54,178 bases of DNA, taken from positions 1-54,178 of the forward strand of contig JAFGHP010000019.1 of the NCBI GenBank assembly GCA_016930055.1, read 5' to 3'. Made by a program: the position numbers and the translations under genes. This stretch comes from Candidatus Bathyarchaeota archaeon (GTDB taxonomy: Archaea; Thermoproteota; Bathyarchaeia; TCS64). Positions within the stretch are counted from its first letter, which is position 1. Each line of letters starts with the position of its first letter. This document shows positions 1 through 54,178 of the stretch, piece by piece. The notes under the pieces were generated by a model. The model ran no database searches. It had not been told where the DNA came from and saw only the letters and a list, made by a program, of their open reading frames with translations.

Positions 1-42
1 AAATATTTTTTTTAAAATAATGAGTAATTCGGGTAATTTGAA

Positions 43-789
43 ATGGAACCTATAATTTATGGTATTATTGCTAGTTTATTGTCAGGTCTAGCAACGGGAC
101 TAGGTTCTTTGCCAATATTTTTTATTAAAGACGTTTCTGATAGATTTTTAGATATAATGTTGGGATTTGCTGCAGGTGTAATGCTTGCTGCTTCCAGTTT
201 TAGTCTTCTTCTTCCTGCTTTAGAATTATCTAACATATGGGTCGTTTCTATGAGTTTTTCTTTAGGTGCATTAGTTTTACATATTGTTGATAGATTTGTA
301 CCTCACACTCATTTCTGGGCTGGCGTTGAAGGTAAAAAACAAAGCAAACTTTCTGGGTTAAGTTTAATGATAATTGCTATTACAATACATAATTTTCCAG
401 AAGGTTTGGCTGTTGGTGTAAGTTTTGGTGGAGGTAATATATCTCGAGGATTATTAGTGGCTTTAGCAATTGGATTACAAAACATACCAGAAGGTACAGC
501 AGTAGCCTTTCCATTAATCCGTGAAGGATACTCGAAGAAAGATTGCTTAAAAATCTCCACTTTTACAGGATTGGTTGAACCAATAGGTGGATTTCTAGGG
601 TTAGCTCTTGTTTCTTTTATGGAACCTATTCTTCCAGGGGGATTAGCTTTTGCTGCTGGCGCAATGATATTTGTTATAAGTGATGAAATTATACCTGAAA
701 GTCACAGAAAAGGATTTGAAAGGGAAGCAACTTTTGGATTAATAATTGGATTTTTAGTTATGATGATTTTAGACACATATTTTGGATAA
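43..789 (+). CDS. ZIP-family divalent metal transporter
   Basis: A 248-residue integral membrane protein of the ZIP (ZupT/GufA-like) family, expected to import Zn2+ or other divalent metals across the cytoplasmic membrane. About eight hydrophobic segments are visible. The two metal-binding helices carry the family hallmarks HNFPEGLAVGVSFGG (about residues 114-128) and a second helix containing QNIPEGTAVAFPL (about 144-156); their His, Asn, Pro and Glu residues form the binuclear metal site. A His-containing loop (VPHTHFW, about residue 86) precedes the conserved half, as is usual in the family. The ATG at 43 follows an AT-rich stretch with no SD, so a leaderless transcript is likely. Length is typical. 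The exact metal cannot be read from sequence. It stands alone upstream of the AbrB-PhoU regulator. Confidence 0.93.
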   Translation: MEPIIYGIIASLLSGLATGLGSLPIFFIKDVSDRFLDIMLGFAAGVMLAASSFSLLLPALELSNIWVVSMSFSLGALVLHIVDRFVPHTHFWAGVEGKKQSKLSGLSLMIIAITIHNFPEGLAVGVSFGGGNISRGLLVALAIGLQNIPEGTAVAFPLIREGYSKKDCLKISTFTGLVEPIGGFLGLALVSFMEPILPGGLAFAAGAMIFVISDEIIPESHRKGFEREATFGLIIGFLVMMILDTYFG

Positions 790-942
790 TTCCTTGAAAT
801 ATTATTAACTTTAAAAAATATGAAATATATCATGTTTTAAATTCTTATTTAATCTATATTGTAATATAGATTCTATTATTTCTATATAAAAAACTAATAT
901 ATCTTATAACTTAGCTAGTTTTTCTATAGGCGGTATGCTTTA

Positions 943-1995
943 ATGAAGCATAAAATCAATGATAACACTATTAGACGCATTCAATTAACAGGTGGGTCTT
1001 CTTATATTGTATCTTTACCTAAAGAATGGATATATAAACAGAACTTAAAGAAAGGTAGTCTAGTAAATCTTGTTCAAATTGAAGATTCTTCTCTCTGTAT
1101 TAAACCTGAAGGATTTGATCTAGTTCATCCATTAAAAAAAGCAATTATCAAAATTTTTTCAATTGATTCACCAGAAAGAGTTGTTAGATACCTGATCTCC
1201 TCTTATATTCAAGGTTACAACATTATACAAATAAAATCAGATGAACCTCGAATCGACACAGATACTAAAATAGCTATTAAAGACATTGTTAGAAAAAAAT
1301 TTGTAGGAACAGAAATTTTAAGTGAAACCGCTAATGAAATAACTCTTCAAGTTCTTTTAAGTTATAAAGATCTTTCTATTAATGACGTTTTAATCAGAAT
1401 GTCTTCTATGGTAACTTCAATGCATAAAGATATAAATCAAGCTATTAGAACAGGTGACACTCTTGTAGCTAAAGAAGTCATAAATATGGATGATGAAGTA
1501 GATAGATTCAGTTTTTATTTAATTAGATTATTAACGCAAGCAACCAAAAATCCTAAGAATTTAGCTGAAATTGGATTAGATAATTCAAGTAATTGTTTGA
1601 ATTATCGTATAATTGTGAAAGCTATTGAACGGACTGCAGATCATGCCGTTAATATAGCTAAAAATCAACTTGAAATGAAAAATTGTATTTTTGATCAAGA
1701 AATTCTACGTAATTTAAATAGTATTAGTGAATCTGCTATTGAAATATTTGATGCTGCAATTAAAGCTGTAATAAATAAAAATTATGATGAAGCTGAAAAC
1801 GTATTGAATGTAGCTAAAGCTATTCGAAAAAATAGTGATGAAACTTTATTAAATCTAAATCAATCAGAATTTGTTAAAAACTGTCCTCAACTTTCCTTGA
1901 TTCTAGAAAGTACTATCAGAACATATGAATATGGTAAAGACATTGCTGAAATGGTTCTTAATATGAATATTAATGACGTTGTTTATGAGAATTAG
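943..1995 (+). CDS. phoU: AbrB-domain PhoU-family phosphate regulator
   Basis: A 350-residue protein with a SpoVT/AbrB swapped-hairpin DNA-binding domain at the N-terminus (about residues 8-55, including GGSSYIVSLPKEWI) followed by PhoU-type helical repeats (about 110-340; TADHAVNIAKNQ is a PhoU-like metal-binding helix). This fusion is the usual archaeal form of PhoU and is thought to control phosphate uptake genes directly by binding DNA. No pst transporter genes lie next to it here, so the phosphate role comes from the family. The ATG at 943 has a GGCGGT stretch about 10 nt upstream as a plausible SD. Its 3' end converges on tenA with only a few bases between the stops. Confidence 0.88.
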   Translation: MKHKINDNTIRRIQLTGGSSYIVSLPKEWIYKQNLKKGSLVNLVQIEDSSLCIKPEGFDLVHPLKKAIIKIFSIDSPERVVRYLISSYIQGYNIIQIKSDEPRIDTDTKIAIKDIVRKKFVGTEILSETANEITLQVLLSYKDLSINDVLIRMSSMVTSMHKDINQAIRTGDTLVAKEVINMDDEVDRFSFYLIRLLTQATKNPKNLAEIGLDNSSNCLNYRIIVKAIERTADHAVNIAKNQLEMKNCIFDQEILRNLNSISESAIEIFDAAIKAVINKNYDEAENVLNVAKAIRKNSDETLLNLNQSEFVKNCPQLSLILESTIRTYEYGKDIAEMVLNMNINDVVYEN

Positions 1996-1999
1996 ATTA

Positions 2000-2668
2000 C
2001 TATATTAACCATTTTTCCATTTTATATGCCATGTCCCAAAAAAAATATTCATAATTGCTACTTATAATAAAATTATCAAACATTTTTTTACGAATCATTT
2101 TTCCTGTGACTTCGCCTGCTTCATCAATAATATTGAGATAGACCTTAACTAGGTTATCATAATTTGGAGAAGCATAAGCTTCGATCCACTCTCTGTAATG
2201 TTTATTAACATTTGATTTAATCAACGGTTTTTTTTCTTCACCAATTATTTTGTAACTCCACATACATGGCAGAAGTGCTGAAATGTTTTCATAAAATGTA
2301 CCCGAATATGCCACTGTTAACAAATGTCTTGTATAACTAAAATTTGTTGGTGCTAAATTAATTTCTCCATTTTTTTTGAATGGAATTTTGAGTTCAGAAC
2401 TAATTTTTTCCAGCATTGAAGCTTCATACGTTATACAACCTTGAACGAGATTTGATGCATAAATCATATGATCAAACTTTTCAGCCTTAGTAATCGCTAT
2501 CCCTAAACATTTTACGAATTCTAATAGGTAACCATAGTCTTGGATAATATAATATTGGAACTTTTCAATTGGTAGAGTTCCATCAACCATTTCCCTAATA
2601 AAAGGATGCTTTAGTATCTGTTTCCATATATGTGAAGATTTTTCTCTAAGTTCATTAGAGAATTTCAT
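2000..2668 (-). CDS. tenA: TenA-family thiaminase II / aminopyrimidine aminohydrolase
   Basis: A 222-residue TenA protein, which hydrolyses aminopyrimidine breakdown products of thiamine to HMP for salvage. The motif ALLPCMWSYKIIGEE places the catalytic cysteine at residue 135, the same position as in the classical enzyme. Conserved acidic and aromatic pocket residues (IIQDYGYLLE near 41-50, YENISALLP near 126-134) are present. It is the last gene of the thiamine operon: its ATG at 2668 lies inside the 3' end of thiD-thiN (14-nt overlap) and is preceded by GGAG at good spacing, which implies translational coupling. Regulation should follow the upstream TPP riboswitch. Length is normal for the family. 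Confidence 0.94.
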   Translation of the reverse strand: MKFSNELREKSSHIWKQILKHPFIREMVDGTLPIEKFQYYIIQDYGYLLEFVKCLGIAITKAEKFDHMIYASNLVQGCITYEASMLEKISSELKIPFKKNGEINLAPTNFSYTRHLLTVAYSGTFYENISALLPCMWSYKIIGEEKKPLIKSNVNKHYREWIEAYASPNYDNLVKVYLNIIDEAGEVTGKMIRKKMFDNFIISSNYEYFFWDMAYKMEKWLI

Positions 2669-4028
2669 TCTTTTTCTCCTTCATTTTTTTTGCTATTTGA
2701 ACTGCACGCTCAGCAACCTCTACTGCCGTATTACCAATTAAAACAATCATGGGTTCTTTACCCCAGTCACCTAAATGATAAATTACATCAGGAACCATAC
2801 CTATTCTTTTTACAGCTTCTTCAGCACCCCAGAATGTTGTGCTTCCTTCCTTTTTTTTATACTCTTCAGGTTCTTCTCTTCTATCATACCAAGATATTCT
2901 TAAACCGTTTTTTTTACATATTTCTAAAATATCTTCATCGTATCTAAGATTAATAGCTGCCCTTTTATTTGTATCAAATCTTTGAATGGCTAAAATTGTT
3001 TTTGATATATGATTGGATACTCCAAACCATGGGCATCCTGATGCAATAATTTTGTCTCCTTTCTTGGTTATACGACCTTCAACTGCAGCAATATCGTATG
3101 TTTCTGTTGAATAAGGTAATGCCATACCAATATTCATTTGAACTTCAGCTAATAGATGGGTCATTGAAGACTGAGACTCGATGATTTTTATTGCTTCTCT
3201 AATGTTTGAAAGAACCTTAAATTTTTCAGCATTATTCTGTAGTTCAGCCATATGATTAAGAGGACCATGCCCTCTTCCTATTCTTAGACTATATTTAATT
3301 GCATAATTTACATAGTCCTTGGCTCGAATTACTGCACTTTTAATATCTGCTTTTTTTGCTAGTTCAGCTGTTATTGCTGCAGAAAGACTACATCCGGTAC
3401 CATGGGTGTCTTTTGTATCATAATATTTTCCTTGGAGAATTGTATAATTATCATTCCAATATAATAAATCAATGGCTAGATCTGTCTTTTCTTTAAAATG
3501 TCCTCCTTTGATAAGAACTGCTTCTGGTCCTAACTCATGTATTATTTTTGCTGACTTTTCAGCGTCTTTAATTGATTCGACATTGATATTTGATAATATT
3601 TCTGCTTCTAAGGCGTTTGGTGTAACTATTTTTGCTAATGGTAAAAGATTATTTTTTAGATTTTCAACAGCGTCTTTTCTAAGTAGATGTGCACCACTTT
3701 TTGAGATCATTACAGGATCTACAACAACCAAAAGTTTGTATTTCTTTATCTCAGAAGATACTACATTAATTATCTCATTAGAGTGAAGCATACCCGTTTT
3801 TGCTGCGTCAACACCAATGTCTTGAATTATTGCTTCTATTTGTGCATTAATTATTTTTGATTCAATGCTCTGGATGTCTAATACTTCTACAGTATTTTGA
3901 GCAGTTATCGCAGTTATTGCAGACATTCCATGGACCCCAAGAGCTGCAAAAGTTTTAAGGTCAGCTTGAATACCCGCTCCTCCGCCAGAATCTGAACCTG
4001 CTATCGTCAATGCTAAAGGTATTTTCAT
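2655..4028 (-). CDS. thiD: Bifunctional HMP/HMP-phosphate kinase - thiamine-phosphate synthase (ThiD-ThiN)
   Basis: A 457-residue fusion. Residues 1 to about 265 are ThiD, a ribokinase-fold kinase that phosphorylates HMP and then HMP-P: AGSDSGGGAGIQADLKTFAA at the N-terminus and the anion-hole motif DTHGTGCSLSAAIT near residue 208. Residues about 275-457 are ThiN, the archaeal thiamine-phosphate synthase that replaces ThiE: YDIAAVEGRITKKGDKI, ASGCPWFGVSNHISK and the tail IGNTAVEVAERAV. The fusion covers both the kinase steps and the coupling step to thiazole phosphate. The start ATG overlaps the preceding ATPase stop as ATGA. In the riboswitch-led operon it follows thiW and the ATPase and precedes tenA. 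No thiazole-synthesis gene is in the window. Confidence 0.95.
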   Translation of the reverse strand: MKIPLALTIAGSDSGGGAGIQADLKTFAALGVHGMSAITAITAQNTVEVLDIQSIESKIINAQIEAIIQDIGVDAAKTGMLHSNEIINVVSSEIKKYKLLVVVDPVMISKSGAHLLRKDAVENLKNNLLPLAKIVTPNALEAEILSNINVESIKDAEKSAKIIHELGPEAVLIKGGHFKEKTDLAIDLLYWNDNYTILQGKYYDTKDTHGTGCSLSAAITAELAKKADIKSAVIRAKDYVNYAIKYSLRIGRGHGPLNHMAELQNNAEKFKVLSNIREAIKIIESQSSMTHLLAEVQMNIGMALPYSTETYDIAAVEGRITKKGDKIIASGCPWFGVSNHISKTILAIQRFDTNKRAAINLRYDEDILEICKKNGLRISWYDRREEPEEYKKKEGSTTFWGAEEAVKRIGMVPDVIYHLGDWGKEPMIVLIGNTAVEVAERAVQIAKKMKEKKNEIL

Positions 4029-4636
4029 TCATATACACCATTTATTTTAATATTAGTTTCAGGGAAAAATTCATCTTTACCAAGCAGGATTACCTTATCC
4101 ATTCGCTTAGATAACTTAATCATCATTTGTTTTTCTCTTAGGGATATGCCTGTGTTGTAATCGTTATTTAGTTTATCACCTAAATATCCATTAATAACAA
4201 CTGTTTCAGATTTTTGTATTACATTCCATAATCGATTGAAATTACCTGTTTGTAAATAAATTGATACGTCGTTTATGAATAGTACTTTTGAAGAGGTTGC
4301 TAAAAAATCACCAAATATTTTTTCAATTATTTTATTATTATTTTTAGAATATTTTATGACTTCCTCTGGTTTTTTTGCTAAAAGTCTGGGTGGTAAAATT
4401 CCTTCAGCATTTAGAATTCGTATTTTTGGAGTAGGTGATTTTATTAGTTTTCCACCAATTTTAAGTTTATTAATTATAGTTTGTTCTGGAGCAAAATCAA
4501 CGACTGTAATATTGTAGGGATATTTCTTAATCATTTGTTCAAGTATATCTTTGCTTAACCTTGTTTTCCCTGTTCCTACATCACCTATTATGAGTGTTTT
4601 TTTACCTATTATTTCGTTAATTGAAATATTTGTCAA
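4025..4636 (-). CDS. P-loop ATPase of unknown role in the thiamine operon
   Basis: A 203-residue soluble P-loop NTPase. Walker A is GDVGTGKT at residues 18-25 and a Walker-B-like strand is KVLFINDVSIYLQ at about 116-128. It has no ABC signature (LSGGQ), so it is not an ordinary EcfA/ABC ATPase even though it lies directly after the transporter gene thiW. The reading frame begins with TTG at 4636 and overlaps the thiW end by 20 nt. A strong SD (GAGGAGGA) about 7 nt upstream supports this start. The next gene, thiD-thiN, overlaps it as ATGA. Position therefore ties it firmly to thiamine uptake or salvage, but I do not recognise a named family. It could energise or regulate ThiW, or act on a thiamine precursor. 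Confidence 0.75.
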   Translation of the reverse strand: MTNISINEIIGKKTLIIGDVGTGKTRLSKDILEQMIKKYPYNITVVDFAPEQTIINKLKIGGKLIKSPTPKIRILNAEGILPPRLLAKKPEEVIKYSKNNNKIIEKIFGDFLATSSKVLFINDVSIYLQTGNFNRLWNVIQKSETVVINGYLGDKLNNDYNTGISLREKQMMIKLSKRMDKVILLGKDEFFPETNIKINGVYE

Positions 4637-5186
4637 ATCCTGTCCTCCTCAGGGTTTTAATAATTATGAACCCTAAAAGTGATCCAGGAACACTACTAGT
4701 AGCAAAAGCTACCCACATAGTATATAATGTCATTGAACTACCAATCATCGGTGCTACAATTAATGCACTTACTGTTGCTCCTAATCCAACAGTTCCAATA
4801 GGTTCTGTAATACTCATTAAATCAGATTTACGAATATACTGATAAAACAATCCCACAATTAAACCTCCAAATATTCCTCCTGGATAAGCAAAAATTGTGC
4901 CAAGTCCTAAACTAATCCTTATAGTACCAACAATTATCGCTATTAATACTGCATACCATGGACCTAGAAATATTCCAGCTATAGCATTAACCATATGCTG
5001 GGCTGGAAAACACTTTGTAGCTCCTACCGGAAAATTGATTGGACTTAAAATAACTGCTAAAGCTGATAAAATAGCTACAAAAGCCATCTTTTTTACTGTA
5101 ATTAAAACCTCCATTTTTTCAGGAGTTTGTTTTACCTTATATGAATTCGAATAATTCTTTCCCCTTTTTTCCTGCCTGTCTATCAT
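4617..5186 (-). CDS. thiW: ThiW, ECF-type substrate-binding membrane protein
   Basis: A 189-residue integral membrane S-component of the ThiW family, predicted to import a thiamine precursor (probably the thiazole moiety, from the family's genomic context). Family hallmarks include NFPVGATKCFPAQHMVNAIA, FLGPWYAVLIAIIVGTIR and GTIFAYPGGIFGGLIVGLFY; five to six hydrophobic helices follow a hydrophilic tail of about 40 residues. I chose the ATG at 5186 because GGAGGG lies exactly 6 nt upstream. A longer open frame reaches a TTG at 5225, but that codon is inside the riboswitch. The SD forms part of the 3' side of the TPP riboswitch, so translation is probably shut off by bound TPP. First gene of the operon. 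Confidence 0.92.
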   Translation of the reverse strand: MIDRQEKRGKNYSNSYKVKQTPEKMEVLITVKKMAFVAILSALAVILSPINFPVGATKCFPAQHMVNAIAGIFLGPWYAVLIAIIVGTIRISLGLGTIFAYPGGIFGGLIVGLFYQYIRKSDLMSITEPIGTVGLGATVSALIVAPMIGSSMTLYTMWVAFATSSVPGSLLGFIIIKTLRRTGFDKYFN

Positions 5187-5191
5187 TTTTT

Positions 5192-5278
5192 TCCCTCCGC
5201 CGGTATTACCCGGATCAGGTTCCAAGGGTCGACGACAAACGTCCTCTCAGCCAAGCTGTTGCTTAGCTCCCCTCGAAT
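5192..5278 (-). promoter_or_regulatory. TPP (THI-box) riboswitch upstream of thiW
   Basis: Read on the minus strand, this stretch matches the TPP riboswitch core: GAGGGGAGC, a short P3 hairpin (AAGC..GCTT), GGCTGAGAGG, an extra GACG..CGTC hairpin, GACCCTTGGAACCTGATC, the P5 hairpin CCGG-GTAATA-CCGG, and GCGGAGGGA. The CTGAGA and ACCTGATC...GCGGAGGGA segments are the nearly invariant pyrimidine- and pyrophosphate-binding parts. The 3' GGAGGG is also the SD of thiW (ATG 6 nt later), so the simplest mechanism is ligand-dependent hiding of the ribosome site. It is strikingly G+C-rich against its surroundings. Confidence 0.95.
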
Positions 5279-5368
5279 ATTTGGTAGTTAGAAGATATTT
5301 TTAAAAATTGTGCTTTTACTATAAAATTTTATAATATTTAAGATAAAAAAATTTTTGTTTTTTACTAT

Positions 5369-6988
5369 TTATTGTTGATGTACAATTTTTCCATCCATTA
5401 TTGTAGTAATAATTTGAATATTCTTAATTTTTTCATAATCTAGAGTAAGAATGTCATCACTTAAAATAATAAGGTCCGCAAATTTTCCTTCTTCAAGTGA
5501 GCCAATATTTTCTTCATCAAAAGAAGCATATGCACCATTAATTGTATAACATTTTATAGCATCAATTACAGATATTGCTTGGTTAATTCCAATTATATCG
5601 CCTCCTTCTGTTTTTCTTGTTACTAATGAATAAATTCCTTGTATTGGGTTTCCATGCCAAGGGCCTCCTCCGTAATCACTGTTTGAACTGGCAATTATGC
5701 CATATTCTTTGAAACTTTTGAAAGGGAAAAGCCATTTACTTCTTTCTTCCCCAAATTGGTATTTGTATGCATCTCCAAAATTCCATACATAATTTGATTC
5801 AGCTGGATGAACACCAAGCTTCTTTATTCTATCAAGCTGTTTTTTTTCGCAATAAGTGCAGTGTTCAATTCTATGACGATGGTCAGACATCGGATATTCT
5901 TTGAGAGCATATTCTATAGCATTGAGATTTATGTCAATAGCTCTATCTCCTATACTGTGAGTTGCTGTTTGGAGACCTGCTTTATGTGCTTTTAAAATAT
6001 ATTCTTTTAATGTTTCTGAATCCATTAAAAGTATTCCAAGGTTGTCAGGATTTCCAGTACATGGGAGATAAGTTGCAGCTGTTCCCATTGTACCCATGCT
6101 GTCAAGAGCAAACTTTACACCACATAATTTAATTTTATTATCTCCGAAGCCTCTTTTAAAACCAAGAGCTAAGAGATGATCTAAAGTATCCATGTTGGGT
6201 GCAATGTTATTTACGTAAAGACGAATCCTAACTGGTAATTCTTGTTTTTCTCTTAAACTCATAAAAGCATTAACTTCTTCAGGTATAGATCCTGCTTGGT
6301 GTATAGTTGTTATACCCCATTTACTCCATTGAATACAAGCATTTCTTATAGCGTCAATAGATGAAATTTCAATCTGAGGTATATGCTTTGAAACTAGTCT
6401 AATGGCAGCACCGCCTTTTAGGATCCCTGTAGGTTGATTAGTTTGGGGATCTAATTCTACTTCTCCATATTCTGGTTTTGAATCTTTATTAATACCAGCA
6501 ATTCTTAAAGCGTAACTATTTGCTGACCCATAAGCACTAAATTTTAATAATACAGGATTATTTGGTGAAATCTCGTCAAGTTCTTTAGAGGTTGGTGCAC
6601 GTTTTTCCTTAAATCTTGACCACATATATCCCCAACCAATAACCCATTCATCTTTAGAAATTTGATCAATTTTCTTTCTAAGTAATTCTAAAACTTCATT
6701 AATTGAATTTGCATATTTTATATCGACTTCATTTTCTTCTTGGAGCTTTAATTTACCTGCTCCTAAAGCATGTACATGGGTATCAATAAAACCAGGTAAA
6801 ACGGTTTTACCCTTTAAATCAATAACTTTAGTATCTTCACCAACTAATTTTTCTATCTTATTTATTTTACCTACTCTGATTATTTTATTCTTTTTAATAG
6901 CTAATGCTTCTTCAACTGATTCTTTTTGATTAATAGTAACTATCTTACCATTAATTAACACAATATCTGCAAAGTTTGTAGGAGACAT
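5369..6988 (-). CDS. YtcJ-like amidohydrolase (amidohydrolase family 3)
   Basis: A 539-residue metal-dependent hydrolase with the composite N- and C-terminal beta sandwich and TIM barrel of the YtcJ/exoenzyme-regulatory (AepA-like) group. Visible metal-site motifs are GFIDTHVHALG (HxH, about residues 66-76), HSIGDRAID, HRHRIEHCTYC and SNSDYGGGPW, with the closing FADLIILSDD strand near the C-terminus. The substrate is unknown for most of this family (various amides and imides). The ATG at 6988 fits the family N-terminus (ADIVLINGKIVTIN). It is a single gene on the same strand as the thiamine operon but ends about 90 nt before the riboswitch. A paralogue lies at 47.4 kb. Cytoplasmic; no signal peptide. 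Confidence 0.9.
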   Translation of the reverse strand: MSPTNFADIVLINGKIVTINQKESVEEALAIKKNKIIRVGKINKIEKLVGEDTKVIDLKGKTVLPGFIDTHVHALGAGKLKLQEENEVDIKYANSINEVLELLRKKIDQISKDEWVIGWGYMWSRFKEKRAPTSKELDEISPNNPVLLKFSAYGSANSYALRIAGINKDSKPEYGEVELDPQTNQPTGILKGGAAIRLVSKHIPQIEISSIDAIRNACIQWSKWGITTIHQAGSIPEEVNAFMSLREKQELPVRIRLYVNNIAPNMDTLDHLLALGFKRGFGDNKIKLCGVKFALDSMGTMGTAATYLPCTGNPDNLGILLMDSETLKEYILKAHKAGLQTATHSIGDRAIDINLNAIEYALKEYPMSDHRHRIEHCTYCEKKQLDRIKKLGVHPAESNYVWNFGDAYKYQFGEERSKWLFPFKSFKEYGIIASSNSDYGGGPWHGNPIQGIYSLVTRKTEGGDIIGINQAISVIDAIKCYTINGAYASFDEENIGSLEEGKFADLIILSDDILTLDYEKIKNIQIITTIMDGKIVHQQ

Positions 6989-7135
6989 AAGTCTTACAAA
7001 TTAATAAAAACATAAATATTTATTGACTTTTCAGAGTGAAATATACATATTAATTCACTGTATTTTATAATTTTTATAATAAATTTTATCCTTTATGTAA
7101 CTATTATTATTAAGATATAACTGAGTTGTTATTTT

Positions 7136-7696
7136 ATGATTGAGATACGTTTTCATGGAATGGGTGGTCAAGGAGCTGTCTTAGGTGCTTTAATTCTCGC
7201 TGAAGCCGCTTTTAGTGAAGGTAAATACGCTCAGAAAATCCCTGTTTACGGTGGTATGCGGAGAGGTGGAGATGTTACTGTTTTTCTTAGGTTAGATAAC
7301 AAACCAATTCGTAGAACCTGTGGTATATATGAACCAGACTGCATTATCGTGATGGATCCAGCTCTAAAAAAACAAAATTTTGTCCGTGCTGGATTAAAGA
7401 AAGGTGGTTTGGCTATATTAAATGATGAAGCGTCTCCATCTGAAATTAATTTAGGTGTTGAACTGTCAAAAATTGCTTGTGTTGATGCGACCGGATTGTC
7501 AATGGAGATTTTTGGTCAGAGAGCTATACCTATAGTAAATACCCCAATGTTAGGTGCAATAGCGAAAGCAACTGGTTTTGTTAAAGTCGAGAGTCTATAT
7601 GAACCTATTAATCATCAGTTTTCTGGCAGGATATGTGAATTGAATATTAAGGCTGCTAAACTTGGTTATGAGAAAGCAAGTGTTTGGGAGGCATAA
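7136..7696 (+). CDS. porG: Pyruvate/2-oxoacid:ferredoxin oxidoreductase, gamma subunit
   Basis: A 186-residue gamma subunit of a 2-oxoacid:ferredoxin oxidoreductase: N-terminal RFHGMGGQGAVLGALILAEA, then PVYGGMRRGGDVTVFLRL and NTPMLGAIAKATGFV. The subunit helps form the heterotetramer that oxidatively decarboxylates a 2-oxoacid to its CoA ester and reduces ferredoxin. It is the first gene of a tight G-D-A-B operon, the arrangement typical of archaeal pyruvate oxidoreductase. A TATA-like AAGATATAAC about 25 nt before the ATG suggests a leaderless mRNA. The substrate (pyruvate rather than 2-oxoisovalerate) is inferred from the alpha and beta subunits and is not certain. Confidence 0.92.
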   Translation: MIEIRFHGMGGQGAVLGALILAEAAFSEGKYAQKIPVYGGMRRGGDVTVFLRLDNKPIRRTCGIYEPDCIIVMDPALKKQNFVRAGLKKGGLAILNDEASPSEINLGVELSKIACVDATGLSMEIFGQRAIPIVNTPMLGAIAKATGFVKVESLYEPINHQFSGRICELNIKAAKLGYEKASVWEA

Positions 7697-7698
7697 CA

Positions 7699-7902
7699 AT
7701 GAGTATTATACGTTCTTTTAGACCCGAAGTCGATATTAATCTGTGTAAAAAATGTGGAATTTGTCAGACATTCTGCCCTGAAGGAACAATAATGGTTACT
7801 CAGGAAGAGGGACCATTAATTGATTATCGATTTTGTAAAGGTTGTGGAGTTTGTGCAAACGAATGCCCTTTTAAAGCCATAAAAATGGTTAGGGAGGAAT
7901 AA
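7699..7902 (+). CDS. porD: Pyruvate:ferredoxin oxidoreductase, delta (ferredoxin-like) subunit
   Basis: A 67-residue 2x[4Fe-4S] ferredoxin-like subunit. The two cluster motifs are CKKCGICQTFCPEG and CKGCGVCANECPFKA, each CxxCxxCxxxC followed by Pro. It passes electrons from the TPP site towards soluble ferredoxin. I take the ATG at 7699, with GGGAGG about 8 nt upstream, over an upstream in-frame codon at 7684 that would overlap porG. It lies 2 nt after the porG stop and 4 nt before porA, so the operon is translationally tight. Confidence 0.94.
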   Translation: MSIIRSFRPEVDINLCKKCGICQTFCPEGTIMVTQEEGPLIDYRFCKGCGVCANECPFKAIKMVREE

Positions 7903-7906
7903 AAAA

Positions 7907-9100
7907 ATGGTTCAAATTAGAATGATGGAGGGTAATGAAGCTGCAGCCTACGGCGCAATGTTATCACGTGTACAAGTGGTCCCCGCTTATCCGATTACGC
8001 CGCAAACTGAGCTTATCAGTTTTATAGCCCAATTTATCACCGAAGGAAAAATGAAAGCTGAGTACATAAAAGTAGAAGGAGAACATACTGCAATGGCTGC
8101 TGCTATAGGTGCTTCAGCTGCAGGTGCCAGAGTATTTACAGCTTCAAGCAGTCAAGGCATCGTATTTATGGAGGAACCTCTATGGATGCCCCCTGGCATG
8201 AGGTTACCAATAAACATGTGTATCGTTAACCGTAGTATTGCTCCAACTGGGGGACTTAGACCAGATCACAATGATTCATTGTTACAACGCGACACTGGAT
8301 GGATCCAGCTTTACTGTGAGAACAGTCAAGAAGTCATGGATACAATCATTATGGGCTATAAAATAGCTGAAAATAAAAACATCTATTTACCTGTTGCTAC
8401 CTGTTACGATGGATATTTTGTTTCAGCAACTGCCAGCAGAGTTGAGATCCCTGAACAGAAAGATGTTGATGCTTTTCTTCCGCCTTATGAGCATGAATGG
8501 TATAGTTTAATCCCTGGTGTAAATAAAGAACGCCCTGCAAGAGGAAGTTCAGCAAAAAATAGGTATGAAGTTCAACAAGCAAATGAAAGAGCAAAAAAAG
8601 TAATTGAAGAAGTTGATGAAGACTTTAATGAAACTTTTGGTAGAAGTTACGATGGAATGATTGAAGAATATAATTGTGACAATGCTGAAGCTGTTTTAAT
8701 GACAATGGGTTCAATGACGGGAACTGTTCGGGATGTAATTGATGATTTAAAGAAAAGTGGAAAAAAAATTGGATTACTTAAGCTTCGTTGCTTCCGACCA
8801 TTTCCAACCGAAGAACTTCAAAAAATATCTAAAAAATATCACATAATAGGAGTAGTAGACAGAAACACAAGCACCGGATCTGCTGGTGGAGGAATTGTTT
8901 CATTAGAATTAGCAAGAGCATTATATCATTTAGAAGATAGACCATTAATTGCTAATTTTCATGTTGGTCTAGGAGGGACAGATGTTACTCCCCGACAAAT
9001 AGAATACATGGCAGAAAAAACTCTTGGTATTTTAAAAACTGGAAAAATACCAGAACCTGTAGATTGGGTTGAATTAAAAGATTTAGGACCGGTGATGTAA
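7907..9100 (+). CDS. porA: Pyruvate:ferredoxin oxidoreductase, alpha subunit
   Basis: A 397-residue alpha subunit with the pyrimidine-binding half of the TPP site: NEAAAYGAMLSRVQVVPAYP and the nearby PITPQTELI and KVEGEHTAMAAAIGASAAGA (about residues 55-75), then ASSSQGIVFMEEPLWMPPG. The central segment RGSSAKNRYEVQQANERAKK is typical of pyruvate-specific PorA. The C-terminal domain (about 265-390) has the transketolase-C fold (LLKLRCFRPFPTEEL, VVDRNTSTGSAGG). The ATG is preceded by AGGGAGGA at good spacing. It works with the beta subunit encoded immediately downstream. Confidence 0.94.
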   Translation: MVQIRMMEGNEAAAYGAMLSRVQVVPAYPITPQTELISFIAQFITEGKMKAEYIKVEGEHTAMAAAIGASAAGARVFTASSSQGIVFMEEPLWMPPGMRLPINMCIVNRSIAPTGGLRPDHNDSLLQRDTGWIQLYCENSQEVMDTIIMGYKIAENKNIYLPVATCYDGYFVSATASRVEIPEQKDVDAFLPPYEHEWYSLIPGVNKERPARGSSAKNRYEVQQANERAKKVIEEVDEDFNETFGRSYDGMIEEYNCDNAEAVLMTMGSMTGTVRDVIDDLKKSGKKIGLLKLRCFRPFPTEELQKISKKYHIIGVVDRNTSTGSAGGGIVSLELARALYHLEDRPLIANFHVGLGGTDVTPRQIEYMAEKTLGILKTGKIPEPVDWVELKDLGPVM

Positions 9101-9982
9101 ATGAGTGTGTTAGATAAAAGATTTGATGATTATTATGCAAAACGAAAATTTTATGGAGGAAATACCTGTTGCCCTGGATGTGGAGGACCTTTATTTTGGA
9201 GGATGGCTATGGATGTCTTTGGGCCAAGAACCGTAGTTTATGGTATAGGTCCTTGTGCTGGGTGTACTATGAGAAGCATAAAATTACCTAGTTTCAATAT
9301 TCATTTTAGTTTCGTAGCTGATGGCGCTTCAGGTATACTAGCTGCATTCAGAGCACAAGGGATTGATGATATAACAGTGATATCTTCTGCGGGAGATGGT
9401 GGTACAGCTGATATTGGATTAGGAAAAATAAGTGCAGCAGCTGAAAGAAATGAAAACATGATTCAAATTTGTATAGACAATGAAGCTTACATGAATACTG
9501 GCATCCAGAAAAGTGGATTAACCCCTTATGGTTCATGGACAACTACGACTCCTCTCGGTAAAGAAGCTCCAAAGAAAGATGTCCCATTAATTTTAGCAGC
9601 CCACCATATACCTTATGTAGCTACAGTTAGTGTAGCTTATCCTCAAGATCTTAAGAAAAAATTAGAAACTGCGAAAAGCATCAAAGGTTTCCGTTACATA
9701 CACGCTGTAATTCCTTGTCCAACAGGGTGGAGGTTTGACCCATCAAAATCTATTGAAGTAACTAAACTTGGTGTTGATACTTGGCTATGGCCATTATATG
9801 AAATTAATGATGGTATACTAAAAATGAATATGAAAAAAGAAGCAAAACCAGTTAAAGAATACCTTGATACACAACAAAGATTTAGAGTAATGAAACAAGA
9901 GAATATTGAATGGCTTCAGAAAGAAACTGATAAAAGACGTGAAGAATTAATTTCGTTAGATGGTAAAAAACTCTTTTATTAA
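9101..9982 (+). CDS. porB: Pyruvate:ferredoxin oxidoreductase, beta subunit
   Basis: A 293-residue TPP-binding beta subunit. Cys residues for a [4Fe-4S] cluster are in NTCCPGCGGPLFW and GIGPCAGCTMRS. The TPP/Mg2+ motif is SSAGDGGTADIGLG...NEAYMNTG (about residues 97-130), and a Cys in VIPCPTGW probably completes the cluster. Together with porA it decarboxylates pyruvate to acetyl-CoA with reduction of ferredoxin. The ATG directly follows the porA stop. The gene ends the operon; the following small gene is on the opposite strand, 10 nt beyond. Confidence 0.94.
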   Translation: MSVLDKRFDDYYAKRKFYGGNTCCPGCGGPLFWRMAMDVFGPRTVVYGIGPCAGCTMRSIKLPSFNIHFSFVADGASGILAAFRAQGIDDITVISSAGDGGTADIGLGKISAAAERNENMIQICIDNEAYMNTGIQKSGLTPYGSWTTTTPLGKEAPKKDVPLILAAHHIPYVATVSVAYPQDLKKKLETAKSIKGFRYIHAVIPCPTGWRFDPSKSIEVTKLGVDTWLWPLYEINDGILKMNMKKEAKPVKEYLDTQQRFRVMKQENIEWLQKETDKRREELISLDGKKLFY

Positions 9983-9992
9983 ATTTACTTCT

Positions 9993-10316
9993 TTACATTA
10001 AATATTTTTTAGTTAAATAATATATGCTTAATGCAATTAGTAGATTCAAAACCCAAATACTATAGTATCCTATATCGTTACTTAAAGTATTTAGACTCCA
10101 GGTTTTATTTTGAATTGAAGTAGAACCAAAATTATTTGTTGTATCATTAAGTATTTTTTCTGTATCTTCTAAAGTATTATTGTTAAAACCTTCTCCAGGT
10201 ACATTAAAATTTGTATGAGAATATATTTGCGTAAGTTGATTAGGTAATGTTGAAATCATGAGTACACCTATCGTAACCGCTATGATTACATAGATACCTG
10301 TTTTCATTTGAGTCAT
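9993..10316 (-). CDS. Small membrane protein, probable regulon partner of the adjacent wHTH protein
   Basis: A 107-residue protein I cannot assign to a family. It has one hydrophobic segment at the N-terminus (about residues 6-23), an Asn-rich, probably extracytoplasmic middle (about 30-80) with several NxT/NxS sequons, and a second hydrophobic helix (about 84-102). The ATG at 10316 is preferred over a TTG one codon upstream. The promoter region holds two operator-like palindromes (10354-10362 and 10388-10405) around a TATA-like element at about 10378-10387. The next gene upstream on the same strand encodes a membrane-anchored winged-helix regulator, so control by that protein is plausible. 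Confidence 0.6.
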   Translation of the reverse strand: MTQMKTGIYVIIAVTIGVLMISTLPNQLTQIYSHTNFNVPGEGFNNNTLEDTEKILNDTTNNFGSTSIQNKTWSLNTLSNDIGYYSIWVLNLLIALSIYYLTKKYLM

Positions 10317-10353
10317 CAATATTTTATTTACTTCCCTTACCTTTAATGCTAGA

Positions 10354-10362
10354 GTTCAGAAC
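10354..10362. promoter_or_regulatory. Operator-like half-palindrome GTTCAGAAC
   Basis: GTTC-A-GAAC is a perfect 4+4 inverted repeat with the same outer bases as the 18-bp palindrome 38 bp away. It lies near the expected transcription start of the small membrane protein gene, a place where repressor binding would block initiation. Assignment is by position and symmetry only. Confidence 0.4.
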
Positions 10363-10387
10363 ACAAACAGATGATTTACTATTTTTA

Positions 10388-10405
10388 TGTTCTAAATTTA
10401 GAACA
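10388..10405. promoter_or_regulatory. 18-bp perfect palindrome, candidate operator
   Basis: TGTTCTAAATTTAGAACA is perfectly self-complementary over 18 bp. It lies between the regulator gene (ending at 10413 on the minus strand) and the small membrane protein gene, just upstream of that gene's probable TATA box. Its outer GTTC/GAAC arms recur at 10354-10362. This looks like a dimeric winged-helix operator; which protein binds it is inferred from proximity. Confidence 0.55.
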
Positions 10406-10412
10406 ACATAAT

Positions 10413-10865
10413 TCAACTGGGTTTAGACCTCCAGATCTTTATAGTTTCATACCATAGAATTATTGTAGGCACTATACCCATTACTAATGTAGTGATGTTC
10501 TCTTTTGTAGGTACCATTGGAGTTTGAAAAATGTAAGTTATTAACATGCTAGTAACTAAAACTGCATAAAAGAGGAATTTTGGTAGCATAAAACCCCCAA
10601 ATGTAACAAATTGCCGAAGTACACCAACTTTAACTTCTCGAACTAACTTGTAATCTCCATAAACATTCTCTATTAAACCTAGATCTTGCAATTTTTGTAA
10701 ATGATATGAAGCAACACTGGGACTACTAAAACCTAATTCTCTCTGAATTTCTCTTACACCCACACTATCTTGTCCAACTTTCAGAATATGCATATAGACA
10801 AGAAGCGTTTTTCCTTTAAGTTCTGATTCAATTATTTTCTCATCAGAGAGCAAAGTGGATATCAT
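10413..10865 (-). CDS. Membrane-anchored winged-helix transcriptional regulator
   Basis: A 150-residue protein. Residues about 15-75 form an ArsR/MarR-like winged helix (VREIQRELGFSSPSVASYHL as recognition region, DLGLIENVYGDYKLV as wing). Two hydrophobic helices follow (about 88-112 and 122-142), so the DNA-binding domain is tethered to the membrane. Such one-component membrane regulators are common in archaea. The ATG at 10865 fits the first hydrophilic helix. Downstream on the same strand is the small membrane protein gene, with palindromes between them. The signal sensed is unknown. Confidence 0.78.
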   Translation of the reverse strand: MISTLLSDEKIIESELKGKTLLVYMHILKVGQDSVGVREIQRELGFSSPSVASYHLQKLQDLGLIENVYGDYKLVREVKVGVLRQFVTFGGFMLPKFLFYAVLVTSMLITYIFQTPMVPTKENITTLVMGIVPTIILWYETIKIWRSKPS

Positions 10866-10902
10866 GTGAATTATTAAGCAAGCAGATTTAACAATGCCGA
10901 TA

Positions 10903-11736
10903 TTATAAGATATTAAAAATAGCTAGTGTAGCAATAATGGCTTCTTCAGTTCTAACAGTTGCACAACCTTGTTCAGGTATTGTATTTAAGTAAAAATCAA
11001 AAAGATGCTCGAAATCAGGAACTTTAATTATCTCGTCGAGACCTTGTCTTGGTGAACCAAATATTATTAAAATATTTTTGGACTTCAACCATCTCTTCTG
11101 TAATTCTTCTTCATTTTCTTTTAAAGAATCGCCTAAACGTGATGTACCGATAGTTAAATCATAATATTTGTTTAGTAATATTTCTTTAATATTTTTTTTA
11201 GAAATTTGTATTTTATAACCCCAATAGTTTTTATTATCACTTTTTTTTGCTAATACACCTTCTAATTCGGGTGTTGTTTTTGTTATTTCAATTGTTACTC
11301 GACTACCAATTGAAGGAATTTTTCCTGTTATTTTTAATGGTATATTTACTCCAATTTCAGCATAAATTTTGCCTTCTAATTCTTTATTTATAATTCCTTC
11401 TCTGAATTCACCAATTTTTATCTCTTCTAGTTTACTTTCGGTTGGATGATGAGGAGTTCTTAAAGGAGGTAAAACACCTGCATATTGTAACTCAGATTTC
11501 ATTTTGTATATATTTTTACGAAGATATTGCGGTGTCTCCATATAACCAAGTAGAAGTTTTATTAGGTTTGATTCATCTGGGTTGTCAGGATAGATGATGA
11601 TGTCTTCAATTCTGAAAATAGCTGCTGATCTAGCAACTCTACCAATTATTTCTGTCTTTTCTCTCAAGTTACTGTATTCACTTACAAGTGAAGCTGGTAT
11701 AGCAATAGAAACCCTGTTTTCTCTCTTAATATTCAT
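10903..11736 (-). CDS. SPOUT-superfamily RNA methyltransferase (Methyltrn_RNA_3 family)
   Basis: A 277-residue protein related to the eukaryotic C9orf114/SPOUT1 and archaeal putative RNA uridine-N3 methyltransferases. The N-terminal half begins the knot fold (VSIAIPASLVSEYSNLREKT, IGRVARSAAIFRIEDIIIYP), with TPQYLRKNIYKM and AGVLPPLRTPHHP typical of the family. An inserted OB-like region spans about 110-185. The C-terminal trefoil-knot SAM site is ILIIFGSPRQGLDEII and NTIPEQGCATVRTEEAIIAT (about 228-270). It probably methylates rRNA; the target is inferred from the family. The start ATG overlaps the upstream gene by 11 nt, so the two are cotranscribed. Confidence 0.85.
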   Translation of the reverse strand: MNIKRENRVSIAIPASLVSEYSNLREKTEIIGRVARSAAIFRIEDIIIYPDNPDESNLIKLLLGYMETPQYLRKNIYKMKSELQYAGVLPPLRTPHHPTESKLEEIKIGEFREGIINKELEGKIYAEIGVNIPLKITGKIPSIGSRVTIEITKTTPELEGVLAKKSDNKNYWGYKIQISKKNIKEILLNKYYDLTIGTSRLGDSLKENEEELQKRWLKSKNILIIFGSPRQGLDEIIKVPDFEHLFDFYLNTIPEQGCATVRTEEAIIATLAIFNIL

Positions 11737-12175
11737 GTGTTTTTCCTTCTTTTCTTAACCTTTCCCAAGACTTCCATCCTGTTTTAACATAAATCTCTCT
11801 TGTGTTTATATCTTGATGCACCCACTTTAAAAAACCATTAAAACTTCTCATTTTTCTAATTTTTTTTTCATTACCGATACCCATTTTTATTAAACTTTTA
11901 ATGAATTCATCTTCAGCAAATTTTTGAGTTAATCCAGTTATCCGAGAAGGAACCACTGAAAAACCTTCATTTATTAATGCTTCTCTAATTTGAGATAAAA
12001 TATAACCTGTACATATATGAAGTGGTTCATCTTTTTCTACGTTAAGTTTTTCTAGACCTTTTTTGACTACCTCCATAACTCCGTTTAAATATGTTTTTTC
12101 AGAAAAATTTGGCTTTTTGAAATGATCTATAGATACTTCTCCCGAATATTTTTCTTTTGTATCGACGCGTATCAT
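11726..12175 (-). CDS. Conserved-looking hypothetical protein, operon partner of the SPOUT methyltransferase
   Basis: A 149-residue soluble alpha/beta protein I do not recognise. It contains LHICTGYILSQIREALINEG (about 52-71), a segment resembling a small Rossmann or RNase-H-like strand-helix unit, and a basic C-terminus (KIRKMRSFNGFLKWVHQDIN, TGWKSWERLRKEGK) that could contact RNA. Overlap of its 3' end with the methyltransferase gene suggests a shared role in RNA metabolism, but this is inference. Its leader (12176-12253) is unusually G+C-rich and structured. A possible SD (AGGTGG, 12189-12194) lies within that structure. Confidence 0.6.
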   Translation of the reverse strand: MIRVDTKEKYSGEVSIDHFKKPNFSEKTYLNGVMEVVKKGLEKLNVEKDEPLHICTGYILSQIREALINEGFSVVPSRITGLTQKFAEDEFIKSLIKMGIGNEKKIRKMRSFNGFLKWVHQDINTREIYVKTGWKSWERLRKEGKTHEY

Positions 12176-12183
12176 TACGATTA

Positions 12184-12253
12184 CTACGCCACCTAAAAGG
12201 TCGCCCCAGCCTGCTTAACGCCCATTTATTGGGTATCGTCCATCTCTACGACC
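12184..12253 (-). promoter_or_regulatory. Candidate structured leader RNA
   Basis: About 70 nt of markedly G+C-rich sequence directly upstream of the hypothetical/SPOUT operon. On the minus strand the outer arms GGTCG (12249-12253) and CGACC (12199-12203) pair, enclosing a hairpin ACG-AUA-CCCA-AUAAA-UGGG-CGU. The 3' arm can alternatively join ACCT to pair with AGGT (ACCTTTTAGGT, 12191-12201), which contains the likely SD AGGTGG. The two pairings are mutually exclusive, the logic of a translational switch. It matches no riboswitch class I know. Confidence 0.4.
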
Positions 12254-12377
12254 ATTAATTCTTCACTTCCTATTCAATAATTAAGAAAATGTGTATTATT
12301 AACCATTAAACTTCACTATTTTTTCAATTAATATGCTTAATTTTAAGTAGCTAGACTATTAATAATCAGGGATTTAT

Positions 12378-13385
12378 ATGAAGTTAGTTGTTTATGGTCC
12401 CCATAAAAGATTAGGCTGTATTGATGGTGATGAAGTTATTGATCTTAACTACTCTTATGCCGGTTACTTAAAAAGTAAAGGCACCGCCAGACCTTATGTT
12501 AAAGCAGATGCTGAAGTTCCTTCGTGTTTATTATCCTTTATTGAGGAAGGTGCTTTAGCTCTTGAGGCTTCAAAAAATGCTTTAAAGCATGCAAAAAATA
12601 AGGGATTGGGTCCAAAAGGTGAAGTACTAAAACATAATCTATCGGAAGTCAAAATTCATGCTCCATTACCAAGCATTGGTACAAGAATTGTAATGGCTGG
12701 AGCTAACTTTTATGATCATTCTGCAGATGTATCAAAAATGTCGGGTCATAATGTGACTGTTGAAGAGTTAAAGAAACAAGTTAAAGAAGGAACTTATAGG
12801 GCATGGGGATTTTGGAAACAAGCAAGAAACGTAGTTGGACCTGATGAAGAGGTACCTTACCCAGATAGAACTCAAAGACTCGACTATGAAGTTGAAGTAG
12901 GAGCAGTAATTGGGAAGCAAGGTAAAGACGTAAAAGAGGCTGATGGTGAATCATACATTTATGGTTACACTATACTCAACGATTTAAGTACAAGAGATGG
13001 TGGAGGTGGAGGACAGGATGGCATCTTTTTTGGTAAAAATTTTGATAGCTGTGCACCTATGGGGCCTTGTATAGTTACTAAAGATGAGATTAAAGATGTC
13101 TACAAACTTAAAATGAAACAGACTATAAATGGAGTTGTTAGACAAAACGGTTCAATGGAAAGCATGATTCGACCCTTCCCTTGGTGGATCCAGTGGATAA
13201 CTAGAGACATGAGTATTTATCCTGGCGACATTATCTGTGGAGGTACTTGTGCAGGTACTGCACTTGATACAAGTCCTCGAGTAGATGGAAAAACGAAACC
13301 AGATAATTTCATAAAACCCGGTGATCTACTAGAAGCCTCTGTTGAAGGAATAGGTACATTGAAAACAAAAATAGTAAAAAAATAA
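12378..13385 (+). CDS. Fumarylacetoacetate hydrolase (FAH) family protein
   Basis: A 335-residue member of the FAH superfamily, whose enzymes hydrolyse or decarboxylate beta-diketo acids or hydrate 2-oxopent-4-enoates with Mg2+. The C-terminal FAH domain starts near residue 95 (VMAGANFYDHSADV). Metal ligands are in DYEVEVGAVIGKQGKDV (ExE, about 171-180), and NDLSTRD with NFDSCAPMGPCIV marks the active-site lid. GGTCAGTALDTSPR and IKPGDLLEASVEGIGTL close the domain. A GGGA about 8 nt before the ATG serves as SD. The exact substrate cannot be assigned. The ROK kinase gene follows after 36 nt on the same strand. Confidence 0.88.
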   Translation: MKLVVYGPHKRLGCIDGDEVIDLNYSYAGYLKSKGTARPYVKADAEVPSCLLSFIEEGALALEASKNALKHAKNKGLGPKGEVLKHNLSEVKIHAPLPSIGTRIVMAGANFYDHSADVSKMSGHNVTVEELKKQVKEGTYRAWGFWKQARNVVGPDEEVPYPDRTQRLDYEVEVGAVIGKQGKDVKEADGESYIYGYTILNDLSTRDGGGGGQDGIFFGKNFDSCAPMGPCIVTKDEIKDVYKLKMKQTINGVVRQNGSMESMIRPFPWWIQWITRDMSIYPGDIICGGTCAGTALDTSPRVDGKTKPDNFIKPGDLLEASVEGIGTLKTKIVKK

Positions 13386-13421
13386 CCTACCTTTTTTATT
13401 GTATTAAAATATTTTTTTGTT

Positions 13422-14351
13422 ATGTCATTTGTGGCTGTAGATCTGGGTGCAACAAATGTTAGGGTAGCAATTGGTGATAAGAAAGGAATTAAAAAGAAAA
13501 GTTCTGAAAAAACTGATAAAAATAATGGACCTGAGGGAATAGTTAAACAGATTATTAGAATGATAAAAATTTTAAAACCACACCCAGAAGCGGTTGGAAT
13601 AGGATCTATTGGTCCCATCGATATTAACTCTGGTAAAATCATTAATACACCCAATTTACCATTTAAGGAAATTGCTTTAATCGGTCCTCTTTCAGAAGTT
13701 TTAGGTACTGATGTTAAATTATTAAATGATTGTTCAGCAGGTGTTCTTGGTGAATATTTTTTTGGTGCAGGTAAAGGCATAAAAAATCAGGTTTATCTAA
13801 CCTTCAGTACTGGATTAGGCTGTGGAGTTATCATTGATGGGCACCTTTTATGTGGAAAAGATGGTAATGCCCATGAAGTAGGTCATATAACTATTGATAG
13901 CAACTCTGAACTTGAATGTGGGTGTGGTTGTTTTGGTCATTGGGAAGCTTATTCATCAGGAAATGGTTTACCAAAATTTGTTAAGATGTTATCTTTAAAA
14001 AACAATTTTAAAAAAACTTACCAAAACTCATTTAATGTTGAAAATATTAATTCTGAAAAATTGTTTAAAATGGCTAAAGAAAATCACCCTTTCGGTTTAA
14101 AGGTTATTGAAGAATTAGGAAAGATAAATGCACAAGGTTTTGGTGACATTGTTAATATTTATGATCCAGAATTAATTACTGTGGGAGGGTCAATAGCGAT
14201 AAATAATTCAGACTTAATTTTAAGACCAATAATCCAAGGAATTGATAAACATTTAATTAATCGTAAACCTCGAATAATTATTACTCCCCTTGGTGAAGAT
14301 ATTATACTTTATGGAGCTCTTGCTTTAGCCACTGAAATGAAAATGGATTAA
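13422..14351 (+). CDS. ROK-family sugar kinase / glucokinase-like protein
   Basis: A 309-residue ROK protein without an N-terminal helix-turn-helix, hence a kinase rather than a repressor. Phosphate-1 motif is AVDLGATNVRVAIGD. NDCSAGVLGEYFFGAGKG and FSTGLGCGVIIDG form the sugar and phosphate sites. The ROK zinc motif is HEVGHITID...CGCGCFGHWEAYSSG, with His in place of the usual last Cys, a variant seen in other archaeal members. It probably phosphorylates glucose or a hexosamine with ATP. The ATG lies 36 nt after the FAH gene, so the pair may be cotranscribed, but no metabolic link is obvious. Confidence 0.86.
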   Translation: MSFVAVDLGATNVRVAIGDKKGIKKKSSEKTDKNNGPEGIVKQIIRMIKILKPHPEAVGIGSIGPIDINSGKIINTPNLPFKEIALIGPLSEVLGTDVKLLNDCSAGVLGEYFFGAGKGIKNQVYLTFSTGLGCGVIIDGHLLCGKDGNAHEVGHITIDSNSELECGCGCFGHWEAYSSGNGLPKFVKMLSLKNNFKKTYQNSFNVENINSEKLFKMAKENHPFGLKVIEELGKINAQGFGDIVNIYDPELITVGGSIAINNSDLILRPIIQGIDKHLINRKPRIIITPLGEDIILYGALALATEMKMD

Positions 14352-14367
14352 AAATTAATTAACAAAT

Positions 14368-15873
14368 TTATTCTTTTAAATAATTTTCTGCAATTTTATG
14401 TAGACTGTTTAATGCGTCTTTTATTGATGTCTTTTTATCTGTAAGCTTTATAGTACTTTCTTTCAGTTTTGTTTCATTTTCTTTATGCATCTTTCTAATT
14501 TCATCTGGGTGGGGGCATCCTAATGAAATTCTTTTATCTAAACTTTTTTTTGGGTCTGTTGCTTTTTCTAGCATTGAATTTACTACAATTATTTTTTTAT
14601 TAAACATTTTTTGTACTGTTTCTTCAACATCGATAGGAGTTAATGATTTTAATGTTGTACCTTTTTTTAATACTGTGTTTACTAATTCTGCTGAAACTTT
14701 GTATGATTCACGGAAGCTTAAACCCGCATCCATCACTAAAGTTTCCGCAATTTCAACTGCTATAGTAAAGCTACCATCTACTTGTTTCCACATATTTTCT
14801 GGTTTAACTTTTAAAGTTGATAATATTCCTGTCATTACATATAAGCAGGCTTGGGTATTATCAACAGTTCTCCACAACGTGATTTTTGTTTGCTGTAAAT
14901 CTTGATAATAACCACTAGGTATGCCTTTGACCATAGTTAAAAGTTCCATCAACGCACTATAGCCTTCACTTGTTTTGCCTCTCAGTAATTCAAGGGTGCT
15001 AGGGTTTTTCTTCTGAGGCATTATGCTGCTACTTGATGCAAATTCATCTGCTAATTCAACATAACCATACTCAATAGCACTCCATTCTAAAATGTCAGCT
15101 GCTATTCTACTCATATTTGACATTAATAAGCTGCAACATGATGCAAATTCGATTGCCCAGTCTCTACTACTCGTTGCATCTATTGAATTCATTTGTATAC
15201 TATCGAAACCAAGGAGTTCCGTGGTTCGTAATCTATTAATTGCTATACTTGTTCCTCCAACAGGGCCTGCTCCTAATGGATTTGTATTTAATCTTTTATA
15301 ACAATCCATGAATCTTTCAAAGTCCCGTAAAAGAATCTCGATGTAATTTGAGAGATAAGCACTAAATGTACCTATCTGTGCATGTTGTCCATGAGTATAT
15401 AATATCATATATGTATCAAAATTTTCTTCAGTTCTTTTTTGTAAAACTTCTATTAGTTCTAATATCTGTTCTGCTATAATGAGAAGCTCTTCTCTTAAAC
15501 GTAGTTTCATATCGCAGACAACTTGATCATTTCTACTTCTACCTGTATGTATCATTCCTCCTGCTTCGATACCAATTTTTTCTATAACTTTAGCTTCAAT
15601 ATATTCGTGTATGTCATCAAATTCTTGGCTGATAGTAATTTCTCCCTTATTCCATGATTCATAAATTTCCATTAAAGATTTTAAAATCATTTTAAGTTCT
15701 TTAAGGGGAATTATACCTTGCTCATATAGCATTATGTCATGAGCCATTGAATTGTTTATGTCATCTTCAAATATTCTTAAATCTTCTGGAACACTCGTGT
15801 GGAACTTAGCTGTCTTGCTATCAAATCCTTTTTCAAGTCGTGAACGAAATAATGTACTCGTCAAAACCCTCAT
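14368..15873 (-). CDS. argH: Argininosuccinate lyase
   Basis: A 501-residue member of the fumarase/aspartase superfamily that cleaves argininosuccinate to arginine and fumarate. Hallmarks: GMIHTGRSRNDQVVCDMKLR (about 110-129), THGQHAQIGTFSAYL with the active-site His, NPLGAGPVGGTSIAINR, and the superfamily signature SSSSIMPQKKNPSTLELLRG, whose flexible loop bears the catalytic Ser. Length is somewhat above the usual 450-470 because of a lysine-rich C-terminal tail. No argG or other arginine gene is in the window, so the gene is solitary. It converges with the ROK gene, 16 nt apart. Confidence 0.95.
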   Translation of the reverse strand: MRVLTSTLFRSRLEKGFDSKTAKFHTSVPEDLRIFEDDINNSMAHDIMLYEQGIIPLKELKMILKSLMEIYESWNKGEITISQEFDDIHEYIEAKVIEKIGIEAGGMIHTGRSRNDQVVCDMKLRLREELLIIAEQILELIEVLQKRTEENFDTYMILYTHGQHAQIGTFSAYLSNYIEILLRDFERFMDCYKRLNTNPLGAGPVGGTSIAINRLRTTELLGFDSIQMNSIDATSSRDWAIEFASCCSLLMSNMSRIAADILEWSAIEYGYVELADEFASSSSIMPQKKNPSTLELLRGKTSEGYSALMELLTMVKGIPSGYYQDLQQTKITLWRTVDNTQACLYVMTGILSTLKVKPENMWKQVDGSFTIAVEIAETLVMDAGLSFRESYKVSAELVNTVLKKGTTLKSLTPIDVEETVQKMFNKKIIVVNSMLEKATDPKKSLDKRISLGCPHPDEIRKMHKENETKLKESTIKLTDKKTSIKDALNSLHKIAENYLKE

Positions 15874-15957
15874 CTTTGCATCTTTCTTTGTATACTATTT
15901 ATAATGTTTACGGCTTTTTTGCATCTATTAAGATAAAAAAAGATGTATTTGGGACAA

Positions 15958-16470
15958 TTATTTAGGTTTTTTCTCTATTCTTTCATTTTGATAGATTCCT
16001 GAATAACCTTTCTGAACTTCTTCTGTTTTAAAAAAAACTAATTGTGCTATTCTTGCATTCTCTTTTATTTTTACTCCAAATTTATTATGAACTATTAGTA
16101 AACTACTACTTTTCCCTTTGTAACCTGGATCCCAAAGAGCAGTCTCAACTACAACGGCATTCCTAAGCATACTACTTCTACTTCTTGCCATGGCAGCAAT
16201 ATTTAGAGGCATTTTTACAGTTTCGTTATAAACAACCATATAGCAGCCTGGATTCAAATTGTACCAACAATTACTAGGGTTAATTTTTTTAGTTTCAGCA
16301 TTTACTCTTTCCTTATTCGTAAAATCAATTGCTCCTTTATCATCATATTCATAAACCTCGCTTAGACTAAGATCAAAACCAGTTGGTTGAAGTTGTATAT
16401 CTAATTCAATGTAACCTGTTATCAGTTCTTTTTCAAGAATTAGTTGTTTAATTTCATTTGAATTGAGCAT
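15958..16470 (-). CDS. dUTPase / dCTP deaminase family protein
   Basis: A 170-residue homotrimeric dUTPase-fold protein. Motifs include LQPTGFDLSLSEVYEY near 28-43, MARSRSSMLRNAVVVETALW (about 94-113) with the phosphate-binding Arg-Ser-Ser, DPGYKGKSSSLLIVHNKF, and ARIAQLVFFKTEEV. The ETALWDPGYKG form is closer to archaeal dUTP diphosphatases than to pure deaminases, but members of this family can be Dcd, Dut or bifunctional. It keeps uracil out of DNA by removing dUTP or supplying dUMP. The ATG at 16470 fits the family N-terminus. It follows the Clp-fold protease on the same strand. Confidence 0.85.
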   Translation of the reverse strand: MLNSNEIKQLILEKELITGYIELDIQLQPTGFDLSLSEVYEYDDKGAIDFTNKERVNAETKKINPSNCWYNLNPGCYMVVYNETVKMPLNIAAMARSRSSMLRNAVVVETALWDPGYKGKSSSLLIVHNKFGVKIKENARIAQLVFFKTEEVQKGYSGIYQNERIEKKPK

Positions 16471-16510
16471 AAAATAATTGTGAGGTCTTGATGTAAAATA
16501 TTTATGGAAA

Positions 16511-17347
16511 TTATTGTGTTACTGGCACATATTCTATTCCGGTTTTCTGTGGTTTTCCCATTTTATATAGATTCATTAATTCATATACTTCTTTTGGTAG
16601 ACGAGTTGTTGTGCACTGTCCTAACAATGAACATACCTTTTCTGCTGTAATAGGATAGTCATGTGTATATTTTCCTGTTACAAGATCATTTACTATCTCC
16701 TCTGTTTTTTCAAGATCATATTTATCTGAAATGAGTTTTCTTACTGTGTCTTTCGTTTGTTCTAAAGCTTTTCTAGCTTCTTCAGCGAAGTAAAGTGTTT
16801 CATCATCAATTTCATCAATTTTCTTTTTCTCCAGGACTCTTAATATACTTGAAGCTGATACAACTCCTTTTGAAGTCTGCATTTGAGGGTCAACAGGTCC
16901 TAAAACTGCGTGTTCATCCATCAATATTTCATCAGCAGCTAAAGCAATCAACGTTCCCCCACTCATAGCATAATGGGGAACTATAACCACAGTCTTACCT
17001 TTATGTGCTTTTAAAGCAAAAGCTATTTGAGTAGCAGCTAATGCAATTCCACCGGGTGTATGAATTATTAGATCAATAGATTGATCCTCAGGAGTAAGCC
17101 TGATGACCCGAAGCAGTTCTTCACTATCATCAATATCAATATACCTGCTTAATGGTAACCCTAACAAACTCAGCGTTTCTTGTCTATGAATTAATGTAAT
17201 AACATTACTTTTTCTTTTTTTACTTAGACTTTTAAGTGCATTATTTCTTTCCATTTGAATTATACTTTGTTGAAGTCTAGGATAAATCAATAAAAAAAGA
17301 AATAATATTGTCCATGAATTAGATAATAAAACATCAATTCCATCCAT
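16511..17347 (-). CDS. Membrane-bound Clp-fold serine protease (SDH/SppA-like)
   Basis: A 278-residue protein of the SDH-proteinase/ClpP-crotonase superfamily. It has one N-terminal transmembrane helix (about residues 9-24) and a catalytic domain from about 45 onward. The oxyanion region is LIIHTPGGIALAATQIAFAL and the nucleophile Ser129 sits in HYAMSGGTLIALAADEI. GPVDPQM follows; the Lys partner is expected among the helical residues beyond 150. Likely roles are degradation of membrane-associated or signal-peptide-like peptides. The start ATG at 17347 encodes the helix directly. It belongs to the peptidase-rich part of the window. Confidence 0.85.
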   Translation of the reverse strand: MDGIDVLLSNSWTILFLFLLIYPRLQQSIIQMERNNALKSLSKKRKSNVITLIHRQETLSLLGLPLSRYIDIDDSEELLRVIRLTPEDQSIDLIIHTPGGIALAATQIAFALKAHKGKTVVIVPHYAMSGGTLIALAADEILMDEHAVLGPVDPQMQTSKGVVSASSILRVLEKKKIDEIDDETLYFAEEARKALEQTKDTVRKLISDKYDLEKTEEIVNDLVTGKYTHDYPITAEKVCSLLGQCTTTRLPKEVYELMNLYKMGKPQKTGIEYVPVTQ

Positions 17348-17438
17348 TAATATCCAATAGAACTATGTAATCAACATCTAAATATCTATGTTATAATTTA
17401 AAAAATATTTTCGCTTTCTAAATGATTTTTAATAGAAA

Positions 17439-18605
17439 TTATAGTGGTTTAAGTTTTTGTAGTGCATTCTCTATCCTATCTATGGCTTCATTCATAATGT
17501 TTGTACTAGTAGCTATATTTATTCTTTGGAAAGTTTCACCTCTTGAACCAAAACCTGAACCTGCGCTTATAGCTACTTTAGCTTCTTTTAATAAATAATT
17601 ACTCATTTCTCTACTATTCATGTCATAATTAAATTTACAGAATGGAACATAAGTACCCTCAAAATCTCGGAAATCTATTCCTGGTATTTCATTCATACGC
17701 TTAATCACTAATTCTTTAATTTTTGTTAAATGTTTAACCATGTTTATACGCCACCAATCAAGTTTTTCACTAAGCATAACATTAGCTGCTGCTCGACTCA
17801 AAGAAGTTGTTCCTCTTTGAATACCCGACGACAATTTTTTGTAAATATTCAGTGTAGATTTATTTGTTGTACATAAATAGCCAATTTGGAGACCAGCAAC
17901 GCCAAATGTCTTGCTACACCCCCAACTTGTCGTAGATAATTCTGAAACTTCAGGATTAATAGAAGCTATTGATAAATGTTTTTTTTCGTCGAACCTTATG
18001 TCTTCCCATAATTCATCAACAACTAACTTAATTTTATGATCAACAGCAAGATCTGCTATTGATTTTAACTCATCTTTAGTCATGACTCGACCAGTTGGGT
18101 TATGGGGATTACAAATGCTGATTAATTTAGTTTTTTTGGTAATGATATTTTTTAATTTTTCAGTATCAAATTTATAATTTTCTTCAAATTCAAGTGGCCA
18201 ATATACAACTTTAGCTTTGACATCTTCCGCTACCCTACGGAAAGTGCCATACATAGGATCATTGACAATAATCTCATCACCAACACTACAATTGCCATGT
18301 ATTGTTAACCATAATCCAGGGTCAACGCCCTGAATAATCATAATATCTTCAGGTGTAACTGGGATATTGTTAAATTTTTGTATTTTTTCAGCTATTAATT
18401 GTTTGGTATCAGAATCAGAGGAATAACTTACATCATCATTATTTACAGCAGTTATTATAGCATTTTTAATTTCTGGTGCTATAGGAAAATCAGGTGAAGC
18501 AATCCAAAGAGGAATTACATCCTTAGGAAATCTCGTCCATTTACTATGTGTTGATTTAACCCAGTCTTCAGCTCTAGCTGAATTATAAATATCTATTTTA
18601 CTCAT
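17439..18605 (-). CDS. PatB/MalY-like PLP-dependent aminotransferase or C-S lyase
   Basis: A 388-residue fold-type I PLP enzyme. The N-terminus (KWTRFPKDVIPLWIASPDFP) is typical of the MalY/PatB cystathionine beta-lyase subgroup. Others are NDPMYGTFRRVAEDV, SICNPHNPTGRVMTKDEL (Asn-Pro-x-Asn-Pro), LVVDELWEDIRF with the pyridine-N Asp, and the Schiff-base Lys in TTSWGCSKTFGVAGLQIGYL. The closing FQRINIATS contains the carboxylate-binding Arg. It could cleave cystathionine or cysteine-like substrates, or transaminate; sequence does not decide. Single gene with an ATG at 18605. Confidence 0.88.
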   Translation of the reverse strand: MSKIDIYNSARAEDWVKSTHSKWTRFPKDVIPLWIASPDFPIAPEIKNAIITAVNNDDVSYSSDSDTKQLIAEKIQKFNNIPVTPEDIMIIQGVDPGLWLTIHGNCSVGDEIIVNDPMYGTFRRVAEDVKAKVVYWPLEFEENYKFDTEKLKNIITKKTKLISICNPHNPTGRVMTKDELKSIADLAVDHKIKLVVDELWEDIRFDEKKHLSIASINPEVSELSTTSWGCSKTFGVAGLQIGYLCTTNKSTLNIYKKLSSGIQRGTTSLSRAAANVMLSEKLDWWRINMVKHLTKIKELVIKRMNEIPGIDFRDFEGTYVPFCKFNYDMNSREMSNYLLKEAKVAISAGSGFGSRGETFQRINIATSTNIMNEAIDRIENALQKLKPL

Positions 18606-18685
18606 GAGTAATAATTAATTTTAAGAATATAAAATAGCTTTCTTCAAAATTTTTTAAAATTATTTACATTTAAAACCATTTACTC

Positions 18686-19045
18686 TTAATGAATTTTTTC
18701 ATTAATTATGTAAATAAAAATTGATTGAATGAGATCTAAAATACTCATTATTAAATATCCCATATCAGAAAATTGAGGTATCCAAGGAATAATTTTTAAG
18801 AAATGTGCTACACAACCAACAATTTCTAAGGCACATAAAGAATACAAAAAATAAGTATTCCTAGAATGTATACTATAAAGTAATCCTAAACCTATTAACG
18901 TTAAAAAAATACTTGAAATCCTTGGATCCATACCTTTTATTTGTAAACCCATTATTGGGCTAATTATATAACATATTGCATAGACAGTAGTATAAGCTTT
19001 AACTATAGCAAATAGGTTTGATGTCGTATACATGTTTTTAGTCAT
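18686..19045 (-). CDS. Hypothetical four-helix membrane protein
   Basis: A 119-residue protein with about four hydrophobic helices (near residues 12-32, 42-58, 63-85 and 94-114) and short polar loops. I recognise no family. It has an ATG start and no obvious SD. It stands alone between the PLP enzyme and the M28 peptidase, all on the minus strand but with gaps over 80 nt. Coding potential is supported by amino-acid composition and an uninterrupted frame, not by homology I can name. Confidence 0.55.
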   Translation of the reverse strand: MTKNMYTTSNLFAIVKAYTTVYAICYIISPIMGLQIKGMDPRISSIFLTLIGLGLLYSIHSRNTYFLYSLCALEIVGCVAHFLKIIPWIPQFSDMGYLIMSILDLIQSIFIYIINEKIH

Positions 19046-19166
19046 AAGTAATAATCATTTATTTATCTAAAACAGCTATGATAAGGGATCCTATGGAACA
19101 AATTGGAACACATTGAACTGAACAATGTTTAGTTATAAACAAAAATTTTGTGTTAGAATAAAAAAT

Positions 19167-21152
19167 TTAAAGATAGATTATTTTACCAGCTTTTTCGTTG
19201 ATATCTAGGTAACGTTTTACATCTAATGGGTCAACATCATGATATTCAAGACTTATTGCTGTTGCTATATTGTATATCGAACGTTCTCCATCAACAAAAT
19301 TCATTAATTCAAGTGTAGTTCGACCAAAGGGTGTTCCCATGGAGTTTGCACTATACCATTTTTTATCGTCTTCGTTCTCGATCTCGTCAGCTCTAATCCC
19401 TCTTGTTGGGCCTTCGAAGGTTTTCTTAGGGATTATTTTCATTGTTTCATTTACCATACTTGATTCTTCATCATATGTTTGCAGTCCTTTTTTAGTGACG
19501 ATTTCTTCATATAGTGATTTTAATATTTCTTTCTGTTTTTCTACTAAGTCATAAATTTGTTTAACAAAAATTTCATTTGCTTGTGAAGAAGAATTAGATA
19601 ATTTCTGAGAAGCTTTTATTGCTTTTATTTCTCGTTTTCCTGCTTCCTCTAACATTGCTGAACCTCTGATGTATTTTATCCCCAAGTTTAAGGCATAATT
19701 TTCATTTTTTGAATCCATGTTTATCATTTCAGTAATTATTTTAGATGTTGTTTCTGTAATTCTTTTATTAGCATGATTATAAGTTAGTGATGCAAGTTCT
19801 AATGATGTCTTATCATTTGAATTAGCTATTGTTAAAGCTGCTCCTCCTGTAACTACTCCAACTCTTTTTAATTTTGTCGAGTCAACTCTTGAAGCGTCGT
19901 CGAATGATGTGTGATGAAATTGATCAGTGTTACCAAACATTACACTTGGTATTCCAAAGGCTTGATCAGCAAAACATACATGGTCTGAACCACCAGAATA
20001 TCCTAATACCCTATAATTTAGACCATAAGGCCAGCCTTCAAGTGAAATGCCTCGAGGTTCATCAGCAACATCTTTGAGCATTTCGATAAGAAGAGCATTT
20101 AGATACGACGGCGTTGAATCAGGTGCACATGTAAGGTTTAATGGACCCCCAACAGTAACGGGGTGTTCACCAACCATGTCAAGATTAATTGTCGCTATAA
20201 TGTTTTTTAGTTTATCTTGATGCCCATGCATCCATGCATAGGTTCCATTTATTTCAGGGATCCATAGGAAGCGTATTGTTCTTTTAGGTGCAGGTATTTT
20301 TCCAGAGTCGATAAGATTTTTCATTGCGCGTGCAATTTCAATTAGAACGCCACTTCCTGAAGCATTATCATTTGTAGATGTTTTTGGATGACATAAATGA
20401 CCTTGGAGAATTATTTCCTCATCTGGTTTTTCAGTGCCTGTAAATTCGGCAGTGACAACATCTAAATATCCGTCATAAAGTTTTGCATCTGTTTTACAGT
20501 ACACTTTAACTGTTTTACTTGAGTCGAGGTGTTTCTTAATTCGTTGATATTGACGATCGCTTATAGAGAATCCAAAAGTGACTTTATCTCTACTTTTTTG
20601 GTCTGGCCAAATTCCATTATATTGTACAAGATCAGGGTATTCTGCAGCTCTATTCCATGGGGGGTGATGAATTGTACCTAATGCTCCGTATTCAACAGCT
20701 TTTAAGTGTGCGCTTCTGGCTCCTCCAGAAACTAAAGCGATTTTACCTTTAACCTCTTTACCAATATAGTGTTCGTCTTTAGTACCTTCACCAATATCAA
20801 TAACTTCAGCTGTTACATCAGCATTATTTGAATGGGTTGCGAGACACATTGGCAGTTCATTGTAACGTCCTAAAATCAGATTTTCGGGTTCAATCATTTT
20901 TATTTCTGCGTGAGTTGCCCACCAAGAGATTATGGCATCATATGTCCAGTATTTGGTTTTCCCATCTGCTGGGTATTGTTCAATTGCTACTTTAGTTAGA
21001 CCAATTTTCTTTAACTGATCTTGAACATAAATAGCTGCTTCATGGAATCCAGGACTAGCTTGGACTCTATGAAATCTAGCTATATCAAGGGTATAGTCTT
21101 TAGCTATTTTTCCTGATAACTCATCAAGTAGAAGATTCACATATTTATTCAT
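19167..21152 (-). CDS. M28-family aminopeptidase with PA insertion and C-terminal winged-helix-like domain (DUF4910 type)
   Basis: A 661-residue zinc aminopeptidase-like protein. An N-terminal helical part (ARFHRVQASPGFHEAAIYV) leads to a PA-like insert around residues 110-235 (KGKIALVSGGARSAHLKAVE). The M28 catalytic core begins near 245: LQGHLCHPKTSTNDNASGSG supplies the first zinc His and bridging Asp, FLWIPEINGTYAWM the Glu, INLDMVGEH the Asp, and GGSDHVCFAD plus FHHTSFDD the later ligands. The C-terminus (about 600-661; ELMNFVDGERSIYNIATAIS) matches the helix-turn-helix-like tail of DUF4910 peptidases. It has no signal peptide, so it probably trims peptides in the cytoplasm. Confidence 0.87.
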   Translation of the reverse strand: MNKYVNLLLDELSGKIAKDYTLDIARFHRVQASPGFHEAAIYVQDQLKKIGLTKVAIEQYPADGKTKYWTYDAIISWWATHAEIKMIEPENLILGRYNELPMCLATHSNNADVTAEVIDIGEGTKDEHYIGKEVKGKIALVSGGARSAHLKAVEYGALGTIHHPPWNRAAEYPDLVQYNGIWPDQKSRDKVTFGFSISDRQYQRIKKHLDSSKTVKVYCKTDAKLYDGYLDVVTAEFTGTEKPDEEIILQGHLCHPKTSTNDNASGSGVLIEIARAMKNLIDSGKIPAPKRTIRFLWIPEINGTYAWMHGHQDKLKNIIATINLDMVGEHPVTVGGPLNLTCAPDSTPSYLNALLIEMLKDVADEPRGISLEGWPYGLNYRVLGYSGGSDHVCFADQAFGIPSVMFGNTDQFHHTSFDDASRVDSTKLKRVGVVTGGAALTIANSNDKTSLELASLTYNHANKRITETTSKIITEMINMDSKNENYALNLGIKYIRGSAMLEEAGKREIKAIKASQKLSNSSSQANEIFVKQIYDLVEKQKEILKSLYEEIVTKKGLQTYDEESSMVNETMKIIPKKTFEGPTRGIRADEIENEDDKKWYSANSMGTPFGRTTLELMNFVDGERSIYNIATAISLEYHDVDPLDVKRYLDINEKAGKIIYL

Positions 21153-21331
21153 ATCAATACACTCTTTCTATAATTATTGGTATTGTTAAGTTAAGAATTA
21201 TTCGTAAGAAATTTGTATATGAATCAAATATGAAAATGTTGTCTTTTATAAAACTTATAACTGTACTAAACCAAAAAATAATTGATTTTTCCAGTTTTTT
21301 TATTTACTTTTAAATATTATTGATTTATATT

Positions 21332-21931
21332 TTATTTTTTATTGTTTTTTTCTAGATGATTATCTACTATTTTTGTCCAATCAATTTTTAATAATGCAAT
21401 GATTATTAAAATTAAAACTCCAAGCGATATTATTTCTGTTATTCCCCCTTTTAAAAGGAATAGGTTTCTTATATTTTCGAAGCTAAAAGCACCAGCATAT
21501 GCTATAATTGTGCACATTAATGTTTTACCTGCAAACATTGCCATGAATGTCTTTGTGGCTGGATATTTTATCATACCAAGAGGAATTGTTAACAGATCAT
21601 CAGGGAATGGAGTAAGAGCAATCAAAAATACTGTTAATATTCCATATTTATCAATAAGTTTCTCTACTGCGTCTAATCTTTTACCATATTTTTTTTCAAT
21701 TACTTTTCTTCCGCCTCTACCAATATAATAAGAACTCATCTCACCAATTGTTGAGCCTAAACCGCCGATTAGTCCAAGAATTATAGGATTCAGAGTAGCT
21801 CCAAAAGAATAAATGACTAAAGCAAATGGAATTGGCAACAATATTGATACATTGCCTATAATGCAAACAACAAATGCTCCTAAATAACCATAAGTAACAA
21901 CTAAATCTTGCATCCAAAGCCATAGGTCCAA
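21332..21931 (-). CDS. DedA/VTT-domain membrane protein
   Basis: A 199-residue polytopic protein of the DedA/SNARE-associated (VTT) family. The core motif region is GSTIGEMSSYYIGRGGRKVI followed by FLIALTPFPDDLLTIPLGMI, in which the family's conserved acidic and Pro/Arg residues sit in re-entrant loops. DedA proteins act in lipid scrambling and membrane homeostasis. The longest frame starts with TTG at 21931; an ATG at 21913 (six codons in) is an alternative. Neither has a clear SD, so the start is uncertain. Divergent from the TIGR04076 gene, 77 nt away. Confidence 0.85.
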   Translation of the reverse strand: MDLWLWMQDLVVTYGYLGAFVVCIIGNVSILLPIPFALVIYSFGATLNPIILGLIGGLGSTIGEMSSYYIGRGGRKVIEKKYGKRLDAVEKLIDKYGILTVFLIALTPFPDDLLTIPLGMIKYPATKTFMAMFAGKTLMCTIIAYAGAFSFENIRNLFLLKGGITEIISLGVLILIIIALLKIDWTKIVDNHLEKNNKK

Positions 21932-22008
21932 ATATAACTCAATAATTGAATACCCACAAAGATGTATAAGAATTAAATACGTAATAATATTGTATATTAA
22001 TTGATTAT

Positions 22009-22323
22009 ATGGTTGAAAAAGCGAGTAAATTAAAAATAACTGTTCTCAGACGTTTTAAACCCGATGAGGTTTTTACTGAACCCCCAATAAATGCTGGAGA
22101 GATGGGCGTTTGTGGAGTGTATAAAGATGGTCAAGAATTTATTGTAGAAGAAAATGGAAGGATGCCTGAAGGCTTTTGTGGATGGGCATGGGATGATATA
22201 AATAAAGTAGTTCAAACACTTCGGTTTAATGGGAATTTCTCATGGTTTAAGGAACCGGGTGTATCTGTGAATTGTTGTACCGATGGTTTAAGACCAGTAA
22301 TGTTTAAGATTGAACGAATCTAA
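22009..22323 (+). CDS. TIGR04076-family protein
   Basis: A 104-residue cytosolic protein matching the TIGR04076 family by its pattern: ITVLRRF near the start, GVCGVYKDGQEFIVEENGRM, PEGFCGWAWDDINKVVQTLR, and the C-terminal VSVNCCTDGLRPVMFKIERI. The conserved cysteines (C40, C62 and a CC pair near 90) suggest metal or redox chemistry, but the function is unknown. A single short gene with an ATG start. Confidence 0.8.
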   Translation: MVEKASKLKITVLRRFKPDEVFTEPPINAGEMGVCGVYKDGQEFIVEENGRMPEGFCGWAWDDINKVVQTLRFNGNFSWFKEPGVSVNCCTDGLRPVMFKIERI

Positions 22324-22380
22324 TATTTTTAAACACTTAATTTACCAAATTTTATATTAATAATACATGTGTTTTGTTTT

Positions 22381-24912
22381 ATGAGTACTAGTATTGTTTC
22401 CTCACCTGAGGATTTTTTTGGTTTTAAATTAGGTTCTGATAAAAAATTAGCTCGTTGGGATAAGATTGTTGAATATTTTTGGCATTTAAATAAATTACCT
22501 ACTGTGAAGGTTCAGGAACTCGGAAAAAGCACTGAAGGCAATCCCTTCATTTTAGCTATTATTTCATCACCTATTAACATTCAAAATCTCGATAGAATCC
22601 GAGAAATTAGTTTAAAATTATCACATCCCCAAAACCTAACTATTTCTGAAGTTAATGATTTAGTGAATGATGGTAAAACCATTGTAAGCATTACTTGTAG
22701 TATTCACGCCTCTGAAGTCGGTGGTACACAGATGTCTTCTGAATTAGCATATGAATTAGCAACAAATGAAGATCCTATTTTCAAGAAGATTAGAGAAAAC
22801 ACTGTATTACTTTTAGTGCCTTCATCGAATCCAGATGGTAACATAATGGTAGTTGATTGGTATAATAAAAACCTAGGAACTGAATACGAAGATAGCCCTC
22901 TACCTTATTTATATCATAAGTACGTTGGGCACGACAATAATCGTGACGCTTTTAATATTACACAGATTGAGTCAAAACATTTAACTAAGTTACTTTACAA
23001 AGACTGGTATCCTCAAGCTCAGATTGATCACCATCATATGGGAAGTTATGGAGCAAGATTCAGCATACCTCCTAATTCTGATCCTATTTATCCTTATCTT
23101 GAACCACTAGTTTTAGCAGAACAGCAACTTTACGGTGGCATGATGCTGGTAGAGTTAGAAGCCACCAAGATGACTGGAGTTGAAACCCAATGCACCTACT
23201 CCCTTGAAGGGGGTCCTTTTTGGAATCATGCTCCTCTAATGCATGGTATTTGTGGGATGTTAACTGAATCTGCAAGTGCAAAATTAGCTACTCCAATTTA
23301 TGTCCATAAAGATCAATTAAGGCCTTCACAACTTGGTAGACCTGAGAATAAACCTCAGATGAATTTCCCACATCCCTGGGAAGGAGGATGGTGGCATCTA
23401 TTGGATGTTGTTAAACAGATTAAAATTGCTTCTATTGCTGCACTTAAGGTAGCATCAAATCATAAAGAACAGATTTTAAAAAACATGTATCTCAAAGCAA
23501 AACACCAAATCGAATTAGGTCTTACAGAACCTCCTTATGCATATGTTTTCACACCAAATCAGAGAGACCGTTTAACTACTTACAAACTTTTAAAGAATCT
23601 ACAAACTGCCGATGTCAAAGTACATCAAGCTGAAGGAGATTTTGAAGCAGAGGGAATATGTTATCCTAAAGGAACTTATGTTATTTTTACTTCACAAACA
23701 TGCAGACCCTACATTCTCCGATTATTAAAATCAGAATTTTATCCTGAAAGTGCTTGGACAAAAAATAAGGATGGTTCAATAATGGCACCTTTTGATTATT
23801 CAACCTTCACACAACAAGAATTTATGGGCGTAAATGTTGTAGAAGTAACACACCCATTAAAAGGAAATTTCAAAGAATGCATTAATATTTCTCCTCCTAT
23901 TGAAACTCCCCAGCGAAGTGATGTTGGTTATATTCTAGATTGCATAGAGAATTTAAACTTTAAAGCAGTAAATAAGCTATTAAAACAAAATATTATAGTT
24001 TATAGGGTTGAAGAAGAACTCGAATTTTCAAATAGGGTTTTTCCAGTAGGTTCTTTTTACATAGCTAATACTCCAGAATTGTATAATATTTTAGAGTATT
24101 TATCCAAGGAATTATCGATTACTTTCCATGCTTTACCCAATAAAGTAGATTTCATATTTAAGGAAATTAAACACAAACGAATAGGATTATACAAACGATA
24201 TTATGGTGGTAATATGGATGAAGGCTGGACAAGATGGCTTTTTGAACAATATGAATATGACTTCAAGAACATTACAGATGCAGATATTAAAGATGGACTT
24301 GGAGAATATGATGTTTTAATCCTCCCAAGTGACTCAACAGCAATGATAACTGGAGAAAAACTTGAGGAATATTACCAGAGAAGAGGAGGAGGTATAGTAC
24401 CAAAATATCCGGAAGAATACCGTAGTGGAATAGGAAAAGAAGGTATAAGCAAAATTAAAGAGTTTATCGAAAATGGTGGAACCGTCATAACTTTAAACAG
24501 AGCTTCTGATTTCGCTATTGAAGAATTAAAAGTGCCAATTACTAATGTTTTGAAAGATTTAAAACTCAACGATTTCCTTTGTCCTGGATCTACATTAAAA
24601 ACAAAATTCGATAATAATCATCCAATAGCTTATGGTATGCCTGAAAATGGTTTAATAGTGTTCAGTAATGGTTCAGCTTTTTCGATAAATCCTAATCCAA
24701 AAGCAGAAAATATTAAAACTGTTGCTACCTTCCCTGAACAACAGATATTAATAAGTGGCTGGCTTGTAGGAGAAAAACACATTCGAGAAAAATCGCCGTT
24801 AGTTGAAGTAAAAATTGGGCAAGGAAAAATAGTTTTATTTGGCTTTTCACCTCAAAATAGAGCACAGACTGATGCTACATTTAAATTACTTTTTAATTCC
24901 ATAACTTCATAA
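22381..24912 (+). CDS. M14-family zinc carboxypeptidase-like protein with glutamine-amidotransferase-like tail
   Basis: An 843-residue protein. The M14 catalytic domain spans about 20-380: zinc ligands in SITCSIHASEVGGTQ (HxxE) and QIDHHHMGSYGARFSIPP, with PSSNPDGNIMVVDWYNKNLG and NNRDAFN as substrate-binding elements, and LTESASAKLATP near the expected catalytic Glu. Residues about 590-840 look like a class I glutamine-amidotransferase/ThuA-like flavodoxin fold (YDVLILPSDSTAMITGEKL, IKEFIENGGTVITLNRAS, GKIVLFGFSPQNRAQT), as in other large M14 proteins of this group. I use the ATG at 22381; a GTG four codons earlier is possible. A TATA-like TTTATATTAA about 25 nt upstream suggests a leaderless mRNA. 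No signal peptide is obvious. Confidence 0.85.
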   Translation: MSTSIVSSPEDFFGFKLGSDKKLARWDKIVEYFWHLNKLPTVKVQELGKSTEGNPFILAIISSPINIQNLDRIREISLKLSHPQNLTISEVNDLVNDGKTIVSITCSIHASEVGGTQMSSELAYELATNEDPIFKKIRENTVLLLVPSSNPDGNIMVVDWYNKNLGTEYEDSPLPYLYHKYVGHDNNRDAFNITQIESKHLTKLLYKDWYPQAQIDHHHMGSYGARFSIPPNSDPIYPYLEPLVLAEQQLYGGMMLVELEATKMTGVETQCTYSLEGGPFWNHAPLMHGICGMLTESASAKLATPIYVHKDQLRPSQLGRPENKPQMNFPHPWEGGWWHLLDVVKQIKIASIAALKVASNHKEQILKNMYLKAKHQIELGLTEPPYAYVFTPNQRDRLTTYKLLKNLQTADVKVHQAEGDFEAEGICYPKGTYVIFTSQTCRPYILRLLKSEFYPESAWTKNKDGSIMAPFDYSTFTQQEFMGVNVVEVTHPLKGNFKECINISPPIETPQRSDVGYILDCIENLNFKAVNKLLKQNIIVYRVEEELEFSNRVFPVGSFYIANTPELYNILEYLSKELSITFHALPNKVDFIFKEIKHKRIGLYKRYYGGNMDEGWTRWLFEQYEYDFKNITDADIKDGLGEYDVLILPSDSTAMITGEKLEEYYQRRGGGIVPKYPEEYRSGIGKEGISKIKEFIENGGTVITLNRASDFAIEELKVPITNVLKDLKLNDFLCPGSTLKTKFDNNHPIAYGMPENGLIVFSNGSAFSINPNPKAENIKTVATFPEQQILISGWLVGEKHIREKSPLVEVKIGQGKIVLFGFSPQNRAQTDATFKLLFNSITS

Positions 24913-25016
24913 TTTTTAAATAAATTAAGATTAGAATATTTTTCTTCTTTTTTTCCCTGTTTTTTATTATTCTTTATTAATGTTGCTTCTAGATTTGTAT
25001 TTATAGGTGTATTCTT

Positions 25017-25841
25017 ATGAATAATGAATTAAGAAGAGAATATATTTCTAAATCACATATAAGTTTTAGTGGGCTTAGAAAATTAAATATTGCTGCAGGG
25101 GCTCTACATTTGATTCAAGGATTAGCTATGTTGTTTTTAGGTTTATTAATTTCTTGGGATAGGGAGATTTATACTTTTTATCTAAAATTTAAAATAGTTT
25201 CTCTAGTTCCTTTCAAGTTTCAAGTATTGCCTGATCCTCAAGTTGTGTTTAAATTAGAATATCTTGGAGTGATTCTTTCATCATTTTTACTCATATCTGC
25301 TGTTGCTCACTTCATTATTGCTTTCTTTAGGAGAACACAATACGAAGAAAATTTAAAGAAAGGGATGAATCCATATCGATGGTACGAATATTCAATCTCA
25401 AGTTCAATAATGTTGGTATTTCTTTCAACTTTTGTAGGTGTTTGGGATTTATGGTCTCTTGTAATGATTTTTGTGTTAAATGCTATGATGATAATGTTTG
25501 GTTATTTAATGGAAAAAATTAATCAATATACAAAAGAAACAGATTGGTCACCGTATATTTTAGGATGTATCTCTGGTTTTACTCCATGGGTAGTAGCAGC
25601 TGCATATTTTATTGCTGCATTAACTTCGACAGAGACTAATCCACCCAACTTTGTTTATCTTTCACTTATAACTTATTTCCTTATGTTCAACTCTTTCTCA
25701 ATTAATATGCTTCTACAGTACAAGGGAATCAGCAAATGGAAAGATTATCTATTTGGTGAAAGAATTTACATAATATTAAGTTTAGTAGCTAAAACGCTAT
25801 TGGCTTGGCTTGTTTTTATTGGTATATATGCTCCTTTCTAA
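25017..25841 (+). CDS. Heliorhodopsin
   Basis: A 274-residue seven-helix protein with the heliorhodopsin pattern. The retinal Schiff-base lysine is K259 in helix 7 (YIILSLVAKTLLAWLVF), and the counterion glutamate is E124 in NPYRWYEYSISSSIMLVFLS (helix 3). Two pocket histidines match the family positions: H31 (GALHLIQGLAMLF, helix 1) and H98 (SAVAHFIIAFF, helix 2). Helices run about 22-46, 77-104, 119-143, 147-168, 178-203, 211-235 and 247-273. A long first loop (47-76) would form the outer cover. The SSS motif and Glu counterion replace the pump triad of type-1 rhodopsins, so a photosensory or enzyme-modulating role is likely rather than ion pumping. ATG start with a weak GGTG upstream. No retinal-synthesis gene is in the window. 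It follows the M14 gene by 104 nt on the same strand. Confidence 0.93.
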   Translation: MNNELRREYISKSHISFSGLRKLNIAAGALHLIQGLAMLFLGLLISWDREIYTFYLKFKIVSLVPFKFQVLPDPQVVFKLEYLGVILSSFLLISAVAHFIIAFFRRTQYEENLKKGMNPYRWYEYSISSSIMLVFLSTFVGVWDLWSLVMIFVLNAMMIMFGYLMEKINQYTKETDWSPYILGCISGFTPWVVAAAYFIAALTSTETNPPNFVYLSLITYFLMFNSFSINMLLQYKGISKWKDYLFGERIYIILSLVAKTLLAWLVFIGIYAPF

Positions 25842-25879
25842 AAACTTATTCAAAATACAATTTTTTATAAAAAATTTGT

Positions 25880-26704
25880 TTAATTTAATGTAATTAATCG
25901 TCCATACCCAATATTTAATTGAAGAATCCCATTGTAACTAGTTGTATATCCTTCTTCAACACGTATTTTTCCGCCTATTTTTAGTAACTTGATTTGATCT
26001 CCCCATAATACTAACACAACTCGTCCAGTATTATCTGTTAACCCTGCATTTGATACTGTTAAAGCTTCACGTGTCCTTTTTGATCGTACCATACGTGGCT
26101 GAGATTTTTCAACAATTTCACCTTCTATTAGAAGGTTCCTCATACCATCTTTTAATGTACCAATGGGTGTCAGTATTGATTCTGTTCCTATACGTTTTTC
26201 GTACCATCGTCCCCTAAATTTTTCTTCACTATGTTCCCACCCAATCTGATTGAAACCAAGTTTTTCATAAAAAGGCTGGGTTCTAAGGTTCCATTCTGGT
26301 GTACCCAAATTCCATAAAACTACTTCTGGGTACTTTTCAAGCACTTGTCTAATGGCTACTGATCCAATCCCTTTTCGCATATGATTTGGATCAACAAAGA
26401 TCCTCTCAATTACACCATGTTTATCCTTTATGTTTACCATTATGCCTCCAACGATCTCGTCATTAAACATGATGCAGAACGAATTCATGAAGCGTAAGAT
26501 CTTAGTATAGAAAGAAGGCGAGTCATAACCTGGGGGACCCTGAATATTTTTTGGTAGACCATATTCTGCATCTGTTTCGAATGCACGTTTAGATATGTTT
26601 GCTAGCTGTTCAGAGTCAATTTCAGATGCTTCTATTAAGGAAATATCACTGGTTTTCATAACTAATACCTTAACTGATATAGCCATTAAAGGTATTCCAT
26701 ACAT
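25880..26704 (-). CDS. GNAT acetyltransferase fused to an SSB/RPA-like OB fold
   Basis: A 274-residue two-domain protein. Residues about 17-180 form a GNAT acetyltransferase: VGGIMVNIKDKHGVIERIFV, the acetyl-CoA motif VDPNHMRKGIGSVAIRQVLE, and QPFYEKLGFNQIGWEHSEEK. Residues about 183-272 form an OB fold close to archaeal SSB/RPA domains: TPIGTLKDGMRNLLIEGEIV, VSNAGLTDNTGRVVLVLWGD, IGGKIRVEEGYTTSYNGILQ, LNIGYGRLITL. The OB domain would bring the acetyltransferase to single-stranded nucleic acid or to a replication/repair protein. The longest frame starts at 26704; the ATG at 26659 (MKTSDISLIEA) may be the true start. Convergent with the heliorhodopsin gene, 38 nt apart. Substrate unknown. Confidence 0.82.
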   Translation of the reverse strand: MYGIPLMAISVKVLVMKTSDISLIEASEIDSEQLANISKRAFETDAEYGLPKNIQGPPGYDSPSFYTKILRFMNSFCIMFNDEIVGGIMVNIKDKHGVIERIFVDPNHMRKGIGSVAIRQVLEKYPEVVLWNLGTPEWNLRTQPFYEKLGFNQIGWEHSEEKFRGRWYEKRIGTESILTPIGTLKDGMRNLLIEGEIVEKSQPRMVRSKRTREALTVSNAGLTDNTGRVVLVLWGDQIKLLKIGGKIRVEEGYTTSYNGILQLNIGYGRLITLN

Positions 26705-26823
26705 TTAAAGATATGAAAAATCGAATAGAATTAGTAAAAACAAAATAATATTCAAATTATTTAGGGATCTTAGAAATATTTGACTAATGTTTAAAAATTA
26801 ATAAGTATACACGTGGATGATAT

Positions 26824-27606
26824 ATGAAAAGACTAAACCTTGTTTTAATCTTATTTTCAATGTTTTTTATAATATTAGTAACAACTCAAATTGAAATGAA
26901 TTTTCCAAATGAAACATCAGTAACCAAATTTTATTATAAAATTAAAAACGAATATCCTCATGATTCCTTAGCATTTACTCAAGGTTTAGCTTGGTATAAT
27001 GGCTATTTAATTGAGGGAACTGGTCTATATGGTGGTTCAAGTTTACGTAGAGTAGATCTATCAACAGGAGACATAATTAACATACATAATCTTTCATCAA
27101 AATATTTTGGTGAAGGAATAACTGTATTAGATAATAAAATATACCAACTTACTTGGAAAAACCAGATCTGCTTCGTTTATAATGCATCAACTTTCGAAGA
27201 AATCACTACTTATAATTTTTATGGAGAAGGATGGGGACTAACTACTGATGGTACACATCTTATAATGAGCAATGGGTCTTCAACTATTAGTTTTTTCAAT
27301 CCCAAAAATTTTACTCTAGAATGGAATATTAATGTTAGAACTGAGGGTTTTCCTGTATCAAAGCTTAACGAGTTAGAATACATTGATGGTTTAATCTATG
27401 CAAATGTCTGGTTAACTGATGAAATTATTGGAATAGATCCAGTCAACGGTGAAGTGGTAAAAAAAATTGATTTCTCAGGATTAAGGAATGAAAATTGGGA
27501 AAAAGCCGATGTCTTCAATGGAATATCCTATGATGTAAAAAGTAAGAAAATATTTGTTACAGGAAAATTTTGGCCTTTCCTCTATGAAATCGAATTATTA
27601 AAGTGA
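26824..27606 (+). CDS. Exported glutaminyl-peptide cyclotransferase (plant/bacterial beta-propeller type)
   Basis: A 260-residue glutamine cyclotransferase that converts N-terminal Gln to pyroglutamate. Residues 1-23 are a signal peptide or anchor (KRLNLVLILFSMFFIILV). The five-bladed propeller follows: FTQGLAWYNGYLIEGTGLYG, SSLRRVDLSTGDIIN, YFGEGITVLDNKIYQLTWKN, FYGEGWGLTTDGTHLIMSNG, KLNELEYIDGLIYANVWLTD and the C-terminal VFNGISYDVKSKKIFVTGKF. These repeated motifs, including the catalytic-site Glu in EGTGLYG, match PF05096. Acting outside the membrane, it would protect exported protein N-termini or process peptides. ATG start; a likely leaderless promoter is at about 26800. Confidence 0.9.
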   Translation: MKRLNLVLILFSMFFIILVTTQIEMNFPNETSVTKFYYKIKNEYPHDSLAFTQGLAWYNGYLIEGTGLYGGSSLRRVDLSTGDIINIHNLSSKYFGEGITVLDNKIYQLTWKNQICFVYNASTFEEITTYNFYGEGWGLTTDGTHLIMSNGSSTISFFNPKNFTLEWNINVRTEGFPVSKLNELEYIDGLIYANVWLTDEIIGIDPVNGEVVKKIDFSGLRNENWEKADVFNGISYDVKSKKIFVTGKFWPFLYEIELLK

Positions 27607-27639
27607 AATTACTTATTTAAAAATAAGAATTACAATTTT

Positions 27640-28545
27640 TTAAATTTCTCCATTAGCTAATTGATATCCCAAAAGGAAGTGTAATTTTGGTCCTTTTAGA
27701 ACTGGTTCAATGTTTGCATATTCATTGGGGGTATCACGTAATGCGCCTCTATTTCCACTCATTCCAATGGTTGGTATTCCTTTAGCGAAGCTAACATTAC
27801 AGTTGGATGCTGCCCTATTGCTTAGAGTTGGTTGTATCCCGAATTGTTTGTATGCCGCTTCAGCCATCTTTACTAATTTATTTTCTTTTCCTTCAGGAAT
27901 CTGACCAGCAGGGATTTCCGAATAGGGTTCAACATAATACTCGTATCCCTGCTCTGAAGCTGCTTCAGATGAGATTTTTAAAATTTCTTCCTTAATATTC
28001 TCAAGAATCCTGTTATTCATTGACCTTAGATCAACTGAGAACCAACCATCCTCGCTTTTATGGTTATATACTTTCGCTGCCCCCAGCATAGAGATATTAA
28101 GGAGGGTTCTATTCTCCGGTTCCTGGGGAAGAGGGATACTAAAAATTTTATCAACTGCCCTAGCAACAGCTCTGGTAACATTTGGTAAACCTCCGTTAAG
28201 TGTGTGACCTCTTTCTCCTTTAAAATGGATTTTGAACCAATGGATACCAATGCATCCATAAGTTATTCCCCCAAGTCCTCCTCCCGTCTCCAATACATAA
28301 TCAATTTCGTTTCCATGATTCTTAATGAACCCCTTCATTCCATTTAGAGCAGTTTCTTCTTGAGCACAAGCAACAAAAAAAATTCTGGCATTAGTTTTAA
28401 TCCACAGAAAAGTAAAGAGCCTCGCTATTCCAAGAAGTGAGACGCAAGTTGCACTACTGTTTGTTCCTGGACCAATCATCTTTCCCTCATTTTCTATTAT
28501 TGGTTTATTAAATGGTATGATTCTCTCTAGTAATTTGTATTTTGA
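27640..28545 (-). pseudogene. N-terminally truncated, degenerate M20-family peptidase
   Basis: The frame has an ATG at 28479 (279 residues) but is open on to 28545, encoding a plausible M20 stretch (KLLERIIPFNKPIIENEG) upstream of that ATG, until a TAA at 28546. About 100 residues expected before this, with the HxD zinc motif, are absent. Retained parts are ACAQEETALNGMKGF (catalytic Glu pair), GHTLNGGLPNVTRAV in the dimerisation domain, and the C-terminal domain. Two further metal ligands look lost: the bridging Asp of GPGxxD is Ser (GPGTNSSATC), and the terminal HxxxE His is Arg (GALRDTPNEY). The remnant overlaps the plus-strand gene that starts at 28517, so the 5' part was probably removed by rearrangement. 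A non-catalytic protein from 28479 cannot be excluded. Confidence 0.7.
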
Positions 28546-28960
28546 TTATATGGGTCTAAGAGCAGCAAATTATGGTTTATATCTAAACATTTTTCAGATT
28601 AGTAGACTTTTCTTTTTACCCCTTTTGCTCTTCTTTGTTTCATATTTTCTTGGTAAACATTTAGATTTAAAAGCAGAAATTAAACCATTAATTACGTATG
28701 TTTTTTTAGGATGTTTTATTGGCAATTTCTTTGGTAATTTAAGCATAAAGATAACTATGATTCAAATTTTAAATTTATCAGATAATATTTTTTTAACTAT
28801 TTTTCCAAGTATCTTAGATAGTTTTCCTTTAACTGTAAATACTTTTTCAATTTGTTTCTCTGCGATATCGATTGCTAGTATAAGGAAAATTAATAAAAAT
28901 CAACTAAAAACTATTGACATTAAACCAAATAATTTTGTAGGAAAAAGTGAAAATAAATGA
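28517..28960 (+). CDS. Hypothetical membrane protein (tandem paralogue 1)
   Basis: A 147-residue protein with about four hydrophobic segments and no family I recognise. The segment LLLFFVSYFLGKHLDLKAEI and FLGCFIGNFFGNL resemble FFVSSYYFGKNIVINTN and FLGGCFGNL of the next gene, so the two are tandem duplicates. The stop overlaps the next start as ATGA, so they are translated together. The first dozen codons overlap the remnant of the M20 gene on the other strand; an ATG at 28550 is an alternative start. Confidence 0.6.
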   Translation: MILSSNLYFDYMGLRAANYGLYLNIFQISRLFFLPLLLFFVSYFLGKHLDLKAEIKPLITYVFLGCFIGNFFGNLSIKITMIQILNLSDNIFLTIFPSILDSFPLTVNTFSICFSAISIASIRKINKNQLKTIDIKPNNFVGKSENK

Positions 28961-29403
28961 ACACGTATAAAAAAATATTAGTAAGTAATTTTTTAATAGC
29001 TTCTATATACGGTTTTATATCTGGATTTTCAGTTTTATTTGGTTATCATTTTCTAGATAGTAGATTATTAAATGAAACTGAAATATCGCTTTATAAATCT
29101 TATATGAACTTTCTAATTTTTTGGATAATTCCAATGGCATTTTTTGTCTCATCGTACTATTTTGGTAAAAACATTGTGATAAATACTAATATGAAAAAAA
29201 TAATTCTCACTCTTTTTTTCAGTTGTTTTTTAGGTGGTTGTTTTGGTAATTTAATAGGAAATGGTTATTATTTTAATTACATTAATTTTGACTATCTTAT
29301 CGGTTTAATGTATGTAAGTATATTTAATAGTGTAGGTTCATGCACAATTTTTCAATTTATTAGTTTTTCAGCAATAATAATTAGTAATAATTTTAATAAA
29401 TAA
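28957..29403 (+). CDS. Hypothetical membrane protein (tandem paralogue 2)
   Basis: A 148-residue, Phe- and Ile-rich protein with four predicted helices (about 10-30, 48-70, 80-100 and 108-140), paralogous to the gene immediately upstream (shared pattern FFVSxxFGK...CFxGxxFGNL). It starts with the ATG that overlaps the previous stop. Function unknown; the duplicated pair may form a heterodimeric membrane complex. Its A+T content is even higher than that of its neighbours. Confidence 0.6.
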   Translation: MNTYKKILVSNFLIASIYGFISGFSVLFGYHFLDSRLLNETEISLYKSYMNFLIFWIIPMAFFVSSYYFGKNIVINTNMKKIILTLFFSCFLGGCFGNLIGNGYYFNYINFDYLIGLMYVSIFNSVGSCTIFQFISFSAIIISNNFNK

Positions 29404-29532
29404 ATTTAAATATTATAATAATACTAAACTTTAAAATAAATTTTTAAATTTCATTTTAAATTGTTTTTATTATAAAAATTATGGGGTTTTATTTAAATTA
29501 TTTAAATTACCTTTAATGATAAATATTAAGAA

Positions 29533-30453
29533 ATGACTTACTTTCTTAAATCGAAAATCCTTTTTGATGATTCTTCTTTAAGTAAAATATTATCTGATCC
29601 AAAATTAGTTTTGAGAGATGTTAAATCTTTTTGGGAATCTGAGGAATCATATAGGATGGTTAAGAGTTGGCATTCTTCAAGTGGGACTCCTTTTAGTTAT
29701 GATAAATTTATTTTATCTTTGAAAGAACTTGAAAACCCTGAAATTGGTAAAGAAAAAATCGAATATTTAACGGAATTTATAAACAAAATCGTCACTCACC
29801 CTACTTTTAAAGAGAAGTCTTTGCTTCATGTTTCTTCTTATCTACCAGATTTAACTCCAGCTATTGAAATAAAAATTAATCTAATTGGTTATGTAGAACC
29901 TGTTGCTTTTGCTAGGTTAGGAAACATTGTTTTGAATATTACGAATGAATATTGGTCAAATAAAGATCTTGGATTTTTATTTAACATTCTTGTTCATGAA
30001 ATCTATCATTTTGGTTTCCATTACAGTTTTAATATTGAACCGATTAATCCACGTGAATCAAGTGAGAAGTTTATCGAATATATCTGTTGGTGGCTTCAGA
30101 ATGAAGGCATTGCCACTTATGTTAGTTATAGTGCTCAAAATTTGTTTCCTTTCCAGAATAAAGTGCCTGATTATTTAATGATTGATAATACAATAGATCG
30201 CGAAAGATTAAGTCAGATCGTTAATTACATTTTTTCTAAATGTAAAGAGGAACCTTATGAGAAAGTTGAGAACCTAATTTGGAGTAAAGGTGTACGAGAA
30301 AGAGCATTTTACGTTATTGGAGGATATATGTCTAAAAAGATTGATCAAGAATTGGGAAGAGATGAATTAATAAAAACTATAGGAAAACCATTCAGAGATT
30401 TTGTAAATGTCTATAATGAATTAAATAATAAAGAATTTAAAATACATATATAA
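29533..30453 (+). CDS. Putative HExxH zinc metallopeptidase (gluzincin)
   Basis: A 306-residue cytoplasmic protein with a clear zinc-peptidase motif: NILVHEIYHFGFHYSF (about residues 153-168; HEIYH) and, some 50 residues later, a third-ligand motif QNEGIATYVSY. This gluzincin layout with the closing YVIGGYMSKKIDQELGRDEL resembles DUF2268/DUF5700-like putative Zn-dependent proteases. No signal peptide. The gene starts with ATG at 29533 behind a long A+T-rich spacer (29404-29532) with no feature I can name. Substrate unknown. Confidence 0.72.
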   Translation: MTYFLKSKILFDDSSLSKILSDPKLVLRDVKSFWESEESYRMVKSWHSSSGTPFSYDKFILSLKELENPEIGKEKIEYLTEFINKIVTHPTFKEKSLLHVSSYLPDLTPAIEIKINLIGYVEPVAFARLGNIVLNITNEYWSNKDLGFLFNILVHEIYHFGFHYSFNIEPINPRESSEKFIEYICWWLQNEGIATYVSYSAQNLFPFQNKVPDYLMIDNTIDRERLSQIVNYIFSKCKEEPYEKVENLIWSKGVRERAFYVIGGYMSKKIDQELGRDELIKTIGKPFRDFVNVYNELNNKEFKIHI

Positions 30454-30625
30454 AAAATGCCTGTAATGCGTTGAATAAATATTCATAAAATAATTTTTAA
30501 GCAGTTATAGAATTAAAAAATCAAGGTTTAAATAATTCTTTTTAAAATCACAAAACCATTAATAATTCTAAAAAAATGAAAATACTATCATACTCCTAAA
30601 TTATCAAGCCTTTAAAATTACTGCT

Positions 30626-30646
30626 TATCACTGGCTACCAGTGATA
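30626..30646. repeat. Perfect 9-bp inverted repeat in a 334-bp convergent intergenic region
   Basis: TATCACTGG-CTA-CCAGTGATA is a perfect 9+9 hairpin with a 3-nt loop. It sits between the 3' ends of the metallopeptidase gene (30453) and the M20D gene (30788). Nothing else gene-like is visible in 30454-30787. It could end transcription from both sides, though archaeal termination usually needs only T-tracts, or be a protein-binding site. Confidence 0.5.
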
Positions 30647-30787
30647 TGAACTGAGAAATTTTTAAAGAAGATAATATTTCTTTTATGCAAATAATTAATT
30701 ATCTAATTGTTGCGAATTCTTATTCATTATAAAAATGACAATTATAATTATATAAAAAGGTCGAAAAAAATATGAATTTTAAGGATT

Positions 30788-32134
30788 TTAAGATAAGATG
30801 TTTTGCCAGTATTCCATGTATTTTTCTTTTAAGATCATTGGTTTGTATTCGTTTATGACTTTTTTTGCTGAAGTAGCACCATCTGCTAATAGATCAATTA
30901 TTGCCATAGCATATATTTTTGAAGGAGTAACATAGGCATTTTCTTTATCCACAATCTTATACTCTCTACTATGTCCTCTTCCTTCACTGCCACTCACACT
31001 TAATCCACCTAAAGGCATGATTGCAGCGACATCAGCAGAGTCTGCAACTACTCCACTAGGCGTCCTAACAATACTTCTCTCGATACTAGTCTCAACTTTT
31101 CTTTCACCAAGAAGAGTTACAATGTTTTCTTGTAGTACTCTACTAAGTTCAGGGCTTCCTCCTCCTGTTCGAGGTAGATAACCTGGAATGTTTACAATTT
31201 CTAAATCTGCTCCTATTGCTGAAGCACCTGCTTTCATGGCACGATCTATTTTTTTACATGCGTCTTTGATTGCTTCAGCTGAGGCTCCTCTTACCATTAA
31301 TTCCATCTTAATCTCACTTGGAATAACATTTAGACTATCTCCACCTTTTGAGATGATTTGACTTATTCTGATTGCGTCGCTATCTTTGAAAGTCTCTCTC
31401 TGTGCATGGATTCCCATTAACCCTAACATTGCTGCATTAAGGGCGTTAACCCCATTCCATGGGGCTCCGCCTGAATGAGATTCAACACCTTTAAAAGTAA
31501 AGGTCTTAGCCATAAATCCATCACTGCCTGGTCCGTGTTCACTTCCTCTGGCACTAATTTTGTTTTTAGGATCACCACCCATATGATCGATTAATGCGAT
31601 GTCGACATCATCAAATTTACCTGCTTTAATGAATTCTTGTTTTCCTCCGAGAAAGAATAATTCTCCTTTAAGACGCTTCTGTTGCCTCCATTCAATCTCA
31701 ATAGGTTCTTCACTGGGTACACCCATGAAAGTTACTGATCCATTGAGTTCCTCCATTATTCCTGAATCCACAAGTCCCATTGCTAGACCAATAACATTTG
31801 TAATCTGTGCATTATGTCCACATGCATGAACTGCACCAGTAACTGGATCAGCTTCTGGGTGTTCTGGAATGATTAAAGCATCTAATTCACCCATAACCGC
31901 TATATTTGGTCGTTCATCTAAACCCTTCAGCTTCGCAATAACCCCAGTAATTCCAACACCTTCTTCTATTTCTAAACCAAGCTTCTTAAATTCTTCAACA
32001 ACACGCTTTGCAGTTTTATATTCTCTAAATCCTGCTTCAGGGTTTTGCCAAATATAATCACCTATAGCAATTATTTCAGTAGATCTCTTATCAATCGCTT
32101 CACAAACTTTTCGTTTTAATTCTGATTTATCCAT
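30788..32134 (-). CDS. M20D-family amidohydrolase (AbgB/hippurate-hydrolase-like)
   Basis: A 448-residue amidohydrolase of the M20D group (p-aminobenzoyl-glutamate, N-acyl amino acid or indole-conjugate hydrolases). Hallmarks: IWQNPEAGFREYKTAKRVVE, NIAVMGELDALIIPEHPEAD, GAVHACGHNAQITNVIGLAM with the metal Cys and His, TFMGVPSEEPIEIEW with the catalytic Glu, IDHMGGDPKN, KTFTFKGVESHSGGAPWNGV, and the C-terminal SGSEGRGHSREYKIVD. All metal ligands are present, unlike in the decayed M20 gene at 27.6 kb. It probably releases amino acids from acylated or conjugated forms. ATG at 32134; single gene. Confidence 0.9.
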   Translation of the reverse strand: MDKSELKRKVCEAIDKRSTEIIAIGDYIWQNPEAGFREYKTAKRVVEEFKKLGLEIEEGVGITGVIAKLKGLDERPNIAVMGELDALIIPEHPEADPVTGAVHACGHNAQITNVIGLAMGLVDSGIMEELNGSVTFMGVPSEEPIEIEWRQQKRLKGELFFLGGKQEFIKAGKFDDVDIALIDHMGGDPKNKISARGSEHGPGSDGFMAKTFTFKGVESHSGGAPWNGVNALNAAMLGLMGIHAQRETFKDSDAIRISQIISKGGDSLNVIPSEIKMELMVRGASAEAIKDACKKIDRAMKAGASAIGADLEIVNIPGYLPRTGGGSPELSRVLQENIVTLLGERKVETSIERSIVRTPSGVVADSADVAAIMPLGGLSVSGSEGRGHSREYKIVDKENAYVTPSKIYAMAIIDLLADGATSAKKVINEYKPMILKEKYMEYWQNILS

Positions 32135-32200
32135 CTACTAATTTTTATCTATTATCCTTAAATCATTTAGGTTGTTATTGACAAATAAAACCTAAATTAA

Positions 32201-32590
32201 TTATTTATAGTTACTAAAATTCATATGAATAATTTTCCAACCTTGAGATGTATGTTGATAAATTATAGTTACTGGGCCTTTTTGAGGTATAGGATTATTA
32301 TTACGTCTAAAATACCATATTGCACAGACTATAGTAATTTCGTTATAATTTTTAATGTCAATATCTTCAAGCCATAATTTGGTTTGTTGTATTTTTCCCC
32401 CTTTTACAAAACCAAATTCTTCATGGTGATGAATGAGAGCGTTGTAACCTTTTATTAGACCTTGCCTCTCTGATGAAAAATATGTTACTCTCATATCATT
32501 CAAAAAAAGATTATCAAATTTATCCAAATCATAGGAATTCCAAAAATCTACCCATTTTTCAATTTTATCGTAAATTAATTGATTTTCCAT
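32201..32590 (-). CDS. SnoaL/NTF2-like fold protein
   Basis: A 129-residue protein of the SnoaL/DUF4440-like NTF2 fold. The N-terminal helices WVDFWNSYDLDKFDNLFLND and a C-terminal sheet containing GPVTIIYQHTSQGWKIIHMN (the typical last strands with an Arg/Lys-Ile-Ile-His pattern) form a conical barrel. Members can be small isomerases, hydrolases or pure binding proteins, and no specific activity can be assigned. ATG start, single gene upstream of the accessory region. Confidence 0.7.
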   Translation of the reverse strand: MENQLIYDKIEKWVDFWNSYDLDKFDNLFLNDMRVTYFSSERQGLIKGYNALIHHHEEFGFVKGGKIQQTKLWLEDIDIKNYNEITIVCAIWYFRRNNNPIPQKGPVTIIYQHTSQGWKIIHMNFSNYK

Positions 32591-32827
32591 GACAATTCAA
32601 ATATAACAAAGTTATTATCTTTTATGTTATTTTATATTAAAATATTTAAATCTTCGATGGTAACTTGGGAACATTATAAAGGAAAAATATTGAAAAAATA
32701 GAGCAACTAATTAAATATATTACATATTTTAACATAATTTTTATGTATATGTTTGATATTGGAATGACTCAAAATATTTTATAAGTTAAGAAATATTTCT
32801 TAGTCACATCTTATTTTTCCAAATGCT

Positions 32828-33385
32828 TCATTTCTGAACTATTTTTACTATATTATCATTCTCTCTACCATAGATCGAATCTTCAAGCTTCTTTGCATAG
32901 ATGTAAATTGTCTTTGATTCTGAGAAATCCTTGAAGATAATCCTCAGCGGGCGAATCCAAGCTCTTGTGTCTTTCCACCTTCTTATTGTATCATCCCATC
33001 CAAGAAATACGTCTTCAACATCTTCAAGAAAGAATAACAGCGTTACTGCTTCTTTGGAAACAGCATCTATTCCTTTAATAGTGACTCTTTCTCTTTCAAT
33101 CGTGAGTTGCCCTTTATACCTATACAATGGTACACCAAGGGGTTGAGATAAGTGAGCTTTAATATTCTCAACAATATTGCTTCTCGATTCCAATATATCT
33201 TCCTTAAATGCCCATATTACATCGTACGAGAATACTTTCTTTTCTACAACCATGGTGCCGTTTTCGACCCATAATTCAACAGCATCACCTCTAGCAAGAT
33301 TGAGGTGTTTAGCTATTTCTTGAGGTATGGTGATTCTGAGGGAATTGCCAACTTGCATTACGCTTCCTTCGAATTTTAGGGGCAT
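32828..33385 (-). CDS. AbrB/MazE-like DNA-binding protein with an unknown C-terminal domain
   Basis: A 185-residue protein. Residues 4-50 form a SpoVT/AbrB domain (GSVMQVGNSLRITIPQEIAK, GDAVELWVENGTMVVEK). Residues about 55-180 form a domain I do not recognise (YKGQLTIERERVTIKGIDAV, LLFFLEDVEDVFLGWDDTIR, RAWIRPLRIIFKDFSESKTI). AbrB domains occur in antitoxins and transition regulators, but no toxin partner is adjacent. Base composition is visibly richer in G+C than the surroundings, pointing to transfer. A TATA box (TATATA, 33417-33422) and an inverted repeat just upstream suggest autoregulation. ATG at 33385. Confidence 0.7.
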   Translation of the reverse strand: MPLKFEGSVMQVGNSLRITIPQEIAKHLNLARGDAVELWVENGTMVVEKKVFSYDVIWAFKEDILESRSNIVENIKAHLSQPLGVPLYRYKGQLTIERERVTIKGIDAVSKEAVTLLFFLEDVEDVFLGWDDTIRRWKDTRAWIRPLRIIFKDFSESKTIYIYAKKLEDSIYGRENDNIVKIVQK

Positions 33386-33426
33386 TTACATCAATAAGAA
33401 TTCATAACCAGAGCAGTATATAAGGA

Positions 33427-33442
33427 TACTCTTGGAGTACTC
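33427..33442. promoter_or_regulatory. Inverted repeat upstream of the AbrB-like gene
   Basis: TACTC-TTG-GAGTA followed by a second overlapping arm (GAGTACTC) lies just upstream of the TATA element (33417-33422) of the minus-strand AbrB-like gene. AbrB-type regulators often bind such sites in their own promoters. Symmetry and position are seen; binding is inferred. Confidence 0.35.
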
Positions 33443-33672
33443 ATAAAATACTTAGAGCTTCTACTAAACAAATGGAACACGAGAGATAAACAAATCAATT
33501 TTACTATATATAATCATCAACAGTTAAGCATTCTAAAAATCATACCAAATGATTACGATTATATAATTAAAATAGCGTAGAACAAAAAAAATAATTAAAA
33601 ATGGGGAAACATTTAATCACGCTAATTCCCCAAAAAAACCCCAAAAAAAGCTTAAAACATAGGTTTTTGTAA

Positions 33673-33684
33673 GTAGCCCGGGAG
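33673..33684. mobile_element. Candidate attachment site: copy of the tRNA-Gln 3' end
   Basis: GTAGCCCGGGAG here is identical to 36459-36470, which is the 3' end of the tRNA-Gln gene (end of the T-stem, acceptor strand, discriminator and first C of CCA). In such an AT-rich genome a chance 12-bp match this close is unlikely. It is the arrangement left when an element integrates at a tRNA 3' end. No integrase gene is visible between the two copies, so any element is non-autonomous or decayed. Confidence 0.5.
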
Positions 33685-33722
33685 CACTATATAGTATAAC
33701 TGTAGAATAAATAGAGCTATTA
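33679..33722. repeat. Left copy of a 44-bp direct repeat flanking the ATPase gene
   Basis: This copy runs from CGGGAGCACTATAT to AATAGAGCTATTA and matches 35471-35514 at 40 of 44 positions by hand alignment (mismatches in the middle). The two copies are in the same orientation and bracket the 33.9-35.4 kb ATPase gene. The left copy overlaps the tRNA-like 12-mer. Confidence 0.65.
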
Positions 33723-33854
33723 AATAAAATAATATAATGTTTAAATTAAATATTTAGTCAAAATTATTAAATTAAATCCTAAAAAATAAGTTCAAAAATA
33801 GAATAAATAATTCAGATAATTTTTATAATGGAAATTTATGGGATTTAAACCCAT

Positions 33855-33948
33855 TATATGATCAGTGGATGGTGTGTATGCTTATAAGTATATGATCAGT
33901 GGATGGTGTGTATGCTTATAAGTATATGATCAGTGGATGGTGTGTATG
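33855..33948 (+). repeat. 34-bp tandem repeat (2.8 copies) running into the ATPase start
   Basis: Two perfect 34-bp units (33855-33888 and 33889-33922) and a 26-bp partial third (33923-33948) carry TATATGATCAGTGGATGG and GTGTATGC. Each unit contains a GGTG, a GTGTATG and a TATA-like piece, so each could supply ribosome-binding and start signals. The last, partial unit provides the ATG of the ATPase (33946). The rest of 33386-33854 holds the AbrB promoter, a GGGGAA...TTCCCC inverted repeat near 33604-33637, and the direct repeat. I see no gene in it. Confidence 0.8.
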
Positions 33949-35433
33949 GCTGAAGCATCTTTAATAACTCAAAATCCATGGTGGTTAAATAAAAACGCGA
34001 TAAATTCAGATAAAAATATTCAAAGTACTGTTAATTCTGCTGTAAAATGGATTCCAAGGTTATTATATACAATTGATATGGATATTGATGCAGTTTATAC
34101 ATTAAGAGGACCTAGACAAGTTGGGAAAACAACTTTAGTAAAAATATTAATTAAAAAATTGATTGAAAATAATGTTGAGGGTCGAAGAGTTTTTTATTGG
34201 TCTTGTGATATGGAACAAGGTTCAAAAGACCTTTTAAATTTAATTAACAATTATATTGATACAACACGAACAATATATAATGAAAGATTATACCTATTTT
34301 TAGATGAAATTTCATTTGTTAAAGATTGGCAAAATACAATAAAATACTTGTATGATCTTGGAAAACTTAAAAATACGACAATAATATTAACTGGGTCTCA
34401 TTCAATAGATATTAAAAATGCTTCTGAAAAGCTCCCTGGTAGACGAGGAACGGCAGATGTAGTATATGATAAAATATTTCTTCCGATGAAATTTTCTGAA
34501 TTTATAGAAATAAAAAGTCCAGAGTTAAATAAATTGTTAATGAATTTTAAACTATTTGATATTCAAAATAGGTCATCTATTGTATTTAATTTAGCGAAAG
34601 GAAACATCCCTAATGAAATAAATGAATTAAATCTATACTTAAATTTGATAAATAATCTATTTAATGAATATTTAATAACAGGTGGAATTATTAACGCAAT
34701 ATCTACTTATAGTTTATTAAGAAAATTACCAAAGAATCTTTATGATATTTATATTTCGTCGACGATTGGAGATATTAAAAAGTGGCAAAAAAATGAATTA
34801 TTTTTGTCTCAAATTTTAAAAGTAATAATCGATAAAATGCCTAATCCTTTAAGTTGGAATTCGATAAAAAACGAAACTGATGTTGGTAGCCAATCCACAG
34901 TAGCTGAATATGTTGATATATTGAAAGCAAGTTATGTTTTATGCCCAATATATAAAATTAATAGAAAACAAGGTATGCTTGATTATAAAAAAGGGAAAAA
35001 AATACATTTCTTGGATCCTTTTATTTTCCATTCACTTAATGCTTGGATTAAACAACTTGATCCTTTTGAATTATGTTTAAATGTTTTAACAGATGATGTA
35101 AAAAAATCAAATTTAATTGAAAATATTGTTTGCAGCCATTTGATAAGATATATGTACGACCTTAATCCTAGCGATACATTTGATATTTCAAGGAATTTAT
35201 TTTATTGGGACAATGGAAATACAGAAGTAGATTGTGTTATAAAATTAAGTAATGAATATTTACCAATTGAGGTTAAATATAGAAATCAAATTGAAAATAA
35301 TGATTATAAAGGTTTATTTTCCTTTTTTGAAGCTCAATCAATTTATAAAGGCACTTTATTATCAAAAAACACATTAAAAATTCATTCAGAAATTAGCACA
35401 ATTCCTGTACCTATATATTTATTATTACTATAA
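33946..35433 (+). CDS. AAA+ ATPase with C-terminal DUF4143-type nuclease-like domain
   Basis: A 495-residue protein from the ATG at 33946 (an in-frame ATG at 33937 adds three residues). The ATPase domain has Walker A in YTLRGPRQVGKTTLVKILIK and Walker B in RLYLFLDEISFVKDWQ, then the sensor IILTGSHSIDIKNASEKLPG and GRRGTADVVY. A winged-helix segment lies near 300-350 (SWNSIKNETDVGSQSTVAEY). The C-terminal domain has the restriction-endonuclease-like pattern TEVDCVIKLSNEYLPIEVKY (D...E-x-K). Many archaea carry multiple mobile copies of this DUF4143 ATPase family; function is poorly known. Tandem repeats overlap its start and 44-bp direct repeats bracket it, suggesting a transposed or duplicated module. 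Confidence 0.83.
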   Translation: MAEASLITQNPWWLNKNAINSDKNIQSTVNSAVKWIPRLLYTIDMDIDAVYTLRGPRQVGKTTLVKILIKKLIENNVEGRRVFYWSCDMEQGSKDLLNLINNYIDTTRTIYNERLYLFLDEISFVKDWQNTIKYLYDLGKLKNTTIILTGSHSIDIKNASEKLPGRRGTADVVYDKIFLPMKFSEFIEIKSPELNKLLMNFKLFDIQNRSSIVFNLAKGNIPNEINELNLYLNLINNLFNEYLITGGIINAISTYSLLRKLPKNLYDIYISSTIGDIKKWQKNELFLSQILKVIIDKMPNPLSWNSIKNETDVGSQSTVAEYVDILKASYVLCPIYKINRKQGMLDYKKGKKIHFLDPFIFHSLNAWIKQLDPFELCLNVLTDDVKKSNLIENIVCSHLIRYMYDLNPSDTFDISRNLFYWDNGNTEVDCVIKLSNEYLPIEVKYRNQIENNDYKGLFSFFEAQSIYKGTLLSKNTLKIHSEISTIPVPIYLLLL

Positions 35434-35470
35434 TATTATTATTTATAATAAAACATGTTTTAAAGTTAAT

Positions 35471-35514
35471 CGGGAGCACTATATTATAAAACTGTAAAAT
35501 AAATAGAGCTATTA
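35471..35514. repeat. Right copy of the 44-bp direct repeat
   Basis: Same orientation as 33679-33722, with 4 mismatches in 44 bp. It begins about 38 nt after the ATPase stop. With the left copy it delimits a module of about 1.8 kb. Its left edge shares only CGGGAG with the tRNA-like sequence, so the tRNA 12-mer itself is not fully present here. Confidence 0.65.
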
Positions 35515-35564
35515 GGTATATTATTAATATGGGCACGATTCATAGTCACTTATAATGTTCACTT

Positions 35565-35852
35565 TTACTCAACTTCACCTATTCTCTTGAAGCCTACAGC
35601 TAAAACGACTAAGGCTATGGCAAATACAGCGACTAGCTCCGTGTAGGGCATTTGCCCCGATGTAAAGATCATCGCTGCAAAGATGATGTTGGGAGCAAGC
35701 AGAACGTTCAGCGAGTAGCTCTGAGATTTGTTGTTGAAGGCAGGGTTAGTCAAGAATAATCCAAGGCTAAGAAGAACTCCACTTATCGAAAATACAGCGT
35801 TCGACAATGATTGCGCCAGGAGCTTATCTAACGCTATCTGGGTGAAAAGCAT
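35565..35852 (-). CDS. Small hypothetical membrane protein, possibly truncated
   Basis: A 95-residue protein with three hydrophobic segments (about 20-36, 45-65 and 70-86), ending in FKRIGEVE. Codons are G+C-richer than the genome norm, like those of the two genes on the other side. Its ATG at 35852 overlaps the start of the plus-strand DUF2178 gene, an implausible arrangement for two intact genes. Both may have lost their 5' ends in a recombination event here. No family recognised. Confidence 0.5.
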   Translation of the reverse strand: MLFTQIALDKLLAQSLSNAVFSISGVLLSLGLFLTNPAFNNKSQSYSLNVLLAPNIIFAAMIFTSGQMPYTELVAVFAIALVVLAVGFKRIGEVE

Positions 35853-36159
35853 TCCTTTAGTCGGTTTAGCAATAGTTGCTGTAGCTATCTATACGCTTTG
35901 GATGATAACCAAGTCAAAAAAGTCTGGGTACCCCCTCCAAGATGAGAGAACCATTAAGATATCTGGCAAAGCATATCAAGCTGGTTTTACAATAGGTGCC
36001 ATCTACCTCATTTCCCTCAACTTCTACAACATCATCAGTATCGAGTTCCTCGGAGGTGAACAGTTGGAGTCAATGCTTGTAATTAACTCAGTGCTAATAA
36101 TCATGGGTTTAACGGTAATTGTCGTGAAGACGTATTTAGAGAGAAAGGAGGACATATGA
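35842..36159 (+). CDS. DUF2178-family membrane protein
   Basis: A 105-residue protein from a GTG at 35842. One hydrophobic helix (IPLVGLAIVAVAIYTLWMI) leads into the family motif YPLQDERTIKISGKAYQAGF, followed by two more helices and a charged end (YLERKEDI). Archaeal DUF2178 proteins normally have more hydrophobic sequence before the DERT motif, so this one may be shortened at the N-terminus. An open frame continues upstream to 35728, but those residues look non-coding because they are antisense to another gene. The HTH regulator follows after 12 nt, the usual pairing for DUF2178. Base composition is foreign to the genome. Confidence 0.75.
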   Translation: MKSIPLVGLAIVAVAIYTLWMITKSKKSGYPLQDERTIKISGKAYQAGFTIGAIYLISLNFYNIISIEFLGGEQLESMLVINSVLIIMGLTVIVVKTYLERKEDI

Positions 36160-36171
36160 GGGTGGCCTACC

Positions 36172-36390
36172 ATGAGGACGCGAATTAAGGAGTTCAGAGC
36201 AAGGTACGATATGACGCAGGCCGATCTCGCTCTCAAGGTTGGTGTGAGGAGGGAGACTATCGTCTTCCTTGAAAAGGGGAAATATAATCCGTCCCTGAAG
36301 TTGGCTCACGATGTTGCTGTTGTTCTCAAGTCGACTATTGAGGAATTGTTCCTCTGGGACGATGAAGCCCAGGATTCCAGCGGATCATGA
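36172..36390 (+). CDS. Cro/C1-type HTH transcriptional regulator
   Basis: A 72-residue Xre/Cro-C1 protein of the YozG-like type: [60 protein letters not shown]. The whole protein is the five-helix DNA-binding domain; the recognition helix is at about 28-36. It is paired with the upstream DUF2178 membrane protein, which probably modulates it. A GGTGG precedes the ATG. Base composition is much richer in G+C than that of the core genes, consistent with acquisition by transfer along with its neighbours. Confidence 0.9.
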
Positions 36391-36456
36391 AAAAAAGATT
36401 TATATCGTTTTGTGTACCCCTACATGAGAGTTTAAAAATGTTTATTTAAAACTAAA

Positions 36457-36532
36457 TGGTAGCCCGGGAGAGATTCGAACTCTCGTCAGAGGCTCCAGAG
36501 GCCCCGATCCTTGACCGCTAGACGACCGGGCT
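36457..36532 (-). tRNA. tRNA-Gln (anticodon CUG)
   Basis: The minus strand folds as a complete cloverleaf: acceptor AGCCCGG/CCGGGCT, a D-arm, an anticodon stem GGGGC/GCCTC with loop CTCTGGA (anticodon CTG, decoding CAG), and a T-arm GAGAG-TTCGAAT-CTCTC. The discriminator is A and CCA is encoded (36457-36459). It is 73 nt without the CCA and has no intron. A TATA-like TTATATTA lies about 30 nt upstream (near 36556-36565 on this strand). The 3' end is duplicated at 33673-33684. The flanks 36391-36456 and 36533-36700 show no gene. Confidence 0.97.
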
Positions 36533-36835
36533 GTTGTCGATTCATAGAATTTGACGGGTAATATAAGAATATCCAAATTTATGTTTATTCTCAATAATTT
36601 TCATAATTAGGATTGATAGACTTTAATGAGATTTCTAAAAAATATTTAAAATGTATTTTTAATATTGATGTATTTATTGATACTTTTTTGTTTTTTAAAG
36701 AGATATTTTGCTTTAATACTGTAGTTTTTATTAATGCAAAGGCTTATATTATACTATTTTCGAAAAATAAATGCTCCATGTGAACAGTCTCAGACTCCTT
36801 GGGGAATGATTCTGGGATGGGCTTAACCTAATTTA

Positions 36836-37777
36836 GTGGTAGAAATGTTAAGCCAAAAGAATAGAATAGATTTATCCAATGGTGATTCCTGCCCAGAATG
36901 TCATAGTAAAAATCTCATTAGTGATCCAGATACCGGCGAAGTTATCTGTAGTAAATGTGGTTTAGTAATCAAAGAATCTATAATAAACAGTGGTCCTGAA
37001 TGGAGAGCTTTTACACCAAGTGAAAAAGAAAGTCGTAGCCGTGTTGGTGTACCAATCTCATTTTCAGTTCATGACAAAGGATTAACTACTGTTATTGGTA
37101 AAGTTTCTAAAGATGCTTTTGGTAGAAACATTCCACTAAATACTCGACTTCAAATGCTTCGGATGAGGAAATGGCAGATTAGATCAAGGGTACATAGTTC
37201 TGAAGATAGAAACCTTGCACAAGCAATGGCTGAGTTAGATCGTTTATCTGATAAGCTTCACATTCCTCCAAGCATTAAAGAATATGCTGCATTAATATAT
37301 CGTAAAGCACTTGACAAAGGTCTTGTTAGAGGTAGATCAATTTCAGCTATAGCTGCTGCTTCTTTATATGCCGCATGCAGAATTACACAGACTCCAAGAA
37401 CTCTAAGGGAGATAACTAAGCAGAGTCCAATTGACAAAAAAGATGTTGCCAGATGTTACAGGTTAATGCTTAGAGAGTTAGATCTTCAGATGCCTAAACC
37501 CGATGCTCAATTAAGAGTACCAAAAATTGCTGCTAAAATTGGTATAGGAGAGAAGACTCAAAGAAAAGCTGTTGATATTTTAAAGAGAGCTGAAAAGATG
37601 AAAACAACTGCTGGCAAAGATCCTATGGGATTAGCTGCTGCTGCTCTATATATTGCATGTGTTTTGACTGATGAAAAACGTACACAAAAAATGATTGCTG
37701 ACGCAGCTGGTGTCACTGAAGTTACTATAAGGAATAGATACAAAGGATTAAAGGAATCTCTTAAATTAGATATCTAA
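36836..37777 (+). CDS. tfb: Transcription initiation factor IIB (TFB)
   Basis: A 313-residue TFIIB homologue that joins TBP and RNA polymerase at promoters. The N-terminal zinc ribbon is CPECHSKNL...GEVICSKCGLVI (C-x2-C-x15-C-x2-C). The B-reader/linker is GPEWRAFTPSEKESRSRVGV. Two cyclin repeats follow (about 115-205 and 210-300; SISAIAAASLYAACRITQTP and MGLAAAALYIACVLTDEKRT), with a BRE-contacting helix-turn-helix near VTEVTIRNRY. The frame starts at GTG 36836; the ATG at 36845 is equally possible. A TATA element near 36745-36753 and a leader of about 65 nt containing the palindrome AGTCTCAGACT (36786-36796) precede it. Confidence 0.97.
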   Translation: MVEMLSQKNRIDLSNGDSCPECHSKNLISDPDTGEVICSKCGLVIKESIINSGPEWRAFTPSEKESRSRVGVPISFSVHDKGLTTVIGKVSKDAFGRNIPLNTRLQMLRMRKWQIRSRVHSSEDRNLAQAMAELDRLSDKLHIPPSIKEYAALIYRKALDKGLVRGRSISAIAAASLYAACRITQTPRTLREITKQSPIDKKDVARCYRLMLRELDLQMPKPDAQLRVPKIAAKIGIGEKTQRKAVDILKRAEKMKTTAGKDPMGLAAAALYIACVLTDEKRTQKMIADAAGVTEVTIRNRYKGLKESLKLDI

Positions 37778-37843
37778 AAACATTTTTTTCAGGTTAATAA
37801 TATATCTTATCTCTGCAATACATTTCTCATATGGTGGTACGCT

Positions 37844-38974
37844 TTGGCTAATTCGAAAATTAACACACTCATCTTATGCGTTGATAAAGATGATGACATA
37901 GGGAAAAAAGCCAACATTGATACACCAATAATTGGCAAAGAAGATAACATAAAAGCAGCCACCGCTTTAGCCATTGCTGATCCGGAAGAAGCAGACTCTA
38001 ACGCAATGTTTGGAGCAGTTAAATTATTTAATGATTTATCAATAAAATATCCCGAAGAAAATTATCAAGTAGCTACTATAACTGGTTCACCTCTTGGAGG
38101 TTTTGAAGCAGATAGAAAATTAGTTAAAGAATTGAATGAAGTAGTTTCATCTTTTTCTGCAACTAACATAATTTTAGTAACAGATGGTTTTGCTGATGAA
38201 GAACTTACACCAATTCTTGAAAGCAGAATACCAATAACATCCGTTCAACATATAGTAGTTAAACATAGTGAAAGAATCGAAGAAACATACGCAGTCTTTT
38301 TTAAATACTTAAAAATGCTCGTAAATGACCCCTATTATTCAAGATTAGCTCTGGGAGTACCAGGATTATTATTGCTAATATTTGGGTTTTTAATGGCTTT
38401 AAACCAACTCCAAGTTGCAGGTATAGCAGTGACCTTTGTTATAGGCTTAGTATTTATTCTAAAAGGATTTGGGTTCTATGATAAACTTACAATGATTAAA
38501 CCAAAGTTGCCTCCTCCAGAAAGACAACTAATATTTGTTTCTCGATTAGTTGGGGCAATTGTGATTTTAGTTGGGTGTTATTTAGGAATAAATTCTGTTA
38601 ATGTAGCCTTTCCAGTCTTACCAAATCCTTTTTTGGATTTTAGTTATTATTTAGGGAACTTTCCAGTGATTATTGCACATTTTATTTTGTCAGGTGTCGA
38701 TTCTATAATATTCGGGATAATGGTCGCTTTAGCAGGTGGAGCTGTTAATGCTTATATCCATAAAACAGAAGATCTTTGGCAAAATATTATTAGTATAATG
38801 GTTGCGTTTTGGCTCAGATTAATAGCTATAGAATCTGCAAACATATTCCTTCAACCAACAGTTTCTATAAATTTGTTTTCTCCCCTTGTCATATATACAA
38901 TAGCTAGCGTTATTTCAACAATCTTAGCAGTTGCATTAGTGTATAGGAAATATAGAAAACTACCCTTTACCTAA
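37844..38974 (+). CDS. DUF373-family archaeal membrane protein
   Basis: A 376-residue protein of the archaea-specific DUF373 family. Residues 1 to about 150 form a cytoplasmic alpha/beta domain (NTLILCVDKDDDIGKKANID, AIADPEEADSNAMFGAVKLF, ATNIILVTDGFADEELTPIL). About six transmembrane helices follow (168-370). The start is TTG at 37844, supported by GGTGG 8 nt upstream. Function is unknown, but the gene is often near information-processing or lipid genes. Here it precedes uppS by 64 nt on the same strand. Confidence 0.87.
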   Translation: MANSKINTLILCVDKDDDIGKKANIDTPIIGKEDNIKAATALAIADPEEADSNAMFGAVKLFNDLSIKYPEENYQVATITGSPLGGFEADRKLVKELNEVVSSFSATNIILVTDGFADEELTPILESRIPITSVQHIVVKHSERIEETYAVFFKYLKMLVNDPYYSRLALGVPGLLLLIFGFLMALNQLQVAGIAVTFVIGLVFILKGFGFYDKLTMIKPKLPPPERQLIFVSRLVGAIVILVGCYLGINSVNVAFPVLPNPFLDFSYYLGNFPVIIAHFILSGVDSIIFGIMVALAGGAVNAYIHKTEDLWQNIISIMVAFWLRLIAIESANIFLQPTVSINLFSPLVIYTIASVISTILAVALVYRKYRKLPFT

Positions 38975-39038
38975 ATAATCAATTATTATTATAACAATGT
39001 TTATCTTAGAATAGAAGATTTAGGCTTTAGGATTAAAC

Positions 39039-39821
39039 TTGCTTAGAGGGTTACTCAACGCAATAGGCGTATACAAAATATATCATAAATGGTTAATGTA
39101 TCAAATAAAATCAGGAGAAATGCCCAATCATATTGGAGTAATTCTTGATGGCAATAGACGTTGGGCTTTACAACATGAAAAAGTTCCGTGGGAAGGACAT
39201 TACGCTGGGGGAGAAAACGTTAAGAACTTTCTAAAATGGTGTCTAAATTTAAGAATAAAAACGGTTACACTCTATGCATTATCAACAGAGAATTTCAATA
39301 GATCAGAACAAGAATTAACTGAATTAATGAAAATGTACGAAAAAGGTTTAAAAGATGTTTTATCTTCAGATATTTTAAATAAATATCAAGTCAACGTTCG
39401 TGTAATTGGTAGAATGATTTTACTACCATCAACTCTCCAAGAATTAATACAAGAATTAGAAGAAAAAACTAAAAGTTATAGCCAATTCTACTTAAACATA
39501 GCTTTAGCTTATGGAGGTAGAACCGAAATAGTTGATGCTACAAAGAAAATTGCTGATCTAATTAAGAAGGGAGAAGTCACTCCTGATGAAATAAATGAAC
39601 AATTAATTGAACAACACCTTTATACTGCACATTTACCTCACCCCGATCCAGATCTAATAATCAGAACCGGATCAGAATCCAGATTAAGTAATTTTTTACT
39701 TTGGCAAGCAGCATATAGTGAATTATTCATTATTGATGTATATTGGCCAGATTTTAGAGAGATTGACCTCGAAAGAGCAATACGCGATTTTCAAAAAAGG
39801 AACAGACGATTTGGGAAATGA
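39039..39821 (+). CDS. uppS: Cis-prenyltransferase (undecaprenyl/polyprenyl diphosphate synthase)
   Basis: A 260-residue UPP-synthase-fold enzyme that extends a short isoprenyl diphosphate with cis units to make the lipid carrier for glycan assembly. The catalytic Asp lies in PNHIGVILDGNRRWALQHE (about 29-47). GGENVKNFLKWCLNLRIKTV, TLYALSTENFNRSEQEL and the C-terminal LIIRTGSESRLSNFLLWQAA and YSELFIIDVYWPDF complete the conserved regions. The TTG start at 39039 has AGGA upstream. The N-terminal 28 residues resemble the amphipathic extension of archaeal homologues. Follows DUF373. Confidence 0.94.
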   Translation: MLRGLLNAIGVYKIYHKWLMYQIKSGEMPNHIGVILDGNRRWALQHEKVPWEGHYAGGENVKNFLKWCLNLRIKTVTLYALSTENFNRSEQELTELMKMYEKGLKDVLSSDILNKYQVNVRVIGRMILLPSTLQELIQELEEKTKSYSQFYLNIALAYGGRTEIVDATKKIADLIKKGEVTPDEINEQLIEQHLYTAHLPHPDPDLIIRTGSESRLSNFLLWQAAYSELFIIDVYWPDFREIDLERAIRDFQKRNRRFGK

Positions 39822-39978
39822 TACTCTTATTTTACTTTCAGTTCTTTCTATACTTCTTATTATCAAAAAAATTACCTTAATTAATTTTTATTTTTTTATG
39901 ATAATTAGGTTTTTTTGAAAATGAAAAATTCTTTAATAATTGTTCCCTCATAAGTAAGATTTAAAAAAGCAGCCTATC

Positions 39979-40049
39979 TATAGTTACTCTTATCAGATGA
40001 GACTAACTATAATGATTACAACGCACAAAAACTATAATCCCACTATAAT
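39979..40049. repeat. Inverted repeat and ACTATAAT triplets in the 380-bp region before smc
   Basis: 39822-40201 holds no convincing gene. Within it TATAGTTA (39979-39986) and TAACTATA (40004-40011) form an 8-bp inverted repeat around a CTC/GAG inner stem. The octamer ACTATAAT recurs at 40006-40013, 40031-40038 and 40042-40049. This could be a regulator-binding cluster for the smc operon. A strong SD (GGAGGGG, 40187-40193) ends the region. Confidence 0.45.
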
Positions 40050-40201
40050 ACGTCATAATACCCTTAGTATTTGCTTGATATCGAACGCAGATTTTAGATT
40101 ATTTAAAAGAGAATGGTAACTAAACGCGTCTATCTACCTAAAGTTGCCTCATCAACGTAAAAACGAAAGGTGGAGAATAATCGTATGGAGGGGAATCTGT
40201 A

Positions 40202-43200
40202 ATAGTATACATCAACAAAATTTTGATACGTAATTTTAAATCATTTAGTGGCCAAATTAAACTTAATTTTCAATCTGGATTTAATATTATTACAGGACCT
40301 AATGGTAGTGGGAAAAGCAACATAATTGACGCCATACAATTTGTTTTAGGTGAGTTAGCCTCTAAACGTATGAGAGTTCCTGATTTTGGTGGTTTAATCT
40401 ATGATGGTGCCGGAGAAACTGATATTGGGAAATCTCAAATTGCACAAGTTACAATATATTTTGATAATTCTGATAGAGGACTTGCATCAGATAGAAATCA
40501 AGTTAGTATAGGTAGAAAAGTAGATCGTCAAGGAAAAAGTGATTATTATCTTAATGGTAAAAAAACTTCAAGGAAGATTGTATTAGACTTATTACAATTA
40601 GCTGGAATTACCCCCGGTGGTTATAATATTGTTCAACAAGGTACCGCTACAAGACTAAGTGATTTAACTCCTTCTGAACGAATGCGTGCACTTGAAGACT
40701 TAATTGGTATTAAAGAATATGACGAAAAAAAATCTGAAGCTAAAATCCGATTATCTGAAGCTGAAAGAAAAATTGAGATCGCGTCAGCTAGAATTGATGA
40801 GGTTAGAAAAAGAGTATCAGAACTAGAACGTCAAAGAAATGATGCATTAAGATATAATCATCTTAATAGAGAAGAAAAAAGACTTACTGCGGTAAAATTA
40901 AGTTACCAAATAAATCAACTAGAAGAAAAAATTAGTGTAATAAATGAACAATTGAGAGAACGTCAAATCGAAGTAACTAAGTTAGAGGAAGAAAAAAAGC
41001 AACTCAGAGAAGAGCGAGAAATAGCTAGAAACAGAGTAGAAGAATTCAATAGAGAAGCTGCTGAGAGGGGTAACACAAAATTACCTATGTTAAAATCAGA
41101 TCTTGTTGGTAAAAAAACTTTAAGAGATAACATCAATAATAGATTGAAAGAAATCACTATACGGATAAGTTATTTAGAAAAAGCAATTTATGATAAACAA
41201 ATAGAATTAAACCAAACAGATGCTGAGATACTTGAGCGTAAAAAGGAACTTGATACCCTATCTCAAAATTATAAAGCTCTTACTAGTGAACTTGAATTAA
41301 AAAAAGAAGACCTTCAAAAAACTATAGATATTTTACAGAATTCAAGAAGCAAAACTTCTGAAAATCAAAAACAACTAGAAGACTTAACTGAACGTTTGAT
41401 ACCAATGCAAGAAACCCTCACTGGGCTTGAAATTGAAATCAATCTTCATAAAAGTACAAACTCAAACCTTGAAGAAAAAATTCATGAACAAGAAAACAAA
41501 AAAGAAGAATACGAAAAAACAACACAAAGTCTTAGAGAAAAACTTGATGAATTTGCTAATATAAAAGCTCAAGAAGCGGAAAATCTAGAAGAAATGCTTT
41601 CTAACCTGGAAAATCAAATTGATAGACAAAAAAGTCTAAGAAACACCATTGAAAATGCTAACTTATTAGCAAAACAAGCAGAGACAACTATAACGGAATT
41701 TTCAGCTAAAAGAGATTTATGGAAACAAATTGTTGTAGTAGAAAAAGCTCTAGAACGAATTAGAGAAATTGGTGAAGCAGGTGCCCTTGAGGGATATCAT
41801 GGACCTGTCAAATCCTTGATTAAAATTAATTCTACTTATCAAAGAGCAATTAATTCATCTGCTGAAGGTTGGATGAATGCCGTTGTTATTGATTACATTG
41901 ATGTGGTTACAAATTGTATCGATAGATTAAAAAAGACAAAACTTGGAATGACTAGATTTATTCCCCTTGATCATTTAAAGAAAAACGAGTCTTTACCTAA
42001 AATAAACGATGAACGTATTGTAGGACCCCTTCTTGATTTCATAAACTGTGATGAAATTTACTTGCCAGTTGCTGGAATGATTTGGGGTGACACTTATTTA
42101 GTTAAAGATTCTGATGGAGCCATCAAAGCTAATACATTAGGATATAGAGCAGTCACAATAGCAGGCGATATTTTTGAACCAAAAGGCGGAATCATGGGTG
42201 GTTATTATAGAAGACCTCCCGATTATTCAAAACTTGTACCCACAGAAGAATCAATAGATAGTCTATCTAAAACAATCAAGTCTTTAAGACAAAAACTTAA
42301 GACAAGAATGACAGACCTAAAAGCAAGCGGTGGTAATTTACGAGGATTCTCTGATTACATGGAGGAGTCTAAAAAACGTATTACAAGAATTGATTTAGAT
42401 GTGGCTGAAACAAATGAGAGACTAGTAAAATTAGAAAAAACGATTGTTACCGTAATTGATATAATTAATAAGTATAAGGGAGAGCAAGAAAGTAATTTTA
42501 ACTTAATCTTAACTCTAGAAGAACGTAAACAAAAGATTCAACAACAATTAGATGACGTTAAACAGGAAATTAATCTATTAAAAGAAATTAAACCATCCGA
42601 CTTAACCGATCTAGAAATTAAACAATCCAGTGTTCAAAACGAAATAATAAACCTACAGAATCAAATAAGAGATATAGAAAATTCTCAATCAGTACAAAAT
42701 GGATTTGTTAGTCGAGTTTTATCTATTAGGCTCGAAGAAGCTTCTGAGCAATTAAACAAGATGAAAAATGAAAAACAGAGTTTAGAACAGGAACATATAC
42801 AAGATCAAGAACAATTAGTGGAGATTGATAGGGAAATAGAAATTATTGAACTTGACCTCAACAGTTTAACTGATGAAGTCGAAGCCACCTCTAATGTTAT
42901 GGAGCAGCAACAAAAGACATTAAGAATTATTAATCAAAGAATGGAAGATCTTGAGCGTCGAAGAGAGGTTGAAGATAAAAGAATAAATCAAATAACTCTT
43001 GAAGTCGAACGATTAAAATTACAGGGAGAACAGAAATTAGATGAATTAGCGTTAAATGGTTTTGAAGATAAAATCAGTACTTTAGGGATTGAATTTGAAC
43101 TTATTGAATCAAGGATTCAACAAATAAAAACAGAAAGAAACAATATTGGAGCAATAAACCAACTAGCACTTGATCAATATAATGACTATATGTTAAATTA

Positions 43201-43756
43201 TAAAAACCAAAGCACAAGAATAAATGAACTAGAAGAAGAAAAATTAGGCATCCTCAAATTCATTGACGAAGTTGAGAGAGAAAAAACCGATCACTTCATG
43301 ACTGCGTTTAATGAAGTTTGTGAAAACTTCAGTACCATATTTGGTAAAATTACAGGTGGTGGAGACGGTCGACTTGAACTCCAGAAACCAGAGGATCCAT
43401 TTTCAGGTGGAGTAGATCTTTATCTACAATTCCCTGGTAAACCTATGCGTTTAGGAAGCGGAGCTTCTGGTGGAGAAAGATCAGTTGCAGCAATTGCTTA
43501 TCTATTAGCTATTCAAAAATTCTTAAGAGCACCCTTTTATGTTTTTGACGAGGTTGATGCTCACCTTGATGACCTAAATACTAGTCGATTAAGTGAGGTC
43601 CTGAAAGAAAGTGCTGTTGATGCTCAATTTTTAATGATTAGTTTGAAAGATGTTATGGTTCATAACGCAGATAGAATTTATGGAGTATTCTCTCAGGGTG
43701 GAAAAAGTAGGGTATTAGCTCTTCCAATGAAAAATAGGGTGGAAAGTGTAATTTGA
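40202..43756 (+). CDS. smc: Chromosome segregation ATPase SMC
   Basis: A full-length SMC of about 1,184 residues that forms the archaeal condensin with ScpA and ScpB. The N-terminal ABC half has Walker A in TGPNGSGKSNIIDAIQFVLG. Long coiled coils (about 165-490 and 680-1020) enclose a hinge (about 520-665; AGALEGYHGPVKSLIKIN, GGIMGGYYRRPP). The C-terminal signature and Walker B are GSGASGGERSVAAIAYLLA and PFYVFDEVDAHLDDLN. The conserved first strand (VYINKILIRNFKSF) begins upstream of the first standard start (TTG 40223). The only candidate at the right place is ATA at 40202, 8 nt after GGAGGGG, so I start there with caution. The stop overlaps scpA. Confidence 0.93.
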   Translation: MVYINKILIRNFKSFSGQIKLNFQSGFNIITGPNGSGKSNIIDAIQFVLGELASKRMRVPDFGGLIYDGAGETDIGKSQIAQVTIYFDNSDRGLASDRNQVSIGRKVDRQGKSDYYLNGKKTSRKIVLDLLQLAGITPGGYNIVQQGTATRLSDLTPSERMRALEDLIGIKEYDEKKSEAKIRLSEAERKIEIASARIDEVRKRVSELERQRNDALRYNHLNREEKRLTAVKLSYQINQLEEKISVINEQLRERQIEVTKLEEEKKQLREEREIARNRVEEFNREAAERGNTKLPMLKSDLVGKKTLRDNINNRLKEITIRISYLEKAIYDKQIELNQTDAEILERKKELDTLSQNYKALTSELELKKEDLQKTIDILQNSRSKTSENQKQLEDLTERLIPMQETLTGLEIEINLHKSTNSNLEEKIHEQENKKEEYEKTTQSLREKLDEFANIKAQEAENLEEMLSNLENQIDRQKSLRNTIENANLLAKQAETTITEFSAKRDLWKQIVVVEKALERIREIGEAGALEGYHGPVKSLIKINSTYQRAINSSAEGWMNAVVIDYIDVVTNCIDRLKKTKLGMTRFIPLDHLKKNESLPKINDERIVGPLLDFINCDEIYLPVAGMIWGDTYLVKDSDGAIKANTLGYRAVTIAGDIFEPKGGIMGGYYRRPPDYSKLVPTEESIDSLSKTIKSLRQKLKTRMTDLKASGGNLRGFSDYMEESKKRITRIDLDVAETNERLVKLEKTIVTVIDIINKYKGEQESNFNLILTLEERKQKIQQQLDDVKQEINLLKEIKPSDLTDLEIKQSSVQNEIINLQNQIRDIENSQSVQNGFVSRVLSIRLEEASEQLNKMKNEKQSLEQEHIQDQEQLVEIDREIEIIELDLNSLTDEVEATSNVMEQQQKTLRIINQRMEDLERRREVEDKRINQITLEVERLKLQGEQKLDELALNGFEDKISTLGIEFELIESRIQQIKTERNNIGAINQLALDQYNDYMLNYKNQSTRINELEEEKLGILKFIDEVEREKTDHFMTAFNEVCENFSTIFGKITGGGDGRLELQKPEDPFSGGVDLYLQFPGKPMRLGSGASGGERSVAAIAYLLAIQKFLRAPFYVFDEVDAHLDDLNTSRLSEVLKESAVDAQFLMISLKDVMVHNADRIYGVFSQGGKSRVLALPMKNRVESVI

Positions 43757-44430
43757 CTGACATTAATGAAAAACCCTATTATCTTCGTCAACCATGGGAT
43801 ATTTTATTCCGAGAAAATAAACTTGAGAAGATTAGCCCTTGGAGCATAAACTTAGTTGAACTATTAACTAGCCTACTTGAAGAAATGGAACGAGTCGGTA
43901 TAGATTTTAGAATAGCTGGTACAGCTGTGAACAGTTCCGTTTTAATTTATCTAAAAAAAGCTGAGTTATTATTAAAGATGGAGGAACCACCAAAACCCCA
44001 AGTCGATGAAACTGGTGAAGTGTATGTTCCCCCACCTGTTCCTCTTCCCTTCCGATTTGAATTTACAACTACCAGTATACAAGATTTAATAAATGCTTTA
44101 GAAAAAGCATTGAATGAAGAAGTAAATAAAACCGATGTACCAAAATTACCTACTTTACCATTACCAATACCAAATTTTTTAGATACAGAGGAATATCTTG
44201 TCGAGATAGAATCTAAAGCGGATGAGCTTCTTGAAAGGATTAGTAATCTAACTGATTCTGGTAATGAAATAAAATTCCTTATAATGATTGAAGGTCTCTC
44301 CCGTCTTGAGTCTGTCAGATTATTCATGATGCTTCTATTCCTTGCACAGAAAATGGATATAGATCTAGTTCAAGATGAGGAAGAAACCGATATTCAAATT
44401 ATTTTGAGAGTGAAAAAAGATGAATGTTAA
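43753..44430 (+). CDS. scpA: Segregation and condensation protein A (kleisin)
   Basis: A 225-residue kleisin of archaeal condensin. The N-terminal segment (PWDILFRENKLEKISPWSIN, LVELLTSLLEEMERVGIDFR, IAGTAVNSSVLIYLKKAELL) binds the SMC neck. A Pro-rich linker follows (about 80-100), and the C-terminal winged helix (IKFLIMIEGLSRLESVRLFM, LLFLAQKMDIDLVQDE) caps an SMC head. The TTG start at 43753 overlaps the smc stop (TTGA) and its own stop overlaps scpB, so the three subunits are translationally coupled. Confidence 0.92.
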   Translation: MTDINEKPYYLRQPWDILFRENKLEKISPWSINLVELLTSLLEEMERVGIDFRIAGTAVNSSVLIYLKKAELLLKMEEPPKPQVDETGEVYVPPPVPLPFRFEFTTTSIQDLINALEKALNEEVNKTDVPKLPTLPLPIPNFLDTEEYLVEIESKADELLERISNLTDSGNEIKFLIMIEGLSRLESVRLFMMLLFLAQKMDIDLVQDEEETDIQIILRVKKDEC

Positions 44431-45058
44431 AGAAATAAAATATCAGAAAAGATTAACTGCTTTAGAAGCAGCACTCTACGCTGCAGGACACCCATTAGGA
44501 ATACAAGACTTAATGAATGTCATTGGCAGCAAATCCGAGAGAATTGTTCTAAAATTATTAAAAGAATTAGCTAAAAAAATTGAATTAAGAGGGGGGGCTC
44601 TTGAAATTAAATTTTTAGCTGAAAACAGAGTAGTAATGAGTTTGAAACCTTCTTATAATTCTTTAGTTAAAAAATTCACAAATAAGCCATTATTAAAGAC
44701 TGGCTCATTAAAAACCTTAGGATACATCGCTTATCATCAACCGATTGAGCAAGGCCAAATTATTGAAGATCGTGGTAGACATATTTACACACACTTAAAA
44801 CAGATGGAAGAACTTGGATTAATAATCCGTGAAAAAATCGACGATAAGCACTGTGTGATAAAGACTACCGCATTTTTCTGCGACTACTTTGGGATAGGAG
44901 AAAATTCCGATAACTCAAAAATAATGTTAAAACAAATTTTTGATCAAATAAAAGTACCCCAAATTCAGCCCCTTGAACCAATAATCAGTATACCTTTAAC
45001 AAACTCTCGGGATGGGCTCACCGATAGGCTTCCTCAATATTCTCGTCCCCCCAACTAA
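44420..45058 (+). CDS. scpB: Segregation and condensation protein B
   Basis: A 212-residue double winged-helix protein of the SMC-ScpAB complex: LTALEAALYAAGHPLGIQDL at the N-terminus, IELRGGALEIKFLAENRVVM, KTLGYIAYHQPIEQGQIIED and MEELGLIIREKID in the second domain. A dimer of ScpB binds ScpA. The ATG lies inside the 3' end of scpA (11-nt overlap). The last 21 codons run over the 3' end of hypE on the other strand; the tail (SRDGLTDRLPQYSRPP) looks like read-through, not conserved sequence. Confidence 0.9.
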   Translation: MNVKEIKYQKRLTALEAALYAAGHPLGIQDLMNVIGSKSERIVLKLLKELAKKIELRGGALEIKFLAENRVVMSLKPSYNSLVKKFTNKPLLKTGSLKTLGYIAYHQPIEQGQIIEDRGRHIYTHLKQMEELGLIIREKIDDKHCVIKTTAFFCDYFGIGENSDNSKIMLKQIFDQIKVPQIQPLEPIISIPLTNSRDGLTDRLPQYSRPPN

Positions 45059-46021
45059 TGTTTCCATCAACACCATTCCTGGGCGTTCTTTTTTTACTTC
45101 ACCAATTATTTTAGCATCCATTCCATACTTCGTTTTTTTAATTACCCTAAGAACCTCTTCAGATTTCTCGTTCTCAACAAAAATTACTGCTTTACCTTCA
45201 CAAGTAACCTCATAAGGATCTAAACCTAACATCTCAGAAGCTGATCTAACGCTTTGTTTTATTGGAATACTATTATCTTCTAACCATATACTAACCTTCG
45301 ATTTTTCTGCAATCTCGTTTATAGCTGAAGATAATCCTCCCCTTGTCAAATCCTTCATTGAATGGATACCTCCAACCTGTAAAGCAGCTTTTATTGTCTC
45401 CCAAATAGGAGCAACATCAGATTTCAAATCAGTTTTAAACGAAAGCCCTTCTCTCAAAGACATAAGTGCTATTCCATGATCCCCAACAGTTCCTGTGACA
45501 ATGACTTTATCGCCTTCACTCGCTTGGCTATCTAAAATTCTTGGACCTTTTAATATCCCTACTCCTGTTGTTGATATTACTATATTATCTAGTGATCCCT
45601 TTGGCATTACTTTAAAATCTCCACTAATAATTGCTGCGTCTACTTCTTGAGCTGTGGTATCCATTGAAGATATTATTTTTTTTAGATTAGAAATTGGATA
45701 ACCTTCTTCTACAATTATCGAATCAAGTATAGCTATTGGTTCAGCTCCCATAACAGAAGTGTCATTAATCGCACCAGAAATTGCTAATCTACCCAGGTCT
45801 CCTCCTGGGAAAAAAATTGGATCAACCGTGTGTCCGTCAGTTGTTAATATTATCTCATAATCACCTAATTGAATTGAAGCGCCATCGTCCATAGCATCTA
45901 ATCCAACGCCATGATTTACTTTTCTTTTACTGAAACCTTTTATGAATAACTCCTCAATTATTTCATCCATGGCTGACCCTCCTGCGCCATGGCTTAATTT
46001 AATGAAATCCTCTGTAGTCAT
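44996..46021 (-). CDS. hypE: Hydrogenase maturation factor HypE
   Basis: A 341-residue HypE of the PurM-like fold, which dehydrates the carbamoylated C-terminal cysteine to thiocyanate to supply cyanide for the [NiFe] site. N-terminal LSHGAGGSAMDEIIEELFIK, GDYEIILTTDGHTVDPIFFP and PGGDLGRLAISGAINDTSVM bind nucleotide; DLTRGGLSSAINEIAEKS and the exact C-terminus GEPIPRVC, with the modifiable Cys last, are diagnostic. It implies a [NiFe] hydrogenase elsewhere, as no other hyp or hydrogenase gene is in the window. ATG at 46021. The 3' end overlaps scpB by 63 nt. Confidence 0.95.
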   Translation of the reverse strand: MTTEDFIKLSHGAGGSAMDEIIEELFIKGFSKRKVNHGVGLDAMDDGASIQLGDYEIILTTDGHTVDPIFFPGGDLGRLAISGAINDTSVMGAEPIAILDSIIVEEGYPISNLKKIISSMDTTAQEVDAAIISGDFKVMPKGSLDNIVISTTGVGILKGPRILDSQASEGDKVIVTGTVGDHGIALMSLREGLSFKTDLKSDVAPIWETIKAALQVGGIHSMKDLTRGGLSSAINEIAEKSKVSIWLEDNSIPIKQSVRSASEMLGLDPYEVTCEGKAVIFVENEKSEEVLRVIKKTKYGMDAKIIGEVKKERPGMVLMETLVGGTRILRKPIGEPIPRVC

Positions 46022-46176
46022 CTTGTTATCTCAAAACAAAACACATTATATGAGATATATGTATCCAAAAAAAGGGGGAAAAAAACAATTCTATTATAAA
46101 AAAACCATATGTTTTTTATACCTCGCTATTTTCTAAGGCTATAGCACATCTACTCTAATAAGAGGGGGAAAATAAA

Positions 46177-46560
46177 ACGGTCTGGCACAGTAATTTAGAA
46201 AAAAGAAAAAAAACAGGTGGAAAAAAAACACCCTATAGATCTAAACGTATCTACGATCAAGGAAGGCATCCTGTAGAGACTATTCTTGGAGAAACACAAG
46301 TAAAAGAAGTGAAAGGACTAAGTGGTATAGTAAAGAAGAAGCTAGTAAAGGCTGAATATGTTAATGTTTCAGACCCCGAAAGTGGTACTACCGAAAAACT
46401 AGAAATTTTAGATGTTGTAAGTAATCCCGCTAAAGCAGATTATAATCGTCGTGGAGTAATTACAAGAGGAACAATAATTAGAACCGAAAAAGGTTTAGCT
46501 ATAATAACTTCACGACCAGGACAAACCGAAGTTCTTAGTGCAGTTATTTATAATGAATAA
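46177..46560 (+). CDS. rps8e: Ribosomal protein S8e, apparently with an ACG start
   Basis: A 127-residue archaeal/eukaryotic ribosomal protein S8e. The frame from 46177 encodes the diagnostic N-terminus (VWHSNLEKRKKTGGKKTPYR, then SKRIYDQGRHPVETILG), the middle KAEYVNVSDPESGTTEKLEI and the C-terminus TRGTIIRTEKGLAIITSRPG with QTEVLSAVIYNE. The first ordinary start (GTG 46309) would remove the 44 most conserved residues. No ATG, GTG or TTG lies in frame between the stop at 46159 and 46309. ACG at 46177 stands exactly where Met is expected (M-V-W-H) and is preceded by GAGGGGG at 9 nt. Either ACG is used or the base is a sequencing or assembly error. SRP19 and gar1 follow. Confidence 0.92.
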   Translation, partial: TVWHSNLEKRKKTGGKKTPYRSKRIYDQGRHPVETILGETQVKEVKGLSGIVKKKLVKAEYVNVSDPESGTTEKLEILDVVSNPAKADYNRRGVITRGTIIRTEKGLAIITSRPGQTEVLSAVIYNE

Positions 46561-46601
46561 CTTTTAACATAAACACCCTCACTATTTCATGAGGTCTAAT
46601 A

Positions 46602-46883
46602 ATGCGCGATAAAGATAAGTTAGTTATTTGGCCAATATACTTTGATATCGATCTTTCTTGGAGTAAGGGTAGAAGAGTACCCAGAAATCTTGCTGTTAAA
46701 CAACCAAAAATTGAGAACATAGCTAAAGCTGCATATGAAGAAGGATTAAATCCTGAATTAAAAAAAGAATCAGCTCACCCAAAAAGACCTTGGATTAAAA
46801 ATGGTCTAATTTTAATTGATAAAAAGTTACCAAAAAATGAAGCAATTAAAAGAATTGCTAAAAAACTCCCTAAAACTAATTAA
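46602..46883 (+). CDS. srp19: Signal recognition particle subunit SRP19
   Basis: A 93-residue SRP19, which binds 7S RNA and promotes SRP54 assembly. Family motifs are LVIWPIYFDIDLSWSKGRRV, PRNLAVKQPKIENIAKAAYE and AHPKRPWIKNGLILI, with a lysine-rich C-terminus (KRIAKKLPK). The ATG is preceded by GAGG. It lies 41 nt after S8e and 85 nt before gar1, forming a small RNP-gene cluster. Confidence 0.94.
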   Translation: MRDKDKLVIWPIYFDIDLSWSKGRRVPRNLAVKQPKIENIAKAAYEEGLNPELKKESAHPKRPWIKNGLILIDKKLPKNEAIKRIAKKLPKTN

Positions 46884-46968
46884 ATTATTTTTAGACAAAC
46901 CATCATTATAAAAATCTTAAACAACAGAGTTAATAAGTAAAAAGTATTAATGCATTTGAAATAAACAG

Positions 46969-47232
46969 ATGAACCCCACAAAAAAAATTGGTACAATTCT
47001 ACATGTTTCAAAAAGTACTGGTAACTTGATTCTAAAAGTAGAGAATGATGTTCAAATAGGAGACGATATTTTTGATAAAAATGGAAAGCGTGTTGGTATA
47101 GTGTTTGATTTTTTTGGACCAGTTAACTCTCCCTATATTGCAGTAAAACCCAGGTCTTCTGAAGAAGTTACTAAATTAGTTGGTGAAAAGTTATTTTTAG
47201 AAGAAAAAAACCAGAAAAAAAGAAAAAGATGA
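46969..47232 (+). CDS. gar1: H/ACA RNP protein Gar1
   Basis: An 87-residue Gar1/Naf1-like beta-barrel protein: KIGTILHVSKSTGNLILKVE, GDDIFDKNGKRVGIVFDFFG, PVNSPYIAVKPRSSEE, ending in a basic tail (KNQKKRKR). It binds Cbf5 and helps H/ACA guide RNAs direct pseudouridylation of rRNA. Its place after S8e and SRP19 fits a translation-related role. ATG start. Confidence 0.9.
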   Translation: MNPTKKIGTILHVSKSTGNLILKVENDVQIGDDIFDKNGKRVGIVFDFFGPVNSPYIAVKPRSSEEVTKLVGEKLFLEEKNQKKRKR

Positions 47233-47435
47233 ATGTAATGACTTAAATGCTATGTTATTTCAATTAATTGCACTTTTTTTATTAATATTTATAAGAATTT
47301 ATAAAAATTACGTTAATCGTAATTTTACAGGAAAAATCTAAATTTTCCATAACTTATTATCTATTAAATGAAAAAAAATTATTTTTTTTCTAATTTTTCT
47401 TCAGTGTTTTGGGAACATTTTATATTCTAGTTATA

Positions 47436-49043
47436 ATGTTTCATCCTAAGGAGATCAAAAAGATCTTGTCTATAGAATCGTGTGCAAGAGTATTATTAGG
47501 TGGGACATTGATTGATGGTACTGGAAAACCACCAATCAAAGATAGTGTAGTTATAATTAAGGGTGAGTATATACTCGCAGTCGGTAAAAAAAACGAAGTA
47601 AAGATACCTGAAAGGTCCGAAATATATGATATTTCAGGTATGACCATCATGCCAGGTTTAATCGATGCTCATTGTCATTTTAGTGGCATGGGGGTCTCTA
47701 TGCTTAGAAGTGTTGGACTAAGAGATACCCCTTCTTTAGAAGCTGCAATGAAAAAACTACAAGAAAGAACAATGGAACTTAAAAAAGGTGAATGGATTCA
47801 AGGAAGAGGTTGGGATGAATCAAAATGGCCCGAAAATAGATATCCCACAAAAATTGATCTTGATAAAGTTAGTACAGATCATCCGATATATATTAGTAGA
47901 GTTTGTGGTCACGCCGGGATAGCTAATAGTTTAGCAATGAAACTAGCAGGAATAGACGAAAACACTCCGCAGCCTTCAAGAGGTTCTTTCGATATTGGTA
48001 AAGATGGTAGCCCAACAGGTGTTTTTAGAGATAGTGGAGGGATGGTTACTAAAAACATTCCATCTATCAGTGAAGACTTGATGGTTGAAGGTATTTTAAA
48101 GGCCTCTGACTATGCTTTAAGTCTAGGTTGTACTGGAATACAAGATGCAGGAGTTGGACCAATAACTATCAAGGCATATCAAACAGCTTTGAAAGAAGGT
48201 AAACTAAAAGTACGTGCTTTTATTATGCTAAGTGGAGAAGCTCAAGATAATTCGTATGCTCTTGGTATTAAAACTGGCTTCGGTAATAATCTACTAAAAA
48301 TTGGTAGTACAAAATTAATGATAGATGGTAGTTTAGGTGCAAGAACCGCTCTACTTTTTGAACCCTATTCAGATGATCCTACAACTAAAGGTTTACCCAT
48401 GATGGATCCAAATCAATTAAAAGAAAGAGCGAAAAAAGCCCATTTAAACAATTCACAAATCGCAATACATGCAATAGGAGACTTAGCCATCGAATATGCA
48501 ATTGATGCTATTCAATATGCTTTAAAAAGTGAACCACGGAAAAACCATCGACATCGTATAGAACATTGTGAAATTTTAACTGCAAGTCAAATTGAGCGTA
48601 TCAAAGAATTAGGAATAATTCCTTCTGTACAACCAAACTTTGTAGGTGAATGGGCTGGACCCGGAAGCATGTATGAACAAAGACTAGGTCTTGAAAGAAA
48701 TAAACTCAATAATCCTTATCGTTTCCTGATTGATGAGGGCATAACAATTTGTTTTGGTAGTGATGGAATGCCTTTTGGACCAATATATGGATTATGGAGT
48801 GCAGTAAATCATGGAATTAAAGGAAGTAGAATCAGCTTGGTAGAAGCAGTAAAATGTTACACCTTAAACAGTGCATTCTCTTCATTTGAAGAAGATCTTA
48901 AAGGAAGCGTTGAACCAGGAAAACTAGCAGACATTACTATTGTAGAAAAAGATATGACTACAATACCTTCTGACGAAATAAAAGATGTTAAAGTATACAT
49001 GACAATTATTGGTGGAAACATTCTTTATCACAAAGAAAACTAA
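47436..49043 (+). CDS. YtcJ-like amidohydrolase (second copy)
   Basis: A 535-residue amidohydrolase family 3 protein, paralogous to the one at 5.4-7.0 kb. Metal motifs are MPGLIDAHCHFSGMG (HxH), AIHAIGDLAIEYAIDAI, HRHRIEHCEILTASQ and CFGSDGMPFGP, with SLGARTALLFEPYSDD and the closing GKLADITIVEKDM. It probably hydrolyses an amide or cyclic imide; substrate unknown. I use the ATG at 47436 (MFHPKEIKK); a TTG nine codons earlier is possible. Single gene behind an A+T-rich 200-bp spacer. Confidence 0.9.
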   Translation: MFHPKEIKKILSIESCARVLLGGTLIDGTGKPPIKDSVVIIKGEYILAVGKKNEVKIPERSEIYDISGMTIMPGLIDAHCHFSGMGVSMLRSVGLRDTPSLEAAMKKLQERTMELKKGEWIQGRGWDESKWPENRYPTKIDLDKVSTDHPIYISRVCGHAGIANSLAMKLAGIDENTPQPSRGSFDIGKDGSPTGVFRDSGGMVTKNIPSISEDLMVEGILKASDYALSLGCTGIQDAGVGPITIKAYQTALKEGKLKVRAFIMLSGEAQDNSYALGIKTGFGNNLLKIGSTKLMIDGSLGARTALLFEPYSDDPTTKGLPMMDPNQLKERAKKAHLNNSQIAIHAIGDLAIEYAIDAIQYALKSEPRKNHRHRIEHCEILTASQIERIKELGIIPSVQPNFVGEWAGPGSMYEQRLGLERNKLNNPYRFLIDEGITICFGSDGMPFGPIYGLWSAVNHGIKGSRISLVEAVKCYTLNSAFSSFEEDLKGSVEPGKLADITIVEKDMTTIPSDEIKDVKVYMTIIGGNILYHKEN

Positions 49044-49143
49044 ATTTTTTACTAAAAATTTCTAAATTATTAATACACATTTGCAAACTTCAAGTAATTC
49101 TTTTTATTTCACAAATAATGATTAATTCCAGTAAATTGATGAT

Positions 49144-49782
49144 ATGATCCCAATAGGCGATGAAAATACTTCTCAGAGGTCTTTTCCTTTTTTAACTTAT
49201 TTAATAATTTTCTTGAACTTTACTGTATTTTTTTTAGAGTTAAATAACGGTGATCCCTTTATTATCAAATGGTCTTTTATACCACCACGTTTTTTATCGA
49301 ATCCAATAATTGATTTCCCAACAATTTTTACTTCAATGTTCATGCATGCAGGTTGGCTTCATATTCTCGGTAACCTATTATATTTATGGATATTTGGAGA
49401 TAACGTAGAAGACAAACTAGGTCACGTTAATTTTATATTTTTTTATTTAATCTGTGGTATTGCTGCAACCTTTACACAAATGTTTTTTGATCCTATATCG
49501 TATATACCAAATTTAGGAGCATCTGGAGCAATAGCAGGTGTATTAGGAGCTTATATTTTGCTTTTCCCCAGAAGTAGAGTTTATGTATTCATGGGAAGAG
49601 GTATAATACCCGCCCCTGCAATTTTAGTTATTGGTTTCTGGATTTTACTTCAATTCATTAGTGGTATTGATTCAATATACAGTATGCAAAGTGGTGGAGT
49701 AGCTTATATGGCTCATATAGGCGGATTTATTGCTGGAGTTATATTAACAATTATCTTTAGATTTAGACGAAGAAAAATATAA
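49144..49782 (+). CDS. Rhomboid-family intramembrane serine protease
   Basis: A 212-residue, six-helix rhomboid. FMHAGWLHILGNLLYLWIFG carries the conserved His/Asn of the L1-TM2 region, GASGAIAGVLGAYILLFPRS contains the GxSG nucleophile, and AYMAHIGGFIAGVILTIIFR provides the catalytic His with the GGFxxG packing motif. It cleaves single-pass membrane proteins within the bilayer; its substrate is unknown. ATG start at 49144. The C-terminus is short and basic. Confidence 0.93.
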   Translation: MIPIGDENTSQRSFPFLTYLIIFLNFTVFFLELNNGDPFIIKWSFIPPRFLSNPIIDFPTIFTSMFMHAGWLHILGNLLYLWIFGDNVEDKLGHVNFIFFYLICGIAATFTQMFFDPISYIPNLGASGAIAGVLGAYILLFPRSRVYVFMGRGIIPAPAILVIGFWILLQFISGIDSIYSMQSGGVAYMAHIGGFIAGVILTIIFRFRRRKI

Positions 49783-49867
49783 TAAATTACATTTCCAAAA
49801 TTTAAAATTTCTAAGTTTTAAAAAAGAGTAAATTTGAGAAAAAAAGGTAATTATAATTATTTTACTT

Positions 49868-50791
49868 TCAAAATATTATGTGTTTATGAAGCCATTCATT
49901 AAAATTTTTTCTAATAAATAAATGCTTAGACCAATTTGTATAATCTTCTAAACCTTCATGCCTTAGGGTAATTAATTCATCCATACTATGAGGTTTAATT
50001 TTTGTTACATCTTCGTCAATCAGATGAATTGGATAATTATAATTAGAGGAAAACTCGAACAATTCATCCCTACTATAATTTGATAAAATTACACCCGTAA
50101 GAATTGCTTGATGCATAAAAATTGAATAGCGTCTATCTTTTTTAAAATATTTCTGAAATTTGGGCAAGTAAAATGAACTAATTAATTTCTCATACCATTT
50201 TTCAAACAATTTATTTTCAGGTCTAAAAACTAAAAGACCCGCATTAAAATACGATCGAATGATTAAACCATCAACATGTGAACGCATAGCAAAAATTTTA
50301 TCCTCTTCAACTTTACAAAAATCAAAAACATCTAACCAAAAATTATCGATTGGATCTTCAAATTTTGATCCAATTAAGATATGATGTACTGGTCGATAAC
50401 CGAGATTTTTTCCGTTTTTTAAAAGAAATTCTTTAGGTTCTTGAATTATTATGCTGTTAGTACTCATCCAAACAATAAGTGATGAGAAATTTTTAGCAAT
50501 TGACTCTGCATAAACTCCTGCTTTTATCTCATTTATTAAGAATATTTTGCTATCAATTGGTTCAAAAAATAAACAATCTATCGAAAGATCATCCAATTTT
50601 TTCTTAAATTCCTTAGATATTGAATTTTGAGTATTTTGAAACAAAAACCAGATTGGATTATTTGAAAATGTCCCTGCAAAGGCTCTTATACTTTCAGCTA
50701 ATAATAAGGAATTTTTTCTAGAATTTCTATCGGGATTTATGACTGATACAAATATAAGATTCTTTTTATCCTCTTTTACCTTATATTCCAT
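49868..50791 (-). CDS. Glycosyltransferase-like hypothetical protein
   Basis: A 307-residue soluble protein without a signal peptide. NLIFVSVINPDRNSRKNSLL at the N-terminus, LIVWMSTNSIIIQEPKEFLL in the middle and FNAGLLVFRPENKLFEKWYE with MHQAILTGVILS near residues 240-255 are arranged like the nucleotide-sugar domain of GT8/GT-A-type enzymes, but no clean DxD is present (a WMSTNS stands where one might expect it). I treat this as a weak resemblance. ATG at 50791, single gene, unknown role. Confidence 0.5.
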   Translation of the reverse strand: MEYKVKEDKKNLIFVSVINPDRNSRKNSLLLAESIRAFAGTFSNNPIWFLFQNTQNSISKEFKKKLDDLSIDCLFFEPIDSKIFLINEIKAGVYAESIAKNFSSLIVWMSTNSIIIQEPKEFLLKNGKNLGYRPVHHILIGSKFEDPIDNFWLDVFDFCKVEEDKIFAMRSHVDGLIIRSYFNAGLLVFRPENKLFEKWYEKLISSFYLPKFQKYFKKDRRYSIFMHQAILTGVILSNYSRDELFEFSSNYNYPIHLIDEDVTKIKPHSMDELITLRHEGLEDYTNWSKHLFIRKNFNEWLHKHIIF

Positions 50792-50897
50792 TTCAAAATA
50801 ATTACTTAAATCTAGTTATTTTTATATTTTTTTTGTTGTCTATTTTGATATGTTCAGAACTTTAAATTCTTAAATTAATCTATTTAAGTGATTACAT

Positions 50898-51325
50898 TTG
50901 AAAAGTCAAGAACATCATGAATATTTAATTAGACATGGTATAAGTTTAGAATTAGTTGAACATGCTTATAAAAAAGTTCTAAAATTTGAAAAACATTTAA
51001 TTGAAATTGGTAAAAACTTCGATTCTGCAAACCTTGAAGATTTAAAAAATTATCTTTTATATATAATCCAATAAAATGGTTAAAAGAATAAGACCCCTTA
51101 TTAAAAAGATATTACATGTGCCATTGTCAACTTGCAAGAGAATCAATCTTGGATGGCACTTCTCAAAACTTGAAGGATTTTTGTTATTGTAACGCTGGAT
51201 ATGGAAAATTACCTTTGGACATAATTTTAGGTTAACCTGTAGAAGTAAAAATACTTGAGACGGTCTTAGCTGGCGGTAATACATGTAAATTTGCAATTAG
51301 TATACCAAAAAACAAAATTAAATAA
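50898..51325 (+). pseudogene. Decayed gene for a Cys-rich small protein (DUF6144-like)
   Basis: A first frame from TTG 50898 (KSQEHHEYLIRHGISLELVE, then a helix rich in Lys and Glu) stops at 51072. A different frame then continues as NPIKWLKE-stop-DPLLKRYYMCHCQLARES, FCYCNAGYGKLPLDIILG, stop, PVEVKILETVLAGGNTCKFA, ending at 51325. Stops lie at 51089-51091 and 51233-51235. The CHC and FCYCNAGYGK...PVEVxILETVLxGGxxCKF pattern looks like the C-terminal half of a conserved metal- or heme-like Cys protein of the DUF6144 type. One frameshift and two stops make it a pseudogene unless the sequence is wrong. The rest of 50792-51364 contains nothing else. Confidence 0.7.
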
Positions 51326-51364
51326 TTCAATAAACTAAAAAATGTTGTAGTCAATTAAATAAAA

Positions 51365-51688
51365 TTATTTTGGACAAAATACAGCTCTTTTTTGTTCTTT
51401 AATAAATGCTTCAATACCAATTTCTTTCATTTTTTTTAAATTATTAATTGTTTGTCTATGATGTGGATATTCATCATTAACAAATTTTTCAATTTTTTCG
51501 CATGGAAAATTTTCACATTCATAACAATATTTTAATTTTTTTTGATTTATACATTCTATAAATTCACAATCAGGGGACCAGTGGTTATCTAATGGTCCTC
51601 TGCATTTAGAACAATGATTATTAAGAAATATTTCGCATTTAGCACAATTTAAACCACATATACTTATATTCCATTCCTTACTAAACAT
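51365..51688 (-). CDS. DUF3795 Cys-rich protein
   Basis: A 107-residue protein with the DUF3795 cysteine pattern: SICGLNCAKCEIFLNNHCSK, CRGPLDNHWSPDCEFIECIN, and YCYECENFPCEKIEKF. About eleven cysteines suggest a metal-binding domain. Function is unknown. It starts with ATG at 51688 and is divergent from the DEAD-box helicase gene. Confidence 0.85.
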   Translation of the reverse strand: MFSKEWNISICGLNCAKCEIFLNNHCSKCRGPLDNHWSPDCEFIECINQKKLKYCYECENFPCEKIEKFVNDEYPHHRQTINNLKKMKEIGIEAFIKEQKRAVFCPK

Positions 51689-51870
51689 GATTCGAAATCA
51701 TAGATAACATTGTACATTTATTAGATAAAACATATCCCAATTTACTAAATCCTTTTAACTAACCTCTAATGAACTTTGATGGTCACAAGTAATTCGTTGC
51801 ATATTTTGACTCGAAGCACAAAAGCTCGCGATTATGACACGAAAAATTCAAGTGATTTGAGAGGAAAAAA

Positions 51871-53151
51871 ATGCAAATAAGTTGTTTCGAAGAATTCAAG
51901 TTAAGCACAGAAGTTATGAAAGGAATTAATGAGTTGGGATGGAACATCCCTTCACCGATACAAGCTAAATCAATTATTCCGCTTCTGGATGGCAGAGATC
52001 TTGTTGGGCAAGCTCAAACAGGAACAGGAAAAACAGCGGCATACGGAATTCCTATGATAGAGCTTGTTGATACCACACTTAAATATAATCAAGGTCTTGT
52101 TTTAGCGCCAACACGCGAATTGGCTATTCAAATTACTGATCATTTAAATAAATTAGGGAAATACCGTGAAGTTAAGATCCTTACTGTTTATGGTGGAGAT
52201 TCAATGCAGCGGCAAGCAAAGGCTCTTAGATCAGGAGTTCATATTATTGTTGGTACCCCTGGTCGAATTTTGGATCATATATCGAAGGGAACATTAAATT
52301 TAAAGAAAACTAAGATTGTTGTTATTGATGAAGCAGACAGAATGCTTGATATGGGCTTTATTGAAGATATTCAAAAAATACTTAATAATACGCCTAAAGA
52401 TAAGCAAGTTAGCCTTTTTTCTGCTACGATCGGTCGTAATGTAATGCAAATTTGCAATAAATTCATGCGATATCCCGAAAAAATTTTTGTTAGTAAAGAT
52501 GAGATTGCTTTAACTCAAATAGATCAATTCTATGTAAAAGTTGAATCTTATAATAAATTTAAAGCATTATTAAATATAATAAATGAATACAACATAAAAC
52601 GTGCAATAGTTTTTTGTAGGACTCAATTAGGGGCTGCAAGATTAGCAAAAATGCTTGCAACAAAAAAATTTAATGCAAAAACACTTCATGGTGGATTAAC
52701 ACAACCTCAACGTGAAAACGTAGTAGAACAATTTCGAAAAGGAAAACTCAATTTTCTAGTAGCGACTGACGTAGCTTCAAGAGGATTAGATATTGAAAAC
52801 ATAACCCATATAATTAATCATAATGTCCCTTCTGATCCAGAAGTATATTTCCATAGAATAGGTAGAACTGCAAGAATGGAAAAAGATGGTATAGCAATAT
52901 CTCTTGTTGGTCCTGAAGAAATGAAAGATCTGAATAGGATTAGAGGAATGACTAGAACTATAATAAATGAATTGAATCTTGGAATTATTTTTACTGAGTC
53001 TTCAGATAAACCAAAACAAACATGTGCAAAATGTGGAAAAGAATTCCAAGCAAACTTTGCAATAAACGATAATCGCCCAGTATATTGTCCGACTTGTTAT
53101 ACAAACCACCAGAAAAATAAAAAACGTTATACCAATTTTAATCGAAACTGA
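51871..53151 (+). CDS. DEAD-box RNA helicase with C-terminal zinc ribbon
   Basis: A 426-residue ATP-dependent RNA helicase. Q-motif and Walker A are WNIPSPIQAKSIIPLLDGRD and GQAQTGTGKTAAYG. Motifs PTRELAIQ, GTPGRILDHI, VIDEADRMLDMGF (DEAD), SLFSATI, FLVATDVASRGLDIENI and HRIGRTARM follow in order. Residues about 385-420 contain CAKCGKEFQANF and YCPTCYTNHQ, a CxxC/CxxC zinc ribbon seen in some cold-adapted helicases. It unwinds RNA duplexes, probably in ribosome assembly or cold response. The leader (51689-51870) ends in a strong SD (GAGAGG) 6 nt from the ATG. Confidence 0.95.
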   Translation: MQISCFEEFKLSTEVMKGINELGWNIPSPIQAKSIIPLLDGRDLVGQAQTGTGKTAAYGIPMIELVDTTLKYNQGLVLAPTRELAIQITDHLNKLGKYREVKILTVYGGDSMQRQAKALRSGVHIIVGTPGRILDHISKGTLNLKKTKIVVIDEADRMLDMGFIEDIQKILNNTPKDKQVSLFSATIGRNVMQICNKFMRYPEKIFVSKDEIALTQIDQFYVKVESYNKFKALLNIINEYNIKRAIVFCRTQLGAARLAKMLATKKFNAKTLHGGLTQPQRENVVEQFRKGKLNFLVATDVASRGLDIENITHIINHNVPSDPEVYFHRIGRTARMEKDGIAISLVGPEEMKDLNRIRGMTRTIINELNLGIIFTESSDKPKQTCAKCGKEFQANFAINDNRPVYCPTCYTNHQKNKKRYTNFNRN

Positions 53152-53233
53152 AAAGAAAAAAAGAAAAGACTTTTTCCACTAATATTTTGATTTATTATTA
53201 ATGTTTTTTACTTCCGAAAATTATCTATCATAT

Positions 53234-53644
53234 ATGTTTACTGTATTGTTTATTTGTGTACATAATGCAGGAAGAAGCCAAATATCCGAAGCTCTGTTTA
53301 ACTATTACTCTAATGGACGTTATAAAGGAATAAGTGCTGGAAGTAACCCCTCTAAAGAAGTTAATCCCCTAGTTGTAGAAGTTATGAAAGAATTTGGTAT
53401 AGATATTAGCGATATAAAACCAAGAAAGTTAACAAAAGAAATGATTCTAGACTCAGATTTAGCTATAACTATGGGGTGTGGTGAAGAAGCGTGTCCTATT
53501 GTTCCGAATGAGCTTAGAGAGTGGATTCTCGAAGATCCACACAATAAATCTTTAGAAGTCATCAGAAAAATCCGTGATGAAATTGATAAAAAAATAAAAG
53601 AACTAATAAACGAACTTGATCAATATAAAATAAATAATTATTGA
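53234..53644 (+). CDS. Arsenate reductase / LMW protein-tyrosine phosphatase family protein
   Basis: A 136-residue LMW-PTP-fold protein. The P-loop FICVHNAGRSQISEALFNYY (CX5R, Cys8 if counted from the ATG at 53234) and ITMGCGEEACPIVPNE, whose Cys pair supports a thioredoxin-coupled ArsC mechanism, are followed by EDPHNKSLEVIRKIRDEID. The DP motif supplies the general acid. An ATG at 53201 would add 11 residues, but the one at 53234 (MFTVLFICVHN) matches the family N-terminus. No ars operon genes lie next to it, so a role in arsenate reduction or in phosphatase signalling is open. Confidence 0.88.
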   Translation: MFTVLFICVHNAGRSQISEALFNYYSNGRYKGISAGSNPSKEVNPLVVEVMKEFGIDISDIKPRKLTKEMILDSDLAITMGCGEEACPIVPNELREWILEDPHNKSLEVIRKIRDEIDKKIKELINELDQYKINNY

Positions 53645-53761
53645 ATATTTATTTAAATTTAAAATATAAAAAAACTTTCAGTTTATTATGTTGTAGTTAT
53701 TTTATATTTTTAATTTTTTATCGAATACTTTATAAGTAACATTGTTATATATGACTTTGTA

Positions 53762-54169
53762 ATGTGTAACTCTGGATATGAACACAATGAAAAACCCCGT
53801 CGGAGACGTCATATAATAAGAACAAATCCTGAGAGAGGTTGGACACAATTCCTTTTCCTACGTTTAATTCATGAAAAATCTATGCATGGATATCAGATAA
53901 TGGAGGAATTAAATTCACGAAATTTCCTTCAAGAAAATCGTCTTGAAGCAGGTTCAGTATATACGATTCTTAGGAGGATGGAGCATCACGGCCTCATTAA
54001 AAGTAAATGGGAAGAGATAGTATCCGGACCTGATAGACGTATTTATACTATTACTCCTGAAGGATCAGAGATACTCAAGTCCGGTCTAGAGATTATGATT
54101 AAACGAAAGGAACTTTTAGATGATCTTTCAGATTATTACAAAAAAAATTTCCAGAGTAAAATGGAGTAA
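53762..54169 (+). CDS. PadR-family transcriptional regulator
   Basis: A 135-residue PadR-like winged-helix protein. After a basic 20-residue N-terminus it has LIHEKSMHGYQIMEELNSRN, RLEAGSVYTILRRMEHHGLI and IVSGPDRRIYTITPEGSEIL, then a C-terminal dimerisation helix (about 105-130). PadR proteins usually repress neighbouring transporter or stress genes in response to small molecules. ATG start. The downstream sequence ends in an ATG at 54176-54178, probably the start of the next gene, its likely partner. Confidence 0.9.
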   Translation: MCNSGYEHNEKPRRRRHIIRTNPERGWTQFLFLRLIHEKSMHGYQIMEELNSRNFLQENRLEAGSVYTILRRMEHHGLIKSKWEEIVSGPDRRIYTITPEGSEILKSGLEIMIKRKELLDDLSDYYKKNFQSKME

Positions 54170-54178
54170 TGTAAAATG

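Follow-up and report, generated by a model that had tools for sequence, protein, structure and literature searches.

A heliorhodopsin of methanogen-type affinity in a Bathyarchaeial genome and a candidate SOUL-family partner

The 54,178-nucleotide stretch of a Candidatus Bathyarchaeota genome analyzed here (the window) encodes a heliorhodopsin (HeR), which family models, structural comparison and a predicted fold confirm as genuine and full-length. Our joint reading, to which we assign a probability of roughly 0.6, is that the protein is a true heliorhodopsin serving as a light sensor for photo-oxidative and tetrapyrrole stress, with a SOUL-family protein as the best candidate partner, that its gene was gained horizontally, and that its retinal is scavenged or comes from another route. 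The host genome (G000) is a MAG of 1.79 Mb from the class Bathyarchaeia, 94% complete and with 4.3% contamination. The window encodes TFB, SMC, several peptidases and subunits of 2-oxoacid:ferredoxin oxidoreductase, a gene content that suits an anaerobe living on peptides and agrees with the anaerobic-looking, peptide-degrading archaeon described in an earlier note on this DNA.

Identity and retinal pocket of the heliorhodopsin

The open reading frame matched the Pfam model Heliorhodopsin (PF18761) over its full length (E = 9.4e-91; 303.9 bits, cut-off 26.7) as well as the NCBIfam HeR equivalog NF038020 (338.1 bits, cut-off 100), both scores being above the cut-off. All 6 sequence matches in PDB were heliorhodopsins, the top one being TaHeR from Thermoplasmatales archaeon SG8-52-1 (6is6; 2.5e-56), and type-1 rhodopsins were absent among them. 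The AlphaFold model, based on a 40-row alignment, has a pLDDT of 89.4 and displays seven helices, with the strands of a hairpin (residues 48 to 62 and 67 to 81) between helices A and B. Foldseek returned 10 PDB matches at E ≤ 0.001, exclusively heliorhodopsins, with TM-scores of 0.82/0.90 for TaHeR 6is6, whereas the top type-1 rhodopsin fold was a weaker match (E = 2e-3 versus 6e-18 for HeR; TM-score about 0.5 to 0.6). The agreement of family models, sequence matches and fold matches thus upholds the heliorhodopsin identity proposed in the earlier note from the sequence alone, together with its seven-helix layout and its assignment of K259, E124, H31 and H98, which fall on conserved columns and on their TaHeR counterparts (Table 1); no other seven-helix family gave a better match.

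Table 1. Features of the heliorhodopsin gene and its upstream region (positions in the window).
Feature	Position	Strand	Basis
Heliorhodopsin CDS, ATG start, 274 aa plus stop	25017..25841	+	Family models, PDB matches, predicted fold
H31 codon, pocket histidine (TaHeR H23)	25107..25109	+	Alignment
A-B loop beta hairpin, residues 48-81; extracellular in known HeRs	25158..25259	+	AlphaFold model
H98 codon, pocket histidine (TaHeR H82)	25308..25310	+	Alignment; invariant in 40 relatives
E124 codon, Schiff-base counterion (TaHeR E108)	25386..25388	+	Alignment; invariant in 40 relatives
K259 codon, retinal Schiff-base lysine (TaHeR K238)	25791..25793	+	Alignment; invariant in 40 relatives
T-rich tract between M14 peptidase stop and HeR start, possible archaeal terminator	24939..24965	+	Sequence

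The retinal pocket is strongly conserved. H98, E124 and K259 do not vary among 40 archaeal relatives, and H31 is present in 39 of them; K259 forms part of an SxxxK signature on helix G, in which S255 and K259 align with S234 and K238 of TaHeR. The window HeR has every one of the 15 residues that make up the 48C12 hydrogen-bond network (PDB 6su3, 6uh3; residue list from PMC9726877), and 13 of the 15 are invariant in the 40 relatives. Of the ESL motif on helix C (TM3; defined in PMC9601134), E124 and S128 are kept but the third position is F135 (E-S-F), unlike the L of 48C12; among the relatives, this position is occupied by L (28), I (5), F (4) or V (3), and TaHeR has I, so that the window HeR shares with other HeRs a hydrophobic variant of the motif. 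In the fold alignment, the window HeR is 42% identical to TaHeR (PDB 6is6, 7u55), which agrees with it in the Schiff-base lysine, the counterion and both pocket histidines but has a shorter A-B loop. The nearest relatives are, however, methanogen and Bathyarchaeia HeRs (56% to 78% identity) rather than TaHeR. Loop charges (14 K/R and 9 D/E in the predicted inner segments, 5 K/R and 6 D/E in the outer ones) favor, by the positive-inside count, an inverted topology with the N-terminus inside.

The window HeR would accordingly be a seven-helix opsin with its N-terminus inside, in which K259 is expected to carry all-trans retinal. By transfer from 48C12 and TaHeR, light would isomerize the retinal, the Schiff-base proton would pass to the network of E124, H98 and H31, and conformational changes would occur in the A-B loop and on the cytoplasmic side. 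An alternative role would be that of a light-driven ion transporter or channel adding to the membrane potential, for which the viral V2HeR3, which moves protons in the light, offers a precedent (PMC9448325). Given that the 48C12 network is kept in its entirety, that other HeRs including TaHeR have been reported without ion transport (PMC9385722) and that little would be gained from it by an anaerobe in which no retinal synthesis is known, we consider transport highly improbable and expect a light sensor rather than a pump.

Distribution, genomic locus and origin of the gene

Among 232 Bathyarchaeia genomes of at least 70% completeness, 38 contained HeR matches (36 of them above the Pfam cut-off); in the host genus HeR was limited to 1 of 6 genomes and in the host family to 3 of 27. 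A scan of GTDB genomes yielded 58 HeR loci, distributed among Bathyarchaeota, Methanobacteriaceae, Methanosuratincola/Methanomethylicia, Thorarchaeota, Lokiarchaeota, Thermoplasmata and others. The view that such proteins are known from a few archaea, taken in the earlier note, is thus too narrow: besides the Bathyarchaeia they occur in methanogens, Asgard archaea and other groups, and the window HeR adds to a family already published for Bathyarchaeota in 2020, when transcription was reported for the heliorhodopsins of Bathy-6 and Bathy-8, members of the same host class (Pan et al. 2020, PMC7110647).

In the HeR tree, which covers sequences other than those of Bathy-6/-8 from PMC7110647, the window protein falls within a nine-row clade (SH-aLRT 99) together with HeRs of Methanobacteriaceae, Methanosuratincola, Methanomethylicia (L007 to L013, L030) and one euryarchaeote, with 71% to 78% identity over the full-length protein, whereas HeRs from 2 other genomes of the host family (G017 and G022; 62% to 64% identity) are placed elsewhere. 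A constrained grouping of the window HeR with these own-family proteins was rejected (p-AU 0.0007). Horizontal acquisition is therefore the simplest reading supported by the tree, the donor being most likely the lineage that also supplied the methanogen copies.

The locus itself is authentic. Both flanks align with a genome from the same genus (G004) at 69% to 81% DNA identity, and the GC and GC3 contents of the HeR gene are close to those of the neighboring genes, which rules out misbinning of the window contig (C20). The T-rich tract upstream of the gene (Table 1) would make a separate HeR transcription unit possible. The immediate neighbors are an M14 peptidase gene (22369-24912) and a GNAT-OB gene, and we concur with the earlier note that neither is a known partner. 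The peptidase was rejected as a candidate because its family is expanded in this genome, related sequence being present on 3 other contigs (C23, C81 and C103), and the GNAT-OB gene because its ortholog in G004 stands without HeR, having on the corresponding side genes that read from sequence as NptA-like and PhoU-like. No neighbor of the window HeR recurs beside HeR in the closest relatives, none belongs to the recurrent HeR neighbors described below, and neither a transducer nor a fused signaling domain lies beside it.

Several side observations concern individual loci. A TIGR04076-family gene (22009-22323) is located two genes upstream of the window HeR; at a Thorarchaeal locus, HeR is immediately preceded by a gene from that cluster (L034:9557-9883), which may be coincidence. 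On a contig named Bipolaricaulota, a HeR-like gene is broken across three overlapping reading frames (L062:3048-3929), reflecting gene decay, sequencing errors or misbinning of an archaeal contig. A single-contig Bathyarchaeal genome (G218:C1) carries 2 partial HeR matches (947730-948107 and 631889-632143), possibly decayed copies, and also encodes SOUL, phytoene synthase and CarR-type lycopene cyclase.

SOUL-family proteins and other recurrent neighbors

The earlier note left the function of heliorhodopsins open, which is better put as several partner-specific functions having been proposed (PMC9529153, PMC9769723, PMC11109279, PMC9448325). The partners suggested for bacterial HeRs comprise glutamine synthetase, photolyase and ABC transporters (PMC9529153, PMC9769723, PMC11109279), and Bulzu et al. 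proposed protection against oxidative stress on the basis of other neighbors and also recorded UvdE and carotenoid genes in the vicinity of the zinc-ribbon HeRs of Thermoplasmatales (PMC8612252).

Among the sampled neighbors of the 58 HeR loci, the commonest Pfam family was the haem-binding SOUL (PF04832), followed by DUF1722/2-thiouracil desulfurase, pyridoxamine-phosphate-oxidase-like proteins, DUF6512, flavin reductase, UvdE and MsrA. We found 11 SOUL genes no farther than 10 kb from HeR, 10 of them at a distance of at most 2.2 kb. Across the Bathyarchaeia, SOUL is encoded in 14 of the 38 HeR genomes versus 5 of the 194 others (Fisher p = 6e-9) and, at the genus level, in 10 of 25 HeR genera versus 1 of 74 others (p = 2e-6), both p-values being too small as relatedness is ignored. 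Of the 14 SOUL genes in HeR genomes of the class, 10 are separated from HeR by about 8 kb or less. The linkage extends to methanogens, where the methanogen-type loci L007, L008 and L012, from the clade of the window HeR, have SOUL adjoining HeR. The HeR-linked SOULs represent two deeply separated lineages, methanobacterial and Bathyarchaeal, and the linkage state changes nine times on the HeR tree. In the main texts of the heliorhodopsin papers searched, SOUL is not mentioned.

Unlike in these methanogens, in the host genome the SOUL gene is on a contig other than that of HeR (C72), where it adjoins a TspO-like gene (L065:2986-4357) and shares the contig with carotenoid genes; it belongs to the SOUL lineage of the host family. 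A TspO-like gene is also close to SOUL in another genome (G140; L103). Proteins combining DUF1722 with 2-thiouracil desulfurase (YbgA-like) recur beside HeR at loci L020, L025, L026 and L039. In Escherichia coli, the photolyase gene presumably adjoins ybgA.

The gene context in relatives suggests that HeR may warn an anaerobic archaeon of light and hence of photo-oxidative and tetrapyrrole-sensitized damage. Across the wider archaeal clade, the best candidate partner would be the SOUL-family protein, a putative haem- or tetrapyrrole-binding protein whose linkage to HeR is observed. Against a sensor working with SOUL stand its location on a different contig in the host genome, its absence from 24 of the 38 Bathyarchaeia HeR genomes and the lack of an adjoining transducer. 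The 24 genomes without SOUL, the variable HeR context among loci and the published diversity of partners (PMC9529153, PMC9769723, PMC11109279) would agree with HeR being a light sensor for some other lineage-specific partner, such as a peptidase, a transporter or a metabolic enzyme, and the linkage to SOUL being a by-product of shared gene exchange. We regard this as unlikely, though less so than ion transport: a by-product would have to span two deeply separated SOUL lineages and repeated changes of linkage state, and the window supplies no alternative partner, its HeR neighbors failing to recur in the closest relatives, the M14 peptidase being multi-copy and GNAT-OB occurring in G004 without HeR.

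Carotenoid genes and the supply of retinal

The conservation of the retinal lysine, counterion and pocket network across 40 divergent archaeal relatives leads us to expect that the chromophore is used, which raises the matter of its source. Phytoene synthase (PF00494) was detected in 5 of the 232 Bathyarchaeia genomes, 3 of which encode HeR, and in 7 of 14 control genomes. Its co-occurrence with HeR is weak (3 of 38 HeR genomes versus 2 of 194 others, p = 0.03), and the remaining 35 HeR genomes, missing this enzyme, have no known route into C40 carotenoids.

Unlike most HeR genomes, that of the host encodes crtI, crtB and a UbiA prenyltransferase in a row on contig C72 (L065:8496-11671). The first matches the bifunctional desaturase model NF058655 (670 bits, cut-off 640), the second SQS_PSY and the third PRK12875 (300 bits, cut-off 205); we take the last to resemble haloarchaeal prenyltransferases that elongate carotenoids. 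Misbinning of this contig is unlikely, as its other genes match the same-genus genome G004 at 75% to 76%. The contig terminates just past the 3 genes, inside sequence shared with a tRNA-Leu gene, and the region beyond, reached through an 87-base overlap with contig C60, contains the tRNA-Leu and no obvious carotenoid genes. A second crtI-like gene of the host (contig C45; L093:6873-8513) is divergently oriented to a gene reading from sequence like a geranylgeranyl-reductase-type FAD enzyme. In G017, read in the same way, no obvious crtI adjoins the phytoene-synthase-like gene.

A search of the host genome for CarR-type lycopene cyclase, whose controls worked, gave no match. For Brp/Blh (PF15461), no match exceeded the cut-off in the 232 genomes of the class and 33 further HeR genomes, an absence that is suggestive, the controls being silent too; the sole weak match (G257, 19 bits) was below the cut-off. 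With neither enzyme found, the carotenoid of the host is probably acyclic and the retinal would come from uptake or another route. Having seen no carotenoid or retinal genes in the window, the earlier note had suggested that retinal may be taken up or made elsewhere and that the rest of the genome be searched for its synthesis genes. A carotenoid gene cluster does lie on another contig, but neither the cyclase nor Brp/Blh was matched.

It could be argued that the protein works without retinal, or that it is a recent and rarely functional acquisition whose host provides no chromophore. The 35 HeR genomes without phytoene synthase, the lack of CarR-type cyclase and Brp/Blh matches in the host, and a patchy distribution shaped by horizontal transfer would agree with such a scenario, yet a lysine, counterion and network as invariant as those seen in the 40 relatives (13 of 15 network residues) would be unexpected if retinal were unused. 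Moreover, a bacterium without known retinal genes nevertheless contains and makes retinal (PMC7734400), and uptake may suffice. We thus consider a chromophore-free protein improbable and favor a retinal-binding sensor whose retinal would be scavenged or made by a route other than those searched for.

A broader possibility, which we advance tentatively and hold to be more doubtful than the reading for the window HeR, is that the archaeal HeRs of presumed strict anaerobes form, with SOUL and additionally UvdE, MsrA and YbgA-like proteins, a light-response module in which a retinal-based sensor controls the handling of free haem and porphyrins, the retinal being scavenged or obtained independently of oxygen. 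The function of heliorhodopsins is still debated, largely from the neighbors of bacterial copies. The locus described here points to a large archaeal HeR clade in presumed anaerobes, with a strong statistical link to SOUL and a near-total lack of phytoene synthase. Should retinal be bound to these HeRs in vivo, its source would be either external or an unknown, possibly oxygen-independent, route.

Follow-up and report, generated by a model that had tools for sequence, protein, structure and literature searches.

Results

The S8e reading frame and its start codon

In the window, by which we mean the whole stretch of 54,178 nucleotides that was analysed, the gene for ribosomal protein S8e (eS8) lies on the forward strand, as do all other features of the window given below. 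Read from the ACG codon at 46177..46179, its coding sequence covers positions 46177..46560, stop included, and encodes a protein of 127 amino acids. The frame is closed 5 codons 5' of this ACG by an in-frame TAA (46159..46161), after which it reads GAG GGG GAA AAT AAA ACG (46177) GTC TGG CAC. A Shine-Dalgarno (SD)-like sequence GAGGGGG, found by direct reading at 46162..46168, lies 8 nt before the ACG. Neither ATG, GTG nor TTG occurs in frame between the TAA at 46159-46161 and the GTG at 46309..46311, and from 46112 to 46216 these codons are absent in any frame. The first-pass annotation had placed the conserved S8e N-terminus in frame 5' of the first canonical start codon, had seen no such codon back to the stop at 46159 and had described the GAGGGGG as well spaced; sequence, coordinates and the measured distance agree with this. 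It had also pointed out that a gene caller restricted to standard starts would lose 44 residues, which is indeed the consequence of starting at GTG 46309, the first canonical codon.

Translated from the ACG, the protein matches PF01201 with 116 bits (E 1.8e-33) over profile positions 3-132 of 133, passing the curated cut-off of 30.2 bits at near full length, whereas a start at GTG 46309 lowers the score to 74.6 bits, a loss of 41 bits. Alignments to solved archaeal S8e chains begin at query residue 2-8, in support of the N-terminus encoded upstream of the GTG. It is the single S8e match in the 94% complete assembly of this genome, and a second intact S8e copy was looked for in that assembly and not found. 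The ACG is one base from AUG and its SD spacing is normal. As the chance of 44 codons without ATG, GTG or TTG amounts to about 0.31 at the codon frequency inside the SMC gene discussed below, and such a stretch is therefore not rare, the missing canonical codons are statistically weak and the weight of the argument rests on homology and on the sister species.

Upstream of the gene, a TATA-like sequence TTTTTTATA (46112..46120) was spotted by eye; it is a possible promoter, in which case the leader would measure about 30 nt. The upstream region also contains GGCTATAGCA (46137..46146). The sequence GCTATAGCA, whose core GCTATAGC forms a palindrome, recurs in the leader or promoter region of S8e in the present genome and in two relatives, G002 and G003; in these relatives it is positioned 25-28 nt 5' of the S8e start. 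An Rfam search of the S8e leader gave no match.

The aligned S8e codon across Bathyarchaeia

The genome of the window, referred to as G000 and derived from an uncultured archaeon that its named relatives place in the Bathyarchaeia, was compared with relatives from this class, to which the other G numbers refer. G004 (VGJH01000033.1, Candidatus Bathyarchaeota, K_DeepCast_250m) is an independent metagenome-assembled genome (MAG) of another species in the same genus, and the comparison with sister genomes that had been suggested at the first pass yields ACG at its aligned S8e codon. The leader reads GGAGG AAAATAAA ACG GTC TGG CAT, with codon, SD spacing and frame as in G000; the contig of G004 ends 13 nt 5' of the ACG, where the readable leader stops. 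In G002 and G003, which belong to the same genus, the aligned codon is ATG, preceded by the SD sequence GGAGG at equal spacing. ACG 46177 occupies the conserved initiator position. ATG or TTG was found as S8e start in 45/45 other Bathyarchaeia read, G002 and G003 counted in; within the order it stands at the aligned codon, and in the rest of the class it precedes this position by one codon (M-S-V-W). ACG is the second S8e codon, after ATG or TTG, in the distant relatives G052, G078 and G082; since the codon before the ACG is AAA in both G000 and G004, taking the ACG as a second codon restores no canonical start there. Among the genomes read, the S8e ACG was observed in the G000/G004 branch only, and S8e was not found in searches of the G001 and G005 assemblies.

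The S8e proteins of G000 and G004 are 82% identical (dN 0.118, dS 1.33, dN/dS about 0.09), and as synonymous sites are near saturation the shared ACG is not a matter of recent identity. For codons 2-44 the values are dN 0.072 and dS 0.90: the codons that a start at GTG 46309 would drop are under purifying selection. This bears directly on the view that S8e translation begins at that GTG and that the 44 codons upstream are untranslated. It is the codon that a standard gene caller chooses, but the codons that it leaves out encode conserved S8e sequence, no SD sequence lies at a suitable distance before it, and the next canonical codon of G004 is found elsewhere. We therefore reject GTG 46309 as the real start and attach next to no probability to it.

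A probable non-AUG start in a second gene, SMC

The SMC gene of the same window, whose non-AUG start had been missed at the first pass, covers positions 40202..43756 when read from ATA and encodes 1184 amino acids (PF02463). The ATA at 40202..40204, assigned as start codon by aligned start comparison, opens the sequence ATA GTA TAC ATC AAC AAA and is preceded at 8 nt by the SD sequence GGAGGGG (40187..40193). The PF02463 score is 201.6 bits from the ATA and 198.4 bits from the TTG at 40223.

SMC starts were surveyed in 30 genomes, 5 in the genus and 25 outside it. The aligned codon is ATG, GTG or TTG in 25/25 genomes outside the genus; within it, G000 and G004 have ATA and G001, G002 and G003 have ACG, all 5 behind an SD sequence. 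The first 25 SMC codons of G001, G002 and G004 contain no canonical start codon; of the other two genomes, codon 8 is TTG in G000 (the TTG at 40223, without SD) and codon 7 is ATG in G003. In a maximum-likelihood tree of the N-terminal part of SMC, the five genomes with a non-AUG start form one clade (support 100/99) that requires one change, so that the use of a non-AUG start by SMC probably predates the separation of the species in this genus.

The first-pass annotation had offered two explanations for the S8e ACG, a rare non-AUG start or a T-to-C error. The second would imply that a sequencing, consensus or assembly error hides a true ATG at 46177; the data are from a MAG, MAGs contain consensus errors and one base would restore ATG. 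Such an error would have to account for the same S8e ACG in another species, assembled independently, and for an aligned SMC start that is ACG in three assemblies and ATA in two. Taken together these observations effectively exclude a T-to-C error, to which we assign a negligible probability, and leave the rare non-AUG start as the best remaining reading. An ACG common to the sister S8e genes, along with ACG or ATA at SMC in each of the 5 species of the genus that were readable, looks like real and inherited use of unusual start codons in the genus rather than a sequencing slip.

Directly before SMC lies an out-of-frame mini-ORF, ATG GAG GGG AAT CTG TAA (40185..40202), the stop of which touches the ATA. 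A mini-ORF of the type ATG GAG GGx followed by a stop that overlaps the SMC ATA is present in G000 (TAATA) and G004 (ATAG), possibly representing a termination-reinitiation arrangement; it is not kept in the ACG species G001, G002 and G003. One may ask whether the starts are reached by another route, be it a frameshift, reinitiation after an out-of-frame mini-ORF or the splicing of an exon located farther upstream. In favour of this one could cite the mini-ORF stop touching the ATA and a conserved overlapping leader ORF at TrpB2 in the family (see below). At S8e, however, the region 46112-46216 is free of ATG, GTG and TTG in any frame, the gene upstream is divergent and no ORF leads into the start, and at SMC the arrangement is not conserved where the start is ACG. 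Because S8e has no upstream ORF, mini-ORF reinitiation is possible for SMC of G000 and G004 but not for S8e, and we judge such routes very improbable as a whole.

Frequency of near-cognate starts

About 430 kb of G000 was sampled, and start positions were transferred from relatives in which a canonical start is backed by an SD sequence. ATG, GTG or TTG is kept in about 96 genes, and three near-cognate cases survive inspection, namely S8e (ACG), SMC (ATA) and AOR (CTG), or roughly 3%. The AOR gene, presumably aldehyde:ferredoxin-oxidoreductase-like from our own reading of the sequence, has CTG in G000 vs TTG or ATG in 13 relatives (G004, G007 and 11 more), and the distance from upstream stop to start codon is 15 nt in G000, G004 and G007. 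Scans for near-cognate starts on the basis of an SD sequence only yielded numerous spurious hits in every genome, the controls among them; given this noise only alignment-supported cases were retained.

The variety of these codons is relevant to a further explanation, in which C-to-U RNA editing would turn ACG into AUG before translation. Land-plant chloroplasts convert ACG to AUG by C-to-U editing (PMC9845219), the precedents being ndhD, psbL and rpl2. A context AAAACGGT is common to S8e and to SMC of G002. The AUA of SMC in two species and the CUG of AOR are not convertible to AUG by C-to-U changes, which leaves part of the set unexplained by editing, and to our knowledge no mRNA C-to-U editing has been described in archaea; we hold this explanation to be quite unlikely.

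The initiation machinery

The initiator tRNA of G000 (C23:67042-67116) has the anticodon CAU, an A1-U72 pair and a GC-rich anticodon stem; an altered initiator tRNA with a CGU anticodon was not seen in this genome. Introns are present in several tRNA genes of G000 (Tyr, Leu-UAA, one Met-CAU and Arg-UCG). The initiation factor aIF1 (SUI1) was found in G000, G001, G002, G003 and G005, which rules out its loss as an explanation; it was not found in the G004 assembly, which is 82% complete. Many genomes of the family, including G000, G002 and G004, possess two aIF1A genes (e.g. G000:C68:54273-54458 and G000:C10:10302-10490).

Loop 1 of aIF1 reads KWSK in the 4 genus members read vs KWGK or RWGK in the other members of the order that were read, and Gly also occupies this position in M. 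jannaschii and in a second archaeal PDB chain. By motif, the Gly-to-Ser position falls between the equivalents of P. abyssi Y32 and K34, residues that bind the 30S subunit and mRNA, and aIF1 of Sulfolobus discriminates against non-canonical starts (PMC6237735). The link between the loop 1 change and near-cognate starts is a correlation only: G041, G051 and G058 are likewise without the Gly, and SMC of G041 starts with ATG.

Discussion

Proposed initiation at the ACG

We consider it likely that S8e is made from ACG 46177 by SD-driven initiation at a near-cognate codon with the ordinary initiator. The GAGGGGG 8 nt upstream would position the 30S subunit at the ACG, where the ordinary Met-tRNA (CAU) would initiate despite a second-position mismatch; with AUA the mismatch would fall on the third position and with CUG on the first. 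From the sequence comparison we infer that ribosomes start at the S8e ACG in vivo with Met inserted, and the N-terminus of the protein would most likely still be Met. Near-cognate starts (ACG, AUA, CUG) would then be fixed in a few percent of the conserved genes of the genus, the essential S8e and SMC among them, and be made tolerable by a reduced start-codon stringency that is perhaps linked to loop 1 of aIF1.

In E. coli reporters, ACG supports 0.1-1.5% of the expression obtained with ATG (PMC6925171). For a ribosomal protein needed in stoichiometric amounts so low an efficiency would be awkward, which suggests that initiation is more permissive in this lineage or that the leader compensates. 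The presence of aIF1, the discriminating factor, and the canonical starts of most genes (about 96 mapped) count against near-cognate initiation. A more far-reaching form of the proposal holds that the genus has a relaxed start set, in which ACG, AUA and CUG stand beside AUG, GUG and UUG, fixed in essential genes before speciation and perhaps by way of aIF1 loop 1; this we put forward tentatively, as conceivable but somewhat short of probable. We know of no described archaeon with a choice of start codons as wide as the set proposed here.

Relation to known systems

Both bacteria and eukaryotes are known to use near-cognate starts. The present case resembles infC of E. coli (AUU) and of Streptomyces (AUC) in that an essential translation gene carries a conserved near-cognate start behind an SD sequence; it differs in that infC is bacterial, is changed at position 3 and has a demonstrated feedback, while here the genes are archaeal, the codon is ACG (changed at position 2) or AUA, and a feedback would be hypothetical. 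The GUC of Streptomyces sigR is likewise a rare non-canonical start that related species have conserved and that gene callers overlook, although sigR, unlike S8e and SMC, encodes a bacterial regulatory sigma factor under control of IF3. The chloroplast genes ndhD, rpl2 and psbL share a genomic ACG start with S8e, and again a ribosomal protein gene is among them, but their ACG is edited to AUG in the mRNA by a plant system, and the genus also has AUA and CUG.

Control of the infC and sigR start codons by IF3 is established in bacteria (PMC5472188), and the archaeal non-AUG starts might by analogy be regulatory, with low or condition-dependent synthesis and aIF1 in an IF3-like role. Apart from the precedents at infC AUU and sigR GUC, such regulation would fit the genus-specific Gly-to-Ser change in loop 1 of aIF1, which adjoins the residues binding 30S and mRNA in P. 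abyssi (PMC6237735). The own start of aIF1 is a normal ATG in the genus, where read, and the loop 1 Gly is missing from G041, G051 and G058 as well, including the genome in which SMC starts with ATG. Regulation of this kind, which would refine near-cognate initiation at the ACG and is not exclusive of it, seems rather unlikely to us.

In its SD at 8 nt, its normal initiator tRNA and the presence of aIF1 and aIF1A, the proposed initiation resembles canonical SD-led initiation in archaea; its start codon, in contrast, lies beyond the three described as usable, those given in a review of initiation in archaea being AUG, GUG and UUG (PMC7531240). In the open-access literature we found no archaeal housekeeping gene reported to have a conserved ACG or AUA start. 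Archaeal starts are generally assumed to be AUG, GUG or UUG, and conserved ACG and AUA starts would mean that initiation is less strict. If this is true, S8e and SMC would be natural substrates for testing the control of start codons by aIF1, which is shared with eukaryotes, and in genomes of this kind gene callers would truncate essential proteins or place their starts wrongly.

Further candidate starts and the TrpB2 leaders

Several other loci possibly use near-cognate starts as judged from their sequence: a GAF-domain gene with ATC (L129), a lipoate-ligase gene with TTA or ATA (L120/L160), an amidohydrolase gene with ATA (L133), an ABC-transporter gene (ACG, L193) and a reductase gene (CTG, L186) of G007, and the Nop5 gene of G004 with ACG (L165). 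The leader of this Nop5/56-like gene (L165 10151-10166), GGAGGGAAATAAA ACG GTT, is almost the same as the S8e leader; the gene reads GGAGG GAAATAAA ACG GTT, and in-frame ATGs occur farther upstream, without SD.

In several genera of the family the N-terminus of TrpB2 is without ATG, GTG or TTG. Loci from G004, G005, G007, G020, G016, G011, G014, G021 and G023 were compared, and in most of them the TrpB2 start is overlapped by a short ORF that has an SD sequence before it and is read in the -1 frame; an Rfam search of the TrpB2 leaders gave no match. In G007 this ORF reads ATG AGT GTG TAT CAC TCG GAC TGG ACA GGA AGA TCC TCC TGA. It carries one Trp codon within the likely CUG start, and its TCCTCC could pair with its own GGAGG, so that the leader ORF may represent a Trp leader or attenuator, or else a -1 frameshift.
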